IMG/VR virus record: IMGVR_UViG_3300035725_000003
Location: 1-54,529 of that record
Source: a virus
DNA: 54,529 nucleotides
Strand: one strand, 5' to 3'
The first letter of the stretch is position 1. Every line of letters begins with the position of its first letter. The notes beneath the pieces were generated by a model. It saw nothing but the letters and a program-made list of their open reading frames with translations. It was not told the DNA's origin and did not search any database. The translations under genes were made by a program, and so were the position numbers. Positions 1 through 54,529 of the stretch are shown here, one piece after another.

Positions 1-127
1 GCGGTCGTGGTTTCAGCCATTACCATTCCATTCTTTCGACCGCTTTCCGAATCTCCCGCTTGATCCGGCGACGGTCGGCATTGGGGTAAAGGCTAATAAC
101 TTCTACTTGCGCGAGGTATTCCGCGCG
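1..127. repeat. Left copy of 127-bp terminal redundancy
   Basis: These 127 bases are repeated exactly at 54403-54529. An exact 127-bp overlap is what de Bruijn assemblers leave on a circular contig at k=127, so it most likely marks assembly closure rather than a biological end. The gene at 20-250 and the gene starting at 54422 become neighbours with a TAATG stop/start overlap when the ends are joined, which supports a true circle or permuted genome. Confidence 0.93.
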
Positions 128-250
128 TGCCTTTGAGATACCGCGATACTGAACCGTGGAGCACCAAAGAACATAGAACTCGTCGCCTCCAGAATTCACC
201 ATCGGTCGAATCCGGGGCGACGATGATACGACAAGATCGTCCATCATCAC
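20..250 (-). CDS. Small hypothetical late protein
   Basis: A 76-residue protein with a basic C-terminus (residues 58-72 are rich in Arg and Lys). I do not recognise the family. Its ATG overlaps the stop of the upstream gene (ATGA at 247-250), and its TAA overlaps the ATG of the gene at 54422 across the circular join (TAATG). It therefore lies inside the late operon between the O-antigen ligase-like gene and the SpeD-like/ATP-grasp pair. Three ATGs in tandem open the frame. Function unknown. Confidence 0.75.
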   Translation of the reverse strand: MMMDDLVVSSSPRIRPMVNSGGDEFYVLWCSTVQYRGISKARAEYLAQVEVISLYPNADRRRIKREIRKAVERMEW

Positions 251-453
251 TCTCCCGTCTCTCCAAACACCTGCAACCGTCTCCCCATCCCCTCGCGGAA
301 TCTCGGTAGGAACGGATAGACACGCTGCGCTGCGTTCAGGTCAGACAGCCCCTGCTCGACCGATGTTGGCGGCCATGCCCGCGCGTAGCGCCATTCCGCG
401 ATCGACAGCGATGTCACGCACCCTGTGACCGCAAGCAGCAAGATGCCCCGCAC
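247..453 (-). CDS. Short putative lipoprotein or membrane-anchored protein
   Basis: A 68-residue protein from a GTG start. It opens with a hydrophobic stretch and a lipobox-like VTGC at about residues 9-12, then a soluble helical part. It overlaps the 3' end of the O-antigen ligase-like gene by 113 nt in another frame. The stop is coupled to the next gene by ATGA. An export signal directly behind a polysaccharide polymerase/ligase suggests joint work at the cell envelope, but this is inference. The start is uncertain; a shorter product is possible. Confidence 0.55.
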   Translation of the reverse strand: MRGILLLAVTGCVTSLSIAEWRYARAWPPTSVEQGLSDLNAAQRVYPFLPRFREGMGRRLQVFGETGE

Positions 454-1465
454 ACAGAGCGACAAGAACCGCGGTCGATGGATCGTGGAAGGGCATGGCG
501 ACGAGGCCGAGGACTCCTGCTCCGGCGAGAACGGCCGCCGCCCAAGATTGAACGTCGCGGCAGAGGCTGAAGCAAAACGCCGTACCGACCAGAGCGGCGG
601 GAATTCCACCTTCGAAGGCGAGCCAAAGGATCTCATTGTGCGGATGCTCCGGCCGGCTTTGCCAATGGTTGAAGTCGTAGGCGTGTGCCGTCTGCAGGAA
701 GACTTCACGGAACGATCCCAGCCCATGGCCGAAGAACGTCAAGTTCGCGATGGTGTCCTGCCACATAGCGAGACGCTCGAGGTCAGACGTTCCGATGCCA
801 TGGATCATCATCCAGGCAGCTACACCAGAGACGGCGACCACCCCGATAAGGAAACGAATCTTGAACGGAGAGAGAACAAACCAGCCCACAACCAGCGCCA
901 GCCAAGCCCCGCGCGATGGTGCCAGGATCAAGGACGGCGCTAGCAGCGGCAGCGTAACCCGCAGTCGGGGAAGAGCCACCACCCCGATTCCGATCAACGC
1001 CGCCGCCGCCGCAAGACGGTCGCGGTTGAAGAACAGCCCTGAGAAGCTGCCATCCATGGTCTGGACGAGATGCCCTCCCGATCCAGCCCACTGCGCGACC
1101 GCCAAGGCGCTGTTGATGCCGATGCCGATCGCGGCGCCGAGGAACAACCCGCTCAAGGTTGGCATGGTCGAACCGACCGCGAAGGCGATGGCGATGATTG
1201 CGATCTGGATCAGTTCATTGATGCCGTCGAGCCGGCCGTCGTCGCCGCCGTCATTCCAGAGCAGCGACAGCGTCAGCCATCCGACCAGAACGAGGCCAAT
1301 CCAATGCGCCGCCGTCATCCGCACGCGCGGGGCGAAGAACAGTGCGACCGCGAGAAGTGCTGCCACGTCCCATCGCGGCGTGGTGGCGACACCGGAGATG
1401 CCGGGCCAATACGCGGTCATCAGTGCGAAGCCGAACAGGCCGGAGAACACATCACTCATCGCCAT
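341..1465 (-). CDS. O-antigen ligase/polymerase-like membrane protein (Wzy_C/WaaL family)
   Basis: A 374-residue integral membrane protein with about ten hydrophobic segments. Near residue 270 it has the family hallmark HPHNEILWLAFEGG, in the large periplasmic loop before the last membrane helices, preceded by GHGLGSF. That layout is typical of Wzy_C (PF04932) proteins, which polymerise O-antigen or join it to lipid A core in the periplasm. Temperate phages use such proteins for serotype conversion, changing the receptor of the lysogen. Here the gene lies in the late operon directly after terL, so it may instead act on the envelope late in infection. Alternative start at 1459. Confidence 0.8.
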   Translation of the reverse strand: MAMSDVFSGLFGFALMTAYWPGISGVATTPRWDVAALLAVALFFAPRVRMTAAHWIGLVLVGWLTLSLLWNDGGDDGRLDGINELIQIAIIAIAFAVGSTMPTLSGLFLGAAIGIGINSALAVAQWAGSGGHLVQTMDGSFSGLFFNRDRLAAAAALIGIGVVALPRLRVTLPLLAPSLILAPSRGAWLALVVGWFVLSPFKIRFLIGVVAVSGVAAWMMIHGIGTSDLERLAMWQDTIANLTFFGHGLGSFREVFLQTAHAYDFNHWQSRPEHPHNEILWLAFEGGIPAALVGTAFCFSLCRDVQSWAAAVLAGAGVLGLVAMPFHDPSTAVLVALCAGHLAACGHRVRDIAVDRGMALRAGMAANIGRAGAV

Positions 1466-1538
1466 AATCGCGCCATTCGTCCGGGTTGTCGGGCTCGTCT
1501 TCGGCTACAGGAACGTAGCCGTCGGCATCTTCAGGCAT
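1452..1538 (-). CDS. Very small acidic protein (28 aa)
   Basis: The ATG overlaps the TerL stop codon (TGATG at 1536-1540), and the frame runs 28 codons into the start of the O-antigen ligase-like gene. Twelve residues are Asp or Glu and only one is Arg. Coupling to terL and the strong acidic bias favour a real peptide over chance. Function unknown; an acidic partner or DNA-mimic role would be a guess. Confidence 0.5.
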   Translation of the reverse strand: MPEDADGYVPVAEDEPDNPDEWRDYGDE

Positions 1539-3181
1539 CACAGCGTTGCCGTTGAATCGTCGTAGCGTTCGTCACGCGCTTCGCGGTAGGCGTCGCGCTT
1601 GACCGGTTCGTCTTTCGGCAGCGACCTGACCCAGGGTCGCGACGAGCAGCCGTAACGAACGTCATCTGCCGCATGGTCTTCCGCGTCGGTGTCGAGATCT
1701 TCCGCCCGCCTAAGATCGTGTTGCAATACCGGGATGGTTCGGATGGAGTCCTTGCAGGTCGAAAAGAAGTAGATCATCGGCCGCCCGGTCGACCAGTTGA
1801 TCGAACCGTCCTCGAGCCGCTGTGCCGTGCCGACCAGCCTGGACCGCACTCCGTCCCAGCCCGCCATTGGGCCCGATTTGTTGTCGCCGACCTGCCGTGT
1901 CACGCGGGAATTGTCGGCCTTGGTGAAACCGGCGAGCTTGGCCTTGAACAGCTCGTCGTTGATGCGCTCTGCGATCGAAGGACCGCCATCTTCAGCGAAC
2001 GCGGCGGGGTCGAGTGCGCCGTAGGTCAGCTTGGCAACGTCGTCCCGCTCGCGGAAGACGATGCCTTTGCCGACTTGCTCGGCCGTCAGCTTTCCGCCGA
2101 CGGCGCCGTACCATTCTCGGTAGCGAACGAGGGAGCCTCTAGGTAAGAATCGATCTCTTGATGGACTTCGTCCAGTGTCGCTTCCGCCACGAACGTTATC
2201 CCTCGATATTCCCCCCTCACCACCGGATATGCCATGGCTAGCTCCTCGGGGGTCAATGTCTCCCAATCCAGTTCGAAGTTGGAAGTCATCTCCGACAACA
2301 GCCCACCATCCGATGCTGAAGGGCGAATAGCTGCCCCAGTCACCAGAGCGGAAGCGCAGCCAATGAGGCGGAATAGCGAACGGCGAGATAACATGCTGCT
2401 CATTGCTCCATTCTGCGAAGAACGCACCCTCGATCGCGGTCCAGTCTCCCTCGAGCCAGGCTTTGACGAGCTGCGCCGAGCCGACCAGATAGAGGCGCGA
2501 TTTGTAGCCGGGATCACTCGAAAGCAGGATCCTGTTGTTTTCCAGCCGCGACGGGATGACGGCGAACTTGTGAACAGATCCGTCCGGAAGCTTGCGGTGA
2601 TAGACCTTCGGATGCAGCGGGAACGGATGCAGTTGGTAGCGCGCTCTGAGCCAGTGCTGGCCGGCGCCGCCGGGGTTGGCCGTCAGGATCAACTGGATCG
2701 GAACGCCGCGACTTGACCGCAGCACGCCGAACAGCCGGTCGATCGGATCCGATGTCGGATATTGCCCGGCTTCCTCGACCCAGGCGTCGGTGACGTTGCG
2801 GCCCTGGTATTCGTTGGCGTCCTGGACCGTCTCCAGATACTTGAACCGGACCTTGCCGCCGTTCGGCATGATCCAGCCCTTGTTCTCGATGTAGCGCCCG
2901 CCGAGCGGGGTGTAGATCTCCTTGGACCGGTCGATCGCATCTTCCGCTGAGGTCGTTGTCCGGCGGAACATGATGGCGTTGAAGGCCGCGCCGTAGCGCT
3001 TTTCCTTCAACGCCCACTTGCCTAGGACTCCGTCAGTCTTGCCACCACCTCGAGCACCGCCGAAGAACACTTCCGGAAACGGACAGCAGCAAAGATCGTC
3101 CTGCGGGCCTTCCTGCGGTGACCATGAGCGGTCGCGATCGTGGCCGACATGTGCGTCGAGGCGGGTAGCTGCGACGTTCAT
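1538..3181 (-). CDS. terL: Terminase large subunit (TerL)
   Basis: A 547-residue DNA-packaging motor. The Walker A motif is GGARGGGKT at 41-49, and the Walker B motif with catalytic Glu is in AWVEEAG at 133-139. An ANPGG coupling segment follows near 169. The C-terminal RNase H-like nuclease domain starts near 278 with the first acidic residue in SGDWGS, and another candidate lies in ALDPAAF. It starts 3 nt after TerS. Odd feature: residues about 301-344 (2150-2281) are a low-complexity Gly/Arg/Ser/Asp-rich stretch with rare codons (AGA, TTA, ATA), placed where I expect only a short linker before LPRGSLVRYREWYG. An alternate frame there reads like an ordinary protein. The rest looks intact. 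Confidence 0.95.
   Translation of the reverse strand: MNVAATRLDAHVGHDRDRSWSPQEGPQDDLCCCPFPEVFFGGARGGGKTDGVLGKWALKEKRYGAAFNAIMFRRTTTSAEDAIDRSKEIYTPLGGRYIENKGWIMPNGGKVRFKYLETVQDANEYQGRNVTDAWVEEAGQYPTSDPIDRLFGVLRSSRGVPIQLILTANPGGAGQHWLRARYQLHPFPLHPKVYHRKLPDGSVHKFAVIPSRLENNRILLSSDPGYKSRLYLVGSAQLVKAWLEGDWTAIEGAFFAEWSNEQHVISPFAIPPHWLRFRSGDWGSYSPFSIGWWAVVGDDFQLRTGLGDIDPRGASHGISGGEGGISRDNVRGGSDTGRSPSRDRFLPRGSLVRYREWYGAVGGKLTAEQVGKGIVFRERDDVAKLTYGALDPAAFAEDGGPSIAERINDELFKAKLAGFTKADNSRVTRQVGDNKSGPMAGWDGVRSRLVGTAQRLEDGSINWSTGRPMIYFFSTCKDSIRTIPVLQHDLRRAEDLDTDAEDHAADDVRYGCSSRPWVRSLPKDEPVKRDAYREARDERYDDSTATL
2150..2281 (-). other. Anomalous segment inside terL with protein-like alternate frame
   Basis: In the terL frame this segment encodes a Gly/Arg/Ser/Asp-rich stretch joining two well-conserved nuclease-domain blocks. 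In the +1 frame (part of an open frame at 2086-2517) it encodes a varied acidic sequence with common codons, including DWETLTPEELAMAYPVV and ATLDEVHQEIDSYLEAP. It could be an inserted fragment, an overlapping gene, or two compensating indels. Confidence 0.5.
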
Positions 3182-3184
3182 GGC

Positions 3185-3811
3185 CTAGCCGGCGGCAGCG
3201 CGCTCTGCCTCCCATTCGGCTTCCGACATCGGCCGTTCCGAGATCAGATAGAGCGAAGCGGGCTGCGATCCGGTCGGATCGGTCAGCGCGGTCTTGTTCA
3301 CGGACTTGAAGCCGTGCATATCGCGGAGCTGAGACAGGGCCTGCAACGCGCTGTCCCGCTCGAAATCAACCAGCTCGCCGGTGTCCTTGTCGAACTTAAA
3401 ACCCTCGATGATCGCGCCGTAGGGCGAGGATGCCACCTTATCCCAATCGATCAGCGGCGACCGGACAATCCTGTCTTCCGTCGTCTTGGCGTCAACCTGG
3501 ACCGTCACGACGCGGTCGACCATGGTCGCGAAGTCGAAGATGTTGCCATAGGCGGCCATGTTCAGCCGCTCCTCGATCCGGGCGCGCTTCGCCGCGACCA
3601 TCGCGTCGTCATGCCCGAGGGATCGGTAATAGGAAATCCACGCCTGCACGCGGCGGTTCTGTTCCCACTTCGTCGCGTGGCCGTTCTCGACCTTGCCGCC
3701 CGCGCGCCGGCAGGCTTCGGCCGGAGGAATCCCAAGGCTGCGCTCAAAGGCGTAGGCCTTCGGCTGCGGCTTGATCTCACGGGGAAGTTGGGCAACAGAC
3801 ACGTCGGACAT
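3185..3811 (-). CDS. terS: Terminase small subunit (TerS)
   Basis: A 208-residue protein immediately before terL. Its N-terminal helix-turn-helix (YAFERSLGIPPAEACRRAG, about residues 20-40) matches the DNA-recognition part of Terminase_2-type small subunits. A helical oligomerisation region follows, including AAKRARIEERLNMAAYGNIFDF and the acidic stretch near 140-160. It recognises the packaging site and loads TerL. As the first gene after the terminator at 3994-4015, it begins the long late operon that runs through the circular join. Confidence 0.88.
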   Translation of the reverse strand: MSDVSVAQLPREIKPQPKAYAFERSLGIPPAEACRRAGGKVENGHATKWEQNRRVQAWISYYRSLGHDDAMVAAKRARIEERLNMAAYGNIFDFATMVDRVVTVQVDAKTTEDRIVRSPLIDWDKVASSPYGAIIEGFKFDKDTGELVDFERDSALQALSQLRDMHGFKSVNKTALTDPTGSQPASLYLISERPMSEAEWEAERAAAG

Positions 3812-3821
3812 CGGGATTCCA

Positions 3822-3851
3822 AAAGATTCTAAGCTGACTCAGTTTCGTCAA
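3822..3851 (-). promoter_or_regulatory. Weak candidate promoter upstream of terS
   Basis: On the minus strand TTTTTGACG (ending at 3846) is followed by TAGAAT near 3826-3831. The spacing is only 14-16 nt, so it would be a poor sigma-70-type promoter. It is the best candidate I see between the terminator and terS. Confidence 0.3.
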
Positions 3852-3988
3852 AAAGATCGCCGCTCACGCTTTGGGACGGGATGCCTCAGCTTGGGGGACC
3901 GAGGAAGCGCGAGCGGCAAGTCTGAGGAGGAAACGCCCTTGGAAGGGCAGCGATGAGCAAGTCCGTCCACCGCATACCCTATGGACAT

Positions 3989-4015
3989 GAAAAAGCCCGG
4001 CACTGAGGCCGGGCT
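3989..4015 (-). terminator. Rho-independent terminator before the late operon
   Basis: The perfect 8-bp stem AGCCCGGC/GCCGGGCT (3994-4001 with 4008-4015) has a 6-nt loop. On the minus strand it is followed by a run of U from the AAAAA at 3990-3994. It would stop leftward transcripts after the 4130-4378 gene and before terS. Confidence 0.85.
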
Positions 4016-4129
4016 GCTTTGGAATCATTTTAATGGGCCAATCTCTTGGCCCTTCCGCCGGGCGCTTCTGCCCGTCTCGGCGTTGCCAGGGGGTGCGTCC
4101 CCACTTCGACCGCCTCAACCCGATCCTCA

Positions 4130-4378
4130 TCAAGAGATGATGGGAACCTCGCTAACGCCATGTGTTCCTGATTCGGCTTCCTTTGCAAGCATCCTACGCC
4201 GCTCACGTCGCTCTAATCCACGCTTTTGTTGTTTTTCGATAGACCGGTTTTCTTTGCAACCGTGCTGCTGCCCGCGTTTAAACGCCTCTCGCACTCTCTT
4301 TGATACCCCACGCATCGGATTGTTCCCACCATAACGACACTGTTCGGCTATATCTTCCAGATCATCAATATCGCTCAT
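4130..4378 (-). CDS. Small basic hypothetical protein
   Basis: An 82-residue protein with an acidic first ten residues (SDIDDLEDIAE) and a Lys/Arg-rich middle (residues 30-62), consistent with nucleic-acid binding. I do not recognise the family. It is the last gene of the leftward early operon, 11 nt after the NusG-like gene and just before the hairpin run and terminator, so it might cooperate in late-gene control. That role is inferred from position only. Confidence 0.65.
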   Translation of the reverse strand: MSDIDDLEDIAEQCRYGGNNPMRGVSKRVREAFKRGQQHGCKENRSIEKQQKRGLERRERRRMLAKEAESGTHGVSEVPIIS

Positions 4379-4389
4379 GACCTTTTCCT

Positions 4390-4899
4390 TTATACCGCCT
4401 CGATCTCGTCCTCATCGATTTGCATCCTCGTACTTGTGCACAAAAACTCGATCAAGACGCTGATCCGATATCGGCTCTCCATTCTCTCGATCTTTCCCTC
4501 CAGCAGATCGAACGGGCCGCCGACGATGCGGACTTTTTGCCCAATCCTGAATTTTCGTTCCTCCGGCAGACCGTTGCGTTTGGCTTCGAAGCGGCGGACT
4601 TCAGCCATGGTGCGCAACGATACCGTCAGTGCCTCGCCGCAGTATTTGACGAAACCACCAACACCATCGGCCGCGTTCTTCAGCTTGGCGATATCAGCGT
4701 CGAAATCAGGCACGAACATCGCGCCCGGAAACATCGGAACCGTGCGGGAAATGCGCCGGTTCCAAGAGCCTTTGACGATGCGCTTTTCCTTCGGGACATA
4801 GGCCGAGATGCCGCGCTCGTGGAGCTGCCGCTCGGCCTTGAGATCAAAGTTGGGGTGCAGCCGCAGCAGATACCACAGTTTCGGGATGGGTATTGACAT
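4390..4899 (-). CDS. NusG/RfaH-like transcription elongation/antitermination factor
   Basis: A 169-residue protein with the NusG layout. The N-terminal NGN domain begins WYLLRLHPNFDLKAERQL, continues through the ISAYVPKEKR segment and VPMFPGAMFV, and ends near residue 100. The C-terminal KOW domain starts FRIGQKVRIVGGPFDLLEGKI. NusG-family proteins bind RNA polymerase and keep it elongating; RfaH-type paralogues act on specific operons. Position is telling: it lies just upstream of the terminator at 3994-4015 and the late genes, where lambda carries Q. ATG 4899 is chosen because AAGGAG lies 6 nt upstream; an in-frame extension to 4956 exists. Confidence 0.85.
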   Translation of the reverse strand: MSIPIPKLWYLLRLHPNFDLKAERQLHERGISAYVPKEKRIVKGSWNRRISRTVPMFPGAMFVPDFDADIAKLKNAADGVGGFVKYCGEALTVSLRTMAEVRRFEAKRNGLPEERKFRIGQKVRIVGGPFDLLEGKIERMESRYRISVLIEFLCTSTRMQIDEDEIEAV

Positions 4900-4974
4900 G
4901 ACAGGCTCCTTCACGAACTCGACGAAATCCCCGATGCTGTAAAGCGCTGCCGCCATTTGATGGTCCCCGATTGT

Positions 4975-6132
4975 TCACTTGAAATCCGCAAGATCTTCCT
5001 CTGTGGCGAGGACGTCCGGTGGGCCGGTCGCCGTCAGCGTGCCGTCCTTGCGGGGCGGCCACGGCCAGGGTGCGCGGGAGCCGGCATGGGGACGATGCCG
5101 CAGGAAGCCCGTTGTGAACACGGTCGAAAGTAAATCCTCCCACGAACCACCCTGCCTGTGGTTCAGTTCGACCCAGTCGGCGGATGGTGGTGCATGCGCC
5201 AAGGCCAGCAGTTGCGGCTTCATCGAACAGCGGAAATCGATCGAACCGTCATCACGCCGCCAGATCCGGCGTAGTGCTTCGCTTGCATGGGCAATCTCGC
5301 ATAGCACCGTGATTGCGCGGGCTTCCGCACTGCCAGCGGGATAATTCGTGCTGGATGTTCCGGTCGCGGTTTTCTGTCGCTGCAGCAGCGTCCAGCGCTT
5401 CTGTTCGATGTATTTCCATCCTGCCGGAACGTTCTTGCGGCCCCGTCGTTTCAGGTCATCGAGGAACGGCGCGATTCCAGCCAAGCACGGTTCCTCCTCG
5501 TCCTCGCTCAGGCTTTCAGCCGCATAGGCCGTGCGTTGGCGATCGTCGAGAGCGGCTGTCGGCCATCTCGCCTCAAACGAAACCAAAAACCTTGCTTTCC
5601 GATCCCGCGCGCGCGCATCTCTCTCACGTTCAAGAAGGGGTCGTTCTAAGGGGTCGTTCTTGGTGCCCACGTATGGCTGGGCACCCGTGCCCACGCTAGG
5701 CTGGGCACCCGGGTGCCCAGGAGTGTGATCGTCATCACTGCCCATGGATGGGCAGTCGGGTACATCAGATGCAATTTCCGCATGGCTTTCGGATGCGTCC
5801 GCTTCGTTCTCCTCAATGATTGTATCGATATCAAAATCGTCCCGATCGAGGATCACGCGGTACATGAAGCTGTTGGAGGGCTGGCCCTCCTTGTTGCCCC
5901 ACGGCGGACGTTTCTTTTCGACCCAGCCGGCTCTGACGAGGTTTTCGATGGAGCGTTGCACTGAGGAGCGACCACATTTCAATTGCGCGGCCATCTTGAC
6001 TTGGCTGCGGCGACACCAGCCAGCTTTGTCGGTATAGCAGCCCAGCAGATTCAATACCTGGATGTCGCGCGGTTCGAGCGATCGATCGAAGATGGCGCCG
6101 GCCGGCGTGATGGAAAGGCGGGGATGACTCAA
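4975..6132 (-). CDS. Replication initiator-like protein with winged-helix domain
   Basis: A 385-residue protein. The first 95 residues form a winged helix (DIQVLNLLGCYTD, then RRSQVKMAAQLKCGRSSVQRSI and a basic wing), the HTH_36-type fold of phage and plasmid initiators. A disordered acidic linker (about 100-165) follows; its DNA holds the repeats at 5663-5755. A helical C-terminal part resembles those that recruit a helicase loader. Layout and internal iterons match lambda O, whose gene contains the origin. No phage helicase gene was found, so host replication proteins are presumably recruited. It overlaps the methyltransferase stop by 4 nt (ATGA). Confidence 0.72.
   Translation of the reverse strand: MSHPRLSITPAGAIFDRSLEPRDIQVLNLLGCYTDKAGWCRRSQVKMAAQLKCGRSSVQRSIENLVRAGWVEKKRPPWGNKEGQPSNSFMYRVILDRDDFDIDTIIEENEADASESHAEIASDVPDCPSMGSDDDHTPGHPGAQPSVGTGAQPYVGTKNDPLERPLLERERDARARDRKARFLVSFEARWPTAALDDRQRTAYAAESLSEDEEEPCLAGIAPFLDDLKRRGRKNVPAGWKYIEQKRWTLLQRQKTATGTSSTNYPAGSAEARAITVLCEIAHASEALRRIWRRDDGSIDFRCSMKPQLLALAHAPPSADWVELNHRQGGSWEDLLSTVFTTGFLRHRPHAGSRAPWPWPPRKDGTLTATGPPDVLATEEDLADFK
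5663..5755. repeat. Iteron-like inverted repeats, candidate replication origin
   Basis: Two 22-bp repeats at 5663-5684 and 5687-5708 (period 24) each pair GTGCCCA with TGGGCAC around an 8-bp centre. A half copy GTGCCCAG lies at 5713-5720, and a further palindrome CTGCCCATGGATGGGCAG at 5738-5755. The repeats sit inside the initiator gene and encode GAQP(S/Y)VGT twice in its linker. This is the arrangement of the lambda origin inside gene O. Confidence 0.65.
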
Positions 6133-6851
6133 AATAATGGTTCCTGCTTTGCGGCCTTGGGTGCCTCAACGAACATGTCCGGCGCATCCAGTGCGGCTTG
6201 AATCCGCCGACATGCAATTGAGAAATAACGCTCCTCGATCTCGATACCGATGAACTTGCGGCCGAGCTTGACGGCGGCAACGCCTGTGGTGCCGGAGCCC
6301 ATGAAGGGATCGAGGATGGTTTCGCCGGGAGCACGCTGGCAGAAGTGACGCATAATCTCGACAGGTTTCTCGAATGGATGAAACCGCGCGCCGTCATTAC
6401 GATCTGCAACACAGCCGGCTATGGCATTCACTTGCACTACGCCACTTCCACGCCGCGGCCAATGCCATCCAGCCCCACCGATGAAGACAAATTCAAAGTC
6501 CGGTTTCCACGGCAGTGACAAATCTCCGGCTCCAGTGTGCTCGCCTTTATTCCAAATGACGGCCGCACAAGTATTCGGAGGTCGTGACGTGTTCCACTTT
6601 GCAAACGCTGCGAAGGGAGCAGCAGCGACGTCAAGAGCGTAGTCGCGTGCGGTCGTATCGAGATCGCCAGCAATCCTAACGTCAGCCCACATTCCGCCGT
6701 CGCCCTTAGATCCGCCGCCCATGCCAAGCTTTGCGTTGATCCCATATGGCGGATCAGTCACCACAGCGTCGACCTTGCAGAGCGTCGGCAGAACTTCGCG
6801 ACAATCCGCGTTGTAGAGAATGATGCCCTCGGCCAGCGTCTCAATTCTCAT
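6129..6851 (-). CDS. DNA adenine/N4-cytosine methyltransferase, beta class
   Basis: A 240-residue SAM-dependent DNA methyltransferase. Catalytic motif IV is DPPYGI near residue 33; the SAM-binding FxGxG is DPFMGSGTTG near residue 195. The order (IV, target domain, X, I) makes it beta class, as in CcrM and many phage enzymes. No partner restriction gene is nearby, so it is an orphan, probably protecting phage DNA or marking it for regulation. ATG 6851 is chosen because it overlaps the upstream stop (ATGA). It overlaps the initiator gene by 4 nt. Confidence 0.9.
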   Translation of the reverse strand: MRIETLAEGIILYNADCREVLPTLCKVDAVVTDPPYGINAKLGMGGGSKGDGGMWADVRIAGDLDTTARDYALDVAAAPFAAFAKWNTSRPPNTCAAVIWNKGEHTGAGDLSLPWKPDFEFVFIGGAGWHWPRRGSGVVQVNAIAGCVADRNDGARFHPFEKPVEIMRHFCQRAPGETILDPFMGSGTTGVAAVKLGRKFIGIEIEERYFSIACRRIQAALDAPDMFVEAPKAAKQEPLF

Positions 6852-7039
6852 GTGTCCGCACCCCACCTGCACCTATAAGCCGCCTGACACGACCTCGCCG
6901 CGCAGATGATGGTGTCCTGGTTGCGGCATGGTTTTTCGAAGTGCGGCCCGAAACGGCGCCGCTCGATCGGCACGAGGCGCTGCTGTTCCTCGGTCCGTTC
7001 GATTGGTGGGTTGTCTGGGCTGTGATAGAGGCTTGTCAC
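6848..7039 (-). CDS. Small hypothetical protein
   Basis: A 63-residue protein from a GTG start that overlaps the upstream stop (GTGA at 7036-7039). Its own stop overlaps the methyltransferase ATG. It has a Pro/Glu-rich start, the basic patch IERRRFGPHFEKPCR and three Cys in the second half. Family not recognised. The tight coupling on both sides is the main evidence that it is real. Confidence 0.65.
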   Translation of the reverse strand: MTSLYHSPDNPPIERTEEQQRLVPIERRRFGPHFEKPCRNQDTIICAARSCQAAYRCRWGADT

Positions 7040-7314
7040 GTCGACCTCTCCACAGGAAGCCCCGTGCATGTCACCGGCCACCGCGACTGCGTCAGCGCGC
7101 CTGGTTCGCGCCACTCCCGCCAGGCGTCGCCCTGCCTCGGGATCACGGTCACCCGGATGGCGCCGCAGGTGAGGCAGGTCATTTCGTGCTGCTCATAGCC
7201 GCTGATGGACTTTCCCGCCGGCACAGGGGCGGCAGATCCGAAGAGATGCCGCGGCGCCTCGCGCTGTGGCAGATGCACCACGTAGCCGTCGGGAAGCGGT
7301 GCGCTGGTGCTCAT
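7036..7314 (-). CDS. Small protein with a single CxxC knuckle
   Basis: A 92-residue protein. MTCLTCG near residue 46 is half a zinc ribbon; a second pair is not obvious, though one Cys lies near the end (VTCTG). The start at 7314 shares one base with the upstream stop (TGATG). Small zinc-binding proteins of this sort are common in phage early operons; function unknown. Confidence 0.7.
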   Translation of the reverse strand: MSTSAPLPDGYVVHLPQREAPRHLFGSAAPVPAGKSISGYEQHEMTCLTCGAIRVTVIPRQGDAWREWREPGALTQSRWPVTCTGLPVERST

Positions 7315-8081
7315 CAGATGTCTCGCGGCGCGCCAGTACATTGCTGCCTCCTCTGGTCGAGGGCGGAATAGCCTGGGGCAGGGTCTCCGAAAAAAGACGC
7401 TGTGATGGATCGCCGGTTTTCCGCGCGTCTGCGCGTGTCGCGATCGACCATGGCCTGGGAGATCTCAATGGGTGTCGCCATCGGCTTGCTGGCCGGGTTG
7501 AGGCCAAACGACGCGCCATAGATGCGCATGCGGTGCTCGACGGCATGGCCGGAGCGTTTCAACTCCCGGCCGATGCTCTCGAAAATTCGGAAACGTTCGT
7601 GGCGCGGCGCGCTCTCGCCGTAGACGTTGACGAACAGTTCGTGCCAGCGGGCTTGAGCCAAGGTCATGTCGGATTCGGTCCATGCCGCCTTGGGGCCGGG
7701 CTTTGAACCCGGCGGTAGGTCGCCACACCGATCGTCACTGACGATGCCTTGCTTGAGCTTGCTGTACATGTGCGAGCTGGCGCCATGCGTGCGACCGAAA
7801 TGGCCGTCGATGTCGATCCAGTTCAACCGCTCGACGTCGCGAAGCCGGATCAGTTCGACTTTCTTCTCAGGAGTCCATCGAGGACGGGTGACGTCGCGCG
7901 AGCGGATCGCCGTGGCATGTCGCGATCCTTCCGGAAGTCGGCATGGATGGGATATCTTGTTCTTGCAGGAGGCGATGGTGCGACCGGTCTCCTCCGCAAT
8001 AACGTTCCATTTGGCGCCACGCGCGTACAGACGCAGCAGGGTAGCTGTTTGGTATGCCGTCCAGCCTGGGCCTCGCCCCAT
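7314..8081 (-). CDS. Putative DNA-binding protein with two SANT/Myb-like helical modules
   Basis: A 255-residue protein. Residues 7-45 (WTAYQTATLLRLYARGAKW then IAEETGRTIASCKNKI) form a three-helix Myb/SANT or GcrA-like unit that starts with Trp. A second unit starts RWTPEKKVELIRLRD near residue 68 and includes WIDIDGHFGR. A basic Gly/Pro linker and a helical C-terminal part follow. Tandem Trp-anchored helical units suggest sequence-specific DNA binding, so a regulator of replication or middle genes is plausible. No enzyme motif seen. Confidence 0.65.
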   Translation of the reverse strand: MGRGPGWTAYQTATLLRLYARGAKWNVIAEETGRTIASCKNKISHPCRLPEGSRHATAIRSRDVTRPRWTPEKKVELIRLRDVERLNWIDIDGHFGRTHGASSHMYSKLKQGIVSDDRCGDLPPGSKPGPKAAWTESDMTLAQARWHELFVNVYGESAPRHERFRIFESIGRELKRSGHAVEHRMRIYGASFGLNPASKPMATPIEISQAMVDRDTRRRAENRRSITASFFGDPAPGYSALDQRRQQCTGAPRDI

Positions 8082-8100
8082 GTTCAGTTGCTCCTTTTCA

Positions 8101-8385
8101 TCAGATCATCCCCAGCGCTTGCATGTAGACCTCGAGGATCGTCTCTTCCTCTTGCCGTTGGTTCGGGTCTTTCTTCCGCAGCCGCACGATGGCGCGCAGT
8201 GCCTTGACGTCGAAGCCGTTGCCTTTGGCTTCCGCGAAGATGTCGCGGATGTCGTCGGACATGCTTTTCTTCTCTTCCTCCAGCCGTTCGATCCGCTCGA
8301 CGATCGATTTGAGTTGATCCTTGGCGAACGAGGTAGAGGCGGTGACCGGCTCGGCATCGATGCCGGTATTTGACTGGCTGTGCAT
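8101..8385 (-). CDS. gapR: GapR-family (DUF2312) nucleoid-associated protein
   Basis: A 94-residue protein matching the whole GapR/DUF2312 domain: the coiled-coil [20 protein letters not shown], the turn [20 protein letters not shown], and the last helix ending EVYMQALGM. Alphaproteobacterial GapR forms a clamp on overtwisted DNA ahead of replication forks and RNA polymerase and stimulates topoisomerases. A phage copy between replication and methylation genes would help rapid phage replication or replace host GapR on phage DNA (inference). ATG 8385 starts the conserved region. The 46-nt repeated element at 8405-8450 lies in its leader. Confidence 0.93.
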
Positions 8386-8404
8386 GGGGATGCTTTCCAG
8401 ATGG

Positions 8405-8450
8405 GGACAATGACCAGCGGAGTGCGCTGGTGCACCTGTCAGGTTATTGG
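8405..8450 (-). repeat. 46-nt structured cassette-end element, copy A
   Basis: Minus strand: 16 conserved bases (CCAATAACCTGACAGG), 19 variable bases, 11 conserved bases (GGTCATTGTCC). Copy B is at 12096-12141 with the same spacing. CAATAACC can pair with GGTCATTG, apart from one A-C mismatch. The variable part folds here as ACCAGCG-CACTC-CGCTGGT. The stop codon of the DUF4326 gene lies inside the conserved block. Confidence 0.65.
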
Positions 8451-8869
8451 TGAGTAGAATTCGCGTATTGAAGGATAACGTCAGCGTGACACGGCTGGTC
8501 GAGCGGACACCAGCACGCGAGGTTTTTGCCGCGCAGTTCCGCGAATGACCGATCGCAGCATTGTTGTCGAAACAGTTCGACGACGCCGCGCCGCGCATTG
8601 CGCCAGCCGAGTGGCTCCGTTTCGGCGATGTTCAATAGCCGCCGCACGTCGTAGTTCAGGACCGGCATGGCTGGATCGCGCGCGTCCGTGACCCACGGAG
8701 ACCCCTCTTCATTGATGATGAAAAAAGGGTTGCCCCATTTTCCCGGTCGCGCGACGCTGACTGTGTTCGGCGGCATGCGCCAGCCAGATGTCCGCTTACG
8801 GTGCACACGCACCGGGATTGTGGGGTGACCGATGACAGCCGTCGCGGGCTCAGTGGCGCGGTGATCCAT
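8444..8869 (-). CDS. DUF4326 domain protein
   Basis: A 141-residue protein whose DUF4326 (PF14216) core starts at [15 protein letters not shown], continues with [10 protein letters not shown], and ends at [20 protein letters not shown] with the family Cys pattern. The biochemical role of this phage-rich family is not established. The first 15 residues ([15 protein letters not shown]) are not part of the domain; they closely match the start of the unrelated gene at 12135-12500, and both genes end at the same place in the repeated element. ATG 8869 is the shared start; a GTG at 8887 overlapping the upstream stop is possible. Confidence 0.85.
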
Positions 8870-8883
8870 ATCCTTGTCTCCCT

Positions 8884-9123
8884 TCACTTGTTGTCCTCCT
8901 TCGTCGCAGGAACGATCGCATATCCCGCCTGCCGCAATAACCTGACCGTCTGATAGATCACCATGTCACCGTCCTGCACTGGTCGGCCCGGAATCCACTG
9001 CGTTCCGTTCAACGCCAGCGCGATCACCTCTCCGGGTGTGATGGTCGGCGCCGCCGAGGGCTTGCGCAGGATGGTGGCGAGGTCGTCGATGATGAGGCGG
9101 CGCTGGGTGGGGGTGCGAGTCAT
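8884..9123 (-). CDS. Small hypothetical protein
   Basis: A 79-residue protein. The N-terminal helix (RRLIIDDLATILRK) and central GEVIALALNGTQW suggest a compact alpha/beta fold; the end is YAIVPATKEDNK. Not recognised. It overlaps the upstream gene stop by 4 nt (ATGA at 9120-9123) in a block of four coupled small genes. Confidence 0.65.
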   Translation of the reverse strand: MTRTPTQRRLIIDDLATILRKPSAAPTITPGEVIALALNGTQWIPGRPVQDGDMVIYQTVRLLRQAGYAIVPATKEDNK

Positions 9124-9308
9124 GCAGTTACCTCGACCGGCTCACATTTCGGCGTATGCGCGCCCTCGCATTTCTCGCCGTCGCTCCAGAACTCGATCCA
9201 GTGCCGCCCGCCCTGGTGGAAGGTGACGCGGATGGTGCGGCAGCCGCGCAGGCATTCTCGCTCGGTCTTTTGCGCCATGCGGTTTGGTTCGGACCAGCGA
9301 TGGTTCAC
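9120..9308 (-). CDS. Small Cys-containing hypothetical protein
   Basis: A 62-residue protein with four Cys in two groups (ECLRGC near 18-23 and KCEGAHTPKC near 46-55), a possible zinc site, around the strand-rich segment RTIRVTFHQGGRHWIEFW. GTG 9308 is chosen because it overlaps the upstream stop (GTGA), as in its neighbours; an ATG at 9278 would give 52 residues. Function unknown. Confidence 0.65.
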   Translation of the reverse strand: MNHRWSEPNRMAQKTERECLRGCRTIRVTFHQGGRHWIEFWSDGEKCEGAHTPKCEPVEVTA

Positions 9309-9487
9309 GTCGGCACCCCGCACTTGCCACAGCCATGCAGCCAGACATCCGCGATCCTGCGCGTGAACCAGCCCTCGCGCTTCATCATCGCGCGGGCGTC
9401 GTCGAAGTCGCGGGTCTTGGTGTCGAGGACCTCGTCGCAGCTGTCGCATTCGACCTGGATGAAGCCGCCTTTTTGTCGGTCGATCAC
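9305..9487 (-). CDS. Small zinc-ribbon-like protein
   Basis: A 60-residue protein with two CxxC pairs (ECDSCDE near 14 and GCGKCG near the end), the pattern of a short zinc ribbon like phage Com-type proteins. The GTG start at 9487 overlaps the upstream stop (GTGA). A long upstream extension in the same frame overlaps a membrane-protein gene and is not used. Likely nucleic-acid or protein binding. Confidence 0.7.
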   Translation of the reverse strand: MIDRQKGGFIQVECDSCDEVLDTKTRDFDDARAMMKREGWFTRRIADVWLHGCGKCGVPT

Positions 9488-9774
9488 AGCCAGGACCTCA
9501 CGATGTAACCGACCAGAACAGCGATAAAAGGTGACAGAATCGCGAAGACTATTGGCCCCCAAGTTTCCTTGTCTTTCGACGGAACGTATTGATGCGCGAT
9601 CAAACTAAAGGTCACGGCAATGCCGATCGCTTGCGGAATACTGAGAGGGGGAAGACCGAAGACCGGTACCACAAACCATCCCCACAGGATGCTCAGAGCC
9701 CAGCCGCGCAAGATCGTCGCGGCAATTAGAAGTCCCATGACGCCGATGGTGACGAATGTAAAAATGAAGCCCAT
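9484..9774 (-). CDS. Small multi-pass membrane protein
   Basis: A 96-residue protein with about four hydrophobic segments (FIFTFVTIGVMGLLIAA, ILWGWFVVPVFGL, a segment around IGIAVTFSLIAH, and VFAILSPFIAVLVGYIV). The start at 9774 is 2 nt after the HAD gene stop. Small membrane proteins in early operons can act in superinfection exclusion or membrane targeting; there is no direct evidence here. Confidence 0.7.
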   Translation of the reverse strand: MGFIFTFVTIGVMGLLIAATILRGWALSILWGWFVVPVFGLPPLSIPQAIGIAVTFSLIAHQYVPSKDKETWGPIVFAILSPFIAVLVGYIVRSWL

Positions 9775-9776
9775 CG

Positions 9777-10226
9777 TCAGAAATCCCCATCTGCGACCTG
9801 CGCACAAGGGATGCCGGCTGAACGCCATGCCTTCACTACGCGCGCGCGATCATCGAACACCATGAGAGGCTCGAAGCCGTCAGCGCGCAGCTTGGCCAGC
9901 AGTTCGATCTTCAGCACGTCGTCGTCGCGGTGGTCGCCATCTGGGCGCATGTAGAGCCGCAGCGGATAGCGGCCGGTATGGGCGCCGTGGTCTTCCAGCC
10001 ATTGCGCGGTCTTGGCGCGGCAGCGCGCGGCGCGGCCGGTCACGAATACTGGGACGAACTCGCGCTCCAGGACGCGAAGCATGGCGATCATGTGCGGGAT
10101 CGACTGATCTTCATCGCAGAGATCGAAATAGGCGTCCCATTGCTTCGGCTCTTGCTGGATCAGGTGCAGGCGATGGTCGCCGTTGGCCAATGTGCCGTCG
10201 ATGTCGAAGATCACACAGGGAATCAT
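9777..10226 (-). CDS. HAD-family phosphatase, polynucleotide kinase 3'-phosphatase-like
   Basis: A 149-residue HAD hydrolase with motif I FDIDGTLAN near residue 7, motif II VTGR near residue 60, and a C-terminal VFDDRARVVKAW that supplies the acidic metal ligands. Together with the MRPDGDHRDDDVLK stretch, this layout resembles the phosphatase half of T4 PseT, which removes 3' phosphates from nucleic-acid ends. No kinase domain is attached. A role in end healing or nucleotide metabolism is likely; the exact substrate is unknown. ATG 10226 overlaps the upstream stop (ATGA). Confidence 0.85.
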   Translation of the reverse strand: MIPCVIFDIDGTLANGDHRLHLIQQEPKQWDAYFDLCDEDQSIPHMIAMLRVLEREFVPVFVTGRAARCRAKTAQWLEDHGAHTGRYPLRLYMRPDGDHRDDDVLKIELLAKLRADGFEPLMVFDDRARVVKAWRSAGIPCAQVADGDF

Positions 10227-10459
10227 CGCACCGGCTCCGACGACGGAGAAATCTCCCGCGCATAGGCGTAGCTCTTGGCGCGCGGCCATTTGTCCGAGCG
10301 ATTGAGCGTGATCGCATCCCGGTTGCTGCCGTCCTTGAAAACCTCCACACGCGCCCTCCAGCGGCCTTTCGGGTCGATCCCTTGTCCGTAGTTCTGGCGA
10401 TAGGTTTCGGCCGGACGCGGGGGTTTCGTTTTCTTCTTTGGCTGGTTGGTATTGCTCAT
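10223..10459 (-). CDS. Small basic hypothetical protein
   Basis: A 78-residue protein with a Lys/Pro-rich N-terminus (NQPKKKTKPPRP) and a central GRWRARVEVFKDGSNRDAI. Its stop overlaps the HAD start and its ATG overlaps the MT-A70 stop. It probably binds nucleic acid; family not recognised. Confidence 0.65.
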   Translation of the reverse strand: MSNTNQPKKKTKPPRPAETYRQNYGQGIDPKGRWRARVEVFKDGSNRDAITLNRSDKWPRAKSYAYAREISPSSEPVR

Positions 10460-11976
10460 GCTGCTTCGTCCTCGTTTGAATGGTGCGGAGGCGCGGACTG
10501 TGTCCCTACGTCTGAGCCGGCTGCCCCAACCACGGGCTCCCCCGTCTCGCGTTCGCATAGCGTGCTGGGGGACTCGCGATCCGTACCAGACGCCTCCTCT
10601 CTGGGTATTTCTGAATCAGGCGCTTCGAATCCCCAGCACTCCCATCCCGCACGCGCACGTCGCGCGTTCAACTCGATCTTGGGGAGGTTTGGGAAATAGC
10701 TTTCGATGACCTCATAAACGAGATCGGGTTTTTCAGAATGATCGCCGACCGGTGCCTCGATGAAGCTTGGAAATTGCGTACCTGGGGCGGGCGCCGGCAG
10801 CCGTGCGCCGCGCGTGCCGACCAGCAGCAGTTCATGCTGGTTGCGAAACCAGTAGCCGGTACCGAGACGATCCTTCTTCCAGACGAGGTGAGATTTGTAG
10901 TCGAACCCCCACGCTGCCATGACGCGCAGCGCATCTGACAGCATCGGCACCGTGGCCCACAGGAACAGCGCACAATCGTCGGCCGCGATGTCCTGCACGG
11001 GACGCGCGCAGATAACGTCCGTCTCATTGGTGGGGTAGTGATTGTCGGCAGCGCGATCCATCCCGGTTTCGCGGCTGTAGGGTTCGAAGCGCCATTCGGG
11101 ATCAGCGAGGATCACACCATAACGCTTGTCAGGAAGGGCCTTTTGCTTGACAGAAAGCGCCTGCTCGTTGTCAGAACGCGACTTTTCCTTGACATGCGCT
11201 CGCGCGGCGCTGCCGTGGCCGGATTTGGCTTTCTCCGCGATCTGCCGCTGATCTTCAGCAGGCAAGGTTGCTGCCTTTGCCGCGACACTGACCGCAAGAT
11301 GTCCTTGCTCGACAGCCTCCCGCAATTCAGGAGCAGCGTCACGCTTAACCTTGACCGCGTCAGCGACCGTTCGCGGCGAGACGTTGAGGCGTTCAGCCGC
11401 TTGATTTTGCGCAACCTTTTGCAAATTTGCAGAAGGTTCGATATCGGTTCGCTCACCCTGCCTCATGGTGGCAAGATTGGCCGCGACCATGCTGCGTTGG
11501 CTCTCGTTGAGTTGCCGGCGATGCAGGTTTTTTGATAGTACGAACGCCAGCAGTTCATCATGCGACGGCGGCTCGGTGCCAGGCGGCGAATAAAGCCTAA
11601 AATACTTGATCTGCGGTGCGGTCAGAGCATCAATGCTTTCCGGCAACAGCCCCGCCGCGACACACGCGCGATAGCGGTTTCGTCCGTCTAGAATCTTCTT
11701 ATCGAGAAGCGTGATGGGCTCGCGCAGTCCGTGAGCCCTGATGTCGCGTACCAGGTCGTCAAACTCAGGCCCCTCGATCAGTGGGAAGATGTCGGCCAGA
11801 GGATGAAACGGAATCATTCCGGTGATCTCCAAGCGCTCGGTTGCCACAAACCCAACCGGCGAATTGCACGCCTTGCACGAATAGGCCTTGCCGTCCGGCT
11901 TGCGGCTGTCGCTCTTGAAGTCGTCGAGCGGCTTTGTCTGGCCGCATCGGGAACAGGTTTTGGTCTGTGCGGTCAT
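10456..11976 (-). CDS. ParB-like nuclease/DNA-binding domain fused to MT-A70 methyltransferase
   Basis: A 506-residue, three-part protein. A short zinc finger (CSRCGQTKPLDDF then CKAC) spans residues 8-38. A ParB/Srx domain (FPLIEGPEFDDLVRDI, LDKKILDGRNRYRAC) and its helix-turn-helix (AERLNVSPRTVADAVK) extend to about 260. An MT-A70 domain carries the catalytic tetrad as DPEW near residue 300, then ETGMDRAADNHYP, LFLWATVPML and HSEKPD. The usual DPPW is changed to DPEW. MT-A70 enzymes make N6-methyladenine. ParB fusions in phages are thought to guide methylation to particular sites; target unknown. A long 5' leader holds the second 46-nt element. Confidence 0.9.
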   Translation of the reverse strand: MTAQTKTCSRCGQTKPLDDFKSDSRKPDGKAYSCKACNSPVGFVATERLEITGMIPFHPLADIFPLIEGPEFDDLVRDIRAHGLREPITLLDKKILDGRNRYRACVAAGLLPESIDALTAPQIKYFRLYSPPGTEPPSHDELLAFVLSKNLHRRQLNESQRSMVAANLATMRQGERTDIEPSANLQKVAQNQAAERLNVSPRTVADAVKVKRDAAPELREAVEQGHLAVSVAAKAATLPAEDQRQIAEKAKSGHGSAARAHVKEKSRSDNEQALSVKQKALPDKRYGVILADPEWRFEPYSRETGMDRAADNHYPTNETDVICARPVQDIAADDCALFLWATVPMLSDALRVMAAWGFDYKSHLVWKKDRLGTGYWFRNQHELLLVGTRGARLPAPAPGTQFPSFIEAPVGDHSEKPDLVYEVIESYFPNLPKIELNARRARAGWECWGFEAPDSEIPREEASGTDRESPSTLCERETGEPVVGAAGSDVGTQSAPPHHSNEDEAA

Positions 11977-12095
11977 CAGGGAGACCTTGAAAATTCGGGA
12001 CGAACAGACTCACACGCTGTTTTGCAACTGCGCGCGGGAAGGCTTTTCGAGTACGCAATGCAACAGGAACGCGCGGGGGTAGTTTTTAAGTTGGT

Positions 12096-12141
12096 GGACA
12101 ATGACCGGTGCCGCCCGCTGCGGCCCCTGTCAGGTTATTGG
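12096..12141 (-). repeat. 46-nt structured cassette-end element, copy B
   Basis: Same conserved 16- and 11-base flanks and same 19-base spacing as copy A at 8405-8450. The variable part folds as GCCGC-AGCGG-GCGGC, so a stem is kept while the sequence differs. The TAA stop of the 12135-12500 gene lies in the first flank, and both host genes end Gln-stop. It lies in the leader of the ParB/MT-A70 gene. Confidence 0.65.
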
Positions 12142-12500
12142 CGATTCTTTGTGATAGATGACCGCGACGCTTTAAATGCTATCTCGCAAGCTTTCGCATC
12201 GCTCCATTTCGGCCGGAGCAATCGCTCCAGAATCGCCAAAGCTTCCGCAGACCGGCCCCGAAGTAGCTCGTCCCTTGCATCACATAGATCTTCAACTGGA
12301 TCGAAATCCGAGGCGCCGACCCGCTTTAGTTTGCGATCGTCGACTTCCTGCAAAAGCATTTCATCGGTGACATTGTCGAGTGCTTCGTCGAGATCGACCT
12401 CAACAGTCATATAACCGCGATGTTTCTTACCCATGTGCGGCATCCTCGCTGCCGGCTGACCGATGACAGCCGATGCAATCTCACTGGTGCGCTGATCCAT
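12135..12500 (-). CDS. Hypothetical acidic protein in a cassette shared with the DUF4326 gene
   Basis: A 121-residue, largely helical acidic protein: VEVDLDEALDNVTDEMLLQEV, then DLCDARDELLRGRSAEALAIL. The first 14 residues (DQRTSEIASAVIGQP) and the DNA around the start match the DUF4326 gene at 8869; the cores are unrelated and the stop codons are at the same place in the 46-nt element. The start ATG 12500 has GGAG about 8 nt upstream. Function unknown; both genes look like swapped cores in one frame. Confidence 0.7.
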   Translation of the reverse strand: MDQRTSEIASAVIGQPAARMPHMGKKHRGYMTVEVDLDEALDNVTDEMLLQEVDDRKLKRVGASDFDPVEDLCDARDELLRGRSAEALAILERLLRPKWSDAKACEIAFKASRSSITKNRQ

Positions 12501-12505
12501 ATCCT

Positions 12506-12607
12506 TCACTCCTCCCCGAACCAGCGCGCAAGCGCAGGGCCCGCGACCAATGCGACGACGATGGACACCTCAAACCAGATCGAGAGAATTTTAAGGGCGA
12601 GGATCAT
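12506..12607 (-). CDS. 33-aa single-pass membrane protein
   Basis: A short frame beginning MILALKILSIWFEVSIV and ending ARWFGEE: one transmembrane helix of about 20 residues with a charged tail. It lies between the HTH gene (13 nt upstream) and the 12500 start (5 nt downstream), in the same direction. Its end contains the ribosome-binding site of the next gene. Function unknown. Confidence 0.6.
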   Translation of the reverse strand: MILALKILSIWFEVSIVVALVAGPALARWFGEE

Positions 12608-12619
12608 GCGGCGCTCCGC

Positions 12620-12877
12620 TCAATCGTCGATGATTGCGGCATAGACCGCGAGCGCCGCGCGAGCGTTCGGCTTGCGCTTGCCGTCGATGATAAATTGCGC
12701 ACCGCGCTCGGTGAGACCGGCGCGCTGCGCCAGATTGAGCGCGGGCTTGATCGGCCACAGGGCACGAACAACTGTTCCGAATTTCGAAACAGTCTCCGTC
12801 TCGATACTTCTTCGAACAGATGTTCGAGCGACGACGATTGACGGTAGTCCATTCCGCTGCACTGATTCGCTCGACAT
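12620..12877 (-). CDS. Helix-turn-helix regulator
   Basis: An 85-residue protein with a C-terminal helix-turn-helix: LNLAQRAGLTERGAQFIIDGK then RKPNARAALAVYAAII, a form common in alphaproteobacterial prophages. Residues 1-35 are Ser/Arg-rich. As the second regulator of the leftward early operon, it may act like lambda cII or as a minor repressor. ATG 12877 is chosen because sequence upstream in this frame loses protein character. Confidence 0.72.
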   Translation of the reverse strand: MSSESVQRNGLPSIVVARTSVRRSIETETVSKFGTVVRALWPIKPALNLAQRAGLTERGAQFIIDGKRKPNARAALAVYAAIIDD

Positions 12878-12942
12878 GACACAACAACTCCAACGCACAC
12901 ACCGACGACGCTCGCCTGTTTCAAAATCGAACATGGCGCGAT

Positions 12943-12994
12943 GCGGAAACGAAAGTTTCCGCAAATTTGAGATTCTTGTGTCGAACGACCGACA
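12943..12994 (-). promoter_or_regulatory. Two tandem hairpins in the left early leader
   Basis: GCGGAAAC-GAAA-GTTTCCGC at 12943-12962 is a perfect 8-bp stem with a 4-nt loop. TGTCG-AACGAC-CGACA at 12979-12994 has a 6-nt loop. Both lie in the 187-bp gap between the Cro-like gene and the next HTH gene. There is no T-tract, so they are unlikely to be plain terminators. They could be attenuators or nut-like sites. Confidence 0.45.
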
Positions 12995-13064
12995 ATTGTG
13001 GTTGCATGTCGCACACCCTCAGCGTGGGCGATCTCATCATGGCAACCATTTTGTGTTTCCCGCG

Positions 13065-13286
13065 TCATTGGCGGGCCTCGATGGATTCCGGTCTCAGAAA
13101 CGCATCCATCGGCACGACGCCGCCCGAGAGCGAACTCAGTCTCCTGGCGAGAGCGAGCGACGCGCCCTTGCGGCCGGCAAAGATGTTGCGCAGGTGCGCA
13201 TCCGAGCGTTCGACGGCAGCCGCCAATTCCTTGACGGTCTTACCGTTCGCCTCGGCCCAGCGGACCATGGGATGTGATTCTGTCAT
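13065..13286 (-). CDS. Cro-like helix-turn-helix protein
   Basis: A 73-residue protein. The HTH spans about residues 14-38 (GKTVKELAAAVERSDAHLRNIFAGRKG), and the end SLSGGVVPMDAFLRPE is typical of YdaS/Cro-type phage regulators. It is the first gene of the leftward early operon, transcribed from the promoter that overlaps operator O1 (13297-13311). Position and size argue for a Cro role in the lysis/lysogeny switch; operator choice is untested. Confidence 0.8.
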   Translation of the reverse strand: MTESHPMVRWAEANGKTVKELAAAVERSDAHLRNIFAGRKGASLALARRLSSLSGGVVPMDAFLRPESIEARQ

Positions 13287-13294
13287 GACCCTGA

Positions 13295-13323
13295 CTATTT
13301 CTGCTAGGAATGGGAAAAGTCAA
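13295..13323 (-). promoter_or_regulatory. Candidate leftward early promoter PL
   Basis: On the minus strand TTGACT (13318-13323) is followed, after 17 nt, by AAATAG (13295-13300). Operator O1 covers the -10 region and part of the spacer. It would drive the Cro-like gene and the left early operon. Confidence 0.5.
13297..13311. promoter_or_regulatory. Operator O1
   Basis: ATTTCTGCTAGGAAT, a 15-bp dyad matching ATTTC-N5-GAAAT with one arm mismatch. It overlaps the -10 of the leftward promoter. Confidence 0.65.
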
Positions 13324-13331
13324 CCCGAAAT

Positions 13332-13346
13332 ATTTCCCCTAGAAAT
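13332..13346. promoter_or_regulatory. Operator O2
   Basis: ATTTCCCCTAGAAAT, a 15-bp dyad with perfect ATTTC/GAAAT arms. It lies 35 bp from O1, upstream of the repressor start, so it could also control the repressor. Confidence 0.7.
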
Positions 13347-13380
13347 CCTATCCCCCGCGAAAGCCTTACTAAAATGCGGT

Positions 13381-13689
13381 ATGGCAAAGCGAAAAACCCA
13401 AAAGCCGCGTGAGATCTTCTTGGGCGAATGGCTCAAGCGCAAAGGCATCGGCCCGACCGAGGCGGCGCGGATTGCCGGATGTTCTCAGAGCTATATTTCG
13501 AACATTTCCAGTGGCTTGAGAACCAATATCAACGCATTGTTTTTATTGAATCTTTCGGAAGCCTTGGAAATCAATATCAACGACTTTTTCCGCAAGCCCC
13601 CGAGCGAAGCGGAAATCGCCTCCATTAAGGCCCTTTCGCCCGAGGCACAGGACGCATTGCTCCGGCCCAGGCGCCAAAAGCACGGCTAA
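13381..13689 (+). CDS. Putative lysogeny repressor, XRE-type helix-turn-helix
   Basis: A 102-residue protein. Its HTH (GPTEAARIAGCSQSYISNISSG, about residues 24-45) and supporting helices through NLSEALEININDFFR form an XRE domain. The C-terminal 30 residues are short; there is no LexA-type autocleavage domain. It lies between two pairs of identical-type operators, one for each early operon, as cI does in lambda. That placement is the main reason to call it the repressor. Without a cleavable domain, induction must use another route, such as an antirepressor or the Cro-like protein. Confidence 0.8.
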   Translation: MAKRKTQKPREIFLGEWLKRKGIGPTEAARIAGCSQSYISNISSGLRTNINALFLLNLSEALEININDFFRKPPSEAEIASIKALSPEAQDALLRPRRQKHG

Positions 13690-13732
13690 TCCCCAGCATT
13701 TTTCCACGCCAGGCCCACTGACCTAAAAAAAC

Positions 13733-13747
13733 ATTTCTCCTAGAAAC
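13733..13747. promoter_or_regulatory. Operator O3
   Basis: ATTTCTCCTAGAAAC, a 15-bp dyad of the same type, just upstream of the -35 of the rightward promoter. Confidence 0.65.
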
Positions 13748-13754
13748 ATTTTTG

Positions 13755-13783
13755 TTGACGTCGAATCATTTCTGTGAGAAATA
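13755..13783 (+). promoter_or_regulatory. Candidate rightward early promoter PR
   Basis: TTGACG (13755-13760), 17-nt spacer, GAAATA (13778-13783). O4 covers the spacer and -10, so repressor binding would block it. It would drive the rightward operon from 13815. Confidence 0.55.
13768..13782. promoter_or_regulatory. Operator O4
   Basis: ATTTCTGTGAGAAAT, a 15-bp dyad with perfect ATTTC/GAAAT arms, 35 bp from O3, the same spacing as O1 to O2. Confidence 0.7.
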
Positions 13784-13814
13784 AGCTCCATCGAACCCCA
13801 TGGAGCCGCCCGCC

Positions 13815-14075
13815 ATGTCCACCGCCGCCGCAACTCTCCCCCGCCCACTTCCGCTCTACCTCGCCGAATGCCGCTACGGCCGCTACGGCAACGCCTTCCG
13901 CGAGACCGACCGCGATCGCAACTCCCGCGACGAGATCATCAGCCTGATCCGCTCCGGTGAGATCGACATCATCAAGGTGATCGAGATCGACGAAGTCGAA
14001 GGCCGCTGCCGCGACGTCACCGACGAGCTCGTGACGGAAGCCGACGTGATGATCGAACAGCGGAGGGCGGCATGA
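13815..14075 (+). CDS. Hypothetical protein, first gene of the rightward operon
   Basis: An 86-residue protein. The middle (RYGRYGNAFRETDRDRNSRD then EIISLIRSGEIDIIKVIEID) suggests a small basic/acidic alpha-beta fold. Directly downstream of the repressed rightward promoter, so it should be among the first products after induction. Not recognised. ATG 13815 is used; an in-frame codon at 13800 lies inside the likely transcript leader. Confidence 0.72.
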   Translation: MSTAAATLPRPLPLYLAECRYGRYGNAFRETDRDRNSRDEIISLIRSGEIDIIKVIEIDEVEGRCRDVTDELVTEADVMIEQRRAA

Positions 14076-14176
14076 CAACCCTCCAGTTCTACATCTTCGC
14101 CGGTCTGCTCAGCCTGATCGCAGGGGCAGGAGGTGCCGTGTTCATGGGCCTCGTTTTCGGAGGAATTGGAATATGA
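14072..14176 (+). CDS. 34-aa membrane protein
   Basis: A short frame starting MTTLQFYIFAGLLSLIAGA and ending GLVFGGIGI, nearly all hydrophobic and Gly-rich: one long or two short membrane segments. It is coupled on both sides by ATGA overlaps (14072-14075 and 14173-14176), which makes it hard to dismiss. Function unknown. Confidence 0.65.
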   Translation: MTTLQFYIFAGLLSLIAGAGGAVFMGLVFGGIGI

Positions 14177-14421
14177 CGATCATCGGCGGAAAGTCTCGCA
14201 AGGCAAAACTTCCATCACAGCCGCAAGTCGTCATCAAGCTTGCACACGGCCTCAATCAGTTTGCGCAGATCGGCATGGATGGCGAGCAGCGCACGACGCT
14301 TGCTTGGATTGGTGATCCGAATGCGGCCACCAAGTTCAACAGCAAATATGAAGCCAAGTCGCGGACTCGCGATATGGCGGACATTCCGGAAACGCGCGTG
14401 TTTCACACGTTGGAATCATAG
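14173..14421 (+). CDS. Hypothetical protein
   Basis: An 82-residue protein. A Lys-rich start (GGKSRKAKLP) is followed by the strand-rich VVIKLAHGLNQFAQIGMDGEQRT and a polar tail. Not recognised. Coupled to the membrane peptide upstream by ATGA. Confidence 0.65.
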   Translation: MTIIGGKSRKAKLPSQPQVVIKLAHGLNQFAQIGMDGEQRTTLAWIGDPNAATKFNSKYEAKSRTRDMADIPETRVFHTLES

Positions 14422-14428
14422 GTGAAGC

Positions 14429-14674
14429 ATGACCATCGGTAACTGCGATTGCTGCGATCGGTGCAACGTTCCGGGCTCCGTCGTCAACTGCCCCGGCGAA
14501 CCGTTCGCCTGCCACATCTGCCAGGGTGACGATCTCGATCCGTACGGAGAAATGGAGATGGACTGCGAGTGTGACGGCGAAGGCTGCGAAGCATGCAGCG
14601 GTAGCGGCACGGTCTGGATCGTGACGGAGCCTGTCACCCTCGCTGATATCGAGGAGAGCACCCATGCGCGATAA
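14429..14674 (+). CDS. Cys-rich zinc-binding protein
   Basis: An 81-residue acidic protein with eleven Cys. CDCCDRC near residue 6, CHICQGD near 29, and CECDGEGCEACSGSG near 46 resemble the CxxCxGxG zinc repeats of DnaJ-type domains. It probably binds zinc and acts in protein or nucleic-acid contacts. Its end overlaps the ATPase gene by 11 nt. Confidence 0.72.
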   Translation: MTIGNCDCCDRCNVPGSVVNCPGEPFACHICQGDDLDPYGEMEMDCECDGEGCEACSGSGTVWIVTEPVTLADIEESTHAR

Positions 14675-16019
14675 CACCGACCACAACCGCCTCGCCGCGC
14701 AGTTCGCCGAACGCCTCCGCGCCGATACCGCGTTCGTCGAGCAGCGCGTCGCCGAGATCGCCACTTTCGAAGCCCGCGCTCGTGGCACTGCTGCCAGCCC
14801 GCGCAAGCCGAAGCGTTCCATCCCTCGCGTCACCATTCCCGTTCCCCCGGCCACGGCCGCCGCACCGGTCGCAACACAGCAAGGAGCAATTGACATGTCT
14901 ATTTTCGAAACCGCCCGGCCGACCTCGGCCTATCTCAAGATGGGAATCATGGGCAAACAGGGCTCAGGCAAGTCCTACACGGCCGCCGAAGTCGCCATCG
15001 GCCTGATCAACCACCTCAAGGAGCTCGGCGTCGACTATGCCGAGAAGCCGGTTGCGTTCTTCGATACCGAGACCGGATCGGACTGGCTGATCCCGAAGTT
15101 CAATGCCGCCAGTATCCCGCTGGTGGTCGCCAAGAAGCGCTCGTTCGCCGATCTGTTGACCGCGATCCGATGGGCCGAGACCAACGCCTCGGCGCTGATC
15201 ATCGACTCAATCACGCATCCGTGGCGTGAGTTGATGGAAAGCTACCTGAAGACCAAGAAGCGCACGCGAATGGAGATCTCCGATTGGGGATATGTCAAAG
15301 GCCCCTACGGCTGGCAGCAGTTCTCCGACCTGTTCGTCAATTCCAAGCTGCACATCGTGATGTGCGGCCGCGCCGGGGACGATCTCGAATCCTACCGCGA
15401 CGAGGACGGCCGCCAGCAACTGGAGAAGGTCGGCGTCAAGATGAAGACCGAGGGCGAGACCGGGTTCGAGCCCTCGCTCCTGGTGCTGATGGAACGCGAG
15501 ATGAACACCTACACCAACAAGACAGCGCATCGCGCCTACGTGATGAAGGACCGCTCCAACCTGCTCGACAGCAAGGAATTCGACGATCCGGGCTTCAAAC
15601 ATTTCCTGCCGCACGTCAACTGCCTCAACCTCGGCGGTATGCATGTCGGTGTGCAGACCGGCGGCGACAGCCAGCATATCCTCAAGACCGAGAAGCGCGA
15701 CTGGGCCCCGGTGCAGCGCCGCATCGTGCTCCGCGAGATCGAGGACTTGTTGGTTCTGCATCATCCCTCGACCGGCGCCGAGGACAAGAAGAAGAAAATC
15801 CTGCTGGTCAAGGAATGCTTCCAGGCGAGCTGGACCGAGGTCGAGGAAGTCATGCCGCTCGAGGACCTGCGCGCCGGCTACGACCTCTTGCACCAGAAGC
15901 TGGAAGGCAAGGCCTCCAAGTACGGATCGGCCATCGCCAAGGACGCCGAGTCCCTCGATATCAACGATTCCTTGCCGGATTTCGAATCCTCGCCTGAGCC
16001 TTCGGCGGCGGCGGCTTAA
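14664..16019 (+). CDS. RecA-like P-loop ATPase (AAA_24/Sak4-like)
   Basis: A 451-residue protein. The Walker A GKQGSGKSYTA (about residues 97-107) and Walker B SALIIDS (about 174-180) mark a RecA-fold ATPase like phage Sak4 or AAA_24 proteins, which assist single-strand annealing or recombination. Residues 1-77 are a separate Ala/Pro-rich helical arm. Two starts are plausible: ATG 14664 with GAGGAGAG upstream, and in-frame ATG 14895 with AAGGAG 8 nt upstream, just before the domain. Both forms may be made. No matching annealase or exonuclease is adjacent. Confidence 0.82.
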   Translation: MRDNTDHNRLAAQFAERLRADTAFVEQRVAEIATFEARARGTAASPRKPKRSIPRVTIPVPPATAAAPVATQQGAIDMSIFETARPTSAYLKMGIMGKQGSGKSYTAAEVAIGLINHLKELGVDYAEKPVAFFDTETGSDWLIPKFNAASIPLVVAKKRSFADLLTAIRWAETNASALIIDSITHPWRELMESYLKTKKRTRMEISDWGYVKGPYGWQQFSDLFVNSKLHIVMCGRAGDDLESYRDEDGRQQLEKVGVKMKTEGETGFEPSLLVLMEREMNTYTNKTAHRAYVMKDRSNLLDSKEFDDPGFKHFLPHVNCLNLGGMHVGVQTGGDSQHILKTEKRDWAPVQRRIVLREIEDLLVLHHPSTGAEDKKKKILLVKECFQASWTEVEEVMPLEDLRAGYDLLHQKLEGKASKYGSAIAKDAESLDINDSLPDFESSPEPSAAAA

Positions 16020-16027
16020 GCGCGAGG

Positions 16028-16068
16028 CCCGGCGGGTCGCGAGTGTAGCGATCTCGCGGCCCGCCGGG
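16028..16068. other. Long hairpin after the ATPase gene
   Basis: A 16-bp stem (16028-16043 with 16053-16068; only one non-Watson-Crick pair) and a 9-nt loop, GC-rich, 8 nt after the ATPase stop. No T-tract follows, so it is more likely an RNA-processing, mRNA-stabilising or protein-binding element than an intrinsic terminator. Confidence 0.65.
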
Positions 16069-16094
16069 GACCACTTCATCAGGGAGCAACGAAC

Positions 16095-16310
16095 ATGGGA
16101 TTTTATCGCACCAGACCACGCCAAGCGCTCGACCGCGCCGCCATCCGCGCCGAAGTGATCCCGATCCTCGCCCAGGAACTGGCCTTTATCGAGCGCACCG
16201 CCGATCCGTTCCAGATCGAGAACGGTTGCGTCAACCCGGCCGGACATTTTCCGATCAGGAGCGGCGGCGCGATCGTATGCGCGCATTGTTCGAGGATTTT
16301 TTGGCAATGA
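16095..16310 (+). CDS. Small protein with C-terminal CxxC
   Basis: A 71-residue protein, basic at the start (GFYRTRPRQALDRAA), with helix EVIPILAQELAFIERTADP, then GGAIVCAHCSRIFW. A Cys also occurs near 45, so a zinc site is possible. AGGGAGC precedes the ATG. Function unknown. Confidence 0.68.
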   Translation: MGFYRTRPRQALDRAAIRAEVIPILAQELAFIERTADPFQIENGCVNPAGHFPIRSGGAIVCAHCSRIFWQ

Positions 16311-16510
16311 CCCGAAGACAGCGACACTTGCGCATCATCGAAAGCTTTGGCCGCGACCGCGAGCGGTATCACCTCGCCGAGATTCTGACCCGGCACGGGC
16401 TTTCGATCCTGACCGATGAAGGTGCTGAACTGCTTGCCCGGTCCATCGTGACAAGCCACAGGCGCCAGCAGCGCTACAACCGAGAGAACCGTGCCCGGAG
16501 GATTGGCTGA
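16307..16510 (+). CDS. Small basic helical protein
   Basis: A 67-residue protein, very rich in Arg and His (TRRQRHLR at the start; SHRRQQRYNRENRARR at the end), with helix AEILTRHGLSILTDEGAELLA between. ATG 16307 overlaps the upstream stop (ATGA). It likely binds nucleic acid. Confidence 0.68.
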   Translation: MTRRQRHLRIIESFGRDRERYHLAEILTRHGLSILTDEGAELLARSIVTSHRRQQRYNRENRARRIG

Positions 16511-16785
16511 TGTCTGATACTCAGAACGAGGATTTTACCATCAAACCCGTCAACATGGCGCAAAGCATGTCGATCGCGGCGATGATGGTGCACAGCCTTA
16601 TCGCATCTGCATTCATCAAACCGGACGATACCGAAGAGGAAAAGGTCACGGCAACTTACGTCAGCCTCGCCGTGTTTTTCCATGCCTTCTGCTGTTCCGC
16701 AAAACACAAGGACAAGATGATTGGAATATTGAAGATCATCATTGCAGAGCTCGAATTCAGAAGGAATGAGGAGTCGAAGTCATGA
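16510..16785 (+). CDS. Hypothetical helical protein
   Basis: A 91-residue protein with apolar helices (MSIAAMMVHSLIASAFI; VSLAVFFHAFCCSAKH) and a charged tail ELEFRRNEESKS. It may be membrane-associated. The start overlaps the upstream stop by one base (TGATG). Confidence 0.68.
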   Translation: MSDTQNEDFTIKPVNMAQSMSIAAMMVHSLIASAFIKPDDTEEEKVTATYVSLAVFFHAFCCSAKHKDKMIGILKIIIAELEFRRNEESKS

Positions 16786-17027
16786 CTGATTTCAAAACCC
16801 CCTTCCTGCTAGACGGCCCGCTGATGACCGCTCCCGAGCGCCGTATTCGCCTGATCAAGAGCATGGCGAACGAACTGGTCAAGCACGGCGCCGCAGGCGA
16901 CCGCGGCGATGCCATCCGTGTGCTGCAGGCGCTCAACTACGGGGTAGTGAATATTCACTGCCTGGTGGACGAGGCGCGGACGCTTGCCGTGCAGGAGATC
17001 GTGGCGAAGGAGATGAGCGCGTCATGA
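16782..17027 (+). CDS. Hypothetical helical protein
   Basis: An 81-residue protein with helices RRIRLIKSMANELVKHGAAG and AIRVLQALNYGVVNIHCLVDEA. It is linked by ATGA overlaps at both ends in a chain of four small genes. Not recognised. Confidence 0.68.
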   Translation: MTDFKTPFLLDGPLMTAPERRIRLIKSMANELVKHGAAGDRGDAIRVLQALNYGVVNIHCLVDEARTLAVQEIVAKEMSAS

Positions 17028-17275
17028 GCGTGACACCATGGACGCCGGAACGGCGCAGCGTGATCAAACGCAGGATCGACAAGGAAGCTATGCGGGCCGC
17101 CGCGAGGCTCAACGCAACCACGGTCCTGATTGTCGCGTTCTTCGAGGAAGGCGAATACCTGCACATGCAGGACGGTGGTACCGCGCCGATCGACTTTTCT
17201 CACGTCTACAAGACGCTGGCGTCGGCAACCGAAATTCTGAAGGAATCAAGCGGCGAGGACGTGGCGCTGTCATGA
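17024..17275 (+). CDS. Hypothetical protein
   Basis: An 83-residue protein with a basic N-terminal helix (TPERRSVIKRRIDKEAMRAA) and a beta-rich second half (TVLIVAFFEEGEYLHMQDGG). The pattern resembles small phage regulators, but I cannot place it. ATGA overlaps on both sides. Confidence 0.65.
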   Translation: MSVTPWTPERRSVIKRRIDKEAMRAAARLNATTVLIVAFFEEGEYLHMQDGGTAPIDFSHVYKTLASATEILKESSGEDVALS

Positions 17276-17715
17276 CCCTCCCCCGTCCGCAACGCATCAT
17301 CCCGCCCTCTGCCGTCGGCAGCCTGCTCAAACGCGCCGGCACACCGACCCGGTCGCGCATCTCGCCTGAAGAAAGGAACACAGACTATCTCGCCTTGGTC
17401 AGGCAGTGCCCTTGCGTGCGTTGTGGCATGGACCCGGCCGGAGTCGCCGCGCATTTGCGGCTGAACTCCGGCCTTCACAACAAGCGCCAGGCGATGGGCA
17501 GGAAGCCATCAGATGCATGGACAAGCCCGCTTTGCGCGGGCTGTCACACCAACGATCGCGACGCGCAGCACCGGATCGGCGAGGAAGAGTTTTGGCAACG
17601 GCTCGGTATCGATCCGTTTCTGTTCTGCCAGCGGCTTCATGCGCAGGCCGGCGACCTCGTTGCGATGCGGGCTGTGGTGTTTGTGGCGATTTCGGAGCGA
17701 AGCAAGACGATTTGA
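17272..17715 (+). CDS. HNH-type nuclease, DUF968/Ref-like
   Basis: A 147-residue protein. CPCVRCGMDPAGVAAHLRL (about residues 43-61), W-x4-LCAGCHTNDRD and QHRIGEEEFW form the Cys pairs and His residues of a zinc-supported HNH nuclease related to DUF968 or the RecA-dependent nuclease Ref. Such enzymes are linked to phage recombination or DNA processing. The His in AHLRL and CHTND are the likely catalytic/metal residues. ATG 17272 overlaps the upstream stop. Confidence 0.78.
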   Translation: MTLPRPQRIIPPSAVGSLLKRAGTPTRSRISPEERNTDYLALVRQCPCVRCGMDPAGVAAHLRLNSGLHNKRQAMGRKPSDAWTSPLCAGCHTNDRDAQHRIGEEEFWQRLGIDPFLFCQRLHAQAGDLVAMRAVVFVAISERSKTI

Positions 17716-17745
17716 AAAATCAAACCCTGAGAGGAAACAACTAAC

Positions 17746-18036
17746 ATGAGCGAACGCTTAGGCAAACTGGAATCCACCGACTATGACCTCTGGCTTAGCC
17801 AGTCCGAGAAGACCGCGATCGAGAAGGCCCGCAAATCCAGTGAGGCCTTTGCCGTGGCTCTCGCCCGTCAGGTCAAGCGCGGACGCGAGAATGCCGTGTA
17901 TGGGACTTTCGTCGACACCACCCCACCGATCGGCGTGCTCCGCATCCGCGGCACCGTTGCGCTCTCGGCTTGCGGCTCGCCGGCCGCGATGTGTGCGGAG
18001 AGCGGCTTTGCCGGCGGTGCGGCGGCGTTGAAGTAG
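17746..18036 (+). CDS. Hypothetical protein
   Basis: A 96-residue protein with N-terminal helices (YDLWLSQSEKTAIEKAR, EAFAVALARQVKRGRENAV) and a Gly/Ala/Cys-rich end (SACGSPAAMCAESGFAGGAA). Not recognised. GAGAGGAAAC precedes the ATG. Confidence 0.6.
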   Translation: MSERLGKLESTDYDLWLSQSEKTAIEKARKSSEAFAVALARQVKRGRENAVYGTFVDTTPPIGVLRIRGTVALSACGSPAAMCAESGFAGGAAALK

Positions 18037-18089
18037 GCGCTTCGCCCATAACCCTAAACCCATATCTCAAACCCGGAGGCTATGTTTCA

Positions 18090-18488
18090 ATGATCAAGCG
18101 AATCAAACCGAGGTCCACGAACAGCATCGACCAGCACATCGGATCCCGCATTCGCCAGCGGCGCAATGAACTCCACCTCTCCCAGGCGGAACTTGGCCAA
18201 TCCATGGGCATCAGCTTCCAGCAGGTCCAGAAGTACGAGAAAGGCACCAACCGCGTAGCCGGTTCGCGCATGGTGCAGATCGCGGCGCTGCTCAAGGCAG
18301 ATATCGATTTCTTCTACCCGGCGAAGGCGAACGGTCACCGCCCGGTCGTCTCCACGATGGACGGATTTCTGGCCTCCAGGGAAGGCCTCGTGATCGCGGA
18401 GGCGTTCGTTCGGATCAAGGATCCGCAGGTCAGGCATATCATTGCGTCGTCGATTGCGAGGCTTGCCGGGGTGTTGGACTGCGCTTGA
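18090..18488 (+). CDS. XRE regulator, PraR/PhrR-like
   Basis: A 132-residue protein. The HTH IGSRIRQRRNELHLSQAELG then MGISFQQVQKYEKGTNRV (about residues 18-55), continuing AALLKADIDFFYP, and the C-terminal EGLVIAEAFVRIKDPQVRHII match rhizobial stress/symbiosis regulators of the PraR/PhrR group. A phage copy may capture a host regulon or act as a second lysogeny regulator. GGAGG lies 10 nt before ATG 18090. The family is common in Hyphomicrobiales, which supports the host guess. Confidence 0.85.
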   Translation: MIKRIKPRSTNSIDQHIGSRIRQRRNELHLSQAELGQSMGISFQQVQKYEKGTNRVAGSRMVQIAALLKADIDFFYPAKANGHRPVVSTMDGFLASREGLVIAEAFVRIKDPQVRHIIASSIARLAGVLDCA

Positions 18489-18552
18489 CGCGCGTTGCGC
18501 GGATTGTCGACTCGCTACATGTTTTAATGCCCCGGCAGGGAAAGGTTGAGAC

Positions 18553-18756
18553 ATGACACCGAACGAAGAAGCCATCTTCTCCGAATGCGCCGAGATCGCG
18601 CTGTCGCATGTCGGGTGCGGGGAAGACCGGCTCCAGTCGGCAAAGACGGCATACAACGAAGCCTGCCGTGAGATCGCCGAGGCGATCATGATGCGAGCCT
18701 CGAACCGCAAGACAATGGACAAGATTGCGGATGCAGCAAAGGAAGAACCGAAATGA
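18553..18756 (+). CDS. Small hypothetical protein
   Basis: A 67-residue helical, Ala/Glu-rich protein with two Cys (SECAEIALSHVGCGEDR). Its stop overlaps the next start (ATGA at 18753-18756), and both proteins begin with MTP. Not recognised. Confidence 0.65.
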   Translation: MTPNEEAIFSECAEIALSHVGCGEDRLQSAKTAYNEACREIAEAIMMRASNRKTMDKIADAAKEEPK

Positions 18757-18938
18757 CGCCGGCAGGTGAAGCTTTTGTGGAGCGAATGAAGATCGTCGCC
18801 AAAATGGCCAACACTGGAACGCCGATCTTTGCGGCGATGGCTGCTGGCCTCGAAGATGAGGACTGGACGTTGGTATATGTGGCCGCCTGCAAGATGGCGC
18901 GCGACATCGAAAACCAGCATGCTTTATTGAAGCCTTAA
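18753..18938 (+). CDS. Small hypothetical protein
   Basis: A 61-residue helical protein (GEAFVERMKIVAKMANTG; WTLVYVAACKMARDIE). Its length and composition resemble the upstream gene. Not recognised. Confidence 0.65.
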   Translation: MTPAGEAFVERMKIVAKMANTGTPIFAAMAAGLEDEDWTLVYVAACKMARDIENQHALLKP

Positions 18939-18948
18939 GGAGAACAGC

Positions 18949-19107
18949 ATGAACTTTCCCCTCAACAGAACGACCGACGCGGCTGAGTTCGAGCGGTTCC
19001 GCCGCGAGGACCGGCGAGCCTATCTCGTCTCGGTTGCCGTCGTGATCGTGATCATGGCATGCGGGTTCGTCGTCAGCGTCTATGCCGCTACTCATTTCTT
19101 TAACTGA
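18949..19107 (+). CDS. 52-aa single-pass membrane protein
   Basis: A charged cytoplasmic head (EFERFRREDRRAYL) is followed by one transmembrane helix (SVAVVIVIMACGFVVSVYAA). AAGGAG lies 7 nt before the ATG. Function unknown; the charged-head, one-helix plan recurs among small phage inner-membrane proteins. Confidence 0.72.
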   Translation: MNFPLNRTTDAAEFERFRREDRRAYLVSVAVVIVIMACGFVVSVYAATHFFN

Positions 19108-19119
19108 CGATTTCAGCAA

Positions 19120-19878
19120 ATGACGAAGCCGCTCGCCATCGACCTTTTTTGCGGCCTCGGTGGCTGGACGGAAGGATTACTTGAAGAGGGTTACGACGTG
19201 ATCGGATTTGACATCAAGCGACATGTGTACGGCGAGCACCGCTATCCTGCGCAGCTCGTAGTGCAAGATGTGCGGACGCTGCACGGTTCGCAGTTTCGCA
19301 ACGCTGCCCTGATCGTCGGCTCAAGCCCATGCCAGGAGTTCAGTTACCGCGCCATGCCGTGGAAACGAGCAAAGGCCTTGGGACCTCCAGTGCTCGGCAT
19401 GGAATTGTTCAATGCACAATTCCGAATCCAGCGCGAGGCGTGCGAAGCAGCAGGTAGGCATATCCCGCTGATCGTCGAGAACGTGCGCGGTGCCCAGCCA
19501 TGGGTAGGGAGAGCTCGCTGGAACTTCGGTAGCTATTATCTTTGGGGTGATGTCCCTGCGCTGATGCCAATTACCCTGAAGGGTACGAAGAACCCAGGCT
19601 TCCGGTTCGATGGGAGTGGACGATCGTTTCAATCGGAAAGTGTCGATAGGCACATCAAAAACGGCGGGGGATCTTGGTTCAAGGTCGCTCACAATACCAC
19701 GAGTGGACATGGTCAGAACCCGGATGGTCGCAACTGGAAACGTGACCCAATGGCCTCTGCTGGATCTGGAAGCAAGAAGCGAGAGCAAGCTGCGGCAATG
19801 ATAGCAAAGATCCCGTTGCCATTGAGCCGGTACATCGCGGCGACGTTCCGGCCGGCCATCGCGGAGGCCGCCGAATGA
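19120..19878 (+). CDS. DNA cytosine-5 methyltransferase-like protein
   Basis: A 252-residue protein. Motif I is AIDLFCGLGGWTEGL (residues 6-20). The catalytic PCQ is in SSPCQEFSYRAMPW near residue 70, and the ENV motif is in LIVENVRGAQPW near 123. The family is normally 300-400 residues; this one has a short target-recognition region, as many phage C5 methyltransferases do. It would add 5-methylcytosine for protection against host restriction. No restriction enzyme is nearby. Confidence 0.85.
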   Translation: MTKPLAIDLFCGLGGWTEGLLEEGYDVIGFDIKRHVYGEHRYPAQLVVQDVRTLHGSQFRNAALIVGSSPCQEFSYRAMPWKRAKALGPPVLGMELFNAQFRIQREACEAAGRHIPLIVENVRGAQPWVGRARWNFGSYYLWGDVPALMPITLKGTKNPGFRFDGSGRSFQSESVDRHIKNGGGSWFKVAHNTTSGHGQNPDGRNWKRDPMASAGSGSKKREQAAAMIAKIPLPLSRYIAATFRPAIAEAAE

Positions 19879-19908
19879 TTGCTTTAACTTCTGCGAAGGG
19901 TAAGTCAG

Positions 19909-20088
19909 ATGAGCGATGAGATCATTGGCCGCGCCACGCGCATGGGTTGGAAACGCCGCAAGTCCGGCGACAAGTTCGAGGTCGTTATCGAACTCGACAA
20001 AGCCCCAGGATGGCCGATCAGCGTCGTCTGGGATGCCATGCCGATCACACTTTTATTAAAGACCGCACAGGGAAAGTCAGATGGCTAG
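19909..20088 (+). CDS. Small hypothetical protein
   Basis: A 59-residue protein: GRATRMGWKRRKSGDKFEVVI and a hydrophobic end with ITLLLK. Its stop overlaps the next ATG by 8 nt. Not recognised. Confidence 0.62.
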   Translation: MSDEIIGRATRMGWKRRKSGDKFEVVIELDKAPGWPISVVWDAMPITLLLKTAQGKSDG

Positions 20089-20302
20089 AACGAAGCAATA
20101 TGTTCGGTGGGCGATTGAAGGTGAGTGCGGGCTTTATGTCGGTCAATGCCTGACGAAGGCACAGGCTATCGCTGAGCATGTGGCCACTCGGGACAAGTCC
20201 TTGAGCGCCTTTGCGCCATTAGATATGGCCCAACGGGAGCGATGGCGAAAGTGCAAGGTACTTGGTGATCGTGCTGTGAAGATAAAGATCACGATTCTTT
20301 AG
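20081..20302 (+). CDS. Small hypothetical protein
   Basis: A 73-residue basic protein. A strand-rich start (QYVRWAIEGECGLYVGQC) leads to helix TKAQAIAEHVATRDKSL. The pattern suggests a compact two-layer fold. Not recognised. Confidence 0.62.
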   Translation: MARTKQYVRWAIEGECGLYVGQCLTKAQAIAEHVATRDKSLSAFAPLDMAQRERWRKCKVLGDRAVKIKITIL

Positions 20303-20323
20303 ACACCACTTAAGGAATATCGC

Positions 20324-20575
20324 ATGACCTTGGGAGAGCTGATAGCAGCGCGCCGCAAAGAGCGGAAATGGACTTTGCGCAAGTTGGAGGTTCTAAGCGG
20401 CATTTCTAATGCGCTGATTTCCCAAATAGAAACAGGTCACGTCAAAGACCCCGGATTCAGAACGGCAGTTAAACTTTGTGATGCATTGGGCATCATGGCC
20501 GATCGCGCTTTCGGCGCAGGTCGTGATCCGATCAATCCACGGGACATTCTGCGCGTTGGGAGTTCACGTAAATGA
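20324..20575 (+). CDS. XRE-type helix-turn-helix regulator
   Basis: An 83-residue protein that is nearly all HTH: LGELIAARRKERKWTLRKLE, then SGISNALISQIETGHV, then VKLCDALGIMADRAF. It is the third XRE-like regulator in the genome. It may control genes around int or adjust the rightward operon. ATGA overlap with the next gene. Confidence 0.82.
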   Translation: MTLGELIAARRKERKWTLRKLEVLSGISNALISQIETGHVKDPGFRTAVKLCDALGIMADRAFGAGRDPINPRDILRVGSSRK

Positions 20576-20766
20576 GCAATCGCCCCGATTGGGATAATCA
20601 GTTTGCCGAAACCGAGGATGAGCGGAATGAGCGTCTCAAGGCCAAGCGCTATGAGCGCGGGATGCAAATGCAGGGTTTGGCGGTAGCGCCCTATCCGTTC
20701 TGCCGTACGCCCGACAAGTGCGCCGGCAAGGGCTATTGCCCGAACGATCCTGCTTGCAACAACTGA
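20572..20766 (+). CDS. Small protein ending in a Cys-rich PYPFCRTP module
   Basis: A 64-residue protein with a charged helical first half and the C-terminal module PYPFCRTPDKCAGKGYCPN. Nearly the same module ends the protein at 25727-25969. The four Cys suggest a metal-binding tail used by two different proteins. Confidence 0.7.
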   Translation: MSNRPDWDNQFAETEDERNERLKAKRYERGMQMQGLAVAPYPFCRTPDKCAGKGYCPNDPACNN

Positions 20767-20791
20767 TTTTCGCTAACGAGTTGATAAAGCC

Positions 20792-20965
20792 ATGAGCTAC
20801 GACGATTGGAAGACACACAATCCTGACGACGACCGCTGTGAGTTCTGCGGTGCCGCGCCGTGGGAAAGTCGCGGCGGCTGGCAACCGTCAGCGTGCACCG
20901 GGGAGTGCAAGACCTCGTGGCGCGATCCTGACCACGAATACGAGAAGATGAGGGACGAGCGATGA
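20792..20965 (+). CDS. Small four-Cys protein
   Basis: A 57-residue protein. CEFCGAAPWES and CTGECKTSW give two Cys pairs 18 residues apart, a likely zinc site, followed by a charged tail. The start lies after the CTAAC..TTGATAAAG boundary motif. Function unknown. Confidence 0.68.
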   Translation: MSYDDWKTHNPDDDRCEFCGAAPWESRGGWQPSACTGECKTSWRDPDHEYEKMRDER

Positions 20966-21180
20966 AAGGATTCCCAATGCAGGACACCGGACCTGGAATG
21001 AACGAGCTATTCCACGATTTGCAGGCCGAACAGGCTCAGCTATCTGAGGCGCAGCGGAAGCTTGACGCCTCGGTAAGCCCCGCACAGGCTCGTATAGATG
21101 TCGACCGGGAACGCAAAGCCCTTGAGGACAGCGGTAAGAAGCACCCTCAACCTGACGGATTCATCAATGACTACGACTAA
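20962..21180 (+). CDS. Small coiled-coil-like protein
   Basis: A 72-residue protein. LFHDLQAEQAQLSEAQRKLD is a clear heptad-like helix, with a charged tail. ATG 20962 overlaps the upstream stop (ATGA). Function unknown. Confidence 0.65.
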   Translation: MKGFPMQDTGPGMNELFHDLQAEQAQLSEAQRKLDASVSPAQARIDVDRERKALEDSGKKHPQPDGFINDYD

Positions 21181-21409
21181 CCCGCGTCCATATCGCATCT
21201 ATCGCGCAAGCGTTGTCGGGATTTGCCTATACGACACACAGCCGACGCAAGACGCTGCGGAATCGTCTATGCGCACCGGCCAGGTGGAATATCCCGAGGC
21301 AGCATTCTCGATACAATCGGCCACCAAGGGCGGCCCCACCGAGGCCGATCCGCTTCGACCGTATTGCAAGCCGGATCAATCGTGCTGTGACTTCTGTTGC
21401 GGCAATTAG
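21167..21409 (+). CDS. Small protein with Cys-rich tail
   Basis: An 80-residue protein. The first 50 residues are strand-rich (PYRIYRASVVGICLYDTQP); the last ten contain five Cys (YCKPDQSCCDFCCGN), probably metal-binding. It overlaps the upstream gene by 14 nt. Confidence 0.62.
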   Translation: MTTTNPRPYRIYRASVVGICLYDTQPTQDAAESSMRTGQVEYPEAAFSIQSATKGGPTEADPLRPYCKPDQSCCDFCCGN

Positions 21410-21437
21410 TTTTAACCACTGGTTAAAGGAAGCAGAG

Positions 21438-21686
21438 ATGAGCAACGACAAGAAGCCGATCACCAAAGAGCGCCGCCTGCAGGCATTCGCGCTGTTCACG
21501 ATGGCGCGCATGACTTATGCCAAGGCCCACGAATTCGAGGCATCTCTCGGCGAACTGCTGGGATACCCCGAAGAGGATCTGAACTACCTCGGCTGCATCA
21601 GCGATGAGTTGCAGGACGGCGGCAACTTCGATCTTGGCATGAAGCGAGAAGGCTTCGTGGTCGTCGACAAGACCAAGCGCAAGTAA
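21438..21686 (+). CDS. Hypothetical protein
   Basis: An 82-residue mixed-charge protein: helix RRLQAFALFTMARMTYAKAHEFE, then LLGYPEEDLNYLGCISDEL. Preceded by the TAACCACTGGTTAAAGGA boundary element that supplies its ribosome-binding site. Not recognised. Confidence 0.68.
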   Translation: MSNDKKPITKERRLQAFALFTMARMTYAKAHEFEASLGELLGYPEEDLNYLGCISDELQDGGNFDLGMKREGFVVVDKTKRK

Positions 21687-21711
21687 CCTTGACCATCGGA
21701 TAGAGAAAATC

Positions 21712-21873
21712 ATGAGCTACGGCAGATCAACCGGATTTATGTGGGGCCTGAACTGCGGCGTCTGCATCGCATTGGCGATAGCAGTCGACTGGAGAATAAT
21801 CATAGGCAGCGTGATCGCGTGTGCTGCCTGCTGGATATGGCGCAGCAACGACTATCCTCTAACCTCGGGTTAA
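21712..21873 (+). CDS. 53-aa membrane protein
   Basis: Two hydrophobic segments (TGFMWGLNCGVCIALAIAV and IIIGSVIACAACWIW) form a hairpin-like small membrane protein with four Cys. Its last codons and TAA lie in the CTAACCTCGGGTTAAAG boundary element. Function unknown. Confidence 0.68.
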   Translation: MSYGRSTGFMWGLNCGVCIALAIAVDWRIIIGSVIACAACWIWRSNDYPLTSG

Positions 21874-21880
21874 AGTAAAC

Positions 21881-22618
21881 ATGGGCGAGAAAACCGAAAT
21901 TGCTTGGTGCGATTCCACGTTCAATCCGTGGATAGGATGTCAGAAGGTTTCGGCCGGCTGCGACCATTGTTATGCCGAGGCGCTGATGGATACGCGCTAT
22001 GGCAAGGTCGAGTGGGGATCGCATGGCGAGCGCAAGCGCACATCTCCGGCAAACTGGAAGCTGCCGCTGCGATGGGCGAAAGCTGCCAAGGCAGCTGGCG
22101 GCCGGCGGCCGCGCGTGTTCTGTTCGTCGCTCGCTGACGTGTTCGACAACCAAGTCGACCCGTCTTGGCGCATCGATCTGTTCGATTTGATCGGGGAGAC
22201 GGAAGAACTCAACTGGCTGTTGCTGACCAAGCGGCCAGAGAATATCGCCAAGATGCTGCCGACGAACTGGAACGTCGACGACTATTCGAACGTCTGGCTT
22301 GGCACGACATGCGAGGATCAGGCGAACTACGACCGCCGCTGGCCCATCCTGAGCAAGATTCCCGCAGCCGTACATTTCATCAGCTATGAGCCCGCCATCG
22401 GGCCGCTGCGGCTGCACATTGGAGCGAAGCAACCGGATTGGTTGATCTGCGGCGGAGAAAGCGGCGCAGGCTATCGACCGATGCCATGGGAGTGGGCCGC
22501 AGACATCAGCGGAGATTGCGCGCTGCGCCGCGTCGCGTTTTTCATGAAGCAGATGGCTGGCAAAAAGCCAATACCAGATCACCTAATGCTGCGCGAATTT
22601 CCGCTAACGAACTGTTAA
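21881..22618 (+). CDS. DUF5131 (phage Gp37/Gp68-like) protein
   Basis: A 245-residue protein. TEIAWCDSTFNPWIGC followed by SAGCDHCYAE places four Cys near the start, as in the PF07505/DUF5131 family often found in phages. WLGTTCEDQANYDRRWPIL and FISYEPAIGPL are other family blocks. The CxxC-rich start and barrel-like remainder recall radical-SAM or iron-sulfur enzymes. The reaction is not known. Confidence 0.88.
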   Translation: MGEKTEIAWCDSTFNPWIGCQKVSAGCDHCYAEALMDTRYGKVEWGSHGERKRTSPANWKLPLRWAKAAKAAGGRRPRVFCSSLADVFDNQVDPSWRIDLFDLIGETEELNWLLLTKRPENIAKMLPTNWNVDDYSNVWLGTTCEDQANYDRRWPILSKIPAAVHFISYEPAIGPLRLHIGAKQPDWLICGGESGAGYRPMPWEWAADISGDCALRRVAFFMKQMAGKKPIPDHLMLREFPLTNC

Positions 22619-22621
22619 AAC

Positions 22622-22963
22622 ATGTCGATCGTACCCGAAACAATTTCGCCGAAAGAGCTCGCCCAGGCGATGGGCTGGAGTGAAGTTCGGGTGCGCAAGC
22701 TCGCACGCAAGCTTGGCGCGTGCCGCGTTTTGGGTGATGATATGGCACTCCTCAAGGAGGATGTTGCGACAATTCTGGAGGCGACGAAATGCCCCTCAAG
22801 CTCTACCAACGCGGGAAAATCTGGCACTATCGCGGGACCGTTGCCGGCGGTCGGTTACGAGGATCTTGTCAAACAACGGACAAAGATATCGCGGCGCGTG
22901 CGGTTGCCGAGATCGAAAGCCGCGAGTGGAAATGTCGTTTCGATGGGCCTCAAGCGGTCCTGA
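22622..22963 (+). CDS. Excisionase-like HTH protein overlapping the integrase
   Basis: A 113-residue protein. The first 55 residues are a MerR/excisionase-like HTH (TISPKELAQAMGWSEVRVRKLARKLG, then LLKEDVATILEATKCPS). The last 58 are basic (VKQRTKISRRVRLPRSKAA) and encoded entirely over the start of the integrase gene in another frame (175-nt overlap). Xis-type proteins bend DNA and direct integrase to excision. The same overlapping pair seems to recur in rhizobial prophages, judging from remembered sequence patterns. Confidence 0.8.
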   Translation: MSIVPETISPKELAQAMGWSEVRVRKLARKLGACRVLGDDMALLKEDVATILEATKCPSSSTNAGKSGTIAGPLPAVGYEDLVKQRTKISRRVRLPRSKAASGNVVSMGLKRS

Positions 22964-23790
22964 CGTTCGCCCAGGCCGCGAGCCTCTACCGCGCGGCCGG
23001 GCGATCGGATCGCTTCCTTGCTCGGATCGAAGACCATTTCAAGGAAACCCTGGTCAGGGATATCAAGGCGGGCATGATCCGACAGATGGCGGTCGACCTC
23101 TATCCGGGCTGCTCGGGCGCCAGCCGCAACCGCATGGGCATCGTGCCGGCCCAAGCCGTGATCAACCATGCCGCGGAATCCGAGCTGTGCCAGCCGATCA
23201 AGGTGAAGCGGTTCAAGGTCGACGCCAAGATCAAGGAGCCGGTCACCCTGCCATGGCTCCGAGCCTTTCAGGCCGAGGCCTCGCCGGCGATCGCCGCACT
23301 GGCGTTGTTCATGTTTCTGACTGGTGCCCGCGTCGGCGAAGCCATCGCGCTGGAATGGGATGACGTCGACCTCGAGGCCGAGACCGCCATCATCCGACAG
23401 ACCAAGGTCGGGGCCGAGCGCAAGGCACATCTGCCAGTGAGTCTGGTTGCCGCGCTCGCCAACGTGCCGAAGGTGGAGGGCCGGCCCGTGTTCGTCTACC
23501 AGCACCCGGACGATATCGTGCGCGCCTGGTTCGGCGCCATCAAGCGAGCCAGGATCAAGCGCCTGACGCCCCATAGCTGCCGCCACGGCTTCGCTACAGG
23601 GCTTTTGCGCAAGAGGATTGATGTTGTGACGGTCGCCAAGCTGGGCGGCTGGAAGACGCCCGCACAGGTTCTGAAGACCTATGGGCACGCGATCGAGAAC
23701 CGCCGGCTCACCGATGTGCTGATTGACGCAGACTTGACACAGCCGACAGCGACGGACGCGGCAAGTGCTCGCAAGATCAAGGAAATTTGA
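22789..23790 (+). CDS. int: Tyrosine-family integrase
   Basis: A 333-residue recombinase. An arm-binding start (KLYQRGKIWHYRGTVAG) is followed by a core-binding region near 60-140. The catalytic domain has Arg in FLTGARVGEA, HSCRHGF (His-x-x-Arg), the LGGWKTP stretch, and the nucleophile Tyr in VLKTYGHA near residue 300. It integrates the circular genome at a host attB, so the phage is temperate. The start lies inside the excisionase gene. The attP site should be nearby; the 23.8-24.2 kb repeats are candidates. Confidence 0.95.
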   Translation: MPLKLYQRGKIWHYRGTVAGGRLRGSCQTTDKDIAARAVAEIESREWKCRFDGPQAVLTFAQAASLYRAAGRSDRFLARIEDHFKETLVRDIKAGMIRQMAVDLYPGCSGASRNRMGIVPAQAVINHAAESELCQPIKVKRFKVDAKIKEPVTLPWLRAFQAEASPAIAALALFMFLTGARVGEAIALEWDDVDLEAETAIIRQTKVGAERKAHLPVSLVAALANVPKVEGRPVFVYQHPDDIVRAWFGAIKRARIKRLTPHSCRHGFATGLLRKRIDVVTVAKLGGWKTPAQVLKTYGHAIENRRLTDVLIDADLTQPTATDAASARKIKEI

Positions 23791-23791
23791 G

Positions 23792-23827
23792 TTAGCCGTG
23801 TCCCCTTCAGAGGACCATGGCTAAATA
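23792..23827. other. Interrupted inverted repeat after int
   Basis: TTAGCC-gt-GTCC-ccttcaga-GGAC-cat-GGCTAA forms a two-part stem just past the integrase stop. No T-tract follows. It could be a post-int processing hairpin (as sib acts on lambda int mRNA) or part of attP. Confidence 0.4.
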
Positions 23828-23861
23828 GGAAATTTGTGAGATATCATAGGGGTTAGACAAA

Positions 23862-24116
23862 ATGTCAGACGGTAAAACTGAAGAAAATACCATGAACGAA
23901 GGACGATCAAAGGCCGGGATTGACACACAGGTGACACGCGGCCGTTCTGGGCCCGTTCCCTACGAAGTGGTCGATTATCGCGGTGAGATCCACGGGCCAT
24001 TCCGCAGCGTTATTGAGGCATTCGCCTATGCCGACGCCAAGTGGCCCGACCAGGAGCAGGACGAAGACCGCACCGGCCAGGGCTGGGACGTTCAGGTCGT
24101 CGGCTGCGATAGCTGA
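23862..24116 (+). CDS. Hypothetical protein
   Basis: An 84-residue acidic protein. VPYEVVDYRGEIHGPFRSVIEAFAYADAK is a two-strand/helix unit seen in small phage proteins of unknown role. A second in-frame ATG is at 23892. First gene after int. Confidence 0.65.
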   Translation: MSDGKTEENTMNEGRSKAGIDTQVTRGRSGPVPYEVVDYRGEIHGPFRSVIEAFAYADAKWPDQEQDEDRTGQGWDVQVVGCDS

Positions 24117-24157
24117 AACGGCAAGTTAATGCGGTTTTTTGTAACATTTCGTGATAA

Positions 24158-24191
24158 TAGGACATATTGACCTATAGGACAAAATGACCTA
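24158..24191. repeat. Tandem 17-bp semi-palindromic repeats
   Basis: Two abutting copies, TAGGACATATTGACCTA (24158-24174) and TAGGACAAAATGACCTA (24175-24191), are identical at 15 of 17 positions. Each has inverted TAGG/CCTA ends. They lie in an AT-rich gap between two genes downstream of int. Candidates: arm-type sites for Int/Xis, an operator, or an iteron. Confidence 0.6.
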
Positions 24192-24221
24192 CATTTGGTT
24201 CATCAGCAACGGAGCAAGCAA

Positions 24222-24377
24222 ATGACCAACGAACAAATCGAACGCAGCGTAGAAATCAAGTCCAACGCGGCCGATAGTGCTCTGATGAATGGCCGTATGA
24301 CCCAAGCGCAGTACGACCTTCACATGAGGGCGCTCAATCGTTGGGCCGACATGAAATATTCGAAAGCGAGGGGTTAA
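24222..24377 (+). CDS. 51-aa hypothetical protein
   Basis: A small charged helical protein (TNEQIERSVEIKSNAADSAL; YDLHMRALNRWADMK). GGAG lies upstream. Its transcription start probably lies in the AT-rich repeat region just before it. Confidence 0.62.
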   Translation: MTNEQIERSVEIKSNAADSALMNGRMTQAQYDLHMRALNRWADMKYSKARG

Positions 24378-24380
24378 ACC

Positions 24381-24659
24381 GTGGAAACCGCAGAAAAGCT
24401 CATCACGGACCTTCGTCGCCAGCGCGACGAAGCGGCCGCTCGTGGTGATCACGCGGAGGCTCTGATACTCAATGATCGAATCCGCGATCTCAAGGATGGT
24501 CGCATAAGCCCAACCGTTGAGACGGTCACAAGGCAATTCGAAAGCGCACTGGCGCGCAAGCGATATATCCGACCCCAAAATGTTGGTGAATGCCCCGGAT
24601 GCTTCCGCAAGTCGATTGGTTGTTCCAGTCCAGATTGCCCGATGGTGACAGCCTCGTGA
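24381..24659 (+). CDS. Small protein with helical arm and zinc-like tail
   Basis: A 92-residue protein with a GTG start 3 nt after the upstream stop. Helix AEKLITDLRRQRDEAAARG, basic middle, then CPGCFRKSIGCSSPDC with four Cys, a probable zinc knuckle. Its stop overlaps the next GTG (GTGA). Confidence 0.65.
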   Translation: METAEKLITDLRRQRDEAAARGDHAEALILNDRIRDLKDGRISPTVETVTRQFESALARKRYIRPQNVGECPGCFRKSIGCSSPDCPMVTAS

Positions 24660-24847
24660 CCCCCACTCAATACAAAGCTGCCATCAAGGCCCTCGGTCTC
24701 TCTCAGAGAGCCGCAGGTGCCTTTCTTGGAGTTGAAGAACGCCAGAGCCGGCGCTGGATAGCCGGGGATTCAGCAATCCCGGAAAGTGTCGCGAAGTTGC
24801 TGCGGCTAATGATCAAGATGAACCTTAAGAGGGAAGATGTTCTTTAA
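24656..24847 (+). CDS. Small HTH protein
   Basis: A 63-residue protein from a GTG that overlaps the upstream stop. QYKAAIKALGLSQRAAGAFLG then VEERQSRRWIAGDSAIP is an HTH resembling DUF2150/antitoxin-like regulators in phages. Fourth small HTH protein of this operon. Confidence 0.72.
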   Translation: MTPTQYKAAIKALGLSQRAAGAFLGVEERQSRRWIAGDSAIPESVAKLLRLMIKMNLKREDVL

Positions 24848-24868
24848 CGCGTCGTCAGGGAGAATGTC

Positions 24869-25198
24869 ATGATCGAAGGTTGCATCATCTGCGCGAACGG
24901 CAACGACCTACCAGATGGCGAGCATTGCTGCGCCTGCGGTCGAGAAGGGACGGCAGTGGGCCTGCGCTCGGCCGTGATCAAGGCTCGCGGAAGGCAAGAG
25001 CCGCCTACTGTTCCGATTGAACTGGTGCGCCATCCGCCGACAAGTGAAATACAAATCGGCTATGACCTCGCCAGGGAAGACAAGGACGACCTTACCGTCG
25101 TCACCGTGACCCGAGTCTTTGAAAACGGTTTCAAGGTTCTGTTCTCACTCCAAGGGGAAGACGCCGAAGCATTCATTGATGCTTGGAACCGGCGTTAA
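24869..25198 (+). CDS. Zinc-ribbon protein with alpha/beta tail
   Basis: A 109-residue protein. CIICANGNDLPDGEHCCACG (residues 5-24) is a zinc-ribbon-like Cys set; the second half is strand-rich (DDLTVVTVTRVFENGFKVLF). Function unknown. Confidence 0.68.
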   Translation: MIEGCIICANGNDLPDGEHCCACGREGTAVGLRSAVIKARGRQEPPTVPIELVRHPPTSEIQIGYDLAREDKDDLTVVTVTRVFENGFKVLFSLQGEDAEAFIDAWNRR

Positions 25199-25218
25199 TA
25201 GACAGGTAGGGAAACAAC

Positions 25219-25410
25219 ATGACCGCCGTTTGGTGCGTGAAACATCGGGACGGGTATTGCGCGATCAGAACCGGCAAACCCTTCAAAGAAGGCAAGGATC
25301 AGGTGTTCACCAAATGCCAGCACTGGATTATCTTCCCGTGGGGATGCGAAGAACGCGAACCGACATGCCTAGAATGTCTTGAGATTCTTGAAACGGCAAA
25401 AGGTCATTAA
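25219..25410 (+). CDS. Small Cys-containing protein
   Basis: A 63-residue protein with Cys at WCVKHRDGYCA, KCQHW, GCEE and CLECLE. The spacing fits two metal-binding pairs. The fold resembles short phage zinc proteins. Not recognised. Confidence 0.65.
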   Translation: MTAVWCVKHRDGYCAIRTGKPFKEGKDQVFTKCQHWIIFPWGCEEREPTCLECLEILETAKGH

Positions 25411-25424
25411 TAGGAACCGAGAAC

Positions 25425-25529
25425 ATGCGAGACGATGAAATTATGGATGTGGTGATTAGGGTCTGGGGGACCGCTATCATGGTGATCGGTGTCGTTATCG
25501 GCTGGCAACTCCACAGCGTTTTTAGGTAG
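25425..25529 (+). CDS. 34-aa single-pass membrane protein
   Basis: An acidic start (MRDDEIMD) is followed by one membrane helix (WGTAIMVIGVVIGW) and a short basic tail. AACCGAGAAC precedes the ATG. Too short for homology, but in operon with good spacing. Confidence 0.55.
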   Translation: MRDDEIMDVVIRVWGTAIMVIGVVIGWQLHSVFR

Positions 25530-25538
25530 TTAACGCCA

Positions 25539-25730
25539 ATGGTTGACCCGCGCTACTACGTCCAGTCTTCTCAGGTACGCGGCGAGCGGCGCGCATATTG
25601 GATTGAGGAACGCGACGAAAAACACGGCATCCGATATGGGCGCAGATGCATCGAAGATTTTGGAACGAACAAGCGCAAGGCTGAAAAGCGCTGCGCTGAA
25701 CTTAATCAGCAGCAAAGGAAAGAGACATGA
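25539..25730 (+). CDS. Small basic hypothetical protein
   Basis: A 63-residue protein with alternating Arg/Glu (YWIEERDEKHGIRYGRRC; NKRKAEKRCAELNQQQRKE). It resembles single-strand nucleic-acid-binding peptides in charge only. Stop coupled to the next start (ATGA). Confidence 0.62.
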   Translation: MVDPRYYVQSSQVRGERRAYWIEERDEKHGIRYGRRCIEDFGTNKRKAEKRCAELNQQQRKET

Positions 25731-25969
25731 GCGTTCGATGCAATGACTGTGGCGCGGTCGCCAGTTACGGGCATGAGGTCGGCCACAAGAGCGGTTGCCC
25801 TTCCTTGAAGGGTGAACGGATACGCCGAATCCATTCAGCACTGCTGTCGAAAGGCGGTGATGACGGCACCTGCACGACCGGACTTCCTGTGCCATATCCC
25901 TTCTGCCGAACTCCGGAGAAGTGCGCCGGCAAGGGCTATTGCCCAAATGAGTATGCCTGCAACGATTAG
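25727..25969 (+). CDS. Small protein with zinc-like start and PYPFCRTP tail
   Basis: An 80-residue protein. Cys pairs in CNDCGAVA near residue 5 and a Cys in SGCPS; the tail PYPFCRTPEKCAGKGYCPN almost repeats that of the 20572-20766 protein. The bodies differ, so the tail is a shared module. Confidence 0.7.
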   Translation: MSVRCNDCGAVASYGHEVGHKSGCPSLKGERIRRIHSALLSKGGDDGTCTTGLPVPYPFCRTPEKCAGKGYCPNEYACND

Positions 25970-25996
25970 CCTTAACATCACATCAGAGGAAACGCC

Positions 25997-26089
25997 GTGA
26001 CGCCTATGAATATGCTGCATGACCCGGCGTGGTGGATTGCGACCGTCGCTTTAATCGCCGCCGTTTGTTACTGCTGGAGTTATCGATGA
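25997..26089 (+). CDS. 30-aa membrane peptide
   Basis: A GTG (or ATG 26006) start and one membrane helix (WWIATVALIAAVCYCW). AGAGGAAAC precedes it, and its stop overlaps the next ATG (ATGA). Function unknown. Confidence 0.52.
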   Translation: MTPMNMLHDPAWWIATVALIAAVCYCWSYR

Positions 26090-26280
26090 CCAAAGGCAAA
26101 CGATACTACGGCGCCGACGCGCCGCGCTCGACTGGACCTCATCCAGATCAACTGGCGGATGAGATGGAGGCTGCGCGGACCCGCGATACCATGGACAAAA
26201 TTTATGCCATGACACCTGACGAAGTGAACCAATTCCTCGGCGACCATTTCCGCAGATTGTGCAGCAAGAAGATTCCTTAA
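26086..26280 (+). CDS. Small hypothetical protein
   Basis: A 64-residue protein: basic start (TKGKRYYGAD), then helices PDQLADEMEAARTRDTMDKIY and DEVNQFLGDHFRRL. Not recognised. Its end lies in the TTAACGGTGAGTTAAAGGA boundary element. Confidence 0.65.
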   Translation: MTKGKRYYGADAPRSTGPHPDQLADEMEAARTRDTMDKIYAMTPDEVNQFLGDHFRRLCSKKIP

Positions 26281-26298
26281 CGGTGAGTTAAAGGAACC

Positions 26299-26544
26299 AT
26301 GATGCCGAACAAAATGAATGCTGCGGAGATCGTGCGGGTAGCGATCATTTGGGCAGAAGAAAGCATGTGCGAGATGATCCATGGATGTAGCCATGACGAC
26401 CCATACCGGAAGCAAGTGCAAGATCTGCTGAAGCAGATGCGGACCTATCGAAATCGCCGTTTTGGGAAGCCTCGCGATCCGTTCGAAGGCGGGAAATTGC
26501 TGGGGTTGGACGAACTGCGAAAACTTCCGCCAACTGTTCTTTAA
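26299..26544 (+). CDS. Hypothetical protein, last of the rightward operon
   Basis: An 81-residue protein with a helix EIVRVAIIWAEESMCEMIH and a basic middle YRKQVQDLLKQMRTYRNRRFG. It converges with the end of the late operon; only 17 bp separate their stops and I see no clear terminator between them. Confidence 0.68.
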   Translation: MMPNKMNAAEIVRVAIIWAEESMCEMIHGCSHDDPYRKQVQDLLKQMRTYRNRRFGKPRDPFEGGKLLGLDELRKLPPTVL

Positions 26545-26561
26545 TAAGCTATGAATGCAGA

Positions 26562-26690
26562 TCACCCACCGAAGAACAAAGTCCATATCCCACCGATGAT
26601 CGCGAATGGCGAGATGCCTATCACCGCGAGTACAAGCAATCCGATGAGCGGCACGATCAGGATTGCTGCAGACATCGGCGAGGCTCCCAT
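26562..26690 (-). CDS. 42-aa membrane protein, last of the late operon
   Basis: Two hydrophobic stretches (SAAILIVPLIGLLVLAVIGI and FAIIGGIWTLFF) and almost no charge. GGAGAG lies upstream of ATG 26690. It ends the leftward late operon. Small size and location next to lysis-type membrane genes allow a holin or spanin-helper role, unproven. Confidence 0.65.
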   Translation of the reverse strand: MGASPMSAAILIVPLIGLLVLAVIGISPFAIIGGIWTLFFGG

Positions 26691-26710
26691 GATTCATTCT
26701 CTCCTTTGAT

Positions 26711-27079
26711 TTAGGTCATACTCCCCGGCATGAAACACCGGACCCTGTTCAACTTGCCGTCAGTGCGCCAGGGCCAGACCATCGTGGGCCCAGCCCGGTT
26801 CGGGCCTTCGACGACAGCGGAATCGGGAACGTCGACCCATTCCCCCTCCAGCCGCACGCGATAGTGGCCATCCTTCGTTTCCCAGTCGACGTCATCAAGC
26901 CGCATCGCTTCTGCTTCCTCGCAACACGGGGACTTGCTCGCACTTTGCAGGCTCTTGAACCATCCGTCGAGATCGGGACGGGCGTGATCGTGACCGAACG
27001 CGGCATGCCAGGCGAAGATGACCAGCGTAAGAACGAAGATGACGGCGACCTCCGTCGCCCGGCGGGTAGCGTGTTTCAT
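26711..27079 (-). CDS. Exported hypothetical protein
   Basis: A 122-residue protein. An N-terminal membrane or signal segment (VAVIFVLTLVIFAWHAAFG) precedes a periplasmic domain with LQSASKSPCCEEAEAM, a WETKDGHYRVRL strand pair, and the end VRCFMPGSMT. Three Cys may form disulfides. I recall similar proteins from rhizobial phages and prophages but know no function. Confidence 0.75.
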   Translation of the reverse strand: MKHATRRATEVAVIFVLTLVIFAWHAAFGHDHARPDLDGWFKSLQSASKSPCCEEAEAMRLDDVDWETKDGHYRVRLEGEWVDVPDSAVVEGPNRAGPTMVWPWRTDGKLNRVRCFMPGSMT

Positions 27080-27093
27080 TGGTGTCTTTGCTG

Positions 27094-27513
27094 TCAGCCG
27101 TGAGGATTGACGATGGTGTAACCTGCAATCGAGCGCGCGTGAACTCGGGTCAGGCGACCGCCTGAATTCGCGTCGAAGGCCTGCCAGATATTGCCGCCCA
27201 GGTGTGCCTCGAGCACGAACACATGGTGACGCCTGACCGCGACCATGCCGGAGGCCGGCGTAGTGCGGGGGAACCGGAACCAGTTGGCGGCAAGCCAAAG
27301 TTCACGTATCGCATGCCCGAACACCCGCACCGAGGCGCCACAGCCGCAGAAGGCACGGCGCGGGCAACCGGGCGGGTGGGCAACAATCTGGCTGGATAGG
27401 CCGTAGGAAGCCGCCAGAGCGCGCGTGGTGCGATGTCTTGCGAATGCTGGCACAGTGGCGCAGGACGAAATGAGCGCGCACAAGCACGCCGCCAGAAACA
27501 GACGGAGCATCAA
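27094..27513 (-). CDS. Putative lipoprotein, possible NlpC/CHAP-like envelope protein
   Basis: A 139-residue protein. The lipobox-type signal LCALISSC ends at about residue 18. The mature part has GCPRRAFCGCGASVRVFG, a Trp-rich stretch (ELWLAANWFRF) and a late His region (RHHVFVLEAHLGG). One Cys plus His in a small exported domain could be a degenerate CHAP-type hydrolase, but the catalytic pair is not certain. Start at 27513 or 27510. Confidence 0.68.
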   Translation of the reverse strand: MMLRLFLAACLCALISSCATVPAFARHRTTRALAASYGLSSQIVAHPPGCPRRAFCGCGASVRVFGHAIRELWLAANWFRFPRTTPASGMVAVRRHHVFVLEAHLGGNIWQAFDANSGGRLTRVHARSIAGYTIVNPHG

Positions 27514-27540
27514 ACCTACCTTTGGTAGTGGAGAATTACG

Positions 27541-27621
27541 TCAGAACGGGCCGTTGACGGCACACAGGAACCCGGCGATTCCTCCGGCCAAACCGGCGAA
27601 CACAAACCACGGGCAGATCAT
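27541..27621 (-). CDS. 26-aa membrane peptide
   Basis: A short frame with one Gly/Ala-rich helix (WFVFAGLAGGIAGFLCAV). It starts 1 nt past the stop of the 27622 gene. Weak evidence: location and hydrophobicity only. Confidence 0.4.
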   Translation of the reverse strand: MICPWFVFAGLAGGIAGFLCAVNGPF

Positions 27622-28002
27622 CTAGGGATGCCTGCGGAGGATCGAGATCAGACGGCGCAAGGGCGTCGGCATGTATCTGACCTCAAATTCGCGGTATCCG
27701 CTTCCGCTGAACGGCGGTTGGCGCAGGTACAGTGAAACGATGTTCACGCTGAGGATAAAAATTCCTGCCCAGATAAGTCCTACGTCAAACCACGATGGCG
27801 ACCACACTGTAAACCAGCCGCAGACCACCGTGATGACAAGGTATACCTGTCCGGCAAGGAACGTCCCGCGGCGGGACCACCGCACCCATTCAGGATCCTT
27901 GCGATTAAGCGAATCGAAGTCAACCTGGCGTATGACGTACTCAAGGACCACCATCTCGATCATGGCGGAGAGCGCATACGCATAAAGGACTAGGTCATTC
28001 AT
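27622..28002 (-). CDS. Multi-pass membrane protein
   Basis: A 126-residue protein with three to four membrane helices (YAYALSAMIEMVVLEYVI, FLAGQVYLVITVVCGWFTV, GLIWAGIFILSVNIVSLYL) and a basic tail (RRLISILRRH). A holin or superinfection protein is possible. It overlaps the upstream membrane gene by 8 nt, so they form a pair. Confidence 0.7.
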   Translation of the reverse strand: MNDLVLYAYALSAMIEMVVLEYVIRQVDFDSLNRKDPEWVRWSRRGTFLAGQVYLVITVVCGWFTVWSPSWFDVGLIWAGIFILSVNIVSLYLRQPPFSGSGYREFEVRYMPTPLRRLISILRRHP

Positions 28003-28342
28003 TCTTGGCCCTTCCGAACTGCCTCAGCTTTCGCAGCAGAAACCTGTTGGTCAGGTAGCAATATTCAATCCCCCCCATCCCAATGAAAAGCGCAACGACC
28101 TCGGGCGGAAACTGCCTCACCAGAGCAAGGAATTGCGGCGTAAAGTATGTCAACGCCAGTGCCGAATAGTTCGCTACGAGGAGTACAGGCTTGACCAGGA
28201 CACCCCCCGATATCGCACCAACAACGATGTACCCTACCGCGTTCCCTGGTTTAAACTTGCGGTCGAAGAAAATTCGGATGATCCCGCCGAGCAAGCCAAA
28301 GAGCAGGTATATGACACTGAAGGTGGCGACGTCATGCAGCAT
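27995..28342 (-). CDS. Multi-pass membrane protein
   Basis: A 115-residue protein with helices VATFSVIYLLFGLLGGIIR, AVGYIVVGAISGGVLV, and a third near ALFIGMGGIEYCYL, with basic ends (RFLLRKLRQFGRAK). Basic C-terminus and three helices fit class I holins, but small membrane proteins abound here. ATG 28342 rather than 28357 matches the likely membrane start. Confidence 0.65.
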   Translation of the reverse strand: MLHDVATFSVIYLLFGLLGGIIRIFFDRKFKPGNAVGYIVVGAISGGVLVKPVLLVANYSALALTYFTPQFLALVRQFPPEVVALFIGMGGIEYCYLTNRFLLRKLRQFGRAKNE

Positions 28343-28877
28343 CGTGTCCCTGCGCAATGTGAGCGAGGAAAGCGGGGTCGTCTCGCGTAATGATGCGGGT
28401 ACGCTGGTCGGCCAGCAACTCCTGATGCAGAATCAGCGGGTTGACGTAGTGGCCTGGGATTGGCATCGGACGCGGCCACCATCGTGGCGCGTCTTTGTCC
28501 ATTCCAATCCCCCGCAAAGCGTCGTGGATCAGGGCCGAGCAGAAGACGTGATGCTCGGCGTGCATGTCGATGCCGAAGTGCATGAAGTTCGCGATTCCTG
28601 GATAGTCGTACTTCTCGCCCAGCACCTTCGGAGAGCGAAGATAGTGCTCAAACGCTGCGCTCATCTCGTCATCGGCCGGGAGTTCGAACAGGATCTCCTT
28701 GACGAACTTCCCGCCGTCGTAGTCGAGTGGCCGCTCCTGAACGCCACCTTCGGCGAAAGCGCCGATCACCGTTCCGCCCTTCATGACGCCTTCGCCGTGC
28801 GCCACCACGCCACCGATGTTCTTGAGAATCGCCCATGAGAGCGGATCGTCGTGGCAAACTAGGCGGGGGTAGATCAT
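28332..28877 (-). CDS. Permuted papain-like (NlpC/P60-type) peptidase/amidase
   Basis: A 181-residue protein. His27 in VVAHGEG, the strand TVIGAFAEGGVQ, YDYPG (90-94) and Cys113 in HHVFCSALIHDAL match the circularly permuted papain fold of YiiX/YaeF-like enzymes, where His comes first and the catalytic Cys later. Such enzymes cut peptide or ester bonds in cell-wall or lipid substrates. Near the endolysin it could be a second lysis enzyme or modify the envelope. No signal peptide. Confidence 0.65.
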   Translation of the reverse strand: MIYPRLVCHDDPLSWAILKNIGGVVAHGEGVMKGGTVIGAFAEGGVQERPLDYDGGKFVKEILFELPADDEMSAAFEHYLRSPKVLGEKYDYPGIANFMHFGIDMHAEHHVFCSALIHDALRGIGMDKDAPRWWPRPMPIPGHYVNPLILHQELLADQRTRIITRDDPAFLAHIAQGHDAA

Positions 28878-28999
28878 CGGTCAGACTTCCTTGTGTTCTT
28901 CTCTATCTGGCAGATCCGGTAGATGTGGATACAGGTGGCCGGGATACCGAACACCACTCCGATCACCGCACAGATAGCTGTGATCCACTGCGGGGTCAT
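28874..28999 (-). CDS. 41-aa membrane protein
   Basis: One helix (WITAICAVIGVVFGIPATCI) with a basic C-terminal tail (YRICQIEKNTRKSD). ATGA overlaps on both sides place it firmly in the operon. The size and a tail rich in Lys/Arg resemble a pinholin-type protein; unproven. Confidence 0.65.
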   Translation of the reverse strand: MTPQWITAICAVIGVVFGIPATCIHIYRICQIEKNTRKSDR

Positions 29000-29682
29000 G
29001 GCGTCGGGGTTGGTGTTGCGGTCGGAGTTGGCGTTGGCGTCGTCGCCACAACAGTCACCGGCTCGACCGCGATCGGCGGGATATTGGCGCAAAGTTGCGT
29101 GAAGCTTGGAATCAACGTCTTGATCGGCGCCGCAGCGACAATCACGTTGGTCGTTTCATTGAAAATCTGAGTGCATGACTTGTTGCTGCACGTCTGGATC
29201 AGGTTCATGTGTAGCAGACGGAGGACTTCGTAGACCGTTGCGATGCCTACCGATCCGCCGGCCTGCACAGTGTCCTGTAGCTTGCTGATGATGTTGCCGG
29301 ACTGCTGAAGCTGGCGGAAGCAAGCCTGACCATTGCCGTCCGGAAGACCATCAATCGATCCTGCGAGCTCGATGGCGGTCTTGGTGTCGCCCTGCACGAA
29401 AGCAACGAAAGCCTTCAGCGGATCGGACATGGAACTGTCCAGGCTCTTGAAGTCGTCGGCAATCTTGGCTGTCTTGCAGCCCGGCTTCAGATTGAGGAGA
29501 TCGCATCCCATCTTTTGCCGCTCGGTCTGGGTCATGGGATCGGACGGCTTCGCTGCATTGCTCAGGTCGTCATGGATCTGCTGCCCGACCGGGCCGAGCT
29601 TCAGCTTCGTCTGCGCCTGAGCAGCGACACAAAAGAAGGACACCACGAAGGCAGTCTTCAGTAGGAAGGCGAGCCACTTCAT
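28996..29682 (-). CDS. Exported Cys-containing protein with Thr-Pro tail
   Basis: A 228-residue protein. The signal peptide ends at AAQAQ near residue 24. The mature part has six Cys, several in pairs (GCDLLNLKPGC; QTCSNKSC), suggesting disulfides and a periplasmic home. It ends in a (TP)n tail encoded by a simple repeat at about 29000-29045. The location in the lysis area suggests an envelope role. Family unknown. Confidence 0.72.
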   Translation of the reverse strand: MKWLAFLLKTAFVVSFFCVAAQAQTKLKLGPVGQQIHDDLSNAAKPSDPMTQTERQKMGCDLLNLKPGCKTAKIADDFKSLDSSMSDPLKAFVAFVQGDTKTAIELAGSIDGLPDGNGQACFRQLQQSGNIISKLQDTVQAGGSVGIATVYEVLRLLHMNLIQTCSNKSCTQIFNETTNVIVAAAPIKTLIPSFTQLCANIPPIAVEPVTVVATTPTPTPTATPTPTP

Positions 29683-29858
29683 GATGCTGCTCCGGGCTTC
29701 TGATCATCCGCCACGACGGCTAGGAGTTCGGTGAGCCCCGCCGAAATCTGGTCATCGCTGACCATCTTGTTGAAGTTCATGAAGCCCGTGGAGTGCTCCT
29801 TGATCATGCTGCGCGCCTTGGTGACGGCCTGTGCCATCTGGGTGGGTGAGAGCTTCAT
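29679..29858 (-). CDS. 59-aa hypothetical protein
   Basis: A helical soluble protein (SPTQMAQAVTKARSMIKEH; SAGLTELLAVVADD). ATGA overlap with the next gene; 1 nt after the holin-like gene. Not recognised. Confidence 0.62.
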   Translation of the reverse strand: MKLSPTQMAQAVTKARSMIKEHSTGFMNFNKMVSDDQISAGLTELLAVVADDQKPGAAS

Positions 29859-29859
29859 A

Positions 29860-30216
29860 TCAGGCACCTTTCGCGATGGATTGCAGGGTCGGCCGAAGGT
29901 CCGGCGTCGCTGGCCCGACATTCGGCTGCGCGGGATCGACGGAAGCCTGAGCCAGTGCTGGCGTCGCATTGGCGTTGGCCTTGATGCTCGCGCCCATGGC
30001 CACAACGTTGCTGATCTGCGTGCCTGATCCGCCGAACATCATGACAAGACCGCCCAGGAATCCGTTACCCAGCGTGGCGAGTGCCAGGATTGCCTTGACC
30101 ATGCCAGCGCTCAAGGAAAGGTCGCCCAACTGAGAGGCGCCGCCGAGCAGCGTCGTGTTGAACAGGATGATAACGCCTACCCACTGTAGCAAAGTGACTT
30201 CTTTCAGAGAGTTCAT
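29860..30216 (-). CDS. Holin-like membrane protein
   Basis: A 118-residue protein with two clear membrane helices (WVGVIILFNTTLLGGASQL and AILALATLGNGFLGGLVMMFGG) and a hydrophilic Ala/Pro-rich tail. It lies next to the endolysin gene, which is the usual place for a holin that would form lesions letting the muralytic enzyme out. No specific holin motif, so the call is from position and topology. Confidence 0.6.
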   Translation of the reverse strand: MNSLKEVTLLQWVGVIILFNTTLLGGASQLGDLSLSAGMVKAILALATLGNGFLGGLVMMFGGSGTQISNVVAMGASIKANANATPALAQASVDPAQPNVGPATPDLRPTLQSIAKGA

Positions 30217-30218
30217 TT

Positions 30219-30329
30219 CTATCTCCAGAGTGACGATAAGGATTCGAGATGTGAGAACGCATACAGGCTATAAAAACACATCACGAGAATCGCGATGCAG
30301 AACGACCCGGCAATGAGGTAGAATTTCAT
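30219..30329 (-). CDS. 36-aa membrane peptide
   Basis: One helix (FYLIAGSFCIAILVMCFY) and a short polar tail. ATG overlaps the endolysin stop (ATGA), and the stop is 2 nt before the holin-like gene. Could assist lysis. Confidence 0.6.
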   Translation of the reverse strand: MKFYLIAGSFCIAILVMCFYSLYAFSHLESLSSLWR

Positions 30330-31018
30330 GCGACACCCATGGCGTGTTTCCACAGCGCCAGCCAATGCTGGCGCAGCGCGAAACCGTTGATCTTGTGCGG
30401 GTCGGAGACGTAGTGGCCGACGTTGAGCATTGACGACACACCAACCAGGTCGTCGCGCTGCGCATAGGGCAGGCAGCCGCACATCACGAAGTCCGCCACA
30501 CCGCATTCGAGCGCGTGCGCGGGATCGTGGATCAGTTCGGAATGATTGAGCAGGTCGAGCCCGGTCGTCTTCGCCAGCGCGGCGTAGTTGTCGCGGCCGG
30601 TCAGTTGTGAGAAGCCCTGGCCGCGGAAGTTGAAGCCGTCGTCGGTGCCGGGGTGATTGCCCATCCGGCTGCCGTAGGCTTGATCCGCGATCAGGCGCGG
30701 GTCGTGCTGCATGGCAATCGCCTGAGCGTGGGTGAAATGGGTGGGAAACACCTCCAGCAGCCGCCCCGCCGAATAGTTCATGTTCTCCATCATCTCGAGG
30801 CCGGCGTTGCACTCCTCGGAGAATTGCGCCATGGCGTGGCAGATCACGCGATCGGAGATGAGGCCCCATTTCGCGAACACTGCCGACGCCGTGGCGATCG
30901 TGCCGGCCATGAGGCCCGGAACCTTGGCGTCGCCTTGCGGCCACAGTGCGCGCAAGGCGGCAGCGAATTTCGGCAAAGCGGGAGGCGACGACGCTTGAGG
31001 CCCGGTGATATTGGTCAT
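30326..31018 (-). CDS. Endolysin, GH19 chitinase-like lysozyme
   Basis: A 230-residue protein. A catalytic-type Glu lies in FSEECNAGLEMMENMNYSAG, followed by LLEVFPTHF, the substrate groove GFNFRGQGFSQLTGRDNYAAL, and a helical end. This is the GH19 family layout used by many phage endolysins to cut the glycan of peptidoglycan. No signal peptide, so release needs a holin. About 40 residues precede the domain (Pro/Ala-rich). It lies beside small membrane genes of the lysis module. Confidence 0.85.
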   Translation of the reverse strand: MTNITGPQASSPPALPKFAAALRALWPQGDAKVPGLMAGTIATASAVFAKWGLISDRVICHAMAQFSEECNAGLEMMENMNYSAGRLLEVFPTHFTHAQAIAMQHDPRLIADQAYGSRMGNHPGTDDGFNFRGQGFSQLTGRDNYAALAKTTGLDLLNHSELIHDPAHALECGVADFVMCGCLPYAQRDDLVGVSSMLNVGHYVSDPHKINGFALRQHWLALWKHAMGVA

Positions 31019-31188
31019 GAAGTTGTGTTCCTTATCAGGGGCGGAAGGCCCTCAGAAACAGCAGGGAGCGCTCGCCTGGAGGGCGATGGGTTGGAAAAAG
31101 GCAGCGCTGGGATGTTTTGAAGGCTTTACGCCATTAGGTTGTGAGATTAGAATTGCTGCCTCTTAGACCTCACTAAGGAGTATCCACC

Positions 31189-31275
31189 ATGCAAATCGCA
31201 CTATTTCTGCTGGCAGCCATCGTACTGTCCGGAATTGCGTTTATTCTGACTCCCATGGGACCAATGCCGTTCTGA
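31189..31275 (+). CDS. 28-aa membrane peptide on the opposite strand
   Basis: ATG with AAGGAG 8 nt upstream; one helix (IALFLLAAIVLSGIAFIL) and a PMGPMPF end. It and the gene at 31363 are the only rightward genes in the lysis/tail area, so they may be an independently expressed moron. Confidence 0.5.
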   Translation: MQIALFLLAAIVLSGIAFILTPMGPMPF

Positions 31276-31362
31276 CACCTATCTCGCGGTCAGGTTGTAA
31301 CTGTAGGATTGTCGGCTTGGGCGGCGGTAACTTTGGGGGTGGCCGGAGCAGAGGAGATTGCT

Positions 31363-31560
31363 ATGCTGAAGATAATCGAAGCGCTAGTGATATTGATAAT
31401 CGGATACGCCGGCGGTTTTTTCACTTTGTGGCTGATGGCGATGCCAGACCTGCGCCGACAGCAGAAGCAACTCGAAGCGCTGAATTTTGTCTGGCTCAAC
31501 GGCCGCTATGTGCAAATGGGCGATTCCGCGCTCAGTACTCATTCCCACCCCAACGAATGA
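31363..31560 (+). CDS. Small membrane protein on the opposite strand
   Basis: A 65-residue protein. Helix IIEALVILIIGYAGGFFTLWLMA followed by a coiled-coil-like segment (LRRQQKQLEALNFVW). GAGGAG lies 7 nt before ATG 31363. It faces against the surrounding late genes. Function unknown; superinfection exclusion is a common role for such morons. Confidence 0.65.
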   Translation: MLKIIEALVILIIGYAGGFFTLWLMAMPDLRRQQKQLEALNFVWLNGRYVQMGDSALSTHSHPNE

Positions 31561-31592
31561 ATGCACCATGGCTCTTCTGGCACGTCGCCGTG

Positions 31593-32540
31593 TTACTGGT
31601 TTCGCGATTGTGCCCCGCCGAAACGCAGGACAACGAGGCGCGAAACAGAACCGGGCAAAGTGCCGCCACCCGCAGCCGATGGTGATGCTTGCACAAGCGC
31701 TCCACCGCACGCACCAACACACTGCGGAAATACCTCAACCCAGAATGCACAACATTGCCCGCGCTGAACTTCGCAGATTGCAGGATATCCGAGAAATGTC
31801 GTGCTACTTTCAACCCAATTGCTCGCGCTGCAATTAGGGTAGCTCGTCATCACGCCGCCGCCGATCTCGACTGGATTTCCGGTCAGCATGCCGGGATAGT
31901 TCGGGTCAGGTGTCGTGCCCTGCATGACTCTGATATCGAAGCGAACATTCGGTTGGCTACAGGCTATGGCCAGTTGCCCCGCCAAGATAAACCCTCCAGA
32001 TGGCGGCGCGGAAAACAGTCCGTAGCGAAATCCACCTGGAAGTTGAAAGGAGGAATGAAGTTTGATCCACTGCCCTCCAGTCAGCGCGATCGACCCGCTG
32101 GCAGTGTCAAGCGCGCTGATGCCCGTTGTTGAGCGTGGCCTCATCAAGCGTTGAAATGGCGTCGATACCTGTGCTCCTCCGGAAAGGCTGACATGCGCAT
32201 TATTGTTGATGGACCACTCCACAACGTCGCGCGTCAATGTTCCGGCGACGGGATCAAGCGTTCCTGTACCAACCTCGACGCCAACGTTACTTGGTGCATC
32301 GACGAGAGCGTATTTAACGGTTCCAGCGGGGATTCCGGCCGCCGCGAATGAAAGAAACCCCGGAACTCCTGCGCCTAAAGTAATGGGTCCGGTGCCTGTG
32401 GTTGGGGTGCCATTGCGCGCGAGATCGATTCCCCATGAAAGGCCGAACGATTCATCTCCATTAGGGCTGGGCTCTTGTGTAAACATCTCCGCGGCAGGGT
32501 TCTGGCACGGAATTCCCATGATTGAAGTCGCGTCGGTCAT
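31593..32540 (-). CDS. Putative tail fibre-associated virion protein
   Basis: A 315-residue Gly/Ser/Thr-rich, beta-predicted protein without a signal peptide. VVEWSINNNAHVSLSGG and LTGGQWIKLHS suggest beta-strands of a receptor-binding or adaptor protein. The second half has six Cys, unusual for a cytoplasmically assembled fibre. It is the distal end of the fibre gene group. Confidence 0.6.
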   Translation of the reverse strand: MTDATSIMGIPCQNPAAEMFTQEPSPNGDESFGLSWGIDLARNGTPTTGTGPITLGAGVPGFLSFAAAGIPAGTVKYALVDAPSNVGVEVGTGTLDPVAGTLTRDVVEWSINNNAHVSLSGGAQVSTPFQRLMRPRSTTGISALDTASGSIALTGGQWIKLHSSFQLPGGFRYGLFSAPPSGGFILAGQLAIACSQPNVRFDIRVMQGTTPDPNYPGMLTGNPVEIGGGVMTSYPNCSASNWVESSTTFLGYPAICEVQRGQCCAFWVEVFPQCVGACGGALVQASPSAAGGGTLPGSVSRLVVLRFGGAQSRNQ

Positions 32541-33016
32541 TGTGGCTTTATTCCTATCGTTATCCTAGTCGAGAGAAGACTATGAGAGGTCAGCACGGCC
32601 CCCCATCGTTGGGGAAACGCGGCCGCGAGTGCTGTGGTTGCTGCGATGGTCTGGTTCATTTGCGGTACGGAGTAAGTGCCAAGCTGCGCTTCAGGGCTCC
32701 CATTCGGCTGGATAATGTGAATACCGATCGATGCGACAGGGGCATTAAGAGATATCACTGGCCAACCAACACTACCGAGAACTGTTGCGAGACCGTCCGC
32801 CAAATCACGACACTGACCGTTGCCGCAATCGATAACGACCACCAGCGGTGGAGGGGTTGTCTGAAGTGCGTTTTGCAGTTGGTTGATTTCTCCCGGCGTC
32901 AAGGCATCCCATCGATATTTACGCCAAGATGCAATTTCGGCGTTGGACATCGGCGACTGTGCCATTGCAGAGAATGCTGACAGAAGAATGAAACATGCAA
33001 ATAGAAATTTTCGCAT
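32537..33016 (-). CDS. Exported protein in the tail-fibre region
   Basis: A 159-residue protein with a clear signal peptide (RKFLFACFILLSAFSAMAQ). The mature part has NAEIASWRKYRWDALTPGE, then a VVVIDCGNGQCRDLADGLA segment with two Cys and a Gly/Ala-rich alpha/beta remainder. ATGA overlap with the next gene. Not recognised; one of a set of signal-bearing proteins among virion genes. Confidence 0.7.
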   Translation of the reverse strand: MRKFLFACFILLSAFSAMAQSPMSNAEIASWRKYRWDALTPGEINQLQNALQTTPPPLVVVIDCGNGQCRDLADGLATVLGSVGWPVISLNAPVASIGIHIIQPNGSPEAQLGTYSVPQMNQTIAATTALAAAFPQRWGAVLTSHSLLSTRITIGIKPQ

Positions 33017-33035
33017 GGCCTGTTGCTCCTTCTTG

Positions 33036-34301
33036 CTATTGGCTTTCATAAACTCCAGACGCGATGAAGATATCGCCATTCGCAAACGTGATGGCGTTGT
33101 TGGTTAGTCCGATCACGGTTCCTACCGTTGCCGATGTTGCCGCATATCCCTGGTAGGCATTTCCAGTCACACCCGTTTCACGCACAAGCATCGTCAATGG
33201 ACTTGCGGCCGTGAATGGCAGTGTGAAGGTAAAACTCGTCGCACACGTATTGGCCGTCGTCAGAGTCAGTTCAATAACAAAATGTACCTCTTTCCCGGTT
33301 TGCTGATATCTTCCTTTGTTGGTGACCGACCACGTACCGGATCCCGTCAGACATGCCATCGTTGGCGTGTAGGTTGTATATGCAGTGCCTGCATTACCCG
33401 TACCGCCGTTGGCGACTGGGAGTATTCCAGTCACCGCTGCTGCTGAGGCAAGGTTGACTGCACCGAAACCGAGAGCCGTCCCACCTGGATTGACCACAAG
33501 CGCCTGGTTTGCCGTTCCTGCGATGTCGCCGTCGTTAGCCGCCGAACTGGTCGCATTGCCGATGACGGAGAGACCGAGGCCTTGGGCCAAGTTGTTTCTG
33601 GCCACCTGATTGACGCCGATGGTGGTGGCGTTTCCGACAGAGGTGACGGGACCCGTCAGGTTGGCGTTGGTGGTGACGTTGCCTGCGGTCAGACCTGCGG
33701 CGGTACCGGTCAGGTTGGTGGCGACACCGGACGTTGGCGTGCCGAGTGCGCCGCTGAACCCTACTAGCCCGCTCGCCGCGTTCAGAGTGTTGCCGGCCGC
33801 GGTGAGGACGCCGGTGCCCCACCCCGAGAGGTTACTAAGCGAAGGCTGGGCCTTGGTGATGCCACCGAGCGCGTTGATCCCGGTCAGAAAATTATTGGCC
33901 GCGCCAGTGTCCGCGACGACGGTCGTACCGATGACGCCAGTGCTGCTGATGTCGTGAAATCGCAGTGCGGTGCTATCGAACCACCATTTCACGCTGCCGG
34001 CCGACGGCGCCGATGGTGCTGCAACTGCAGTCGCCAATGATGACCCGAGCAATATCACCGTCCCATCGTTGAACGTCTGTGCTCCGGTCCAAGTCTGGAC
34101 CTGTCCAAGCAGCGCAATGGTGTCACTGGCGTTCGCCAGCGTGTACGTCTTCATTGCAGTTGCCGGACCTGTGAACTGCATGAAAGCGTTGTTAGTGCCA
34201 CCCTTGGCACCCGTCAGCGGCGTCGTTCCTGGATTCACTTGTGCGAACGCTGGTGCACAGAACAGCGCGAACGCCAGCACAAGCATGCTGCGAAGCTTCA
34301 T
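33036..34301 (-). CDS. Tail fibre-like protein with a signal peptide
   Basis: A 421-residue protein. A Sec signal peptide (LRSMLVLAFALFCAPAFAQ) is followed by a fibre-type body with repeats such as LSNLSGWGTGVLTAAGNTL and GTPTSGVATNLTGTAAGL, then a C-terminal beta domain (KGRYQQTGKEVHFVIELTL). The body is typical of phage tail fibres, but cytoplasmically assembled virion proteins do not normally carry export signals. Confidence 0.78.
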   Translation of the reverse strand: MKLRSMLVLAFALFCAPAFAQVNPGTTPLTGAKGGTNNAFMQFTGPATAMKTYTLANASDTIALLGQVQTWTGAQTFNDGTVILLGSSLATAVAAPSAPSAGSVKWWFDSTALRFHDISSTGVIGTTVVADTGAANNFLTGINALGGITKAQPSLSNLSGWGTGVLTAAGNTLNAASGLVGFSGALGTPTSGVATNLTGTAAGLTAGNVTTNANLTGPVTSVGNATTIGVNQVARNNLAQGLGLSVIGNATSSAANDGDIAGTANQALVVNPGGTALGFGAVNLASAAAVTGILPVANGGTGNAGTAYTTYTPTMACLTGSGTWSVTNKGRYQQTGKEVHFVIELTLTTANTCATSFTFTLPFTAASPLTMLVRETGVTGNAYQGYAATSATVGTVIGLTNNAITFANGDIFIASGVYESQ

Positions 34302-34323
34302 GATCAGATCCTTGAGGAGAGGC

Positions 34324-34857
34324 TTAATAGGCGCCGGTGAGGGTCGGCAGCGGTGTCAGCGTGATCGATCCGCCTCTGCCGTCGATTTTGTAGGTGTAGT
34401 TCACCGTTCCCATCTGGGTTTGTCCGGCCGCCGGCGTAATCGAGATATTGTTGACATCCGCCATTGGCTTGCCATCGACAACCGTTAGCGGCCTCGTACC
34501 GCGGGCCGACCAGTCCACCGTGACCGTGTAGGGTGCCGCAACGGCTGGGGCGATGATCAAAACGTCATCGGTCGGCAGCGCCGCATAGGGTCCGGCATCG
34601 GTCAGAGTCTTGACCGATTTTGACGCGAAAGCCGCAGTTGCCTGCACCAGGGAAAACAATCCCGTCAGTGCATTCCAGACCAGAATATAGCTATTGGCAG
34701 GATCGGCTATCGTCGCAGCAGCAGGCAACAGCGCCCCGAAATTGAGGGAGATCGTCCAGATCCCGCTCTGCTTCAGGACGCCGATCACACCGCTACCCTT
34801 CACCGTCGCCGGGAAAGGAGATCCAATATTGACGCGAACGTTGGCGGGTACCGTCAT
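34324..34857 (-). CDS. Virion-associated hypothetical protein
   Basis: A 177-residue beta-rich protein (ANVRVNIGSPFPATVKGSG; GGSITLTPLPTLTGAY). ATG 34857 overlaps the upstream stop (ATGA). It sits in the tail-fibre gene group and probably belongs to the tail tip. Not recognised. Confidence 0.68.
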   Translation of the reverse strand: MTVPANVRVNIGSPFPATVKGSGVIGVLKQSGIWTISLNFGALLPAAATIADPANSYILVWNALTGLFSLVQATAAFASKSVKTLTDAGPYAALPTDDVLIIAPAVAAPYTVTVDWSARGTRPLTVVDGKPMADVNNISITPAAGQTQMGTVNYTYKIDGRGGSITLTPLPTLTGAY

Positions 34858-35567
34858 GGCAGACCAAATGGGTTTGAGGTTGCCGCTGGAACGAACGGCA
34901 TCGTCGATAGACCACCATAAAGAACCGGCTGTTTGCCGAGCAGAATTTGCCGCGTATCTCCGCCGAGGTAGACCGCCATGGCCACGCCGTAGGTGCTGTG
35001 TCGCGTCTTGAACAATGTCGAGGCCGGGATCCTGACCTGCAGCACACCCAACCCGATAACGGTGATACCACTGCCGAGCTGCGCCTGGACGATCGGACCA
35101 TCGCCGCAATCGCCAACGCCAAAGGACGACCCGTAACCGCCGACGTGATGGTTGTGATGCGCCCGCATTATTTCGAAATCAAAGGCGCAGCCGATCTGCG
35201 CCACCATCGCACCTGTCGCCTTCACGTAGGACGTCACAAACCCGGTCATGGTATTCTTGCCGGTCGCGGTATCTGCGATCGTCACCGGATCACCGGCCAG
35301 GATAGTCAGGTTCAAGCCGACCGTCAGAGCTAGTGCCTGCATCTCATTGCCGAAGGGATAGTCCTTGATCGTGAGCGGCGTCACTGAAGCTGTGTTGTTC
35401 AGCCCCGACGTCACAGTCCATGCATGCCCGGTGAAATCTCCAGGATTGGCCAGCGTCCGTCCCGAGACATCGATCGCCTGCCCGGTGTCGTCGTCGAACA
35501 GGCTCACCGTGCGAAGAAAATCCTCGCGGTTGGTGATCTCTGGCAACAGGACGGGGTTGGCGTACAT
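34854..35567 (-). CDS. Virion-associated hypothetical protein
   Basis: A 237-residue beta-rich protein: REDFLRTVSLFDDDTGQAID resembles domains found at the base of phage fibres, with Gly-rich strands further on and a His-rich patch AHHNHHVGG. Placed between two fibre genes. Not recognised. Confidence 0.68.
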   Translation of the reverse strand: MYANPVLLPEITNREDFLRTVSLFDDDTGQAIDVSGRTLANPGDFTGHAWTVTSGLNNTASVTPLTIKDYPFGNEMQALALTVGLNLTILAGDPVTIADTATGKNTMTGFVTSYVKATGAMVAQIGCAFDFEIMRAHHNHHVGGYGSSFGVGDCGDGPIVQAQLGSGITVIGLGVLQVRIPASTLFKTRHSTYGVAMAVYLGGDTRQILLGKQPVLYGGLSTMPFVPAATSNPFGLP

Positions 35568-35581
35568 CGGCTAAGCCTCCG

Positions 35582-36616
35582 TCACAGCTTCATGTAGATG
35601 GTCAAGAGCATTTCCGGCGTCACGGTCTGAAATGGCGTCGCGCTTCCGAGATTGGCGGTGTTCCCACTGACTGGAAGATTAGGCATGATGCCGTATTTGT
35701 CTCCCGCAAAAAAAGTGGCCGAAGTTCCTGATGGCGTAAGGAGTGTGGTACCTGCACCAAAAGTCACTGCAACCACATTCCCCGCAGCCGGTACAACAGC
35801 AGTGGCTGCCACCGGAGCTGGAGACGCCGGCAAATTGGCCATCGTAATAACAGGAAGCTGATTGCCTCCCGCTGCTCCAAGCGTTGTTACGACATTCCCA
35901 AAACCGGTTGCCGTCAGCGCTGTTGTCGCGCTATTTCCCATGTCGGCAAGCCCCGCAATGGCGCGGCCACGCCAATCCGGCATGGTCAGTTGCTTGCCTG
36001 CGTTATAGTCGTTCAGTGCGTTTCCGGTGCGACCTCCTGAAACAACCAGATTCGGATCCTTGGCGTACAGATAGATCCACAATGTCTGCGTATCGGCGTT
36101 GGCACGCTCGGTCGCGCCGCTTACAGCATTTCCGATGGTGAGAGCGTTGCACCGGACAAACCCACTGAGTGCACCGTTGTCATAGCGGACCTTGATATCC
36201 CCGGTCGCCATGATCGATGTCGGATCGACCGTACCGCCACCGCCGCCGCCGCCCGAGCTCGGGCCGAGCACCTGCATCGTGGTGTCGACATAGGGCGTTC
36301 CGCTGCTATCGATCAGTCGGACATGAATCAGTCCGTCGGCCAGCCAGTGCAGCGGGACGCGAGCGAACTGGTCACACGGAAGCGGCCAGGGGTTCTTGGC
36401 GGTCAGGCCGAAGTCGGAAAACGAATCCTGCGGCGTTGCAACCGTGCCAGCCACATAGAAATAGACCTGGCAGGCGGACAAAGGGTGGCCGGTCGCATCG
36501 AACTGATTCACCAGTGAGAGTGGCGTGGTACCGGCGGAATGGGCGGGAGAAAGGCCTATTCCAGCCAACGTGACCAGAGAAATTGCAAGTTGTTTCAATG
36601 TCTTGAACGTGTTCAT
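35582..36616 (-). CDS. Tail-collar/fibre-like protein with a signal peptide
   Basis: A 344-residue protein. An export signal (TLKQLAISLVTLAGIGLSPAHSA) is followed by a beta-rich body, a Gly run (GGGGGGG near 115), and a collar-type module MPDWRGRAIAGLADMGNS as in phage tail-collar proteins. ATG 36616 is chosen because the frame upstream lacks protein character. A fibre with a signal peptide is odd. Confidence 0.75.
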   Translation of the reverse strand: MNTFKTLKQLAISLVTLAGIGLSPAHSAGTTPLSLVNQFDATGHPLSACQVYFYVAGTVATPQDSFSDFGLTAKNPWPLPCDQFARVPLHWLADGLIHVRLIDSSGTPYVDTTMQVLGPSSGGGGGGGTVDPTSIMATGDIKVRYDNGALSGFVRCNALTIGNAVSGATERANADTQTLWIYLYAKDPNLVVSGGRTGNALNDYNAGKQLTMPDWRGRAIAGLADMGNSATTALTATGFGNVVTTLGAAGGNQLPVITMANLPASPAPVAATAVVPAAGNVVAVTFGAGTTLLTPSGTSATFFAGDKYGIMPNLPVSGNTANLGSATPFQTVTPEMLLTIYMKL

Positions 36617-36676
36617 GACGGCCTTTTCCACATGCGTATCGTTGCCGGGACGGCGGAACGGGGGTAAGGTTTGTGG

Positions 36677-37126
36677 ATGTCGATTTTTCAGAAGCAACTT
36701 CGGCGCGAGGCCGGCTGGGATGTCCGGGTCTCGGCTATCTGGTTGGTCATCTTTTTCGGCTGCATGATTCTGCTGCCGAAAAGCTGGTTCTGGTTCTACC
36801 TCGTGCCACTGGCGGCCTTCTGGTTTCGCTATCTGTGGGTTCGCGACGCCAGGGACGAGGAGCTATTGCGCGCCGACTTCGCGGCTAACGGTGGGATCAG
36901 CGCCCCTGGCTGCTATGCTACCGAGGCGGGCATCTGCATTTCGGATGGCACGCATCATGTTCTGATTGCGGGACATGATGCGGATGCCACGATCAAGCTG
37001 CCTCACATCGTTGGAGGCCAACAACCGGGCGACATGGCGCGCCACGCGCTCGTCGACCACAGCCTGTCCACGCGCCGCGCCATAAACCAAGGCAGCGCTG
37101 ATCAGTCCCGCCGGACCGCCCGCTAA
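36677..37126 (+). CDS. Membrane protein antisense to the ejection-protein gene
   Basis: A 149-codon rightward frame with GGGGTAAGG before the ATG. Residues 1-70 look real (SAIWLVIFFGCMILLP and WFYLVPLAAFWFRYLW, two membrane helices). The last 85 residues run antisense to the 3' end of the 36863-38920 gene and lack clear character. Real gene with an antisense tail is my best reading. Confidence 0.5.
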   Translation: MSIFQKQLRREAGWDVRVSAIWLVIFFGCMILLPKSWFWFYLVPLAAFWFRYLWVRDARDEELLRADFAANGGISAPGCYATEAGICISDGTHHVLIAGHDADATIKLPHIVGGQQPGDMARHALVDHSLSTRRAINQGSADQSRRTAR

Positions 37127-38920
37127 AGCCGCACCAATTCCTCCGGCTCCCATACCACCCGCAAGCTGCAATTCGTGAAGTTGCCGAGCCGTTGTCGAAT
37201 TGCCCTGCACGGCCGGGCGAGCGAGATCCATGATACCTTCGACACGCAACCGGGCCTCGACTTCCGTAGCTCGCTGGCGACCGAGAGCGACCTCGATTTC
37301 TTGGCGTGCCGCTGGCGAGTTCTGAATCTTGTTCAGGACCGAGCGACGGTCAGGGTTCTGTTCGATGGTCTCGACCAGACGCGAGACATAGCCATCCTGG
37401 AATAATTGCCTTTCGTTCGGCGACATCGCGGCCAGAGCTCGGCGGGTCGCCGGAATCCCGAATTTCTGTGCCGCGCCAACGAAGTTTTGTCCTGCCTCGA
37501 TCGCGTTGTCAGCGCCAAAGAAGTGAGCCGCCCCGGCGCGTGCGGTCTGATAGCTCGGAACCATGCGGTCCAGTTCACCCCGGAGCGCCCTGGTCAACTG
37601 CGTGAGCGTTGATGCTTCTTCCCTGGCACCGGAACGCATCGCCTTGCTGGTCGCGTCGTCAAGCTCGCGCTTGGTGGCATCCCAGAACGCAAGATTCGGA
37701 TAGGTTGGAACGCCGTTCGGCCCGCGGGTAAAATTCACCAGGCCATTCTCGACCGTCACGCCCTGGCGCATCGCCCCGACACCTTGCGTAATGGCGCGGT
37801 CCTTGCCGCTGATCGAGGCCTTGCGCATCGCCTCTACCACGGCCGGACTGCCCATCAGCCGATCCAGTTCCGGCGACATGATATCGCGGTCGCCTTCCTG
37901 CATGGCGCGCGCATAGGCTCCGCGGTTCGTGGTCCGCGCAACCTGTTCGATAGCCTGCTGCTGGGCATCGGCGTTCGGAAAATGGAAGGTGTGTTGTAGC
38001 CATTCAGCGAGACGCGGCGCCTGCGATTCAAAGCGTGCATCAATAGCGCGGTTGAGTTCTGACCGTCCTTCGGGGGAGGTGTTCGCGGCACTTCTGGCCA
38101 AGGCCCGCGTCGTCTCGCCGCCGGCATCCATGATGTTAACGGGCGTTCCGGCATTGCGCGCGTCAACGAATTCGTGGGGCGTCAAGCCGACGTCACCGGC
38201 TTGTATGTCGCGATCGACAGCAGTCGCAACGCGACGCGATGCTTCCGCAAGCGGCTCACGAGCACCTCGGACAGCGTTTTGCACCCGCTCGATCGCAGGG
38301 GTAACAAGGGACCCGGCCGCCCGGCCAACTGCGGGGCCCGCGGCACCAACGGCTCCACCGATCACACCGGCCGAGAGCGGGTTTTCGCCGCGTATCGCGG
38401 CATCAGCACCCTCGATCGCAGCGCCGCTGGCCGCGCCGCGGCCGATCATCTGCGGCAGTGTGGTGCCGGTCAGCCCGAGCGCGCGGGAACCGAGTTCTGT
38501 CGTCGCAGCTCCACCCGTCGCAGCCACGCCGCCCGCAATCTCGGCGGCCGTGTCCGCGATCGGATGCTCTTGCGCGAAGGTCTTGTCCTTACCTTCCTGG
38601 ATGTCGAGAGCTTGCTGGTAGCGTTCGCCGAAGGTCTTTCCCGGCAACTTCTGGAACGATTCCGGCAACAGCGGATCGACGACCGGTGCCAGTGCCGCAT
38701 TGGTCGCGGCGTCGGCCTTGTTCAACAGCCCGCCGATGATCGGCACGCCGCGCGCTGCGGCCCGCGTGACGCCCTCCACCATACCCGGAGCTTCCCCCGA
38801 CGGCGTCAGCTTCAGCTTCTTTGCAATCAGATCGACCTTGGCATGCTGTTCGTCCGGCGACATCTCAAGGAAACTGTCATCCACCCGAACCTTGCGGCCT
38901 TCGATGTTGAGGAGGGGCAT
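36863..38920 (-). CDS. Large internal virion (ejection) protein
   Basis: A 685-residue protein, mostly Ala-rich helical. A DUF-like N-terminus (IEGRKVRVDDSFLEMSPDEQ) is shared with many phage ejection proteins. Long hydrophobic Gly/Ala stretches (AGVIGGAVGAAGPAVGRAAG; GGMGAGGIGAALAGGPAGLI) could enter membranes. By position it corresponds to P22 gp16, ejected ahead of DNA. No lytic transglycosylase motif seen. Confidence 0.75.
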   Translation of the reverse strand: MPLLNIEGRKVRVDDSFLEMSPDEQHAKVDLIAKKLKLTPSGEAPGMVEGVTRAAARGVPIIGGLLNKADAATNAALAPVVDPLLPESFQKLPGKTFGERYQQALDIQEGKDKTFAQEHPIADTAAEIAGGVAATGGAATTELGSRALGLTGTTLPQMIGRGAASGAAIEGADAAIRGENPLSAGVIGGAVGAAGPAVGRAAGSLVTPAIERVQNAVRGAREPLAEASRRVATAVDRDIQAGDVGLTPHEFVDARNAGTPVNIMDAGGETTRALARSAANTSPEGRSELNRAIDARFESQAPRLAEWLQHTFHFPNADAQQQAIEQVARTTNRGAYARAMQEGDRDIMSPELDRLMGSPAVVEAMRKASISGKDRAITQGVGAMRQGVTVENGLVNFTRGPNGVPTYPNLAFWDATKRELDDATSKAMRSGAREEASTLTQLTRALRGELDRMVPSYQTARAGAAHFFGADNAIEAGQNFVGAAQKFGIPATRRALAAMSPNERQLFQDGYVSRLVETIEQNPDRRSVLNKIQNSPAARQEIEVALGRQRATEVEARLRVEGIMDLARPAVQGNSTTARQLHELQLAGGMGAGGIGAALAGGPAGLISAALVYGAARGQAVVDERVARHVARLLASNDVRQLDRGIRIMSRNQNMMRAIRNADARLGSIAARGADPTVSREVGAQ

Positions 38921-40707
38921 TACTTCTCCATGCTCCAGCCGAAGCCGTCGGGCGTAGTGTTCTGGTAGGTGCTCGACTTGGACGTCGACGATCCCGCCTT
39001 GGAGACGTCAGACCCCGTCGTCTCCCGTTTCTTTTTCGTCCCGAACTCTTCCATGGTCTTGTCCAACGCAGAGCGCGCCGATTTCAACTCGACTTCCATC
39101 TGATCGAGGGCAGCGTTGATCTGCCCGTCGCTCCATTTTTTTTCGAGGATGTCGTGGGCGCGCTCCATGTCGGCGGCACCCACCGTCCCGACCGGCTTGA
39201 GAATCTTCGCATAGACCGGGATCAGAGATTCCACCGCGACGCCAAGCTTGATGACATCAGTCCCGCCGGTGCCCTTCTTGGCCGCCAGGATCAGGCTGTT
39301 GATGTTGGGATACTGCGTCCGCGAGACCCTTGCGGAGGCTTCACGCACCCGAGGAATAAGAGTTGACGCCTCATTTTCCGCCAGTGTGAGCCCGGCCGCG
39401 CGGGTTTCGAGCGTGCGCAGCCCGGCCGCTTGCGTGGCAAAATGCTGCCAGCGCGTCGGCCAATCATTGGGGTCGCCGCCTTCAGTGACTTCCTGCTCGG
39501 CCGCCCGCGTCCGGATCGCGGTTGCCTGTTGCTGGCCCTGAATGCCCCGCCCCATGTTGGGAGGCAGCTTGCCGGTCATGCGGTACTGATTGGCGTCAGC
39601 GTCGAGCGTCGCACCTGTCTCCCCGCCACCGGATCCATAGGCGGCAGCGGCCGGACCCTGGTAGATCGGCTGACTGGTGCGGGGATCAACCAGGGTCGTG
39701 CTTGCGCCGACCGATACCGGCTTCAGACCCGCCTCGATCCGAGCCGCCCATGCGTCGGCGCGCTGCGCCATCGCTTGCGCATTCGGGCGCGGGTCGGCCG
39801 CGAGCCGGTTGGCTTCCAGCCTCAGATCGGCAATCGCCTTCACCGGGTCGGTATAGCCGGGCGGCAACGGCTCCTGCGGCACCAGCGGCTGGGCTTGCGC
39901 TTGCGGCTGCTGCGCGGACGGCTGTCCACCTTGCGCCGCCCCCTGTCCACCTTGCGGCCGCGCGCCTTGCGCGGGAGGCGCGGCCGTCGCCGCTGGAGTC
40001 CCTGCGTTGGCCGACGGCGGCAGCCCGCCGCCCTGATCACCGCCGGAATCGCCTCTGAAGCGATCGGAGAACGACAGCGCCCCCGAGCCCGCGATTTCAG
40101 GCGCATACTTCTTCAGCAGACCTTGCGCACGGACCACTTGGCCGGGCGTCAGGTTCGCGTTCGGGTCGATCCCCATTACCTGGGCGATCTTCATGATGGT
40201 TTCGCCCGTGGTCTGGTTCTGCGCCGGCAACCGGTCGGTCACCAGAGATGTCACCGTGCCCGTGCCGGCATCGCCCTGCGGGCCTCGTCCGGGAGGCGGT
40301 AGCGGCCGGGCCTGCACTGACGCGGGTTGACCTTGCGGCGCGACCTGTGGGGCGGGCTGGGCCTGTGGCTGCCCTTGCGGCTGGCCTCCCTGTGGCTGTC
40401 CACCACCAAGGATCTGAGGCAGTGGTGCCGGCTGCTGCTGCAACATCATCATCGCCTCAGCCGGACTTCCCATCGCAGCTATGAGGCCTGCTGCCTTTCG
40501 GTAATCAAGTTCTCCTCCTTTGGCGAATTCCTGCTGCAATTGCTTTTGCAGGCCAGCAATGTTCTGGAACTGCTCAAGTTTCGCCTTTTCGGTCGGGAGT
40601 TTGTACGGATCATCGGTCGCCCAATTCGAGAAGTTCGAAAAGTTCATCAGCGGCGGCGCATAGCTCGCGCCGCCCGGAGGCTGGACCGCTGTGGGGAATT
40701 CAGCCAT
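38920..40707 (-). CDS. Internal virion (ejection) protein with low-complexity linker
   Basis: A 595-residue protein. A helical start is followed by Gln/Pro/Gly repeats (QPQGGQPQGQPQAQP; AQGGQPSAQQPQAQAQP), then a helical domain and a basic Ser-rich tail. A LysM-like fragment may lie in TTGETIMKIAQVMGIDPNAN (around residue 165). By position it fits P22 gp20-type ejection proteins. ATG 40707 overlaps the upstream gene by 8 nt. Confidence 0.72.
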   Translation of the reverse strand: MAEFPTAVQPPGGASYAPPLMNFSNFSNWATDDPYKLPTEKAKLEQFQNIAGLQKQLQQEFAKGGELDYRKAAGLIAAMGSPAEAMMMLQQQPAPLPQILGGGQPQGGQPQGQPQAQPAPQVAPQGQPASVQARPLPPPGRGPQGDAGTGTVTSLVTDRLPAQNQTTGETIMKIAQVMGIDPNANLTPGQVVRAQGLLKKYAPEIAGSGALSFSDRFRGDSGGDQGGGLPPSANAGTPAATAAPPAQGARPQGGQGAAQGGQPSAQQPQAQAQPLVPQEPLPPGYTDPVKAIADLRLEANRLAADPRPNAQAMAQRADAWAARIEAGLKPVSVGASTTLVDPRTSQPIYQGPAAAAYGSGGGETGATLDADANQYRMTGKLPPNMGRGIQGQQQATAIRTRAAEQEVTEGGDPNDWPTRWQHFATQAAGLRTLETRAAGLTLAENEASTLIPRVREASARVSRTQYPNINSLILAAKKGTGGTDVIKLGVAVESLIPVYAKILKPVGTVGAADMERAHDILEKKWSDGQINAALDQMEVELKSARSALDKTMEEFGTKKKRETTGSDVSKAGSSTSKSSTYQNTTPDGFGWSMEK

Positions 40708-40939
40708 CGGACAGCACCCGCGCGTCACAGGATTTCAGCATCAGGAGAAGATCATGCAACGCACTGGCACCAACCCCATCCGATGGCAGGAAACCCGCGC
40801 GTTGCGCGCCGACGATACGAGCAAAAAATCCCATCGCGTTATCACCGCGAATGAATATACCAGGCCAATCGTTTCCGAACTGCACTGGTCCGGTTTCGAC
40901 GCGCGGCTCGTCGTCGGGCCGTTCAATCTTTGTCAGCAT
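40700..40939 (-). CDS. Small hypothetical virion-region protein
   Basis: A 79-residue protein with a strand-rich beginning (ERPDDEPRVETGPVQFGND; WPGIFIRGDNAMGFF) and helix ALHDLLLMLKSC. It shares its start base with the neighbour stop at 40939. Similar small proteins occur between phage ejection genes; role unknown. Confidence 0.65.
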   Translation of the reverse strand: MLTKIERPDDEPRVETGPVQFGNDWPGIFIRGDNAMGFFARIVGAQRAGFLPSDGVGASALHDLLLMLKSCDARVLSDG

Positions 40940-41898
40940 TACGCCGCCTCAAGGAACCGAGCGAGATCAGAGGCCAACTGTGTAGCCTTGCCGTAATGAA
41001 CGGCCTTGTACCCGCCGATCTCGATCACAGCGTCAGGATTGGTCTTCTCGACCTCCTGCGCCATCAGCCCGATACGCGGGGTCGGGTCGCCCTTATAGTT
41101 GTACCGATAGACGTTGGTGCCGTCGTAGAGCTCACCGACGGGCTCGATGAATTCCTTCAGCCGCTCGTCGGAGAACATCGCAAGCCCCGGCAGCGCCGAT
41201 GAAATCGCCGATCCGATGCCCGAGATCGCGTTGCCACCAATCGAGCCGCCGCCGGCCGTCTTCATGCCGCCAAGGCCACCCAGCATGTTCCAGAAGTTGC
41301 CACTGGCGTTGTAGGCCGATAGGTCCGCATTGGCGTTCGCATTGCCGATCCCGGTCTGGGTCTGGTAGTTCAAGCCCGCCAGTTGGTCGTACTGACCCGC
41401 AGTCGCATTCCCCAGCCCGGTATTGACGCCGGCAATGCCTCCCGCCGCAGCGCCGGACGCGCCAAGATACGGCTGGAGTTGGCTGACATACTGACCGTAG
41501 GTCGAATCCGCGAGTCCCTGGTTGACCTTGTTCAGCGCCAGCAACTGATTGCCGGAGTTGAGCGTCCCGTTCGCCGCCGCCGCCGCGTTGACCGTGTCGT
41601 CAAGCGTGCCCTGCTGGAACTTGTAGCCAGGTGTGTTGCGGAGCGCGGTCAGGGCCGCATCGCTGCCACCCTGCCCGTTCAGCCCGAGCACATTGCCGAG
41701 CGCGGTCGTTCCCTGCTGCGCCTGGCCGTAGTTCGTGAGGAACGGCTGTAGTGCCGCCGTGTAGTTCGTCTTGAGCGCATCGATCCCGGAAGTGATATTT
41801 CCGGTCGCCTGCGCGTTGGCCGCGTTGAGGCCTGCCGACTGTGCGGCAGCGGCGTCCTTGGCTGGCTGGTCGGAGAAGATATCGAAGATGCTGGACAT
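40939..41898 (-). CDS. P22 gp7-like DNA-transfer protein with S74-type chaperone end
   Basis: A 319-residue protein. An Ala/Gln/Asn-rich N-terminal part (PFLTNYGQAQQGTTALGNV) resembles P22 gp7-type ejection proteins. The C-terminal 75 residues (SDERLKEFIEPVGELYDG, PRIGLMAQEVEKTNPDAV) match the intramolecular chaperone of endosialidase (Peptidase_S74), normally found on fibres, where it trimerises and cuts itself off. The Ser in the motif is retained. Confidence 0.78.
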   Translation of the reverse strand: MSSIFDIFSDQPAKDAAAAQSAGLNAANAQATGNITSGIDALKTNYTAALQPFLTNYGQAQQGTTALGNVLGLNGQGGSDAALTALRNTPGYKFQQGTLDDTVNAAAAANGTLNSGNQLLALNKVNQGLADSTYGQYVSQLQPYLGASGAAAGGIAGVNTGLGNATAGQYDQLAGLNYQTQTGIGNANANADLSAYNASGNFWNMLGGLGGMKTAGGGSIGGNAISGIGSAISSALPGLAMFSDERLKEFIEPVGELYDGTNVYRYNYKGDPTPRIGLMAQEVEKTNPDAVIEIGGYKAVHYGKATQLASDLARFLEAA

Positions 41899-41909
41899 CA
41901 GATCACCCC

Positions 41910-42188
41910 TTAAGCCGTTCTCATGTGAACAACACCAACTGAATCGCGATAGAGGCCGCCGACGGGAATACCCAACCCTGCCGCCGCAGTGTCATTATTT
42001 ACGAGTGTAGTGCTCGCACCGATGTTCTGCAGTTGACTGACATTGCCTCCGGCAGACGATGCCAAAGCGATCGCCGTCACCAGCGCATCGAGCTTGGCCA
42101 TGTAGTCGCGGAACAGTTGCGACGGTTTGTCGCCCTTTTCTGTCACGCCGAACGACGGATCGAACCTGTTTTTGACCGGAAGACTCAC
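41910..42188 (-). CDS. Small virion-region protein
   Basis: A 92-residue protein with helix LFRDYMAKLDALVTAIALAS and a Gly-rich end (LGIPVGGLYRDSVGVVHMRT). It lies where P22 carries tail-needle gp26, but is far too short and lacks a long coiled coil. ATGA overlap with gp10-like. Not recognised. Confidence 0.68.
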   Translation of the reverse strand: MSLPVKNRFDPSFGVTEKGDKPSQLFRDYMAKLDALVTAIALASSAGGNVSQLQNIGASTTLVNNDTAAAGLGIPVGGLYRDSVGVVHMRTA

Positions 42189-43897
42189 GGGCCAACCTCG
42201 CGCGGGTTAGACGACATGGTCCCACCCATCAGCCCGCGATAGACCGGATCGGTAATATCAAGCCGCCAACGTACCCCGGCGGCCCCGGCTTGCCCCCGGT
42301 TCTTCACCGAAGCCCGCGATCGCCTGACCTTGCCTTGCGGTGCGAGGGAACGGATCGATGGGATATCGTAGGTCTGCCCGCCATCCTTCGAACAGGAGAT
42401 CGCACAGACCGGATTGCTTGCACCGAGAGGTGCTGTCAGATCGGTAGCGACACCCCCCGAGACGTAGGCATGAACGAACGTCACACCCTGCAACTCGATA
42501 TGATTGGCATCGACCACGGTCATCGGGGCCGCGACGTTTGCTTCTGTGGTTCCGGTTACGCCCACCACCTGCACCTGATCTCCGGTCTTGGCCTGTGAGG
42601 TTGAATTCACGGTCAACCTGACCACACCGCCCGTGCCCGCGGCGGCACTCAGGACCGTCATTGCGTAATTTCCGACGGCTTGGCCCACGCCCATGACAAA
42701 ATCGAAATCCGCTCTCGCGATCCTCTGCTCCTGCGGAAAGTCCCGCACCGACCCGGATTCGATCCGGTACAGGAAGGGAGATCCGTTCTCCGTATAATTG
42801 AGGTCATCGACGAACAGGAGATTGCCGGATTGCTGATCTCCGACCAGCCACTTGCCGAACGCGGGATGGCCACCTCGTGCGCGCCAGCGGCCATATTGCC
42901 CGGCCTTCCAAGATTGCCGCTCGGTCCACTTCTTGGTCGAGAGGTTGAACTCCCATGTCCATGCCGGCGAGGACAGGGACCAGAACTTCTTTCCGCCGAT
43001 CGAATAACAGCCGGCCTCGAGCTGATTTCCGGCGCGGGCCTGCGCCTCGATCAGGCGGTTGAGATCGGGCGGCGATACCTCGAGCGGCGCCAATGATCCG
43101 GGCGTCAGCCAATGCACCGAGAAACCCTGGTCAACCCACAACAGTTCCGAGAACCCAGTTTCAAATCCAGCGATGGCGGTTGCCTGCAATAGGCCATGCT
43201 CGATCACGGTCACTCGCGCATACGGGAAGGCAGGCGCCGCATTGGCAGCGTCTTGCCAAGCTTCACATGACCCGGTCGTGAACAACAACAGCAGACCGGA
43301 GAATGGGATGCCGCGCAACAGCGTGACATCGGCCTTGGATTGAACGGTAATGAAGGTCAGCGCGTTCTGCGTCAACGCATTCAGCGCAGAGGCGTAGCAC
43401 TGGCCGGACCCGATCGTGAAGAAGAAATAGCCATCCTGAAAACAGACCGAATTCGGCTGCGGCAGGTTGCCGGCGCCATTGTAGGCCGTGGGGGCACCTC
43501 CACCTGATAGTTTGAATGCTCCGTTATCGATGTCGACCGCGACCACGTCAGGATTGGGAGACGCCTGGTTGCGCGCGATTGAGACCATCTTGGTACCGAG
43601 CATCGCTCCCAACACATTGACGGTTCCAGCGGTGTCGACCGTCATGACGTTGGTCGCATAGACCTCGTAGGACAGGTTGTTGACGATCAGCCCGCCGCGG
43701 TATCCGGTCTGACCGGTCGCGGCATGCTGCGACAGGCCCGCCGATCCTCTCCAGACCTGCAAAGCAGGTGCCGATCGTTTCGCCGGCTCGCCCAGAGGTT
43801 CGGCGTAGCAGTTGATCAGTCGCCCCGCACCTTCCTGCGGATTGGCGCCAGGAAAGGACGACAGGGGAAATGGAATTTCAGCCGGCCGCTGCATCAT
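42185..43897 (-). CDS. Packaged-DNA stabilisation protein, P22 gp10-like
   Basis: A 570-residue beta-propeller-like protein. The start IPFPLSSFPGANPQEGAGR then INCYAEPLG is typical of gp10-type tail accessory factors, and many repeated strands follow. P22 gp10 closes the portal tube and keeps DNA in. ATG 43897 shares a base with the gp4-like stop (TGATG). An upstream in-frame extension overlaps gp4-like and is not used. Confidence 0.88.
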   Translation of the reverse strand: MMQRPAEIPFPLSSFPGANPQEGAGRLINCYAEPLGEPAKRSAPALQVWRGSAGLSQHAATGQTGYRGGLIVNNLSYEVYATNVMTVDTAGTVNVLGAMLGTKMVSIARNQASPNPDVVAVDIDNGAFKLSGGGAPTAYNGAGNLPQPNSVCFQDGYFFFTIGSGQCYASALNALTQNALTFITVQSKADVTLLRGIPFSGLLLLFTTGSCEAWQDAANAAPAFPYARVTVIEHGLLQATAIAGFETGFSELLWVDQGFSVHWLTPGSLAPLEVSPPDLNRLIEAQARAGNQLEAGCYSIGGKKFWSLSSPAWTWEFNLSTKKWTERQSWKAGQYGRWRARGGHPAFGKWLVGDQQSGNLLFVDDLNYTENGSPFLYRIESGSVRDFPQEQRIARADFDFVMGVGQAVGNYAMTVLSAAAGTGGVVRLTVNSTSQAKTGDQVQVVGVTGTTEANVAAPMTVVDANHIELQGVTFVHAYVSGGVATDLTAPLGASNPVCAISCSKDGGQTYDIPSIRSLAPQGKVRRSRASVKNRGQAGAAGVRWRLDITDPVYRGLMGGTMSSNPREVGP

Positions 43898-44298
43898 CAG
43901 AAGCACTGCATCCGGAAGATCTCGTAGGTCGGACGCCCGCGAGTGATGATCTTGAGAGATTGGGCTGCCGCCCCGGCACCGATAGGAACACCGCCTTGGC
44001 CGCCGAGCCCGTTGTTGACGGTCGTCACATATTCCTGACCGACGATGCCGAGCGCGCTTGCGCATTCACCGGCGACGATCGAGGCCAGATCCTTGAACCA
44101 CGCGCCGGGGATATTGTCGCGATCGGAAACATATGCGATTTCTAGCGCTGCAATCTTGCGAAAGATCGAGTCAAGATTGTCGTTGACGTTGGAGAAGTCG
44201 TCGGGATCGACCGTCTGACCAACCGACAGGATTCCCGTGTCCTTCAGAACCTGAAGGACGAGGTCGGATGAAGTCCGGAATGGGGAATTGCTGGGCAA
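43897..44298 (-). CDS. Head completion/tail accessory factor, P22 gp4-like
   Basis: A 133-residue helical protein. LVLQVLKDTGILSVGQTVDP and VNDNLDSIFRKIAALEIAYV fit gp4-type adaptor proteins that bind under the portal. Directly before gp10-like, the same order as in P22. A Gly-rich loop (NNGLGGQGGVPIGAGA) near 95-110 is notable. The P22 muramidase motif is not obvious. Confidence 0.82.
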   Translation of the reverse strand: MPSNSPFRTSSDLVLQVLKDTGILSVGQTVDPDDFSNVNDNLDSIFRKIAALEIAYVSDRDNIPGAWFKDLASIVAGECASALGIVGQEYVTTVNNGLGGQGGVPIGAGAAAQSLKIITRGRPTYEIFRMQCF

Positions 44299-44313
44299 GA
44301 CGACCGCTCCCGG

Positions 44314-44850
44314 CTACCAGGGCAACTGATTGATGCCGTTCTGTACCCAGAGCGACGCGACCTGCTGGTCGTTGAGCTCGTCCATGGTGGCGAGTTTGTG
44401 CAGCCGCGGCATGAACAGGGTCTGCAGGTAGGAGTAGTCATCCGTTCCGACTTCGCAGGCGAGCTGCAGCGTGCGGTCCTTGGCGAACTTTCCGATCAGC
44501 TGGTCGGCATGCTCGATGTTTGGATCGTTGATCCACCTGACAGCATAGGCGCGATATTCTTCCGCGGTCTTGGGCAAGGCCGGCGTAGTCCGCTTTGGCT
44601 TCTGGTCGCCCACCATGAAGAACGGATTGTTGCGTGCGCTCTCGATGATCTGGTGATTGAGTTGTTCGCGGATGGTCCCTTCGGGATGTCCCGTGAGTTC
44701 CTTCGGCAGGTTCGCCTGAAACTTGTGGCCGCCCCAGATCACGAAGACCGGGTCGCCCTCGCCGGGGAGATAGGTCAGCGTTTCCGTTACAGCCTTTGCC
44801 GGCGGATCGGAGACAGGCAGATCGAGCATCTCGCGTGGAGTCTTGGCCAT
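44314..44850 (-). CDS. Hypothetical head-region protein
   Basis: A 178-residue soluble protein: FVIWGGHKFQANLPKEL, then a helical second half ending VQNGINQLPW. It starts after a terminator-like hairpin (44875-44897), so it may have its own promoter or rely on read-through. Placed between a capsid-region protein and gp4-like. Not recognised. Confidence 0.72.
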   Translation of the reverse strand: MAKTPREMLDLPVSDPPAKAVTETLTYLPGEGDPVFVIWGGHKFQANLPKELTGHPEGTIREQLNHQIIESARNNPFFMVGDQKPKRTTPALPKTAEEYRAYAVRWINDPNIEHADQLIGKFAKDRTLQLACEVGTDDYSYLQTLFMPRLHKLATMDELNDQQVASLWVQNGINQLPW

Positions 44851-44874
44851 GAATTGTTTCCTGTTGAAGAAAGA

Positions 44875-44897
44875 CCCGGCGGCAATGCACCGCCGGG
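44875..44897 (-). terminator. Terminator-like hairpin in the head region
   Basis: The perfect 8-bp stem CCCGGCGG/CCGCCGGG has a 7-nt loop and is followed on the minus strand by TCTTTCTT. It follows the gene at 44910 and would tune expression between capsid and tail genes. Confidence 0.65.
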
Positions 44898-44909
44898 CCT
44901 AAGACGTTG

Positions 44910-45422
44910 CTAGTTGTCGTTGTTCGGCGCGTAGGCGATCACGCAGGTGACGGAGCCGGCGGTTGCCGCCGTTCCGGTCTGGGCATACTTCGCCCAAAGC
45001 GTCACGTCCGCGGCGCTGGTCGCGCCGAGGCCGAGACCCGCCGCGCTGGTCAGATGCTGCACGGTCGCCGACGCTTCGTTGAGATCGCTGGCGCCGAAGA
45101 TCTCATTCGCGCTGGTTTTCGTGGTGCCGAGTGTCACGACGTTGGTCGTCGACGCGTTGAACGCTGTCGTGACGTGGCAGTCGATCGAGTGGATATACCA
45201 GTTCTGCCCCAGCGCTCCGAACGCCTGGGCGGCCGAGATACCGGTATCGTTGAAGTTGATCGTCAGCCGGTAGTAATGCAGAGCCTGTATGAACAGGTCC
45301 CGCTTGCTCATGGTGCGGGTCTGGTCGACCTGCAATGCGAACGCGCCCGTGATCGCGAAGGCAGTGAGGAGGAGCGCGGCGATCGCCTTGCTCCATCCCT
45401 TGGCGAGAGTGTTAAGTTCCAT
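44910..45422 (-). CDS. Signal-bearing protein next to the capsid gene
   Basis: A 170-residue protein. A basic-hydrophobic start (GWSKAIAALLLTAFAITGAFA) looks like a Sec signal. The mature part is Thr/Ala-rich and beta-predicted (YRLTINFNDTGISAAQA; NVVTLGTTKTSANEIFG). Its place just after the capsid gene suggests a decoration or head protein, but the signal suggests export. GGAGG precedes the ATG. Confidence 0.7.
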   Translation of the reverse strand: MELNTLAKGWSKAIAALLLTAFAITGAFALQVDQTRTMSKRDLFIQALHYYRLTINFNDTGISAAQAFGALGQNWYIHSIDCHVTTAFNASTTNVVTLGTTKTSANEIFGASDLNEASATVQHLTSAAGLGLGATSAADVTLWAKYAQTGTAATAGSVTCVIAYAPNNDN

Positions 45423-45460
45423 GGATGGCCTCCTGGGCCTGAAGATGTGATTTGAGGGAA

Positions 45461-45485
45461 AGCGACGCGGGATTGCCCGCGCCGC
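45461..45485 (-). other. Hairpin between the capsid gene and its neighbour
   Basis: CGCGGG-ATTG-CCCGCG (45466-45481) directly after the capsid gene region. Without a strong T-run it may protect the abundant capsid mRNA or act as a weak terminator. Confidence 0.45.
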
Positions 45486-45508
45486 GATTCAATTCAGCCG
45501 GTCAGGCT

Positions 45509-46675
45509 CTAGTTGTCGCCCACCGCGGCGAGGAAGGCGGTAAAAATGCCCCACTCCTTGAAGTTGCCAGCAGCGTTGAGCTTGGAGATCTTGCCGATGC
45601 CGTAACACATCTTGACGCCGACGCCGCGGATGAAGCCGTAGTCATCTTCCTTCCGGAAGGTCGGTGTCGGCATCAGACCCCAGCACCATGCCTGCGCGCC
45701 CTGGCCGCAGAGGAATGCTGGGGCAACCTGGGTCGTACCCGCAGCGCCTGCGGTCGCGTAGAACACCGGAAGCCGCAGCGACTGTTCCGGGATTTCCCGG
45801 ATGATCACGCCGTTGTAGAGCAGATCGCCGTCGACAAAGATCGGGTTCTTGAGGTAGCCCTGCTGTTCCCGAGCGCGCGAGTTCTGGTTGGCCGTCTTGA
45901 TGTCGGTGTCGTTCTGCGCGTCACGGAATTGCTCCTGACCGGTGAACAGAACGAACCATTCGGTGCCGTTTTCCTTCAGCTTGAAGGGGCGAATGCGAGG
46001 GTTGGCCTTCTTCGCCGAGCGCTTCATCCGGTTGACCAGCGCGCCGGACAAGGTCATTGCCGACGTGATGTTGGTCATGGAGGCGGCGAAGTTGCCGGCG
46101 ACAAGGTTCGCGGTGTTGCCGTTGCCGATCAGGACGCGATCGGCGTTGTCGGTGAGCCAGGTATTGCGCTGGGCTGCGGTCGCGGCATCGAACAGGATAC
46201 CGTTGACGCGCTGGCCGAGGTTGGAGCCAAGCCCGGCGGGAGCGGCCTGCGAGGGCAGCGCATAGAACGCATCGACGATCTCGTCGCGCTGCTTTTCGTT
46301 GCCCCAGTCGACCAGAGCGGGCTTCATCTCGCCGAACAGGTCGATCGAGGATTTGTTCTCCTCGGCGTTGTTCACCGCCACCGCGTGGCGGGCCCAGTCC
46401 ACGAAGAACCGGGTGCCCTGGTTGTCGAGCTGTTCTTCGTTGCCGACCAGCGGGCCGACGCCAACGCCCTGGGCGTTGAGGCGGGCGCGGAGCGGGATGT
46501 TGATCTGCTCGCCGCCCATCTTGCCGCCCTTGTTCAGGTCGGTGATCACGCGAATGATCGCGTTCTCGGACGGGCCCATATAGGGCGAGTAGAGGTTTTC
46601 GCGGACGTATTCCCGGTAGATTTCTTTCCGGTACTTGATCAGTTTGTTGTTTGCAGCAGTCGTCGTCATCGCCAT
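45509..46675 (-). CDS. Major capsid protein (N4 gp56/DUF4043-like)
   Basis: A 388-residue protein. The start TTTAANNKLIKYRKEIYREYV and the segment GGKMGGEQINIPLRARLN, an extended arm and strand, then a long Ala-rich core with WFVLFTGQEQFRDAQND, fit HK97-fold coat proteins of the N4 gp56 type. It is preceded by the acidic scaffold gene and has AAGGAT before ATG (AAAAGGATCTC), as expected of a strongly expressed product. Confidence 0.85.
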   Translation of the reverse strand: MAMTTTAANNKLIKYRKEIYREYVRENLYSPYMGPSENAIIRVITDLNKGGKMGGEQINIPLRARLNAQGVGVGPLVGNEEQLDNQGTRFFVDWARHAVAVNNAEENKSSIDLFGEMKPALVDWGNEKQRDEIVDAFYALPSQAAPAGLGSNLGQRVNGILFDAATAAQRNTWLTDNADRVLIGNGNTANLVAGNFAASMTNITSAMTLSGALVNRMKRSAKKANPRIRPFKLKENGTEWFVLFTGQEQFRDAQNDTDIKTANQNSRAREQQGYLKNPIFVDGDLLYNGVIIREIPEQSLRLPVFYATAGAAGTTQVAPAFLCGQGAQAWCWGLMPTPTFRKEDDYGFIRGVGVKMCYGIGKISKLNAAGNFKEWGIFTAFLAAVGDN

Positions 46676-46793
46676 GATGCGAGATCCTTTTCAAAAGGCC
46701 CGCGCCAGGACGGCGTTAGATTCAAACCGGCACTTACACGCGACCGATCACTCGCTCGCGGCAGGCTTCGTCATTTTGGAAAATCGCTCGTCG

Positions 46794-47852
46794 TCAGCGC
46801 CAGGCAGAGTCAGCGACAGCTTGATCCGAATCATCATTGGAGCGGGGATCGAGACGTTCGGCTCCGAGGTTGGAGCCGCCCCTGTTGCTCAACGATGGCG
46901 GCAAGCGGGTGGTGGTACGCGGTCGTCCATCATCACCATTGGCAGCCTCGCCGCGGAGTTCGGCGACTAGTTGCTTGCGGAATTCAGGGTCCTTGAGCAG
47001 GGCTTGACGGGTTTCCTCGCGGATCCGTTCCTCGAACTTCGCCGGATCATCTCCAACGCGCGCGAAGGTTTCGTTCCGCTTGTGCCAGCTCACCAGCGCT
47101 TCGCCCGGATTGGGTGAAGCGTAGATGCGCTGTACGACAGCCCTTGCATCGGGGTCTTGCGGGTTGAGCTTGCCGATCGCTTCCATGGCACGCGGAAACG
47201 CTTCGGAATGCTTGATGTGCGCAAGCTCGAAGCTTGTCGCAACCGCCTGGTTACGGAGTTCACTGGAGACGGTCGAGATGCCGTTCTTGATCTCCTGACG
47301 GATGCTGTTCGCAAACCCTTCCGGGTCCTCGAACATGTCAGGAGCCTTGACGGCCGCCACTGGCTCGACCTTCGTTTCGGTGCGCGGCGCTTGTCGCAAC
47401 GTTGCGATTTCGCGCATCACCAGATCGAGACGATCCGACAGCGACCTGTTGTCGCCGCTTGATTTTTCGATCTGCGCCTTCAGCGCATCGCGTTCTGCTT
47501 CCGCAGTACGAGCGCGTTCGGCGACCTCACGATACCTGCCGGACGGAATCTGGCCGTCCGGCTTGCCAGCGTTCGGCTTTGCGGGTTCTTCACCCGTGGT
47601 GCCATCCGCAGTCTTGCCGGCGTCGGCTGCGACAACTTCGTCGTCGCCTTCCGTCTCGTCAGACTCGTCGTCGTCCGCATCCTCCTCGCCGGCTTCGTGC
47701 TGTCCTTCCAGCCCTTCGCCGAGAGATTCGAGGGAGCGGTCGCCCGTCGAGTCCAGGATCTCCGTGTCTTCCTCACCCCATGCTTCGCCTGCGATCTCCC
47801 TTTCGGTCTCCACGATCGCATTCGAGATGATATCAAGTTCCTGAATAGCCAT
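46794..47852 (-). CDS. Scaffolding protein
   Basis: A 352-residue highly acidic and helical protein. A long Glu/Asp-rich region (EEDADDDESDETEGDDE near 56) is followed by coiled-coil AERARTAEAERDALKAQIE and a basic C-terminal tail. Charge layout and place directly before the coat gene match phage scaffolding proteins, which guide coat assembly and then leave. Confidence 0.82.
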   Translation of the reverse strand: MAIQELDIISNAIVETEREIAGEAWGEEDTEILDSTGDRSLESLGEGLEGQHEAGEEDADDDESDETEGDDEVVAADAGKTADGTTGEEPAKPNAGKPDGQIPSGRYREVAERARTAEAERDALKAQIEKSSGDNRSLSDRLDLVMREIATLRQAPRTETKVEPVAAVKAPDMFEDPEGFANSIRQEIKNGISTVSSELRNQAVATSFELAHIKHSEAFPRAMEAIGKLNPQDPDARAVVQRIYASPNPGEALVSWHKRNETFARVGDDPAKFEERIREETRQALLKDPEFRKQLVAELRGEAANGDDGRPRTTTRLPPSLSNRGGSNLGAERLDPRSNDDSDQAVADSAWR

Positions 47853-48044
47853 GATGACTTAACCTTCTTTCGCGGTATCGTCGCGACGACGGCAGTCCAC
47901 ATTCGCGCGCTCGATCAAGATTGATCGAGCACATCACACCGGGACCGTGATTGAAGCGTTGCGCCGTCTGGAGGACGCCTGCCGCGGGGTTTGAAACCGG
48001 CAACCCTGAAGTGCCGCACGCCGTCTGGTGGCGCTGACCGAAAC
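47853..48044. other. 192-bp gap before the scaffold gene
   Basis: Holds the 47909-47930 palindrome; no gene found. It might contain a promoter for scaffold and capsid, but I see no convincing -35/-10 pair. Confidence 0.5.
47909..47930. promoter_or_regulatory. Perfect 22-bp palindrome upstream of the scaffold gene
   Basis: GCTCGATCAA-GA-TTGATCGAGC: 10-bp arms around GA. It contains two GATC sites and lies 57 bp before the scaffold ATG, in a 192-bp intergenic gap. It could be a regulator site or an mRNA hairpin at the 5' end of scaffold-capsid transcripts. Confidence 0.6.
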
Positions 48045-48347
48045 CTAGTTCTTCAGCAATTCGCTTTGCGCGGCCTGCTGATGAGTGAGCATGTCGACCG
48101 CCTTCATCAGGGAGTCGGCTAGAAGATGCGCGGCTTGCGGCGAGCAGCGCAGATGCGCCACGCAAACCATGTCGGTCAAGATGGTGTGGCCATCAGCCCC
48201 CGGGATGAGAACGCGCGTCGCAATCTCGACCTCGATATTGCCGGCGAAACTGCCGTAGACCGGCGCGTTGTCGAAGTAGACGACGGGGGCAATAGCGCTG
48301 TTTTTCAGGACCGGGCCGGGCCGATCGGTCTTCTTGATGACTGCCAT
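48045..48347 (-). CDS. Small head-region protein
   Basis: A 100-residue protein with a basic start (AVIKKTDRPGPVLKN), strand-rich middle (GNIEVEIATRVLIPGADG) and helical end. Between portal and scaffold genes; not recognised. Confidence 0.7.
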   Translation of the reverse strand: MAVIKKTDRPGPVLKNSAIAPVVYFDNAPVYGSFAGNIEVEIATRVLIPGADGHTILTDMVCVAHLRCSPQAAHLLADSLMKAVDMLTHQQAAQSELLKN

Positions 48348-48349
48348 GA

Positions 48350-48781
48350 TTACTGCCAGAGGTAGCCGATGTTCAATGTGATGCCCGCAGCGGCGTTGCC
48401 GTTATCGTTATCTGCTGGCAGTGCGACGATGCAGAAGCCGATGCCGAGGGAGAACCTGGTATCGTCAAAACTGATAGGCAACACGCCGGTCGATGTTCCT
48501 GTCGGCGGCAGCGGAATCGTAATCACCGGCGTATCCGTGCCACATGCAGGTGCAGTCGCCTTGTTGTAGAACTTGAGGTAATAGATCGTCGCGTTGTTGT
48601 TGTAAACGATCACCCATTTCAGAACGTTCTGTCCAGCCCCCGACACCAGCGTCGAATTATTCGACACCGCAGAAAGGTAGTGGAACGGTATGACAGGAAG
48701 CGACTGCGCTCGAGCACCGAAGGCGGCGAGCGATAACAGCAGCGACAGCGCGACAGCGCGTATAATGGTTTTCAAGAGCAT
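48350..48781 (-). CDS. Signal-bearing head-region protein
   Basis: A 143-residue protein. A clear Sec signal (TIIRAVALSLLLSLAAFGARA-Q, AxA cleavage) is followed by a beta-rich mature domain with two Cys (ACGTD; GFCIV). Coded between portal and scaffold. The mature region (LKWVIVYNNNATIYYLKFYN) looks like a small beta-sandwich, as in phage decoration proteins. Confidence 0.75.
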   Translation of the reverse strand: MLLKTIIRAVALSLLLSLAAFGARAQSLPVIPFHYLSAVSNNSTLVSGAGQNVLKWVIVYNNNATIYYLKFYNKATAPACGTDTPVITIPLPPTGTSTGVLPISFDDTRFSLGIGFCIVALPADNDNGNAAAGITLNIGYLWQ

Positions 48782-48782
48782 G

Positions 48783-49457
48783 TCACTCCTCGGTCAATTC
48801 CGCGTCGATATCCCAACTTCCGGTCGAAATTGCAGTAGTCGCGACACAAAGCTGCGATGTCGCGGCGCGTAACGTCATCGGCTGATCCCAATACACGGTG
48901 AACTGAAACAGCCCCTCGCTTGAGGTTGCTGTGTTACCTTGAGTCCCCACAGCCATTTTCATGGACCTGACAGCGCCCACCAACGTTCCAGGAGTTGGAT
49001 TCGGTGTGAACGAGTTGACGGTCGCGGTTGCTGGCGCGTTGAGTGGATCATTCTTGACCATTGTTACGGACGCGAGTCCGCCTCCGGTATCAAGCGAAGA
49101 TCTGAGAACGACCGAGACATCCGCCACGGCAGCGGTGCCGCCTGTGGCGTTCACGCGCATACCCTTTACCTTGACGACCTTTGTCGCACTGCCATTGATG
49201 CAGAATACATCGCCGGCAGACGAGTTCGACAGGCCTATAACGGCGGCGCTATAGGTCGCGATATTGGTATTTCCCGACACGATACCGGGAGCATTTGGTC
49301 CAACAGGAACAGCCGATCCGGAGGGATCCAACTGCATGTCGAGTTTTCCGTCGACAGTCGCGCCACCGGGTGTCGGAAAATTGTTGTCGGAAGCATACGC
49401 ATAGATCCCGATCAGACAGACCAGCAGAATGGCCAGACCGGAAAGACCCCGCATCAC
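48783..49457 (-). CDS. Signal-bearing head-region protein
   Basis: A 224-residue protein. A hydrophobic start (GLSGLAILLVCLIGIYAYA) and a Gly/Ser/Thr-rich beta mature part (VKVKGMRVNATGGTAAVADV; GLFQFTVYWDQP). Two Cys (VFCINGS; LCVATT). One nt separates it from the 48781 start. Similar plan to its neighbour; both may be decoration-like or exported. Confidence 0.75.
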   Translation of the reverse strand: MMRGLSGLAILLVCLIGIYAYASDNNFPTPGGATVDGKLDMQLDPSGSAVPVGPNAPGIVSGNTNIATYSAAVIGLSNSSAGDVFCINGSATKVVKVKGMRVNATGGTAAVADVSVVLRSSLDTGGGLASVTMVKNDPLNAPATATVNSFTPNPTPGTLVGAVRSMKMAVGTQGNTATSSEGLFQFTVYWDQPMTLRAATSQLCVATTAISTGSWDIDAELTEE

Positions 49458-49502
49458 ACCCTCATCTGTTGTTGAGCAGGCGCGGCCATTGGCGCCCGGC
49501 GG

Positions 49503-49991
49503 CTATTGATCGGAAGTGAACGGGTCATGGTCGACCGGTACGAGAGAAACGCTCAATGGGACATCTGCTACCGGAATCGACAACTTCGCTTTGTCATCAA
49601 ACACCACTCGACCGCCTTTGCTCACAAGTTGATCCCGCTCATTCCACCCAGGAGCGTTGGCAGGAGCCCACTGGCTTTCGTTCGAAAACGTCTCATGCAG
49701 CGGCGTTTTCCAAAAATCCGGGTAATGCATTCGGCTGTCATTCGGATCTATAGATGATTGCGCTTTGGGGTTTCCCTGCTGCAGGCCTTGGTAAAACCCT
49801 CTCATATCATAATCTTGCGGGGTAGTGGCATCAGGATCGAACGGAACTTTGTTGTGGGCCACCCACTGCCGAAAGAATTGCTCCGTTCCAGTATCTAGCG
49901 GCGTGTTGAAGCTCGCCGACGGCTGGCGCGCACCGAGATTAGGGTTTGGATCTGCGAATGGATCATGATCGACCGGGATTAACTGTGCCAT
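49503..49991 (-). CDS. Hypothetical protein with VDHDPF at both ends
   Basis: A 162-residue protein that carries the motif PVDHDPFADP near residue 6 and again PVDHDPFTSDQ at the very end. The centre has ATTPQDYDMRGFYQGLQQGN and HYPDFWKTPLHETFSNES, a block I recall from phage virion proteins. The repeated end motif could be a docking signal. It follows portal by 1 nt. Confidence 0.72.
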   Translation of the reverse strand: MAQLIPVDHDPFADPNPNLGARQPSASFNTPLDTGTEQFFRQWVAHNKVPFDPDATTPQDYDMRGFYQGLQQGNPKAQSSIDPNDSRMHYPDFWKTPLHETFSNESQWAPANAPGWNERDQLVSKGGRVVFDDKAKLSIPVADVPLSVSLVPVDHDPFTSDQ

Positions 49992-49992
49992 G

Positions 49993-52101
49993 TCACGCAA
50001 TCATGAGATATTTTCCCGGACGCCTTGGGTCAGGAATGTAGTGTTTGCCGTCAGGAGCCTGCCTTGCTCCAGGAATTGGCGGCTGCATCTGCTGTTGTTG
50101 CTGCGAACCGCCCGCCAGCGGCGGTGCGCCTTGCCCGCCCTGTTGCGGATTCAAGAACGGCTGAAACACCTTGTGCGCCTCGAACAGCGAATCTCGCACG
50201 AACTCTGCAGCGTCTAGGTGCGATGCACTTGCCAAGTGGCCGGCCCTCGCCGCTTCCGTGGTGACCTTGGCGCGTTTCTCGGCCGCAGTTGCGAGCGCCT
50301 GTTCTGCACTCGCCAGCGTCTTCTGGGTTTCCGCCGCGGTCTTGGCGTTTCGCCCAGCAGCGGTTTCCATCGCAAGCCGCTGCTGTGCCTGCTGCGCCTG
50401 CATCTGCTCGGGCTTCGGTGCGAGCATCTGCAAGATGCGATCCTTTTCCGAGCGCGGCATGTTCGGGTTCATCTCGATCAGGACCTGCGGCGGGATTGTG
50501 CCGGGCGGATAGCCCTTCAGCGTGTCGTAGGTCTCCTGCATCATTGACATGATGTCCGGACCTTCGTCGAGCGCGATATCGACATCAAGTTGTCCGACCG
50601 CATTGACGATCGCGGGCCTGCCCCACTGATCAACATCGAGGCCGTTGATCTGGATGAACTGCGCCAGCTTCTCGTTCGAATTGACCCGGATGAACCGTTC
50701 GGCCGTCCAGTGACGCTGCACCGTGTTCCAGATCTTGCGGTAGAGGTTCAGCTTGAACATCCGGTGCGCCAGCACGAACGGACCTAGCTCGGCCATTCCT
50801 GGCTGTCGCAGCAATTCCAGCGCGCGGGCGGAAAGGTTGGTTAGGCCAACGCCAGACATCGCCGCTATGTTCGAATTGGCATATCCGTCGAGCTCGGCCT
50901 TGGCATCGTCGGTGAACGCGGAAAAGGTCGCGATGTCGGGGTGGGTGTCGATAACCTTGAATTCCTTGTTCGGATTCTTTTCGAGATACCCGTCGTGCCG
51001 CGCGACCTCGCGCCGCGCCGCCTCGACGTCGTCAACCGCGCCCTTCTCGGCTTCGATCCGCCGCGAGTTCGCCAGTGCCAGCGTCTTGCTCTTGCCCTGG
51101 TTGAGCGCGTCCTGCGGTCCCTTGAACGTTCGCACGAACGAATAGCGGTCGCCGTCCTGATCGATTGCGGCGCAGAACATCTCGAATGACGAGGTACTCT
51201 CGCCGGTCTCATCGAAGTATGGCGAGATGCCCTGCTCGAGAAGCACGTTCGCGACATAGAACGCCCAGCACCATTTGCCGCGATTCTTGTACCAGTGCTC
51301 AACCATGCGGATACGCTTGGACGAGGAAATGAACCACTTGATATCCCGGTCGGGATTCGTGGTCATGTCGCTGTCGCCGGCAAACAGTCCTTCAAGCTCC
51401 TCGCGTTTGGACGGGAAGATCTCGACCGCGGCCTCGATGTCCATCCACTTCGCGATGCCTTCGAAGCGGACATCCTTGAAGTCGAAACGATAGGAGCGCG
51501 GATCGTAGAAATATTCGTCGCCGATCACCCAATGAACGCCGACGTCCGGATCGCCCTTGTCACCCTTCTTGAGCACCAGTTGCACGCCGCCGATGCCGTC
51601 AATGGCGGTCTGCAGCAGGCACCAGTAGTTCGTCGAGTTCTTGAACTGGCTTCCATCCAGAACGCTGCGGACGGACTCAGTCGCAACCTGGGCGCCAGCC
51701 TCGCTCTTGGGATTCTTGCCTTCCGCCTTCGGATCGCAGCGCATTCGCTCGACCAGGCCAACGATGCCGTTGATCTTGCGTCCGACCCGGTTCCAGATCT
51801 GCACCGGCTGATGGCGGGCCTTCAGGACGCGAAGCTGATCTGCCGTCAGTTGCGCGCCGTGGTAGTAGCGCCGGGAGTCTTTCTGCTCCTCGATCTCCTC
51901 ATCCTTGCTGAAGAGATAGTCCAGATATTGGGAGCGCAGCACACCGACTGAAAGGAACTGCTCTCCATCGTCGTCATCGAGGTTGCGGTCACGCTTGTCT
52001 TCGGACGGATTGTTGTCGTTCCTCGCACCCACGAGCGGCATCAGCCGCGCCGCATCGGCGCGCTGCATCTGCTCGATCATGGACTGCTGGACGGGAGGCA
52101 T
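49993..52101 (-). CDS. Portal protein, P22-like
   Basis: A 702-residue protein. DSRRYYHGAQLTADQLRVLK and QPVQIWNRVGRKINGIVG near residue 75-115 begin the P22-type portal core. Later TNLSARALELLRQPGMAELG and IWNTVQRHWTAERFIRV belong to the clip/stem region. The C-terminal helical barrel-like part is Gln/Ala-rich (QAQQAQQRLAMETAAGR) and ends in a Pro/Gln tail. It forms the twelve-fold DNA gate of the head. Confidence 0.92.
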   Translation of the reverse strand: MPPVQQSMIEQMQRADAARLMPLVGARNDNNPSEDKRDRNLDDDDGEQFLSVGVLRSQYLDYLFSKDEEIEEQKDSRRYYHGAQLTADQLRVLKARHQPVQIWNRVGRKINGIVGLVERMRCDPKAEGKNPKSEAGAQVATESVRSVLDGSQFKNSTNYWCLLQTAIDGIGGVQLVLKKGDKGDPDVGVHWVIGDEYFYDPRSYRFDFKDVRFEGIAKWMDIEAAVEIFPSKREELEGLFAGDSDMTTNPDRDIKWFISSSKRIRMVEHWYKNRGKWCWAFYVANVLLEQGISPYFDETGESTSSFEMFCAAIDQDGDRYSFVRTFKGPQDALNQGKSKTLALANSRRIEAEKGAVDDVEAARREVARHDGYLEKNPNKEFKVIDTHPDIATFSAFTDDAKAELDGYANSNIAAMSGVGLTNLSARALELLRQPGMAELGPFVLAHRMFKLNLYRKIWNTVQRHWTAERFIRVNSNEKLAQFIQINGLDVDQWGRPAIVNAVGQLDVDIALDEGPDIMSMMQETYDTLKGYPPGTIPPQVLIEMNPNMPRSEKDRILQMLAPKPEQMQAQQAQQRLAMETAAGRNAKTAAETQKTLASAEQALATAAEKRAKVTTEAARAGHLASASHLDAAEFVRDSLFEAHKVFQPFLNPQQGGQGAPPLAGGSQQQQQMQPPIPGARQAPDGKHYIPDPRRPGKYLMIA

Positions 52102-52412
52102 CAGGCGATCGGGGTCATCTTATCAAGATTGGCCGCTTCCTCCCTGTCGGAAGGCTGATGCCTGTTCCCGAGCTTCGCCATCTGCTTTTCCGAGATCAGG
52201 CCGCGCTTTGCGAGTTCAGACGCACGATGCGATTCCGCCTGCTTTTCCTTCGCATGCTCCGCTGCCTGCTTGCGGACGTGCTTCATCAGGCCCTTGTTCT
52301 TGAGGTGTTCGCCCGCGCGCAGGATCGTGTGCATCGCGTCGCGGACTTCCCAACGGTCGTATTTCTTGGGCTTTCCCGCCGTTGACTTTTCCATGCCGAT
52401 TCCTTCTGCCAT
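52101..52412 (-). CDS. Small basic protein with ISEKQ motif
   Basis: A 103-residue, Lys-rich helical protein. Near residue 70 KRGLISEKQMAKL matches the ends of the ATP-grasp protein (KGRISEKQFEKLM) and of the 54135 protein (KQGLISEKAAKRHL). The stop overlaps the portal ATG. A shared motif in three neighbouring proteins suggests a common partner, perhaps portal or terminase. Confidence 0.7.
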   Translation of the reverse strand: MAEGIGMEKSTAGKPKKYDRWEVRDAMHTILRAGEHLKNKGLMKHVRKQAAEHAKEKQAESHRASELAKRGLISEKQMAKLGNRHQPSDREEAANLDKMTPIA

Positions 52413-52415
52413 AAG

Positions 52416-53753
52416 TCACCCCTTCGCCATCAGCTTTTCGAACTGCTTCTCCGAAATCCGCCCCTTGGCGCGCAGTTCCTCGGCCTTCACTTCCGTCTTC
52501 GACTTCGGCTTGTCGGGACCGAGTACCTTGTCGAGCTGCTCGCGGGCGACATCGAGCGCGTCGACCGGCTTGTCGAGCAAATGCCCTTCGACCAGCTTGC
52601 AGATCCGCTTGCATTCCTCGATGGCCTGATCTGGCGTATCACCGAGCGCAACGACCGCACCAATCTCGGCGCATCCGGTCCATTGCGGAATGACGTAGTA
52701 TTCGCCCTCGATCTGGCAGAAGTTTCGCAGCTTGACGTTCTCGCGCACATCTTCCGGGAACGAGACGTGCATCCAGTTCTTGTCGGCCCAGTCCGATATC
52801 AGGAGCACTTCGGCACCCCACTTCGCCTTGAACTCCGGCTCGATCACGATGCCTTCGGAGCCATACCAGATGGCCTCGGCGAGGTTCGTCATCATGACCT
52901 GATAGAGTTCGTTCGGAGGTGAGCCGGCGCGGCAGCACGGATCGATCAGGTAGCCCTTGCCGCCGGGCGTGACGCGGACCTCGGTCGAGATGAAGCCGCG
53001 GTAGCCATATTGTTTCAGTGCGGGCGAGAGCTTCTCGTTGACGCTGCGGACCTTCTCCGGCAGTTCCGACCATCGCACGGTCTTCAGTAGGTAGGCTTCG
53101 TCCTTGACCTCGACCCCAGTCATGGCGGACTTCGGAAACTTGCCGTCGATCGTGAAGCCATCGTATCCGGTTTCAACCGCGTCGTTGATACCTTCCTCGA
53201 CGGTGAACTTGATCACCTTCTTGAGCGCCCCAAGATTGTGCTCAAGTTCGTCGAGCCGTGGTTCTACATGCTCATAGGTCTTGGCGCCGAAGGTCTCCAT
53301 GTCGCCACGGGTGCCTGAGATCTTCACCCACTGGTCGTCATTGGCCTTGAGGTGCTTGCGCAGCGCGTCGAGCCCCGTGATCACCTTGTACGGGCCGATA
53401 TCGATCCCGAGCTTCTTGGACTTTTCCTTGGATGCTGGCCGGTCGATCTCCAGTTCGCAGCCGCCGCGACAGCCCCAGACACGCTTGCCTTGGGATACCA
53501 GCCAGTTTTGCAGGTCGCCCTCGTACACGTCGGGGAAGATCCAGATATCGATTTCGTCGTAGTGCGACCAAGGTGAAGCGACACGCTCGACGCCCTCGAT
53601 GCCTTCACCGATCATCAGCGCGTTTGACTTCGGCATCCCGGACGTCCACGGGACGTAGTAGAGCACGCGGCCGAAGGATTTGGAGAGCGTCACGGCGATC
53701 TCGGTAAAGACGCCGTTGTCCATGACAATTGCAGTTTTCGAGCGGAGGTTCAT
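52416..53753 (-). CDS. ATP-grasp enzyme (GARS/carboxylate-amine ligase-like)
   Basis: A 445-residue protein. A Rossmann-like N-terminus (KTAIVMDNGVFTEIA) leads to the nucleotide-binding part (SKEKSKKLGIDIGPYKVI, then DQWVKISGTRGDMETFG), and the metal/substrate block FISTEVRVTPGGKGYLIDP with CCRAGSPPNELYQ. That is the ATP-grasp layout, nearest to GARS/PurD-type. ATP-grasp enzymes join a carboxylate to an amine through an acyl-phosphate. Substrate unknown. The ATG overlaps the SpeD-like stop (ATGA), and the C-terminus carries an ISEKQ motif shared with two neighbours. A metabolic ligase beside portal is unusual. Confidence 0.8.
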   Translation of the reverse strand: MNLRSKTAIVMDNGVFTEIAVTLSKSFGRVLYYVPWTSGMPKSNALMIGEGIEGVERVASPWSHYDEIDIWIFPDVYEGDLQNWLVSQGKRVWGCRGGCELEIDRPASKEKSKKLGIDIGPYKVITGLDALRKHLKANDDQWVKISGTRGDMETFGAKTYEHVEPRLDELEHNLGALKKVIKFTVEEGINDAVETGYDGFTIDGKFPKSAMTGVEVKDEAYLLKTVRWSELPEKVRSVNEKLSPALKQYGYRGFISTEVRVTPGGKGYLIDPCCRAGSPPNELYQVMMTNLAEAIWYGSEGIVIEPEFKAKWGAEVLLISDWADKNWMHVSFPEDVRENVKLRNFCQIEGEYYVIPQWTGCAEIGAVVALGDTPDQAIEECKRICKLVEGHLLDKPVDALDVAREQLDKVLGPDKPKSKTEVKAEELRAKGRISEKQFEKLMAKG

Positions 53754-54145
53754 TTCAGCGTCAACTCCGCGTAAAACTGCCGTCCTTCGCCGTGCTCCAC
53801 CGACATATCAAACCCACGCGCCGTGCGGTCGACAATAAACTGATCGAACGGCTTGCACGAGCAGATGAAGAGGTACGCGCCACGATGGTCTGGCCAGGTA
53901 TCTAGGGCGAGGAATGAGTCAGTTATGGGCAACACAACAGTTCGGCCATTGCCGCCCTTGCCGTGCAACGGATAGGTCCAGAGAGCGTGATCTCCGACTG
54001 CGGTCATGCCGATCGCGGCCGTCAGCGCATGCAGGAATTTGACCAAACGATCCGCGCCGATGTCCTGCTCTGATCGAAGCGTCACGCCAAAGGCGTGCAT
54101 GCGTTCCCCGAGACGGATTTCGCCACACCTCACCTCAGTATCCAC
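53750..54145 (-). CDS. AdoMet decarboxylase (SpeD)-like protein
   Basis: A 131-residue protein that fits the small bacterial SpeD fold: HAFGVTLRSEQDIGADRLVKFL, GNGRTVVLPITDSFLALDTWP, then YLFICSCKPFD. In SpeD the corresponding block is ESHxSxHTWP, where Ser becomes the pyruvoyl cofactor; here it reads DSFLALDTWP, keeping Ser and TWP but losing both His, while Cys in ICSC may match the catalytic Cys. It may be a decarboxylase with changed specificity or an inactive relative. Coupled to the ATP-grasp gene. Start GTG 54145; ATG 54100 possible. Confidence 0.65.
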   Translation of the reverse strand: MDTEVRCGEIRLGERMHAFGVTLRSEQDIGADRLVKFLHALTAAIGMTAVGDHALWTYPLHGKGGNGRTVVLPITDSFLALDTWPDHRGAYLFICSCKPFDQFIVDRTARGFDMSVEHGEGRQFYAELTLK

Positions 54146-54422
54146 CTAGGTGCCGTTTGGCGGCCTTCTCCGATATCAATCCTTGCTTCATCGCGCGCTT
54201 GGCTTTCTTCCGCACATGCTGCGGCAGCTTCTTGACCTTCTGTCCGTGGCTTTCGGCAACGAACTTCTTGCCGACCTTCTCAGGGATTCCAATCGTCGAC
54301 TCGCCTTCCGCGGCGGCATGCATTGCGGCGTTCTGCGCCTTGGATTCCATTGGCATTTCGCGCTCCGTCTTCCCGGAAAACGAGACTGATTTGTTGTTCG
54401 GGGCGGTCGTGGTTTCAGCCAT
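54135..54422 (-). CDS. Small basic protein with ISEK motif
   Basis: A 95-residue protein. A Ser/Thr-rich acidic start and a Lys-rich end: VKKLPQHVRKKAKRAMKQGL, then ISEKAAKRHLGGY. ATG 54422 overlaps the stop of the 20-250 gene across the circular join (position 54422 equals position 20). Shares the ISEK motif with 52101 and 52416. Possible DNA or portal contact. Confidence 0.75.
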   Translation of the reverse strand: MAETTTAPNNKSVSFSGKTEREMPMESKAQNAAMHAAAEGESTIGIPEKVGKKFVAESHGQKVKKLPQHVRKKAKRAMKQGLISEKAAKRHLGGY

Positions 54423-54529
54423 TACCATTCCATTCTTTCGACCGCTTTCCGAATCTCCCGCTTGATCCGGCGACGGTCGGCATTGGGGTAAAGGCTAATA
54501 ACTTCTACTTGCGCGAGGTATTCCGCGCG
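54403..54529. repeat. Right copy of 127-bp terminal redundancy
   Basis: Identical to 1-127. See the left copy; joins the window into a circle of about 54,402 bp. Confidence 0.93.

Follow-up and report, generated by a model that had tools for sequence, protein, structure and literature searches.

A SpeD-family gene overlapping a PurD-like ATP-grasp ligase gene in a phage virion gene block: a candidate cassette for amine synthesis and amine ligation

The stretch of DNA analyzed here (the window) is a virus contig of 54,529 nucleotides. Read along the minus strand, it encodes in succession a small basic protein, a SpeD-family protein, an ATP-grasp ligase, a second small protein, and a P22-like portal protein. 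The relevant features are:

341..1465, minus strand: Wzy_C/O-antigen-ligase-like protein, between the terminase and the pair (PF04932, E = 9.6e-6, under the curated cut-off)
1538..3181, minus strand: terminase large subunit (TerL), upstream of the pair once the circle is closed (PF04466, 26.4 bits; phrog_979, E = 3.4e-24)
49993..52101, minus strand: P22-like portal protein (PF16510, E = 4.6e-73; phrog_156, E = 5e-82)
52101..52412, minus strand: small protein of 103 aa with the motif SELAKRGLISEKQMAKLGNRH, a conserved gene downstream of the ligase
52416..53753, minus strand: PurD-like ATP-grasp ligase of 445 aa (core, residues ~1-412; C-terminal two-helix tail, residues ~413-445)
52419..52517, minus strand: ligase C-terminal tail (about DKPKSKTEVKAEELRAKGRISEKQFEKLMAKG), with a motif common to both flanking small proteins
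53750..53753, minus strand: 4-nt ATGA stop/start overlap between SpeD (ending CTG AAA TGA) and the ligase (starting ATG AAC)
53750..54145, minus strand: SpeD-family (AdoMet decarboxylase-like) pyruvoyl enzyme of 131 aa, type A (PF02675, AF2 model), with putative pyruvoyl Ser77, Cys97, and Asp82 where the processing His would stand
54135..54428, minus strand: small basic protein of 97 aa with the C-terminal motif AKRAMKQGLISEKAAKRHLGGY, upstream of SpeD and overlapping it by 11 nt
54403..54529, no strand: 127-bp direct end repeat, identical to 1-127, indicating a circularly closing record

The end repeat probably closes the record into a circle and marks it as a complete circularly closing genome of ~54.4 kb. 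TerL lies at the opposite end of the linear window from the SpeD/ligase pair, and closure brings the pair to between TerL and the portal gene, where the original prediction, made without database searches, had placed it. The unbroken order TerL-(Wzy)-small protein-SpeD-ligase-small protein-portal-...-capsid recurred in several relatives. Homologues of the Wzy_C-like protein are optional neighbors, present in the terminase-portal interval of several relatives and missing in others. Relatives of the 97-aa small basic protein occur in most terminase-portal loci. Profile matches also identified an integrase gene along with genes for head closure and a major head protein; this gene content suggests a temperate phage whose portal is P22-like. 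The window further carries three DNA methyltransferase-like genes (10456-11976, 6129-6872, and 19120-19878), the types represented being MT-A70 with a ParB-like part, N6_N4, and C5; the proteome was scanned in part, and start codons were chosen mechanically.

The assignment of the upstream gene of the pair to the SpeD family was borne out by sequence and by predicted structure. The protein scores 25.3 bits against PF02675 (cut-off, 25), which places it within the superfamily, and 43 of 44 relatives match the same family. A SpeD profile finds solved AdoMet decarboxylases in the PDB at E = 1.1e-7, and the AF2 model (pLDDT, 92.4) has the Thermotoga maritima AdoMet decarboxylase entries 1vr7 and 1tlu as its top fold matches. 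The equivalog model TIGR03330 (cut-off, 75.65 bits) gave no match for the window protein and 38 to 45 bits for a second SpeD type, type B, considered below. The GTG start used here was a mechanical choice, and the first ~10 residues are uncertain since homologues mostly start near LGxRM.

In an alignment of 44 SpeD homologues, G67, S77, and C97 are the sole invariant residues, with S77 and C97 aligning with Ser63 (the pyruvoyl residue) and Cys83, respectively, of the T. maritima enzyme. It had been proposed that the pyruvoyl-forming Ser and the TWP motif were kept and that both His residues were lost, and this description is accurate: the window protein retains the Ser in ITDS77 as well as TWP, with Phe in place of T. 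maritima His64 and Asp in place of His68. The T. maritima SpeD reference sequence used for this residue alignment, and for a count of phage records with SpeD (149), agrees with the PDB alignment in its central region. In type A, the main type, the hydroxyl residue at position 55 is usually Thr, residue 68 is usually Asp, and a glycine-rich KGGxG insertion precedes the cleavage site. The protein resembles class 1b SpeD (PF02675, TIGR03330; T. maritima 1VR7/1TLU) in fold, length, pyruvoyl Ser63, Cys83, a hydroxyl residue at 55, and the TWP(D) motif, but type A differs from that class by Asp for His68, the KGGxG insertion, and the lack of a TIGR03330 match, and the partner in the window is an ATP-grasp ligase rather than a spermidine synthase. 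According to PMC10407285, Ser63, His68, and Cys83 are essential for self-processing of the T. maritima enzyme, and their retention is expected in all SpeD groups; in the window protein this triad is incomplete, Ser and Cys being kept and His68 being Asp. As type A is without His68, for which Asp may or may not substitute, it could be slow or inactive. AdoMet could fit as the type A substrate, judging from the retained Trp and acidic residue of the TWPE motif.

Type B SpeDs occupy the same slot upstream of the ligase in several loci (L015-L017, L019, L043, L052, and L056). Most members keep Ser55, Ser63, His68, and Cys83, and they have Gln66, Thr69 or Thr71, Phe75, and Tyr81 in the pattern ESGIQIHT...F...Y.C. 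PMC10407285 gives Gln, Thr, Phe, and Tyr in the central region as diagnostic of the pyruvoyl ornithine decarboxylase SpeDC, and type B apparently carries this signature, the residues fitting in order when matched by residue names, not positions. The original prediction had noted that SpeD homologues can act on other amino acids, and this is established for phages: SpeD homologues that decarboxylate ornithine or arginine have been demonstrated (PMC9992855; see also PMC10407285), so AdoMet need not be the substrate here. The proteins at these loci resemble SpeDC and SpeDA, the phage and bacterial pyruvoyl ornithine and arginine decarboxylases, as SpeD-derived phage enzymes with putatively changed specificity, and type B relatives have the apparent SpeDC signature; however, the window type A protein does not fit the SpeDC residues and is without His68, and an ATP-grasp partner is absent from the main text of both PMC9992855 and PMC10407285.

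The ATP-grasp identity proposed for the downstream gene was likewise recovered by profile and fold searches, although no curated family matches: the ligase has no Pfam, PHROG, or NCBIfam match of its own. Among PDB sequences, a profile of 62 ligase relatives matches PurD (E = 2.4e-5), and the AF2 model (pLDDT, 94.6) has GAR synthetases as top PDB matches (E = 8.6e-20). Matches to the model at E <= 0.001 numbered 604, and among the 50 matches listed all are ATP-grasp enzymes. Across 79 ligases, with or without SpeD, K109, K144, E194, E258, D271, and R275 are invariant, and E186 is nearly so (one Asp). The ATP-grasp set of two ATP-binding Lys, a hinge Glu, acidic Mg ligands, and an Arg is therefore present as K109, K144, E186, E258, D271, and R275, roles that we take from the PurD alignment and general knowledge. 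PurD (GAR synthetase) is the closest solved fold (TM, ~0.6 to 0.7) and the closest profile and shares the active-site residues, but identity to the ligase is 13 to 17%, the Mg-binding/Arg motif reads DPCxR in the ligase versus E(F/Y)N(C/V)R in PurD chains, and ligases of the virion-operon lineage have an additional C-terminal tail. Against TIGR00877 (PurD; cut-off, 288 bits), the window ligase gave no match and its relatives scored 17 to 24 bits (maximum, 23.5), far under the cut-off. The phage ATP-grasp amidoligases or peptide ligases of the R2K family in jumbo phages (PMC7824862) are alike in being phage borne and proposed makers of amide bonds; by description they are unlike the window ligase, which is nearest to the PurD profile, is paired with SpeD, and has no PHROG match. 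As a side observation, the active-site motif of the ligase in one relative (L022:1-1836) is precisely where an apparent intein splits the protein (LIDP / CFADD...FWSSN / CCRAGSPP), a conserved catalytic motif being a typical site of intein insertion.

The tail of the ligase comprises ~30 residues in two predicted helices and contains (K/A)GxISxKQ or a close form in the terminase-portal lineage. It is missing from ligases outside this lineage and from L088, in which a portal gene is present in a different gene order; tail presence was judged on C-terminal sequences, and four tailed loci are contigs without a portal gene on the available stretch. The motif K..(R/K)GxISxKA/Q ends consecutive proteins of the virion operon, L049 having as many as five such products in succession (L049:5354-8127), and we suggest that the motif perhaps lets these proteins dock to one shared assembly partner. 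The SHOCT domain was considered as a name for the tail and dropped, as the likeness is by eye and Pfam recognized neither the ligase tail nor the C termini of the two small proteins at E values up to 10. The C-terminal Tyr of protein P0004 was likewise considered as an acceptor for the ligase, in the manner of a carrier protein and its ligase; this idea is weakened because relatives do not conserve the Tyr and because other contexts lack P0004.

Translational coupling of the two genes had been claimed from the ATGA sequence, and the overlap of 4 nt, its coordinates, and its strand proved correct. Such 4-nt overlaps (with ATG, GTG, or TTG starts) occur in 21 of 62 nonredundant pairs and 1-nt overlaps in a further 5. 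Some 157 ligase relatives were found in IMG/VR, whose contigs are redundant and often fragments, so that counts refer to loci and not to independent events; three more occur in genomes of species, one of which is Bradyrhizobium sp. YR681, and no relatives turned up among 50,697 INPHARED phage records when the window SpeD and three ligases served as tblastn queries. The linked pair is carried among virion genes by many uncultured phages of the soil type. Where enough upstream DNA was available, SpeD lies within 1.7 kb upstream of the ligase in 56 of 76 nonredundant loci, leaving 20 without SpeD nearby. No SpeD was found in 19 ligase records searched whole, several of which are fragments; 5 other records served as a positive control. 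In the reverse search from type A, almost all loci with sufficient DNA had the ligase immediately after SpeD (L134 and L136 being exceptions). The search from type B also yields orphan SpeDs without a ligase, and L142-L150 are SpeD relatives that lack the ligase. Outside the terminase-portal lineage, the pair adjoins genes for a terminase (L077), a tail protein (L066), or a baseplate (L020). The placement between terminase and portal holds for the window and several relatives but not for these other loci, and confinement of the linkage to the terminase-portal site was ruled out.

The two genes also show signs of joint inheritance. Pairwise divergences of SpeD and ligase are correlated (r = 0.70, in part through shared ancestry of the phages), a value reached in 0 of 2,000 permutations. 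Mapped on the ligase tree, the A and B types of SpeD require at least three changes, a figure to be taken as a guide since the tree was quickly built and some of its forks are weak. Both genes are under purifying selection (dN/dS, ~0.1 to 0.3), and this, together with their conservation, rules out chance open reading frames or an artefact. Ligases that lack SpeD tend to fall on long branches of the tree (L073, L083, L084, L090, L092, L061, and L063), which suggests changed constraint after SpeD loss. In eight loci (L006, L069, L072, L075, L076, L077, L133, and L137) a third small gene, encoding 110 to 160 aa with a HELIE/HALIE-type motif, lies beside or between SpeD and ligase; its product is possibly metalloprotease-like, and no such gene was found in the window.

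From these patterns it is likely that SpeD and the ligase act in one pathway. The original prediction of a shared pathway fares well in that the pair is conserved, co-inherited, and found in a region of virion genes, and less well in that the ligase also occurs in records in which no SpeD was detected. The reading that we favor, with about even confidence, is that the pair forms one functional unit, an amine-synthesis and amine-ligation cassette of the virion gene block. Its operation can be pictured as follows: (i) SpeD would cleave itself at Ser77, generating the pyruvoyl cofactor; (ii) the mature enzyme would decarboxylate a small substrate of the amino acid type, with ornithine and arginine as the most probable candidates and AdoMet as a possible one, to a primary amine; (iii) the PurD-like ligase would use ATP to convert a carboxylate to an acyl phosphate and join it, as an amide, to the amine made by SpeD; and (iv) at loci where no SpeD was found the host would supply the amine, as would suit a common polyamine. 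The persistence of the ligase without SpeD and the likeness of type B to ornithine decarboxylase both point to such a common, host-suppliable polyamine. A more specific version is rather doubtful, namely, that the ligase docks by its C-terminal motif at the assembling procapsid or portal and couples the polyamine made by SpeD to the capsid, the portal, an internal protein, or another carboxylate. In that version the particle would bear positive charge fixed to it by covalent bonds; that the attached amine neutralizes the charge of packaged DNA, as was originally proposed, is speculation. A pathway for hypermodified DNA was considered and set aside, since methyltransferase-like genes alone, and no base-modification set, were noticed in the scanned part of the window proteome.

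Neighboring phage genes need not be related in function, and one of the two main alternatives to a joint cassette is that two separate auxiliary enzymes are involved, SpeD raising host polyamines and the ATP-grasp enzyme making an unrelated amide, with the two genes adjacent because both are late-expressed cargo. Phage polyamine enzymes are indeed common auxiliary genes (PMC9992855), as the 149 phage SpeD records illustrate, and each partner can be found without the other; on the other hand, nearly all type A SpeDs directly precede one ligase family, in one order and often overlapping it, and a type B SpeD fills the same slot, so that we regard this alternative as unlikely, if the strongest of those considered. 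A variant of it, which casts the ligase as a GAR synthetase of the phage that boosts purine synthesis while SpeD separately boosts polyamines, would account for PurD being the nearest solved fold and sequence profile, yet it is hard to credit given TIGR00877 scores of at most 23.5 bits versus 288, the low identity of the structural match, and the lack of any other purine gene in the scanned parts of the window.

Two further alternatives keep the enzymes together and change either the target or the order of the reactions. The Wzy_C-like gene in the same interval suggests the second main alternative, a cell-surface target: the pair would place an amine or amide on capsule, O-antigen, or a precursor, with involvement of the Wzy_C-like neighbor, and so alter receptors or block superinfection. 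Surface alteration by temperate phages is common, and both the integrase and the position of the Wzy_C-like protein between terminase and pair, in the window and several relatives, would agree with it, but the Pfam score of this protein is under the curated cut-off and many loci (e.g., L001, L003, and L009), like the other contexts, have no Wzy next to the pair; we regard a surface role as unlikely. Alternatively, the ligase could act first on an amino acid to give an amide or peptide, a conjugate that SpeD would then decarboxylate. The same gene data are compatible with this reversed order, as is the unusual active site of type A, with its Asp for His68 and its KGGxG insertion; however, type B SpeDs look like ordinary decarboxylases of small amino acids, and loss of SpeD would leave the product unfinished in 20 loci, and we therefore consider the reversed order improbable.

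Phage SpeD homologues with changed substrates (PMC9992855) and phage ATP-grasp enzymes (PMC7824862) are each already known; the pair, the ligase family, and SpeDs with His68 changed to Asp had no description in the literature searched, the coverage of which excluded most subscription journals. SpeD in phages is usually read as a booster of host polyamines, and here it is tied to an uncatalogued ATP-grasp ligase in a virion block, of a family that has no name in Pfam, PHROGs, or NCBIfam. That tie, held across differing structural neighbors, points to attachment of an amine to something during infection, and the Asp-for-His SpeD subfamily offers a test of pyruvoyl enzyme maturation. The occurrence of the ligase family in Bradyrhizobium and in many environmental records means that it could be approached experimentally.

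Two phages show other SpeD arrangements. In Moorella phage MTATph1 (L154; OR602862.1), an annotated SpeD gene has a gene with a major head protein annotation on either side. This is an independent instance of SpeD amid head genes, and neither direct neighbor is an ATP-grasp gene. Microcystis phage MaAM05 (L152) has two SpeD homologues and speE in succession, an arrangement resembling bacterial clusters in which one SpeD acts on another substrate.
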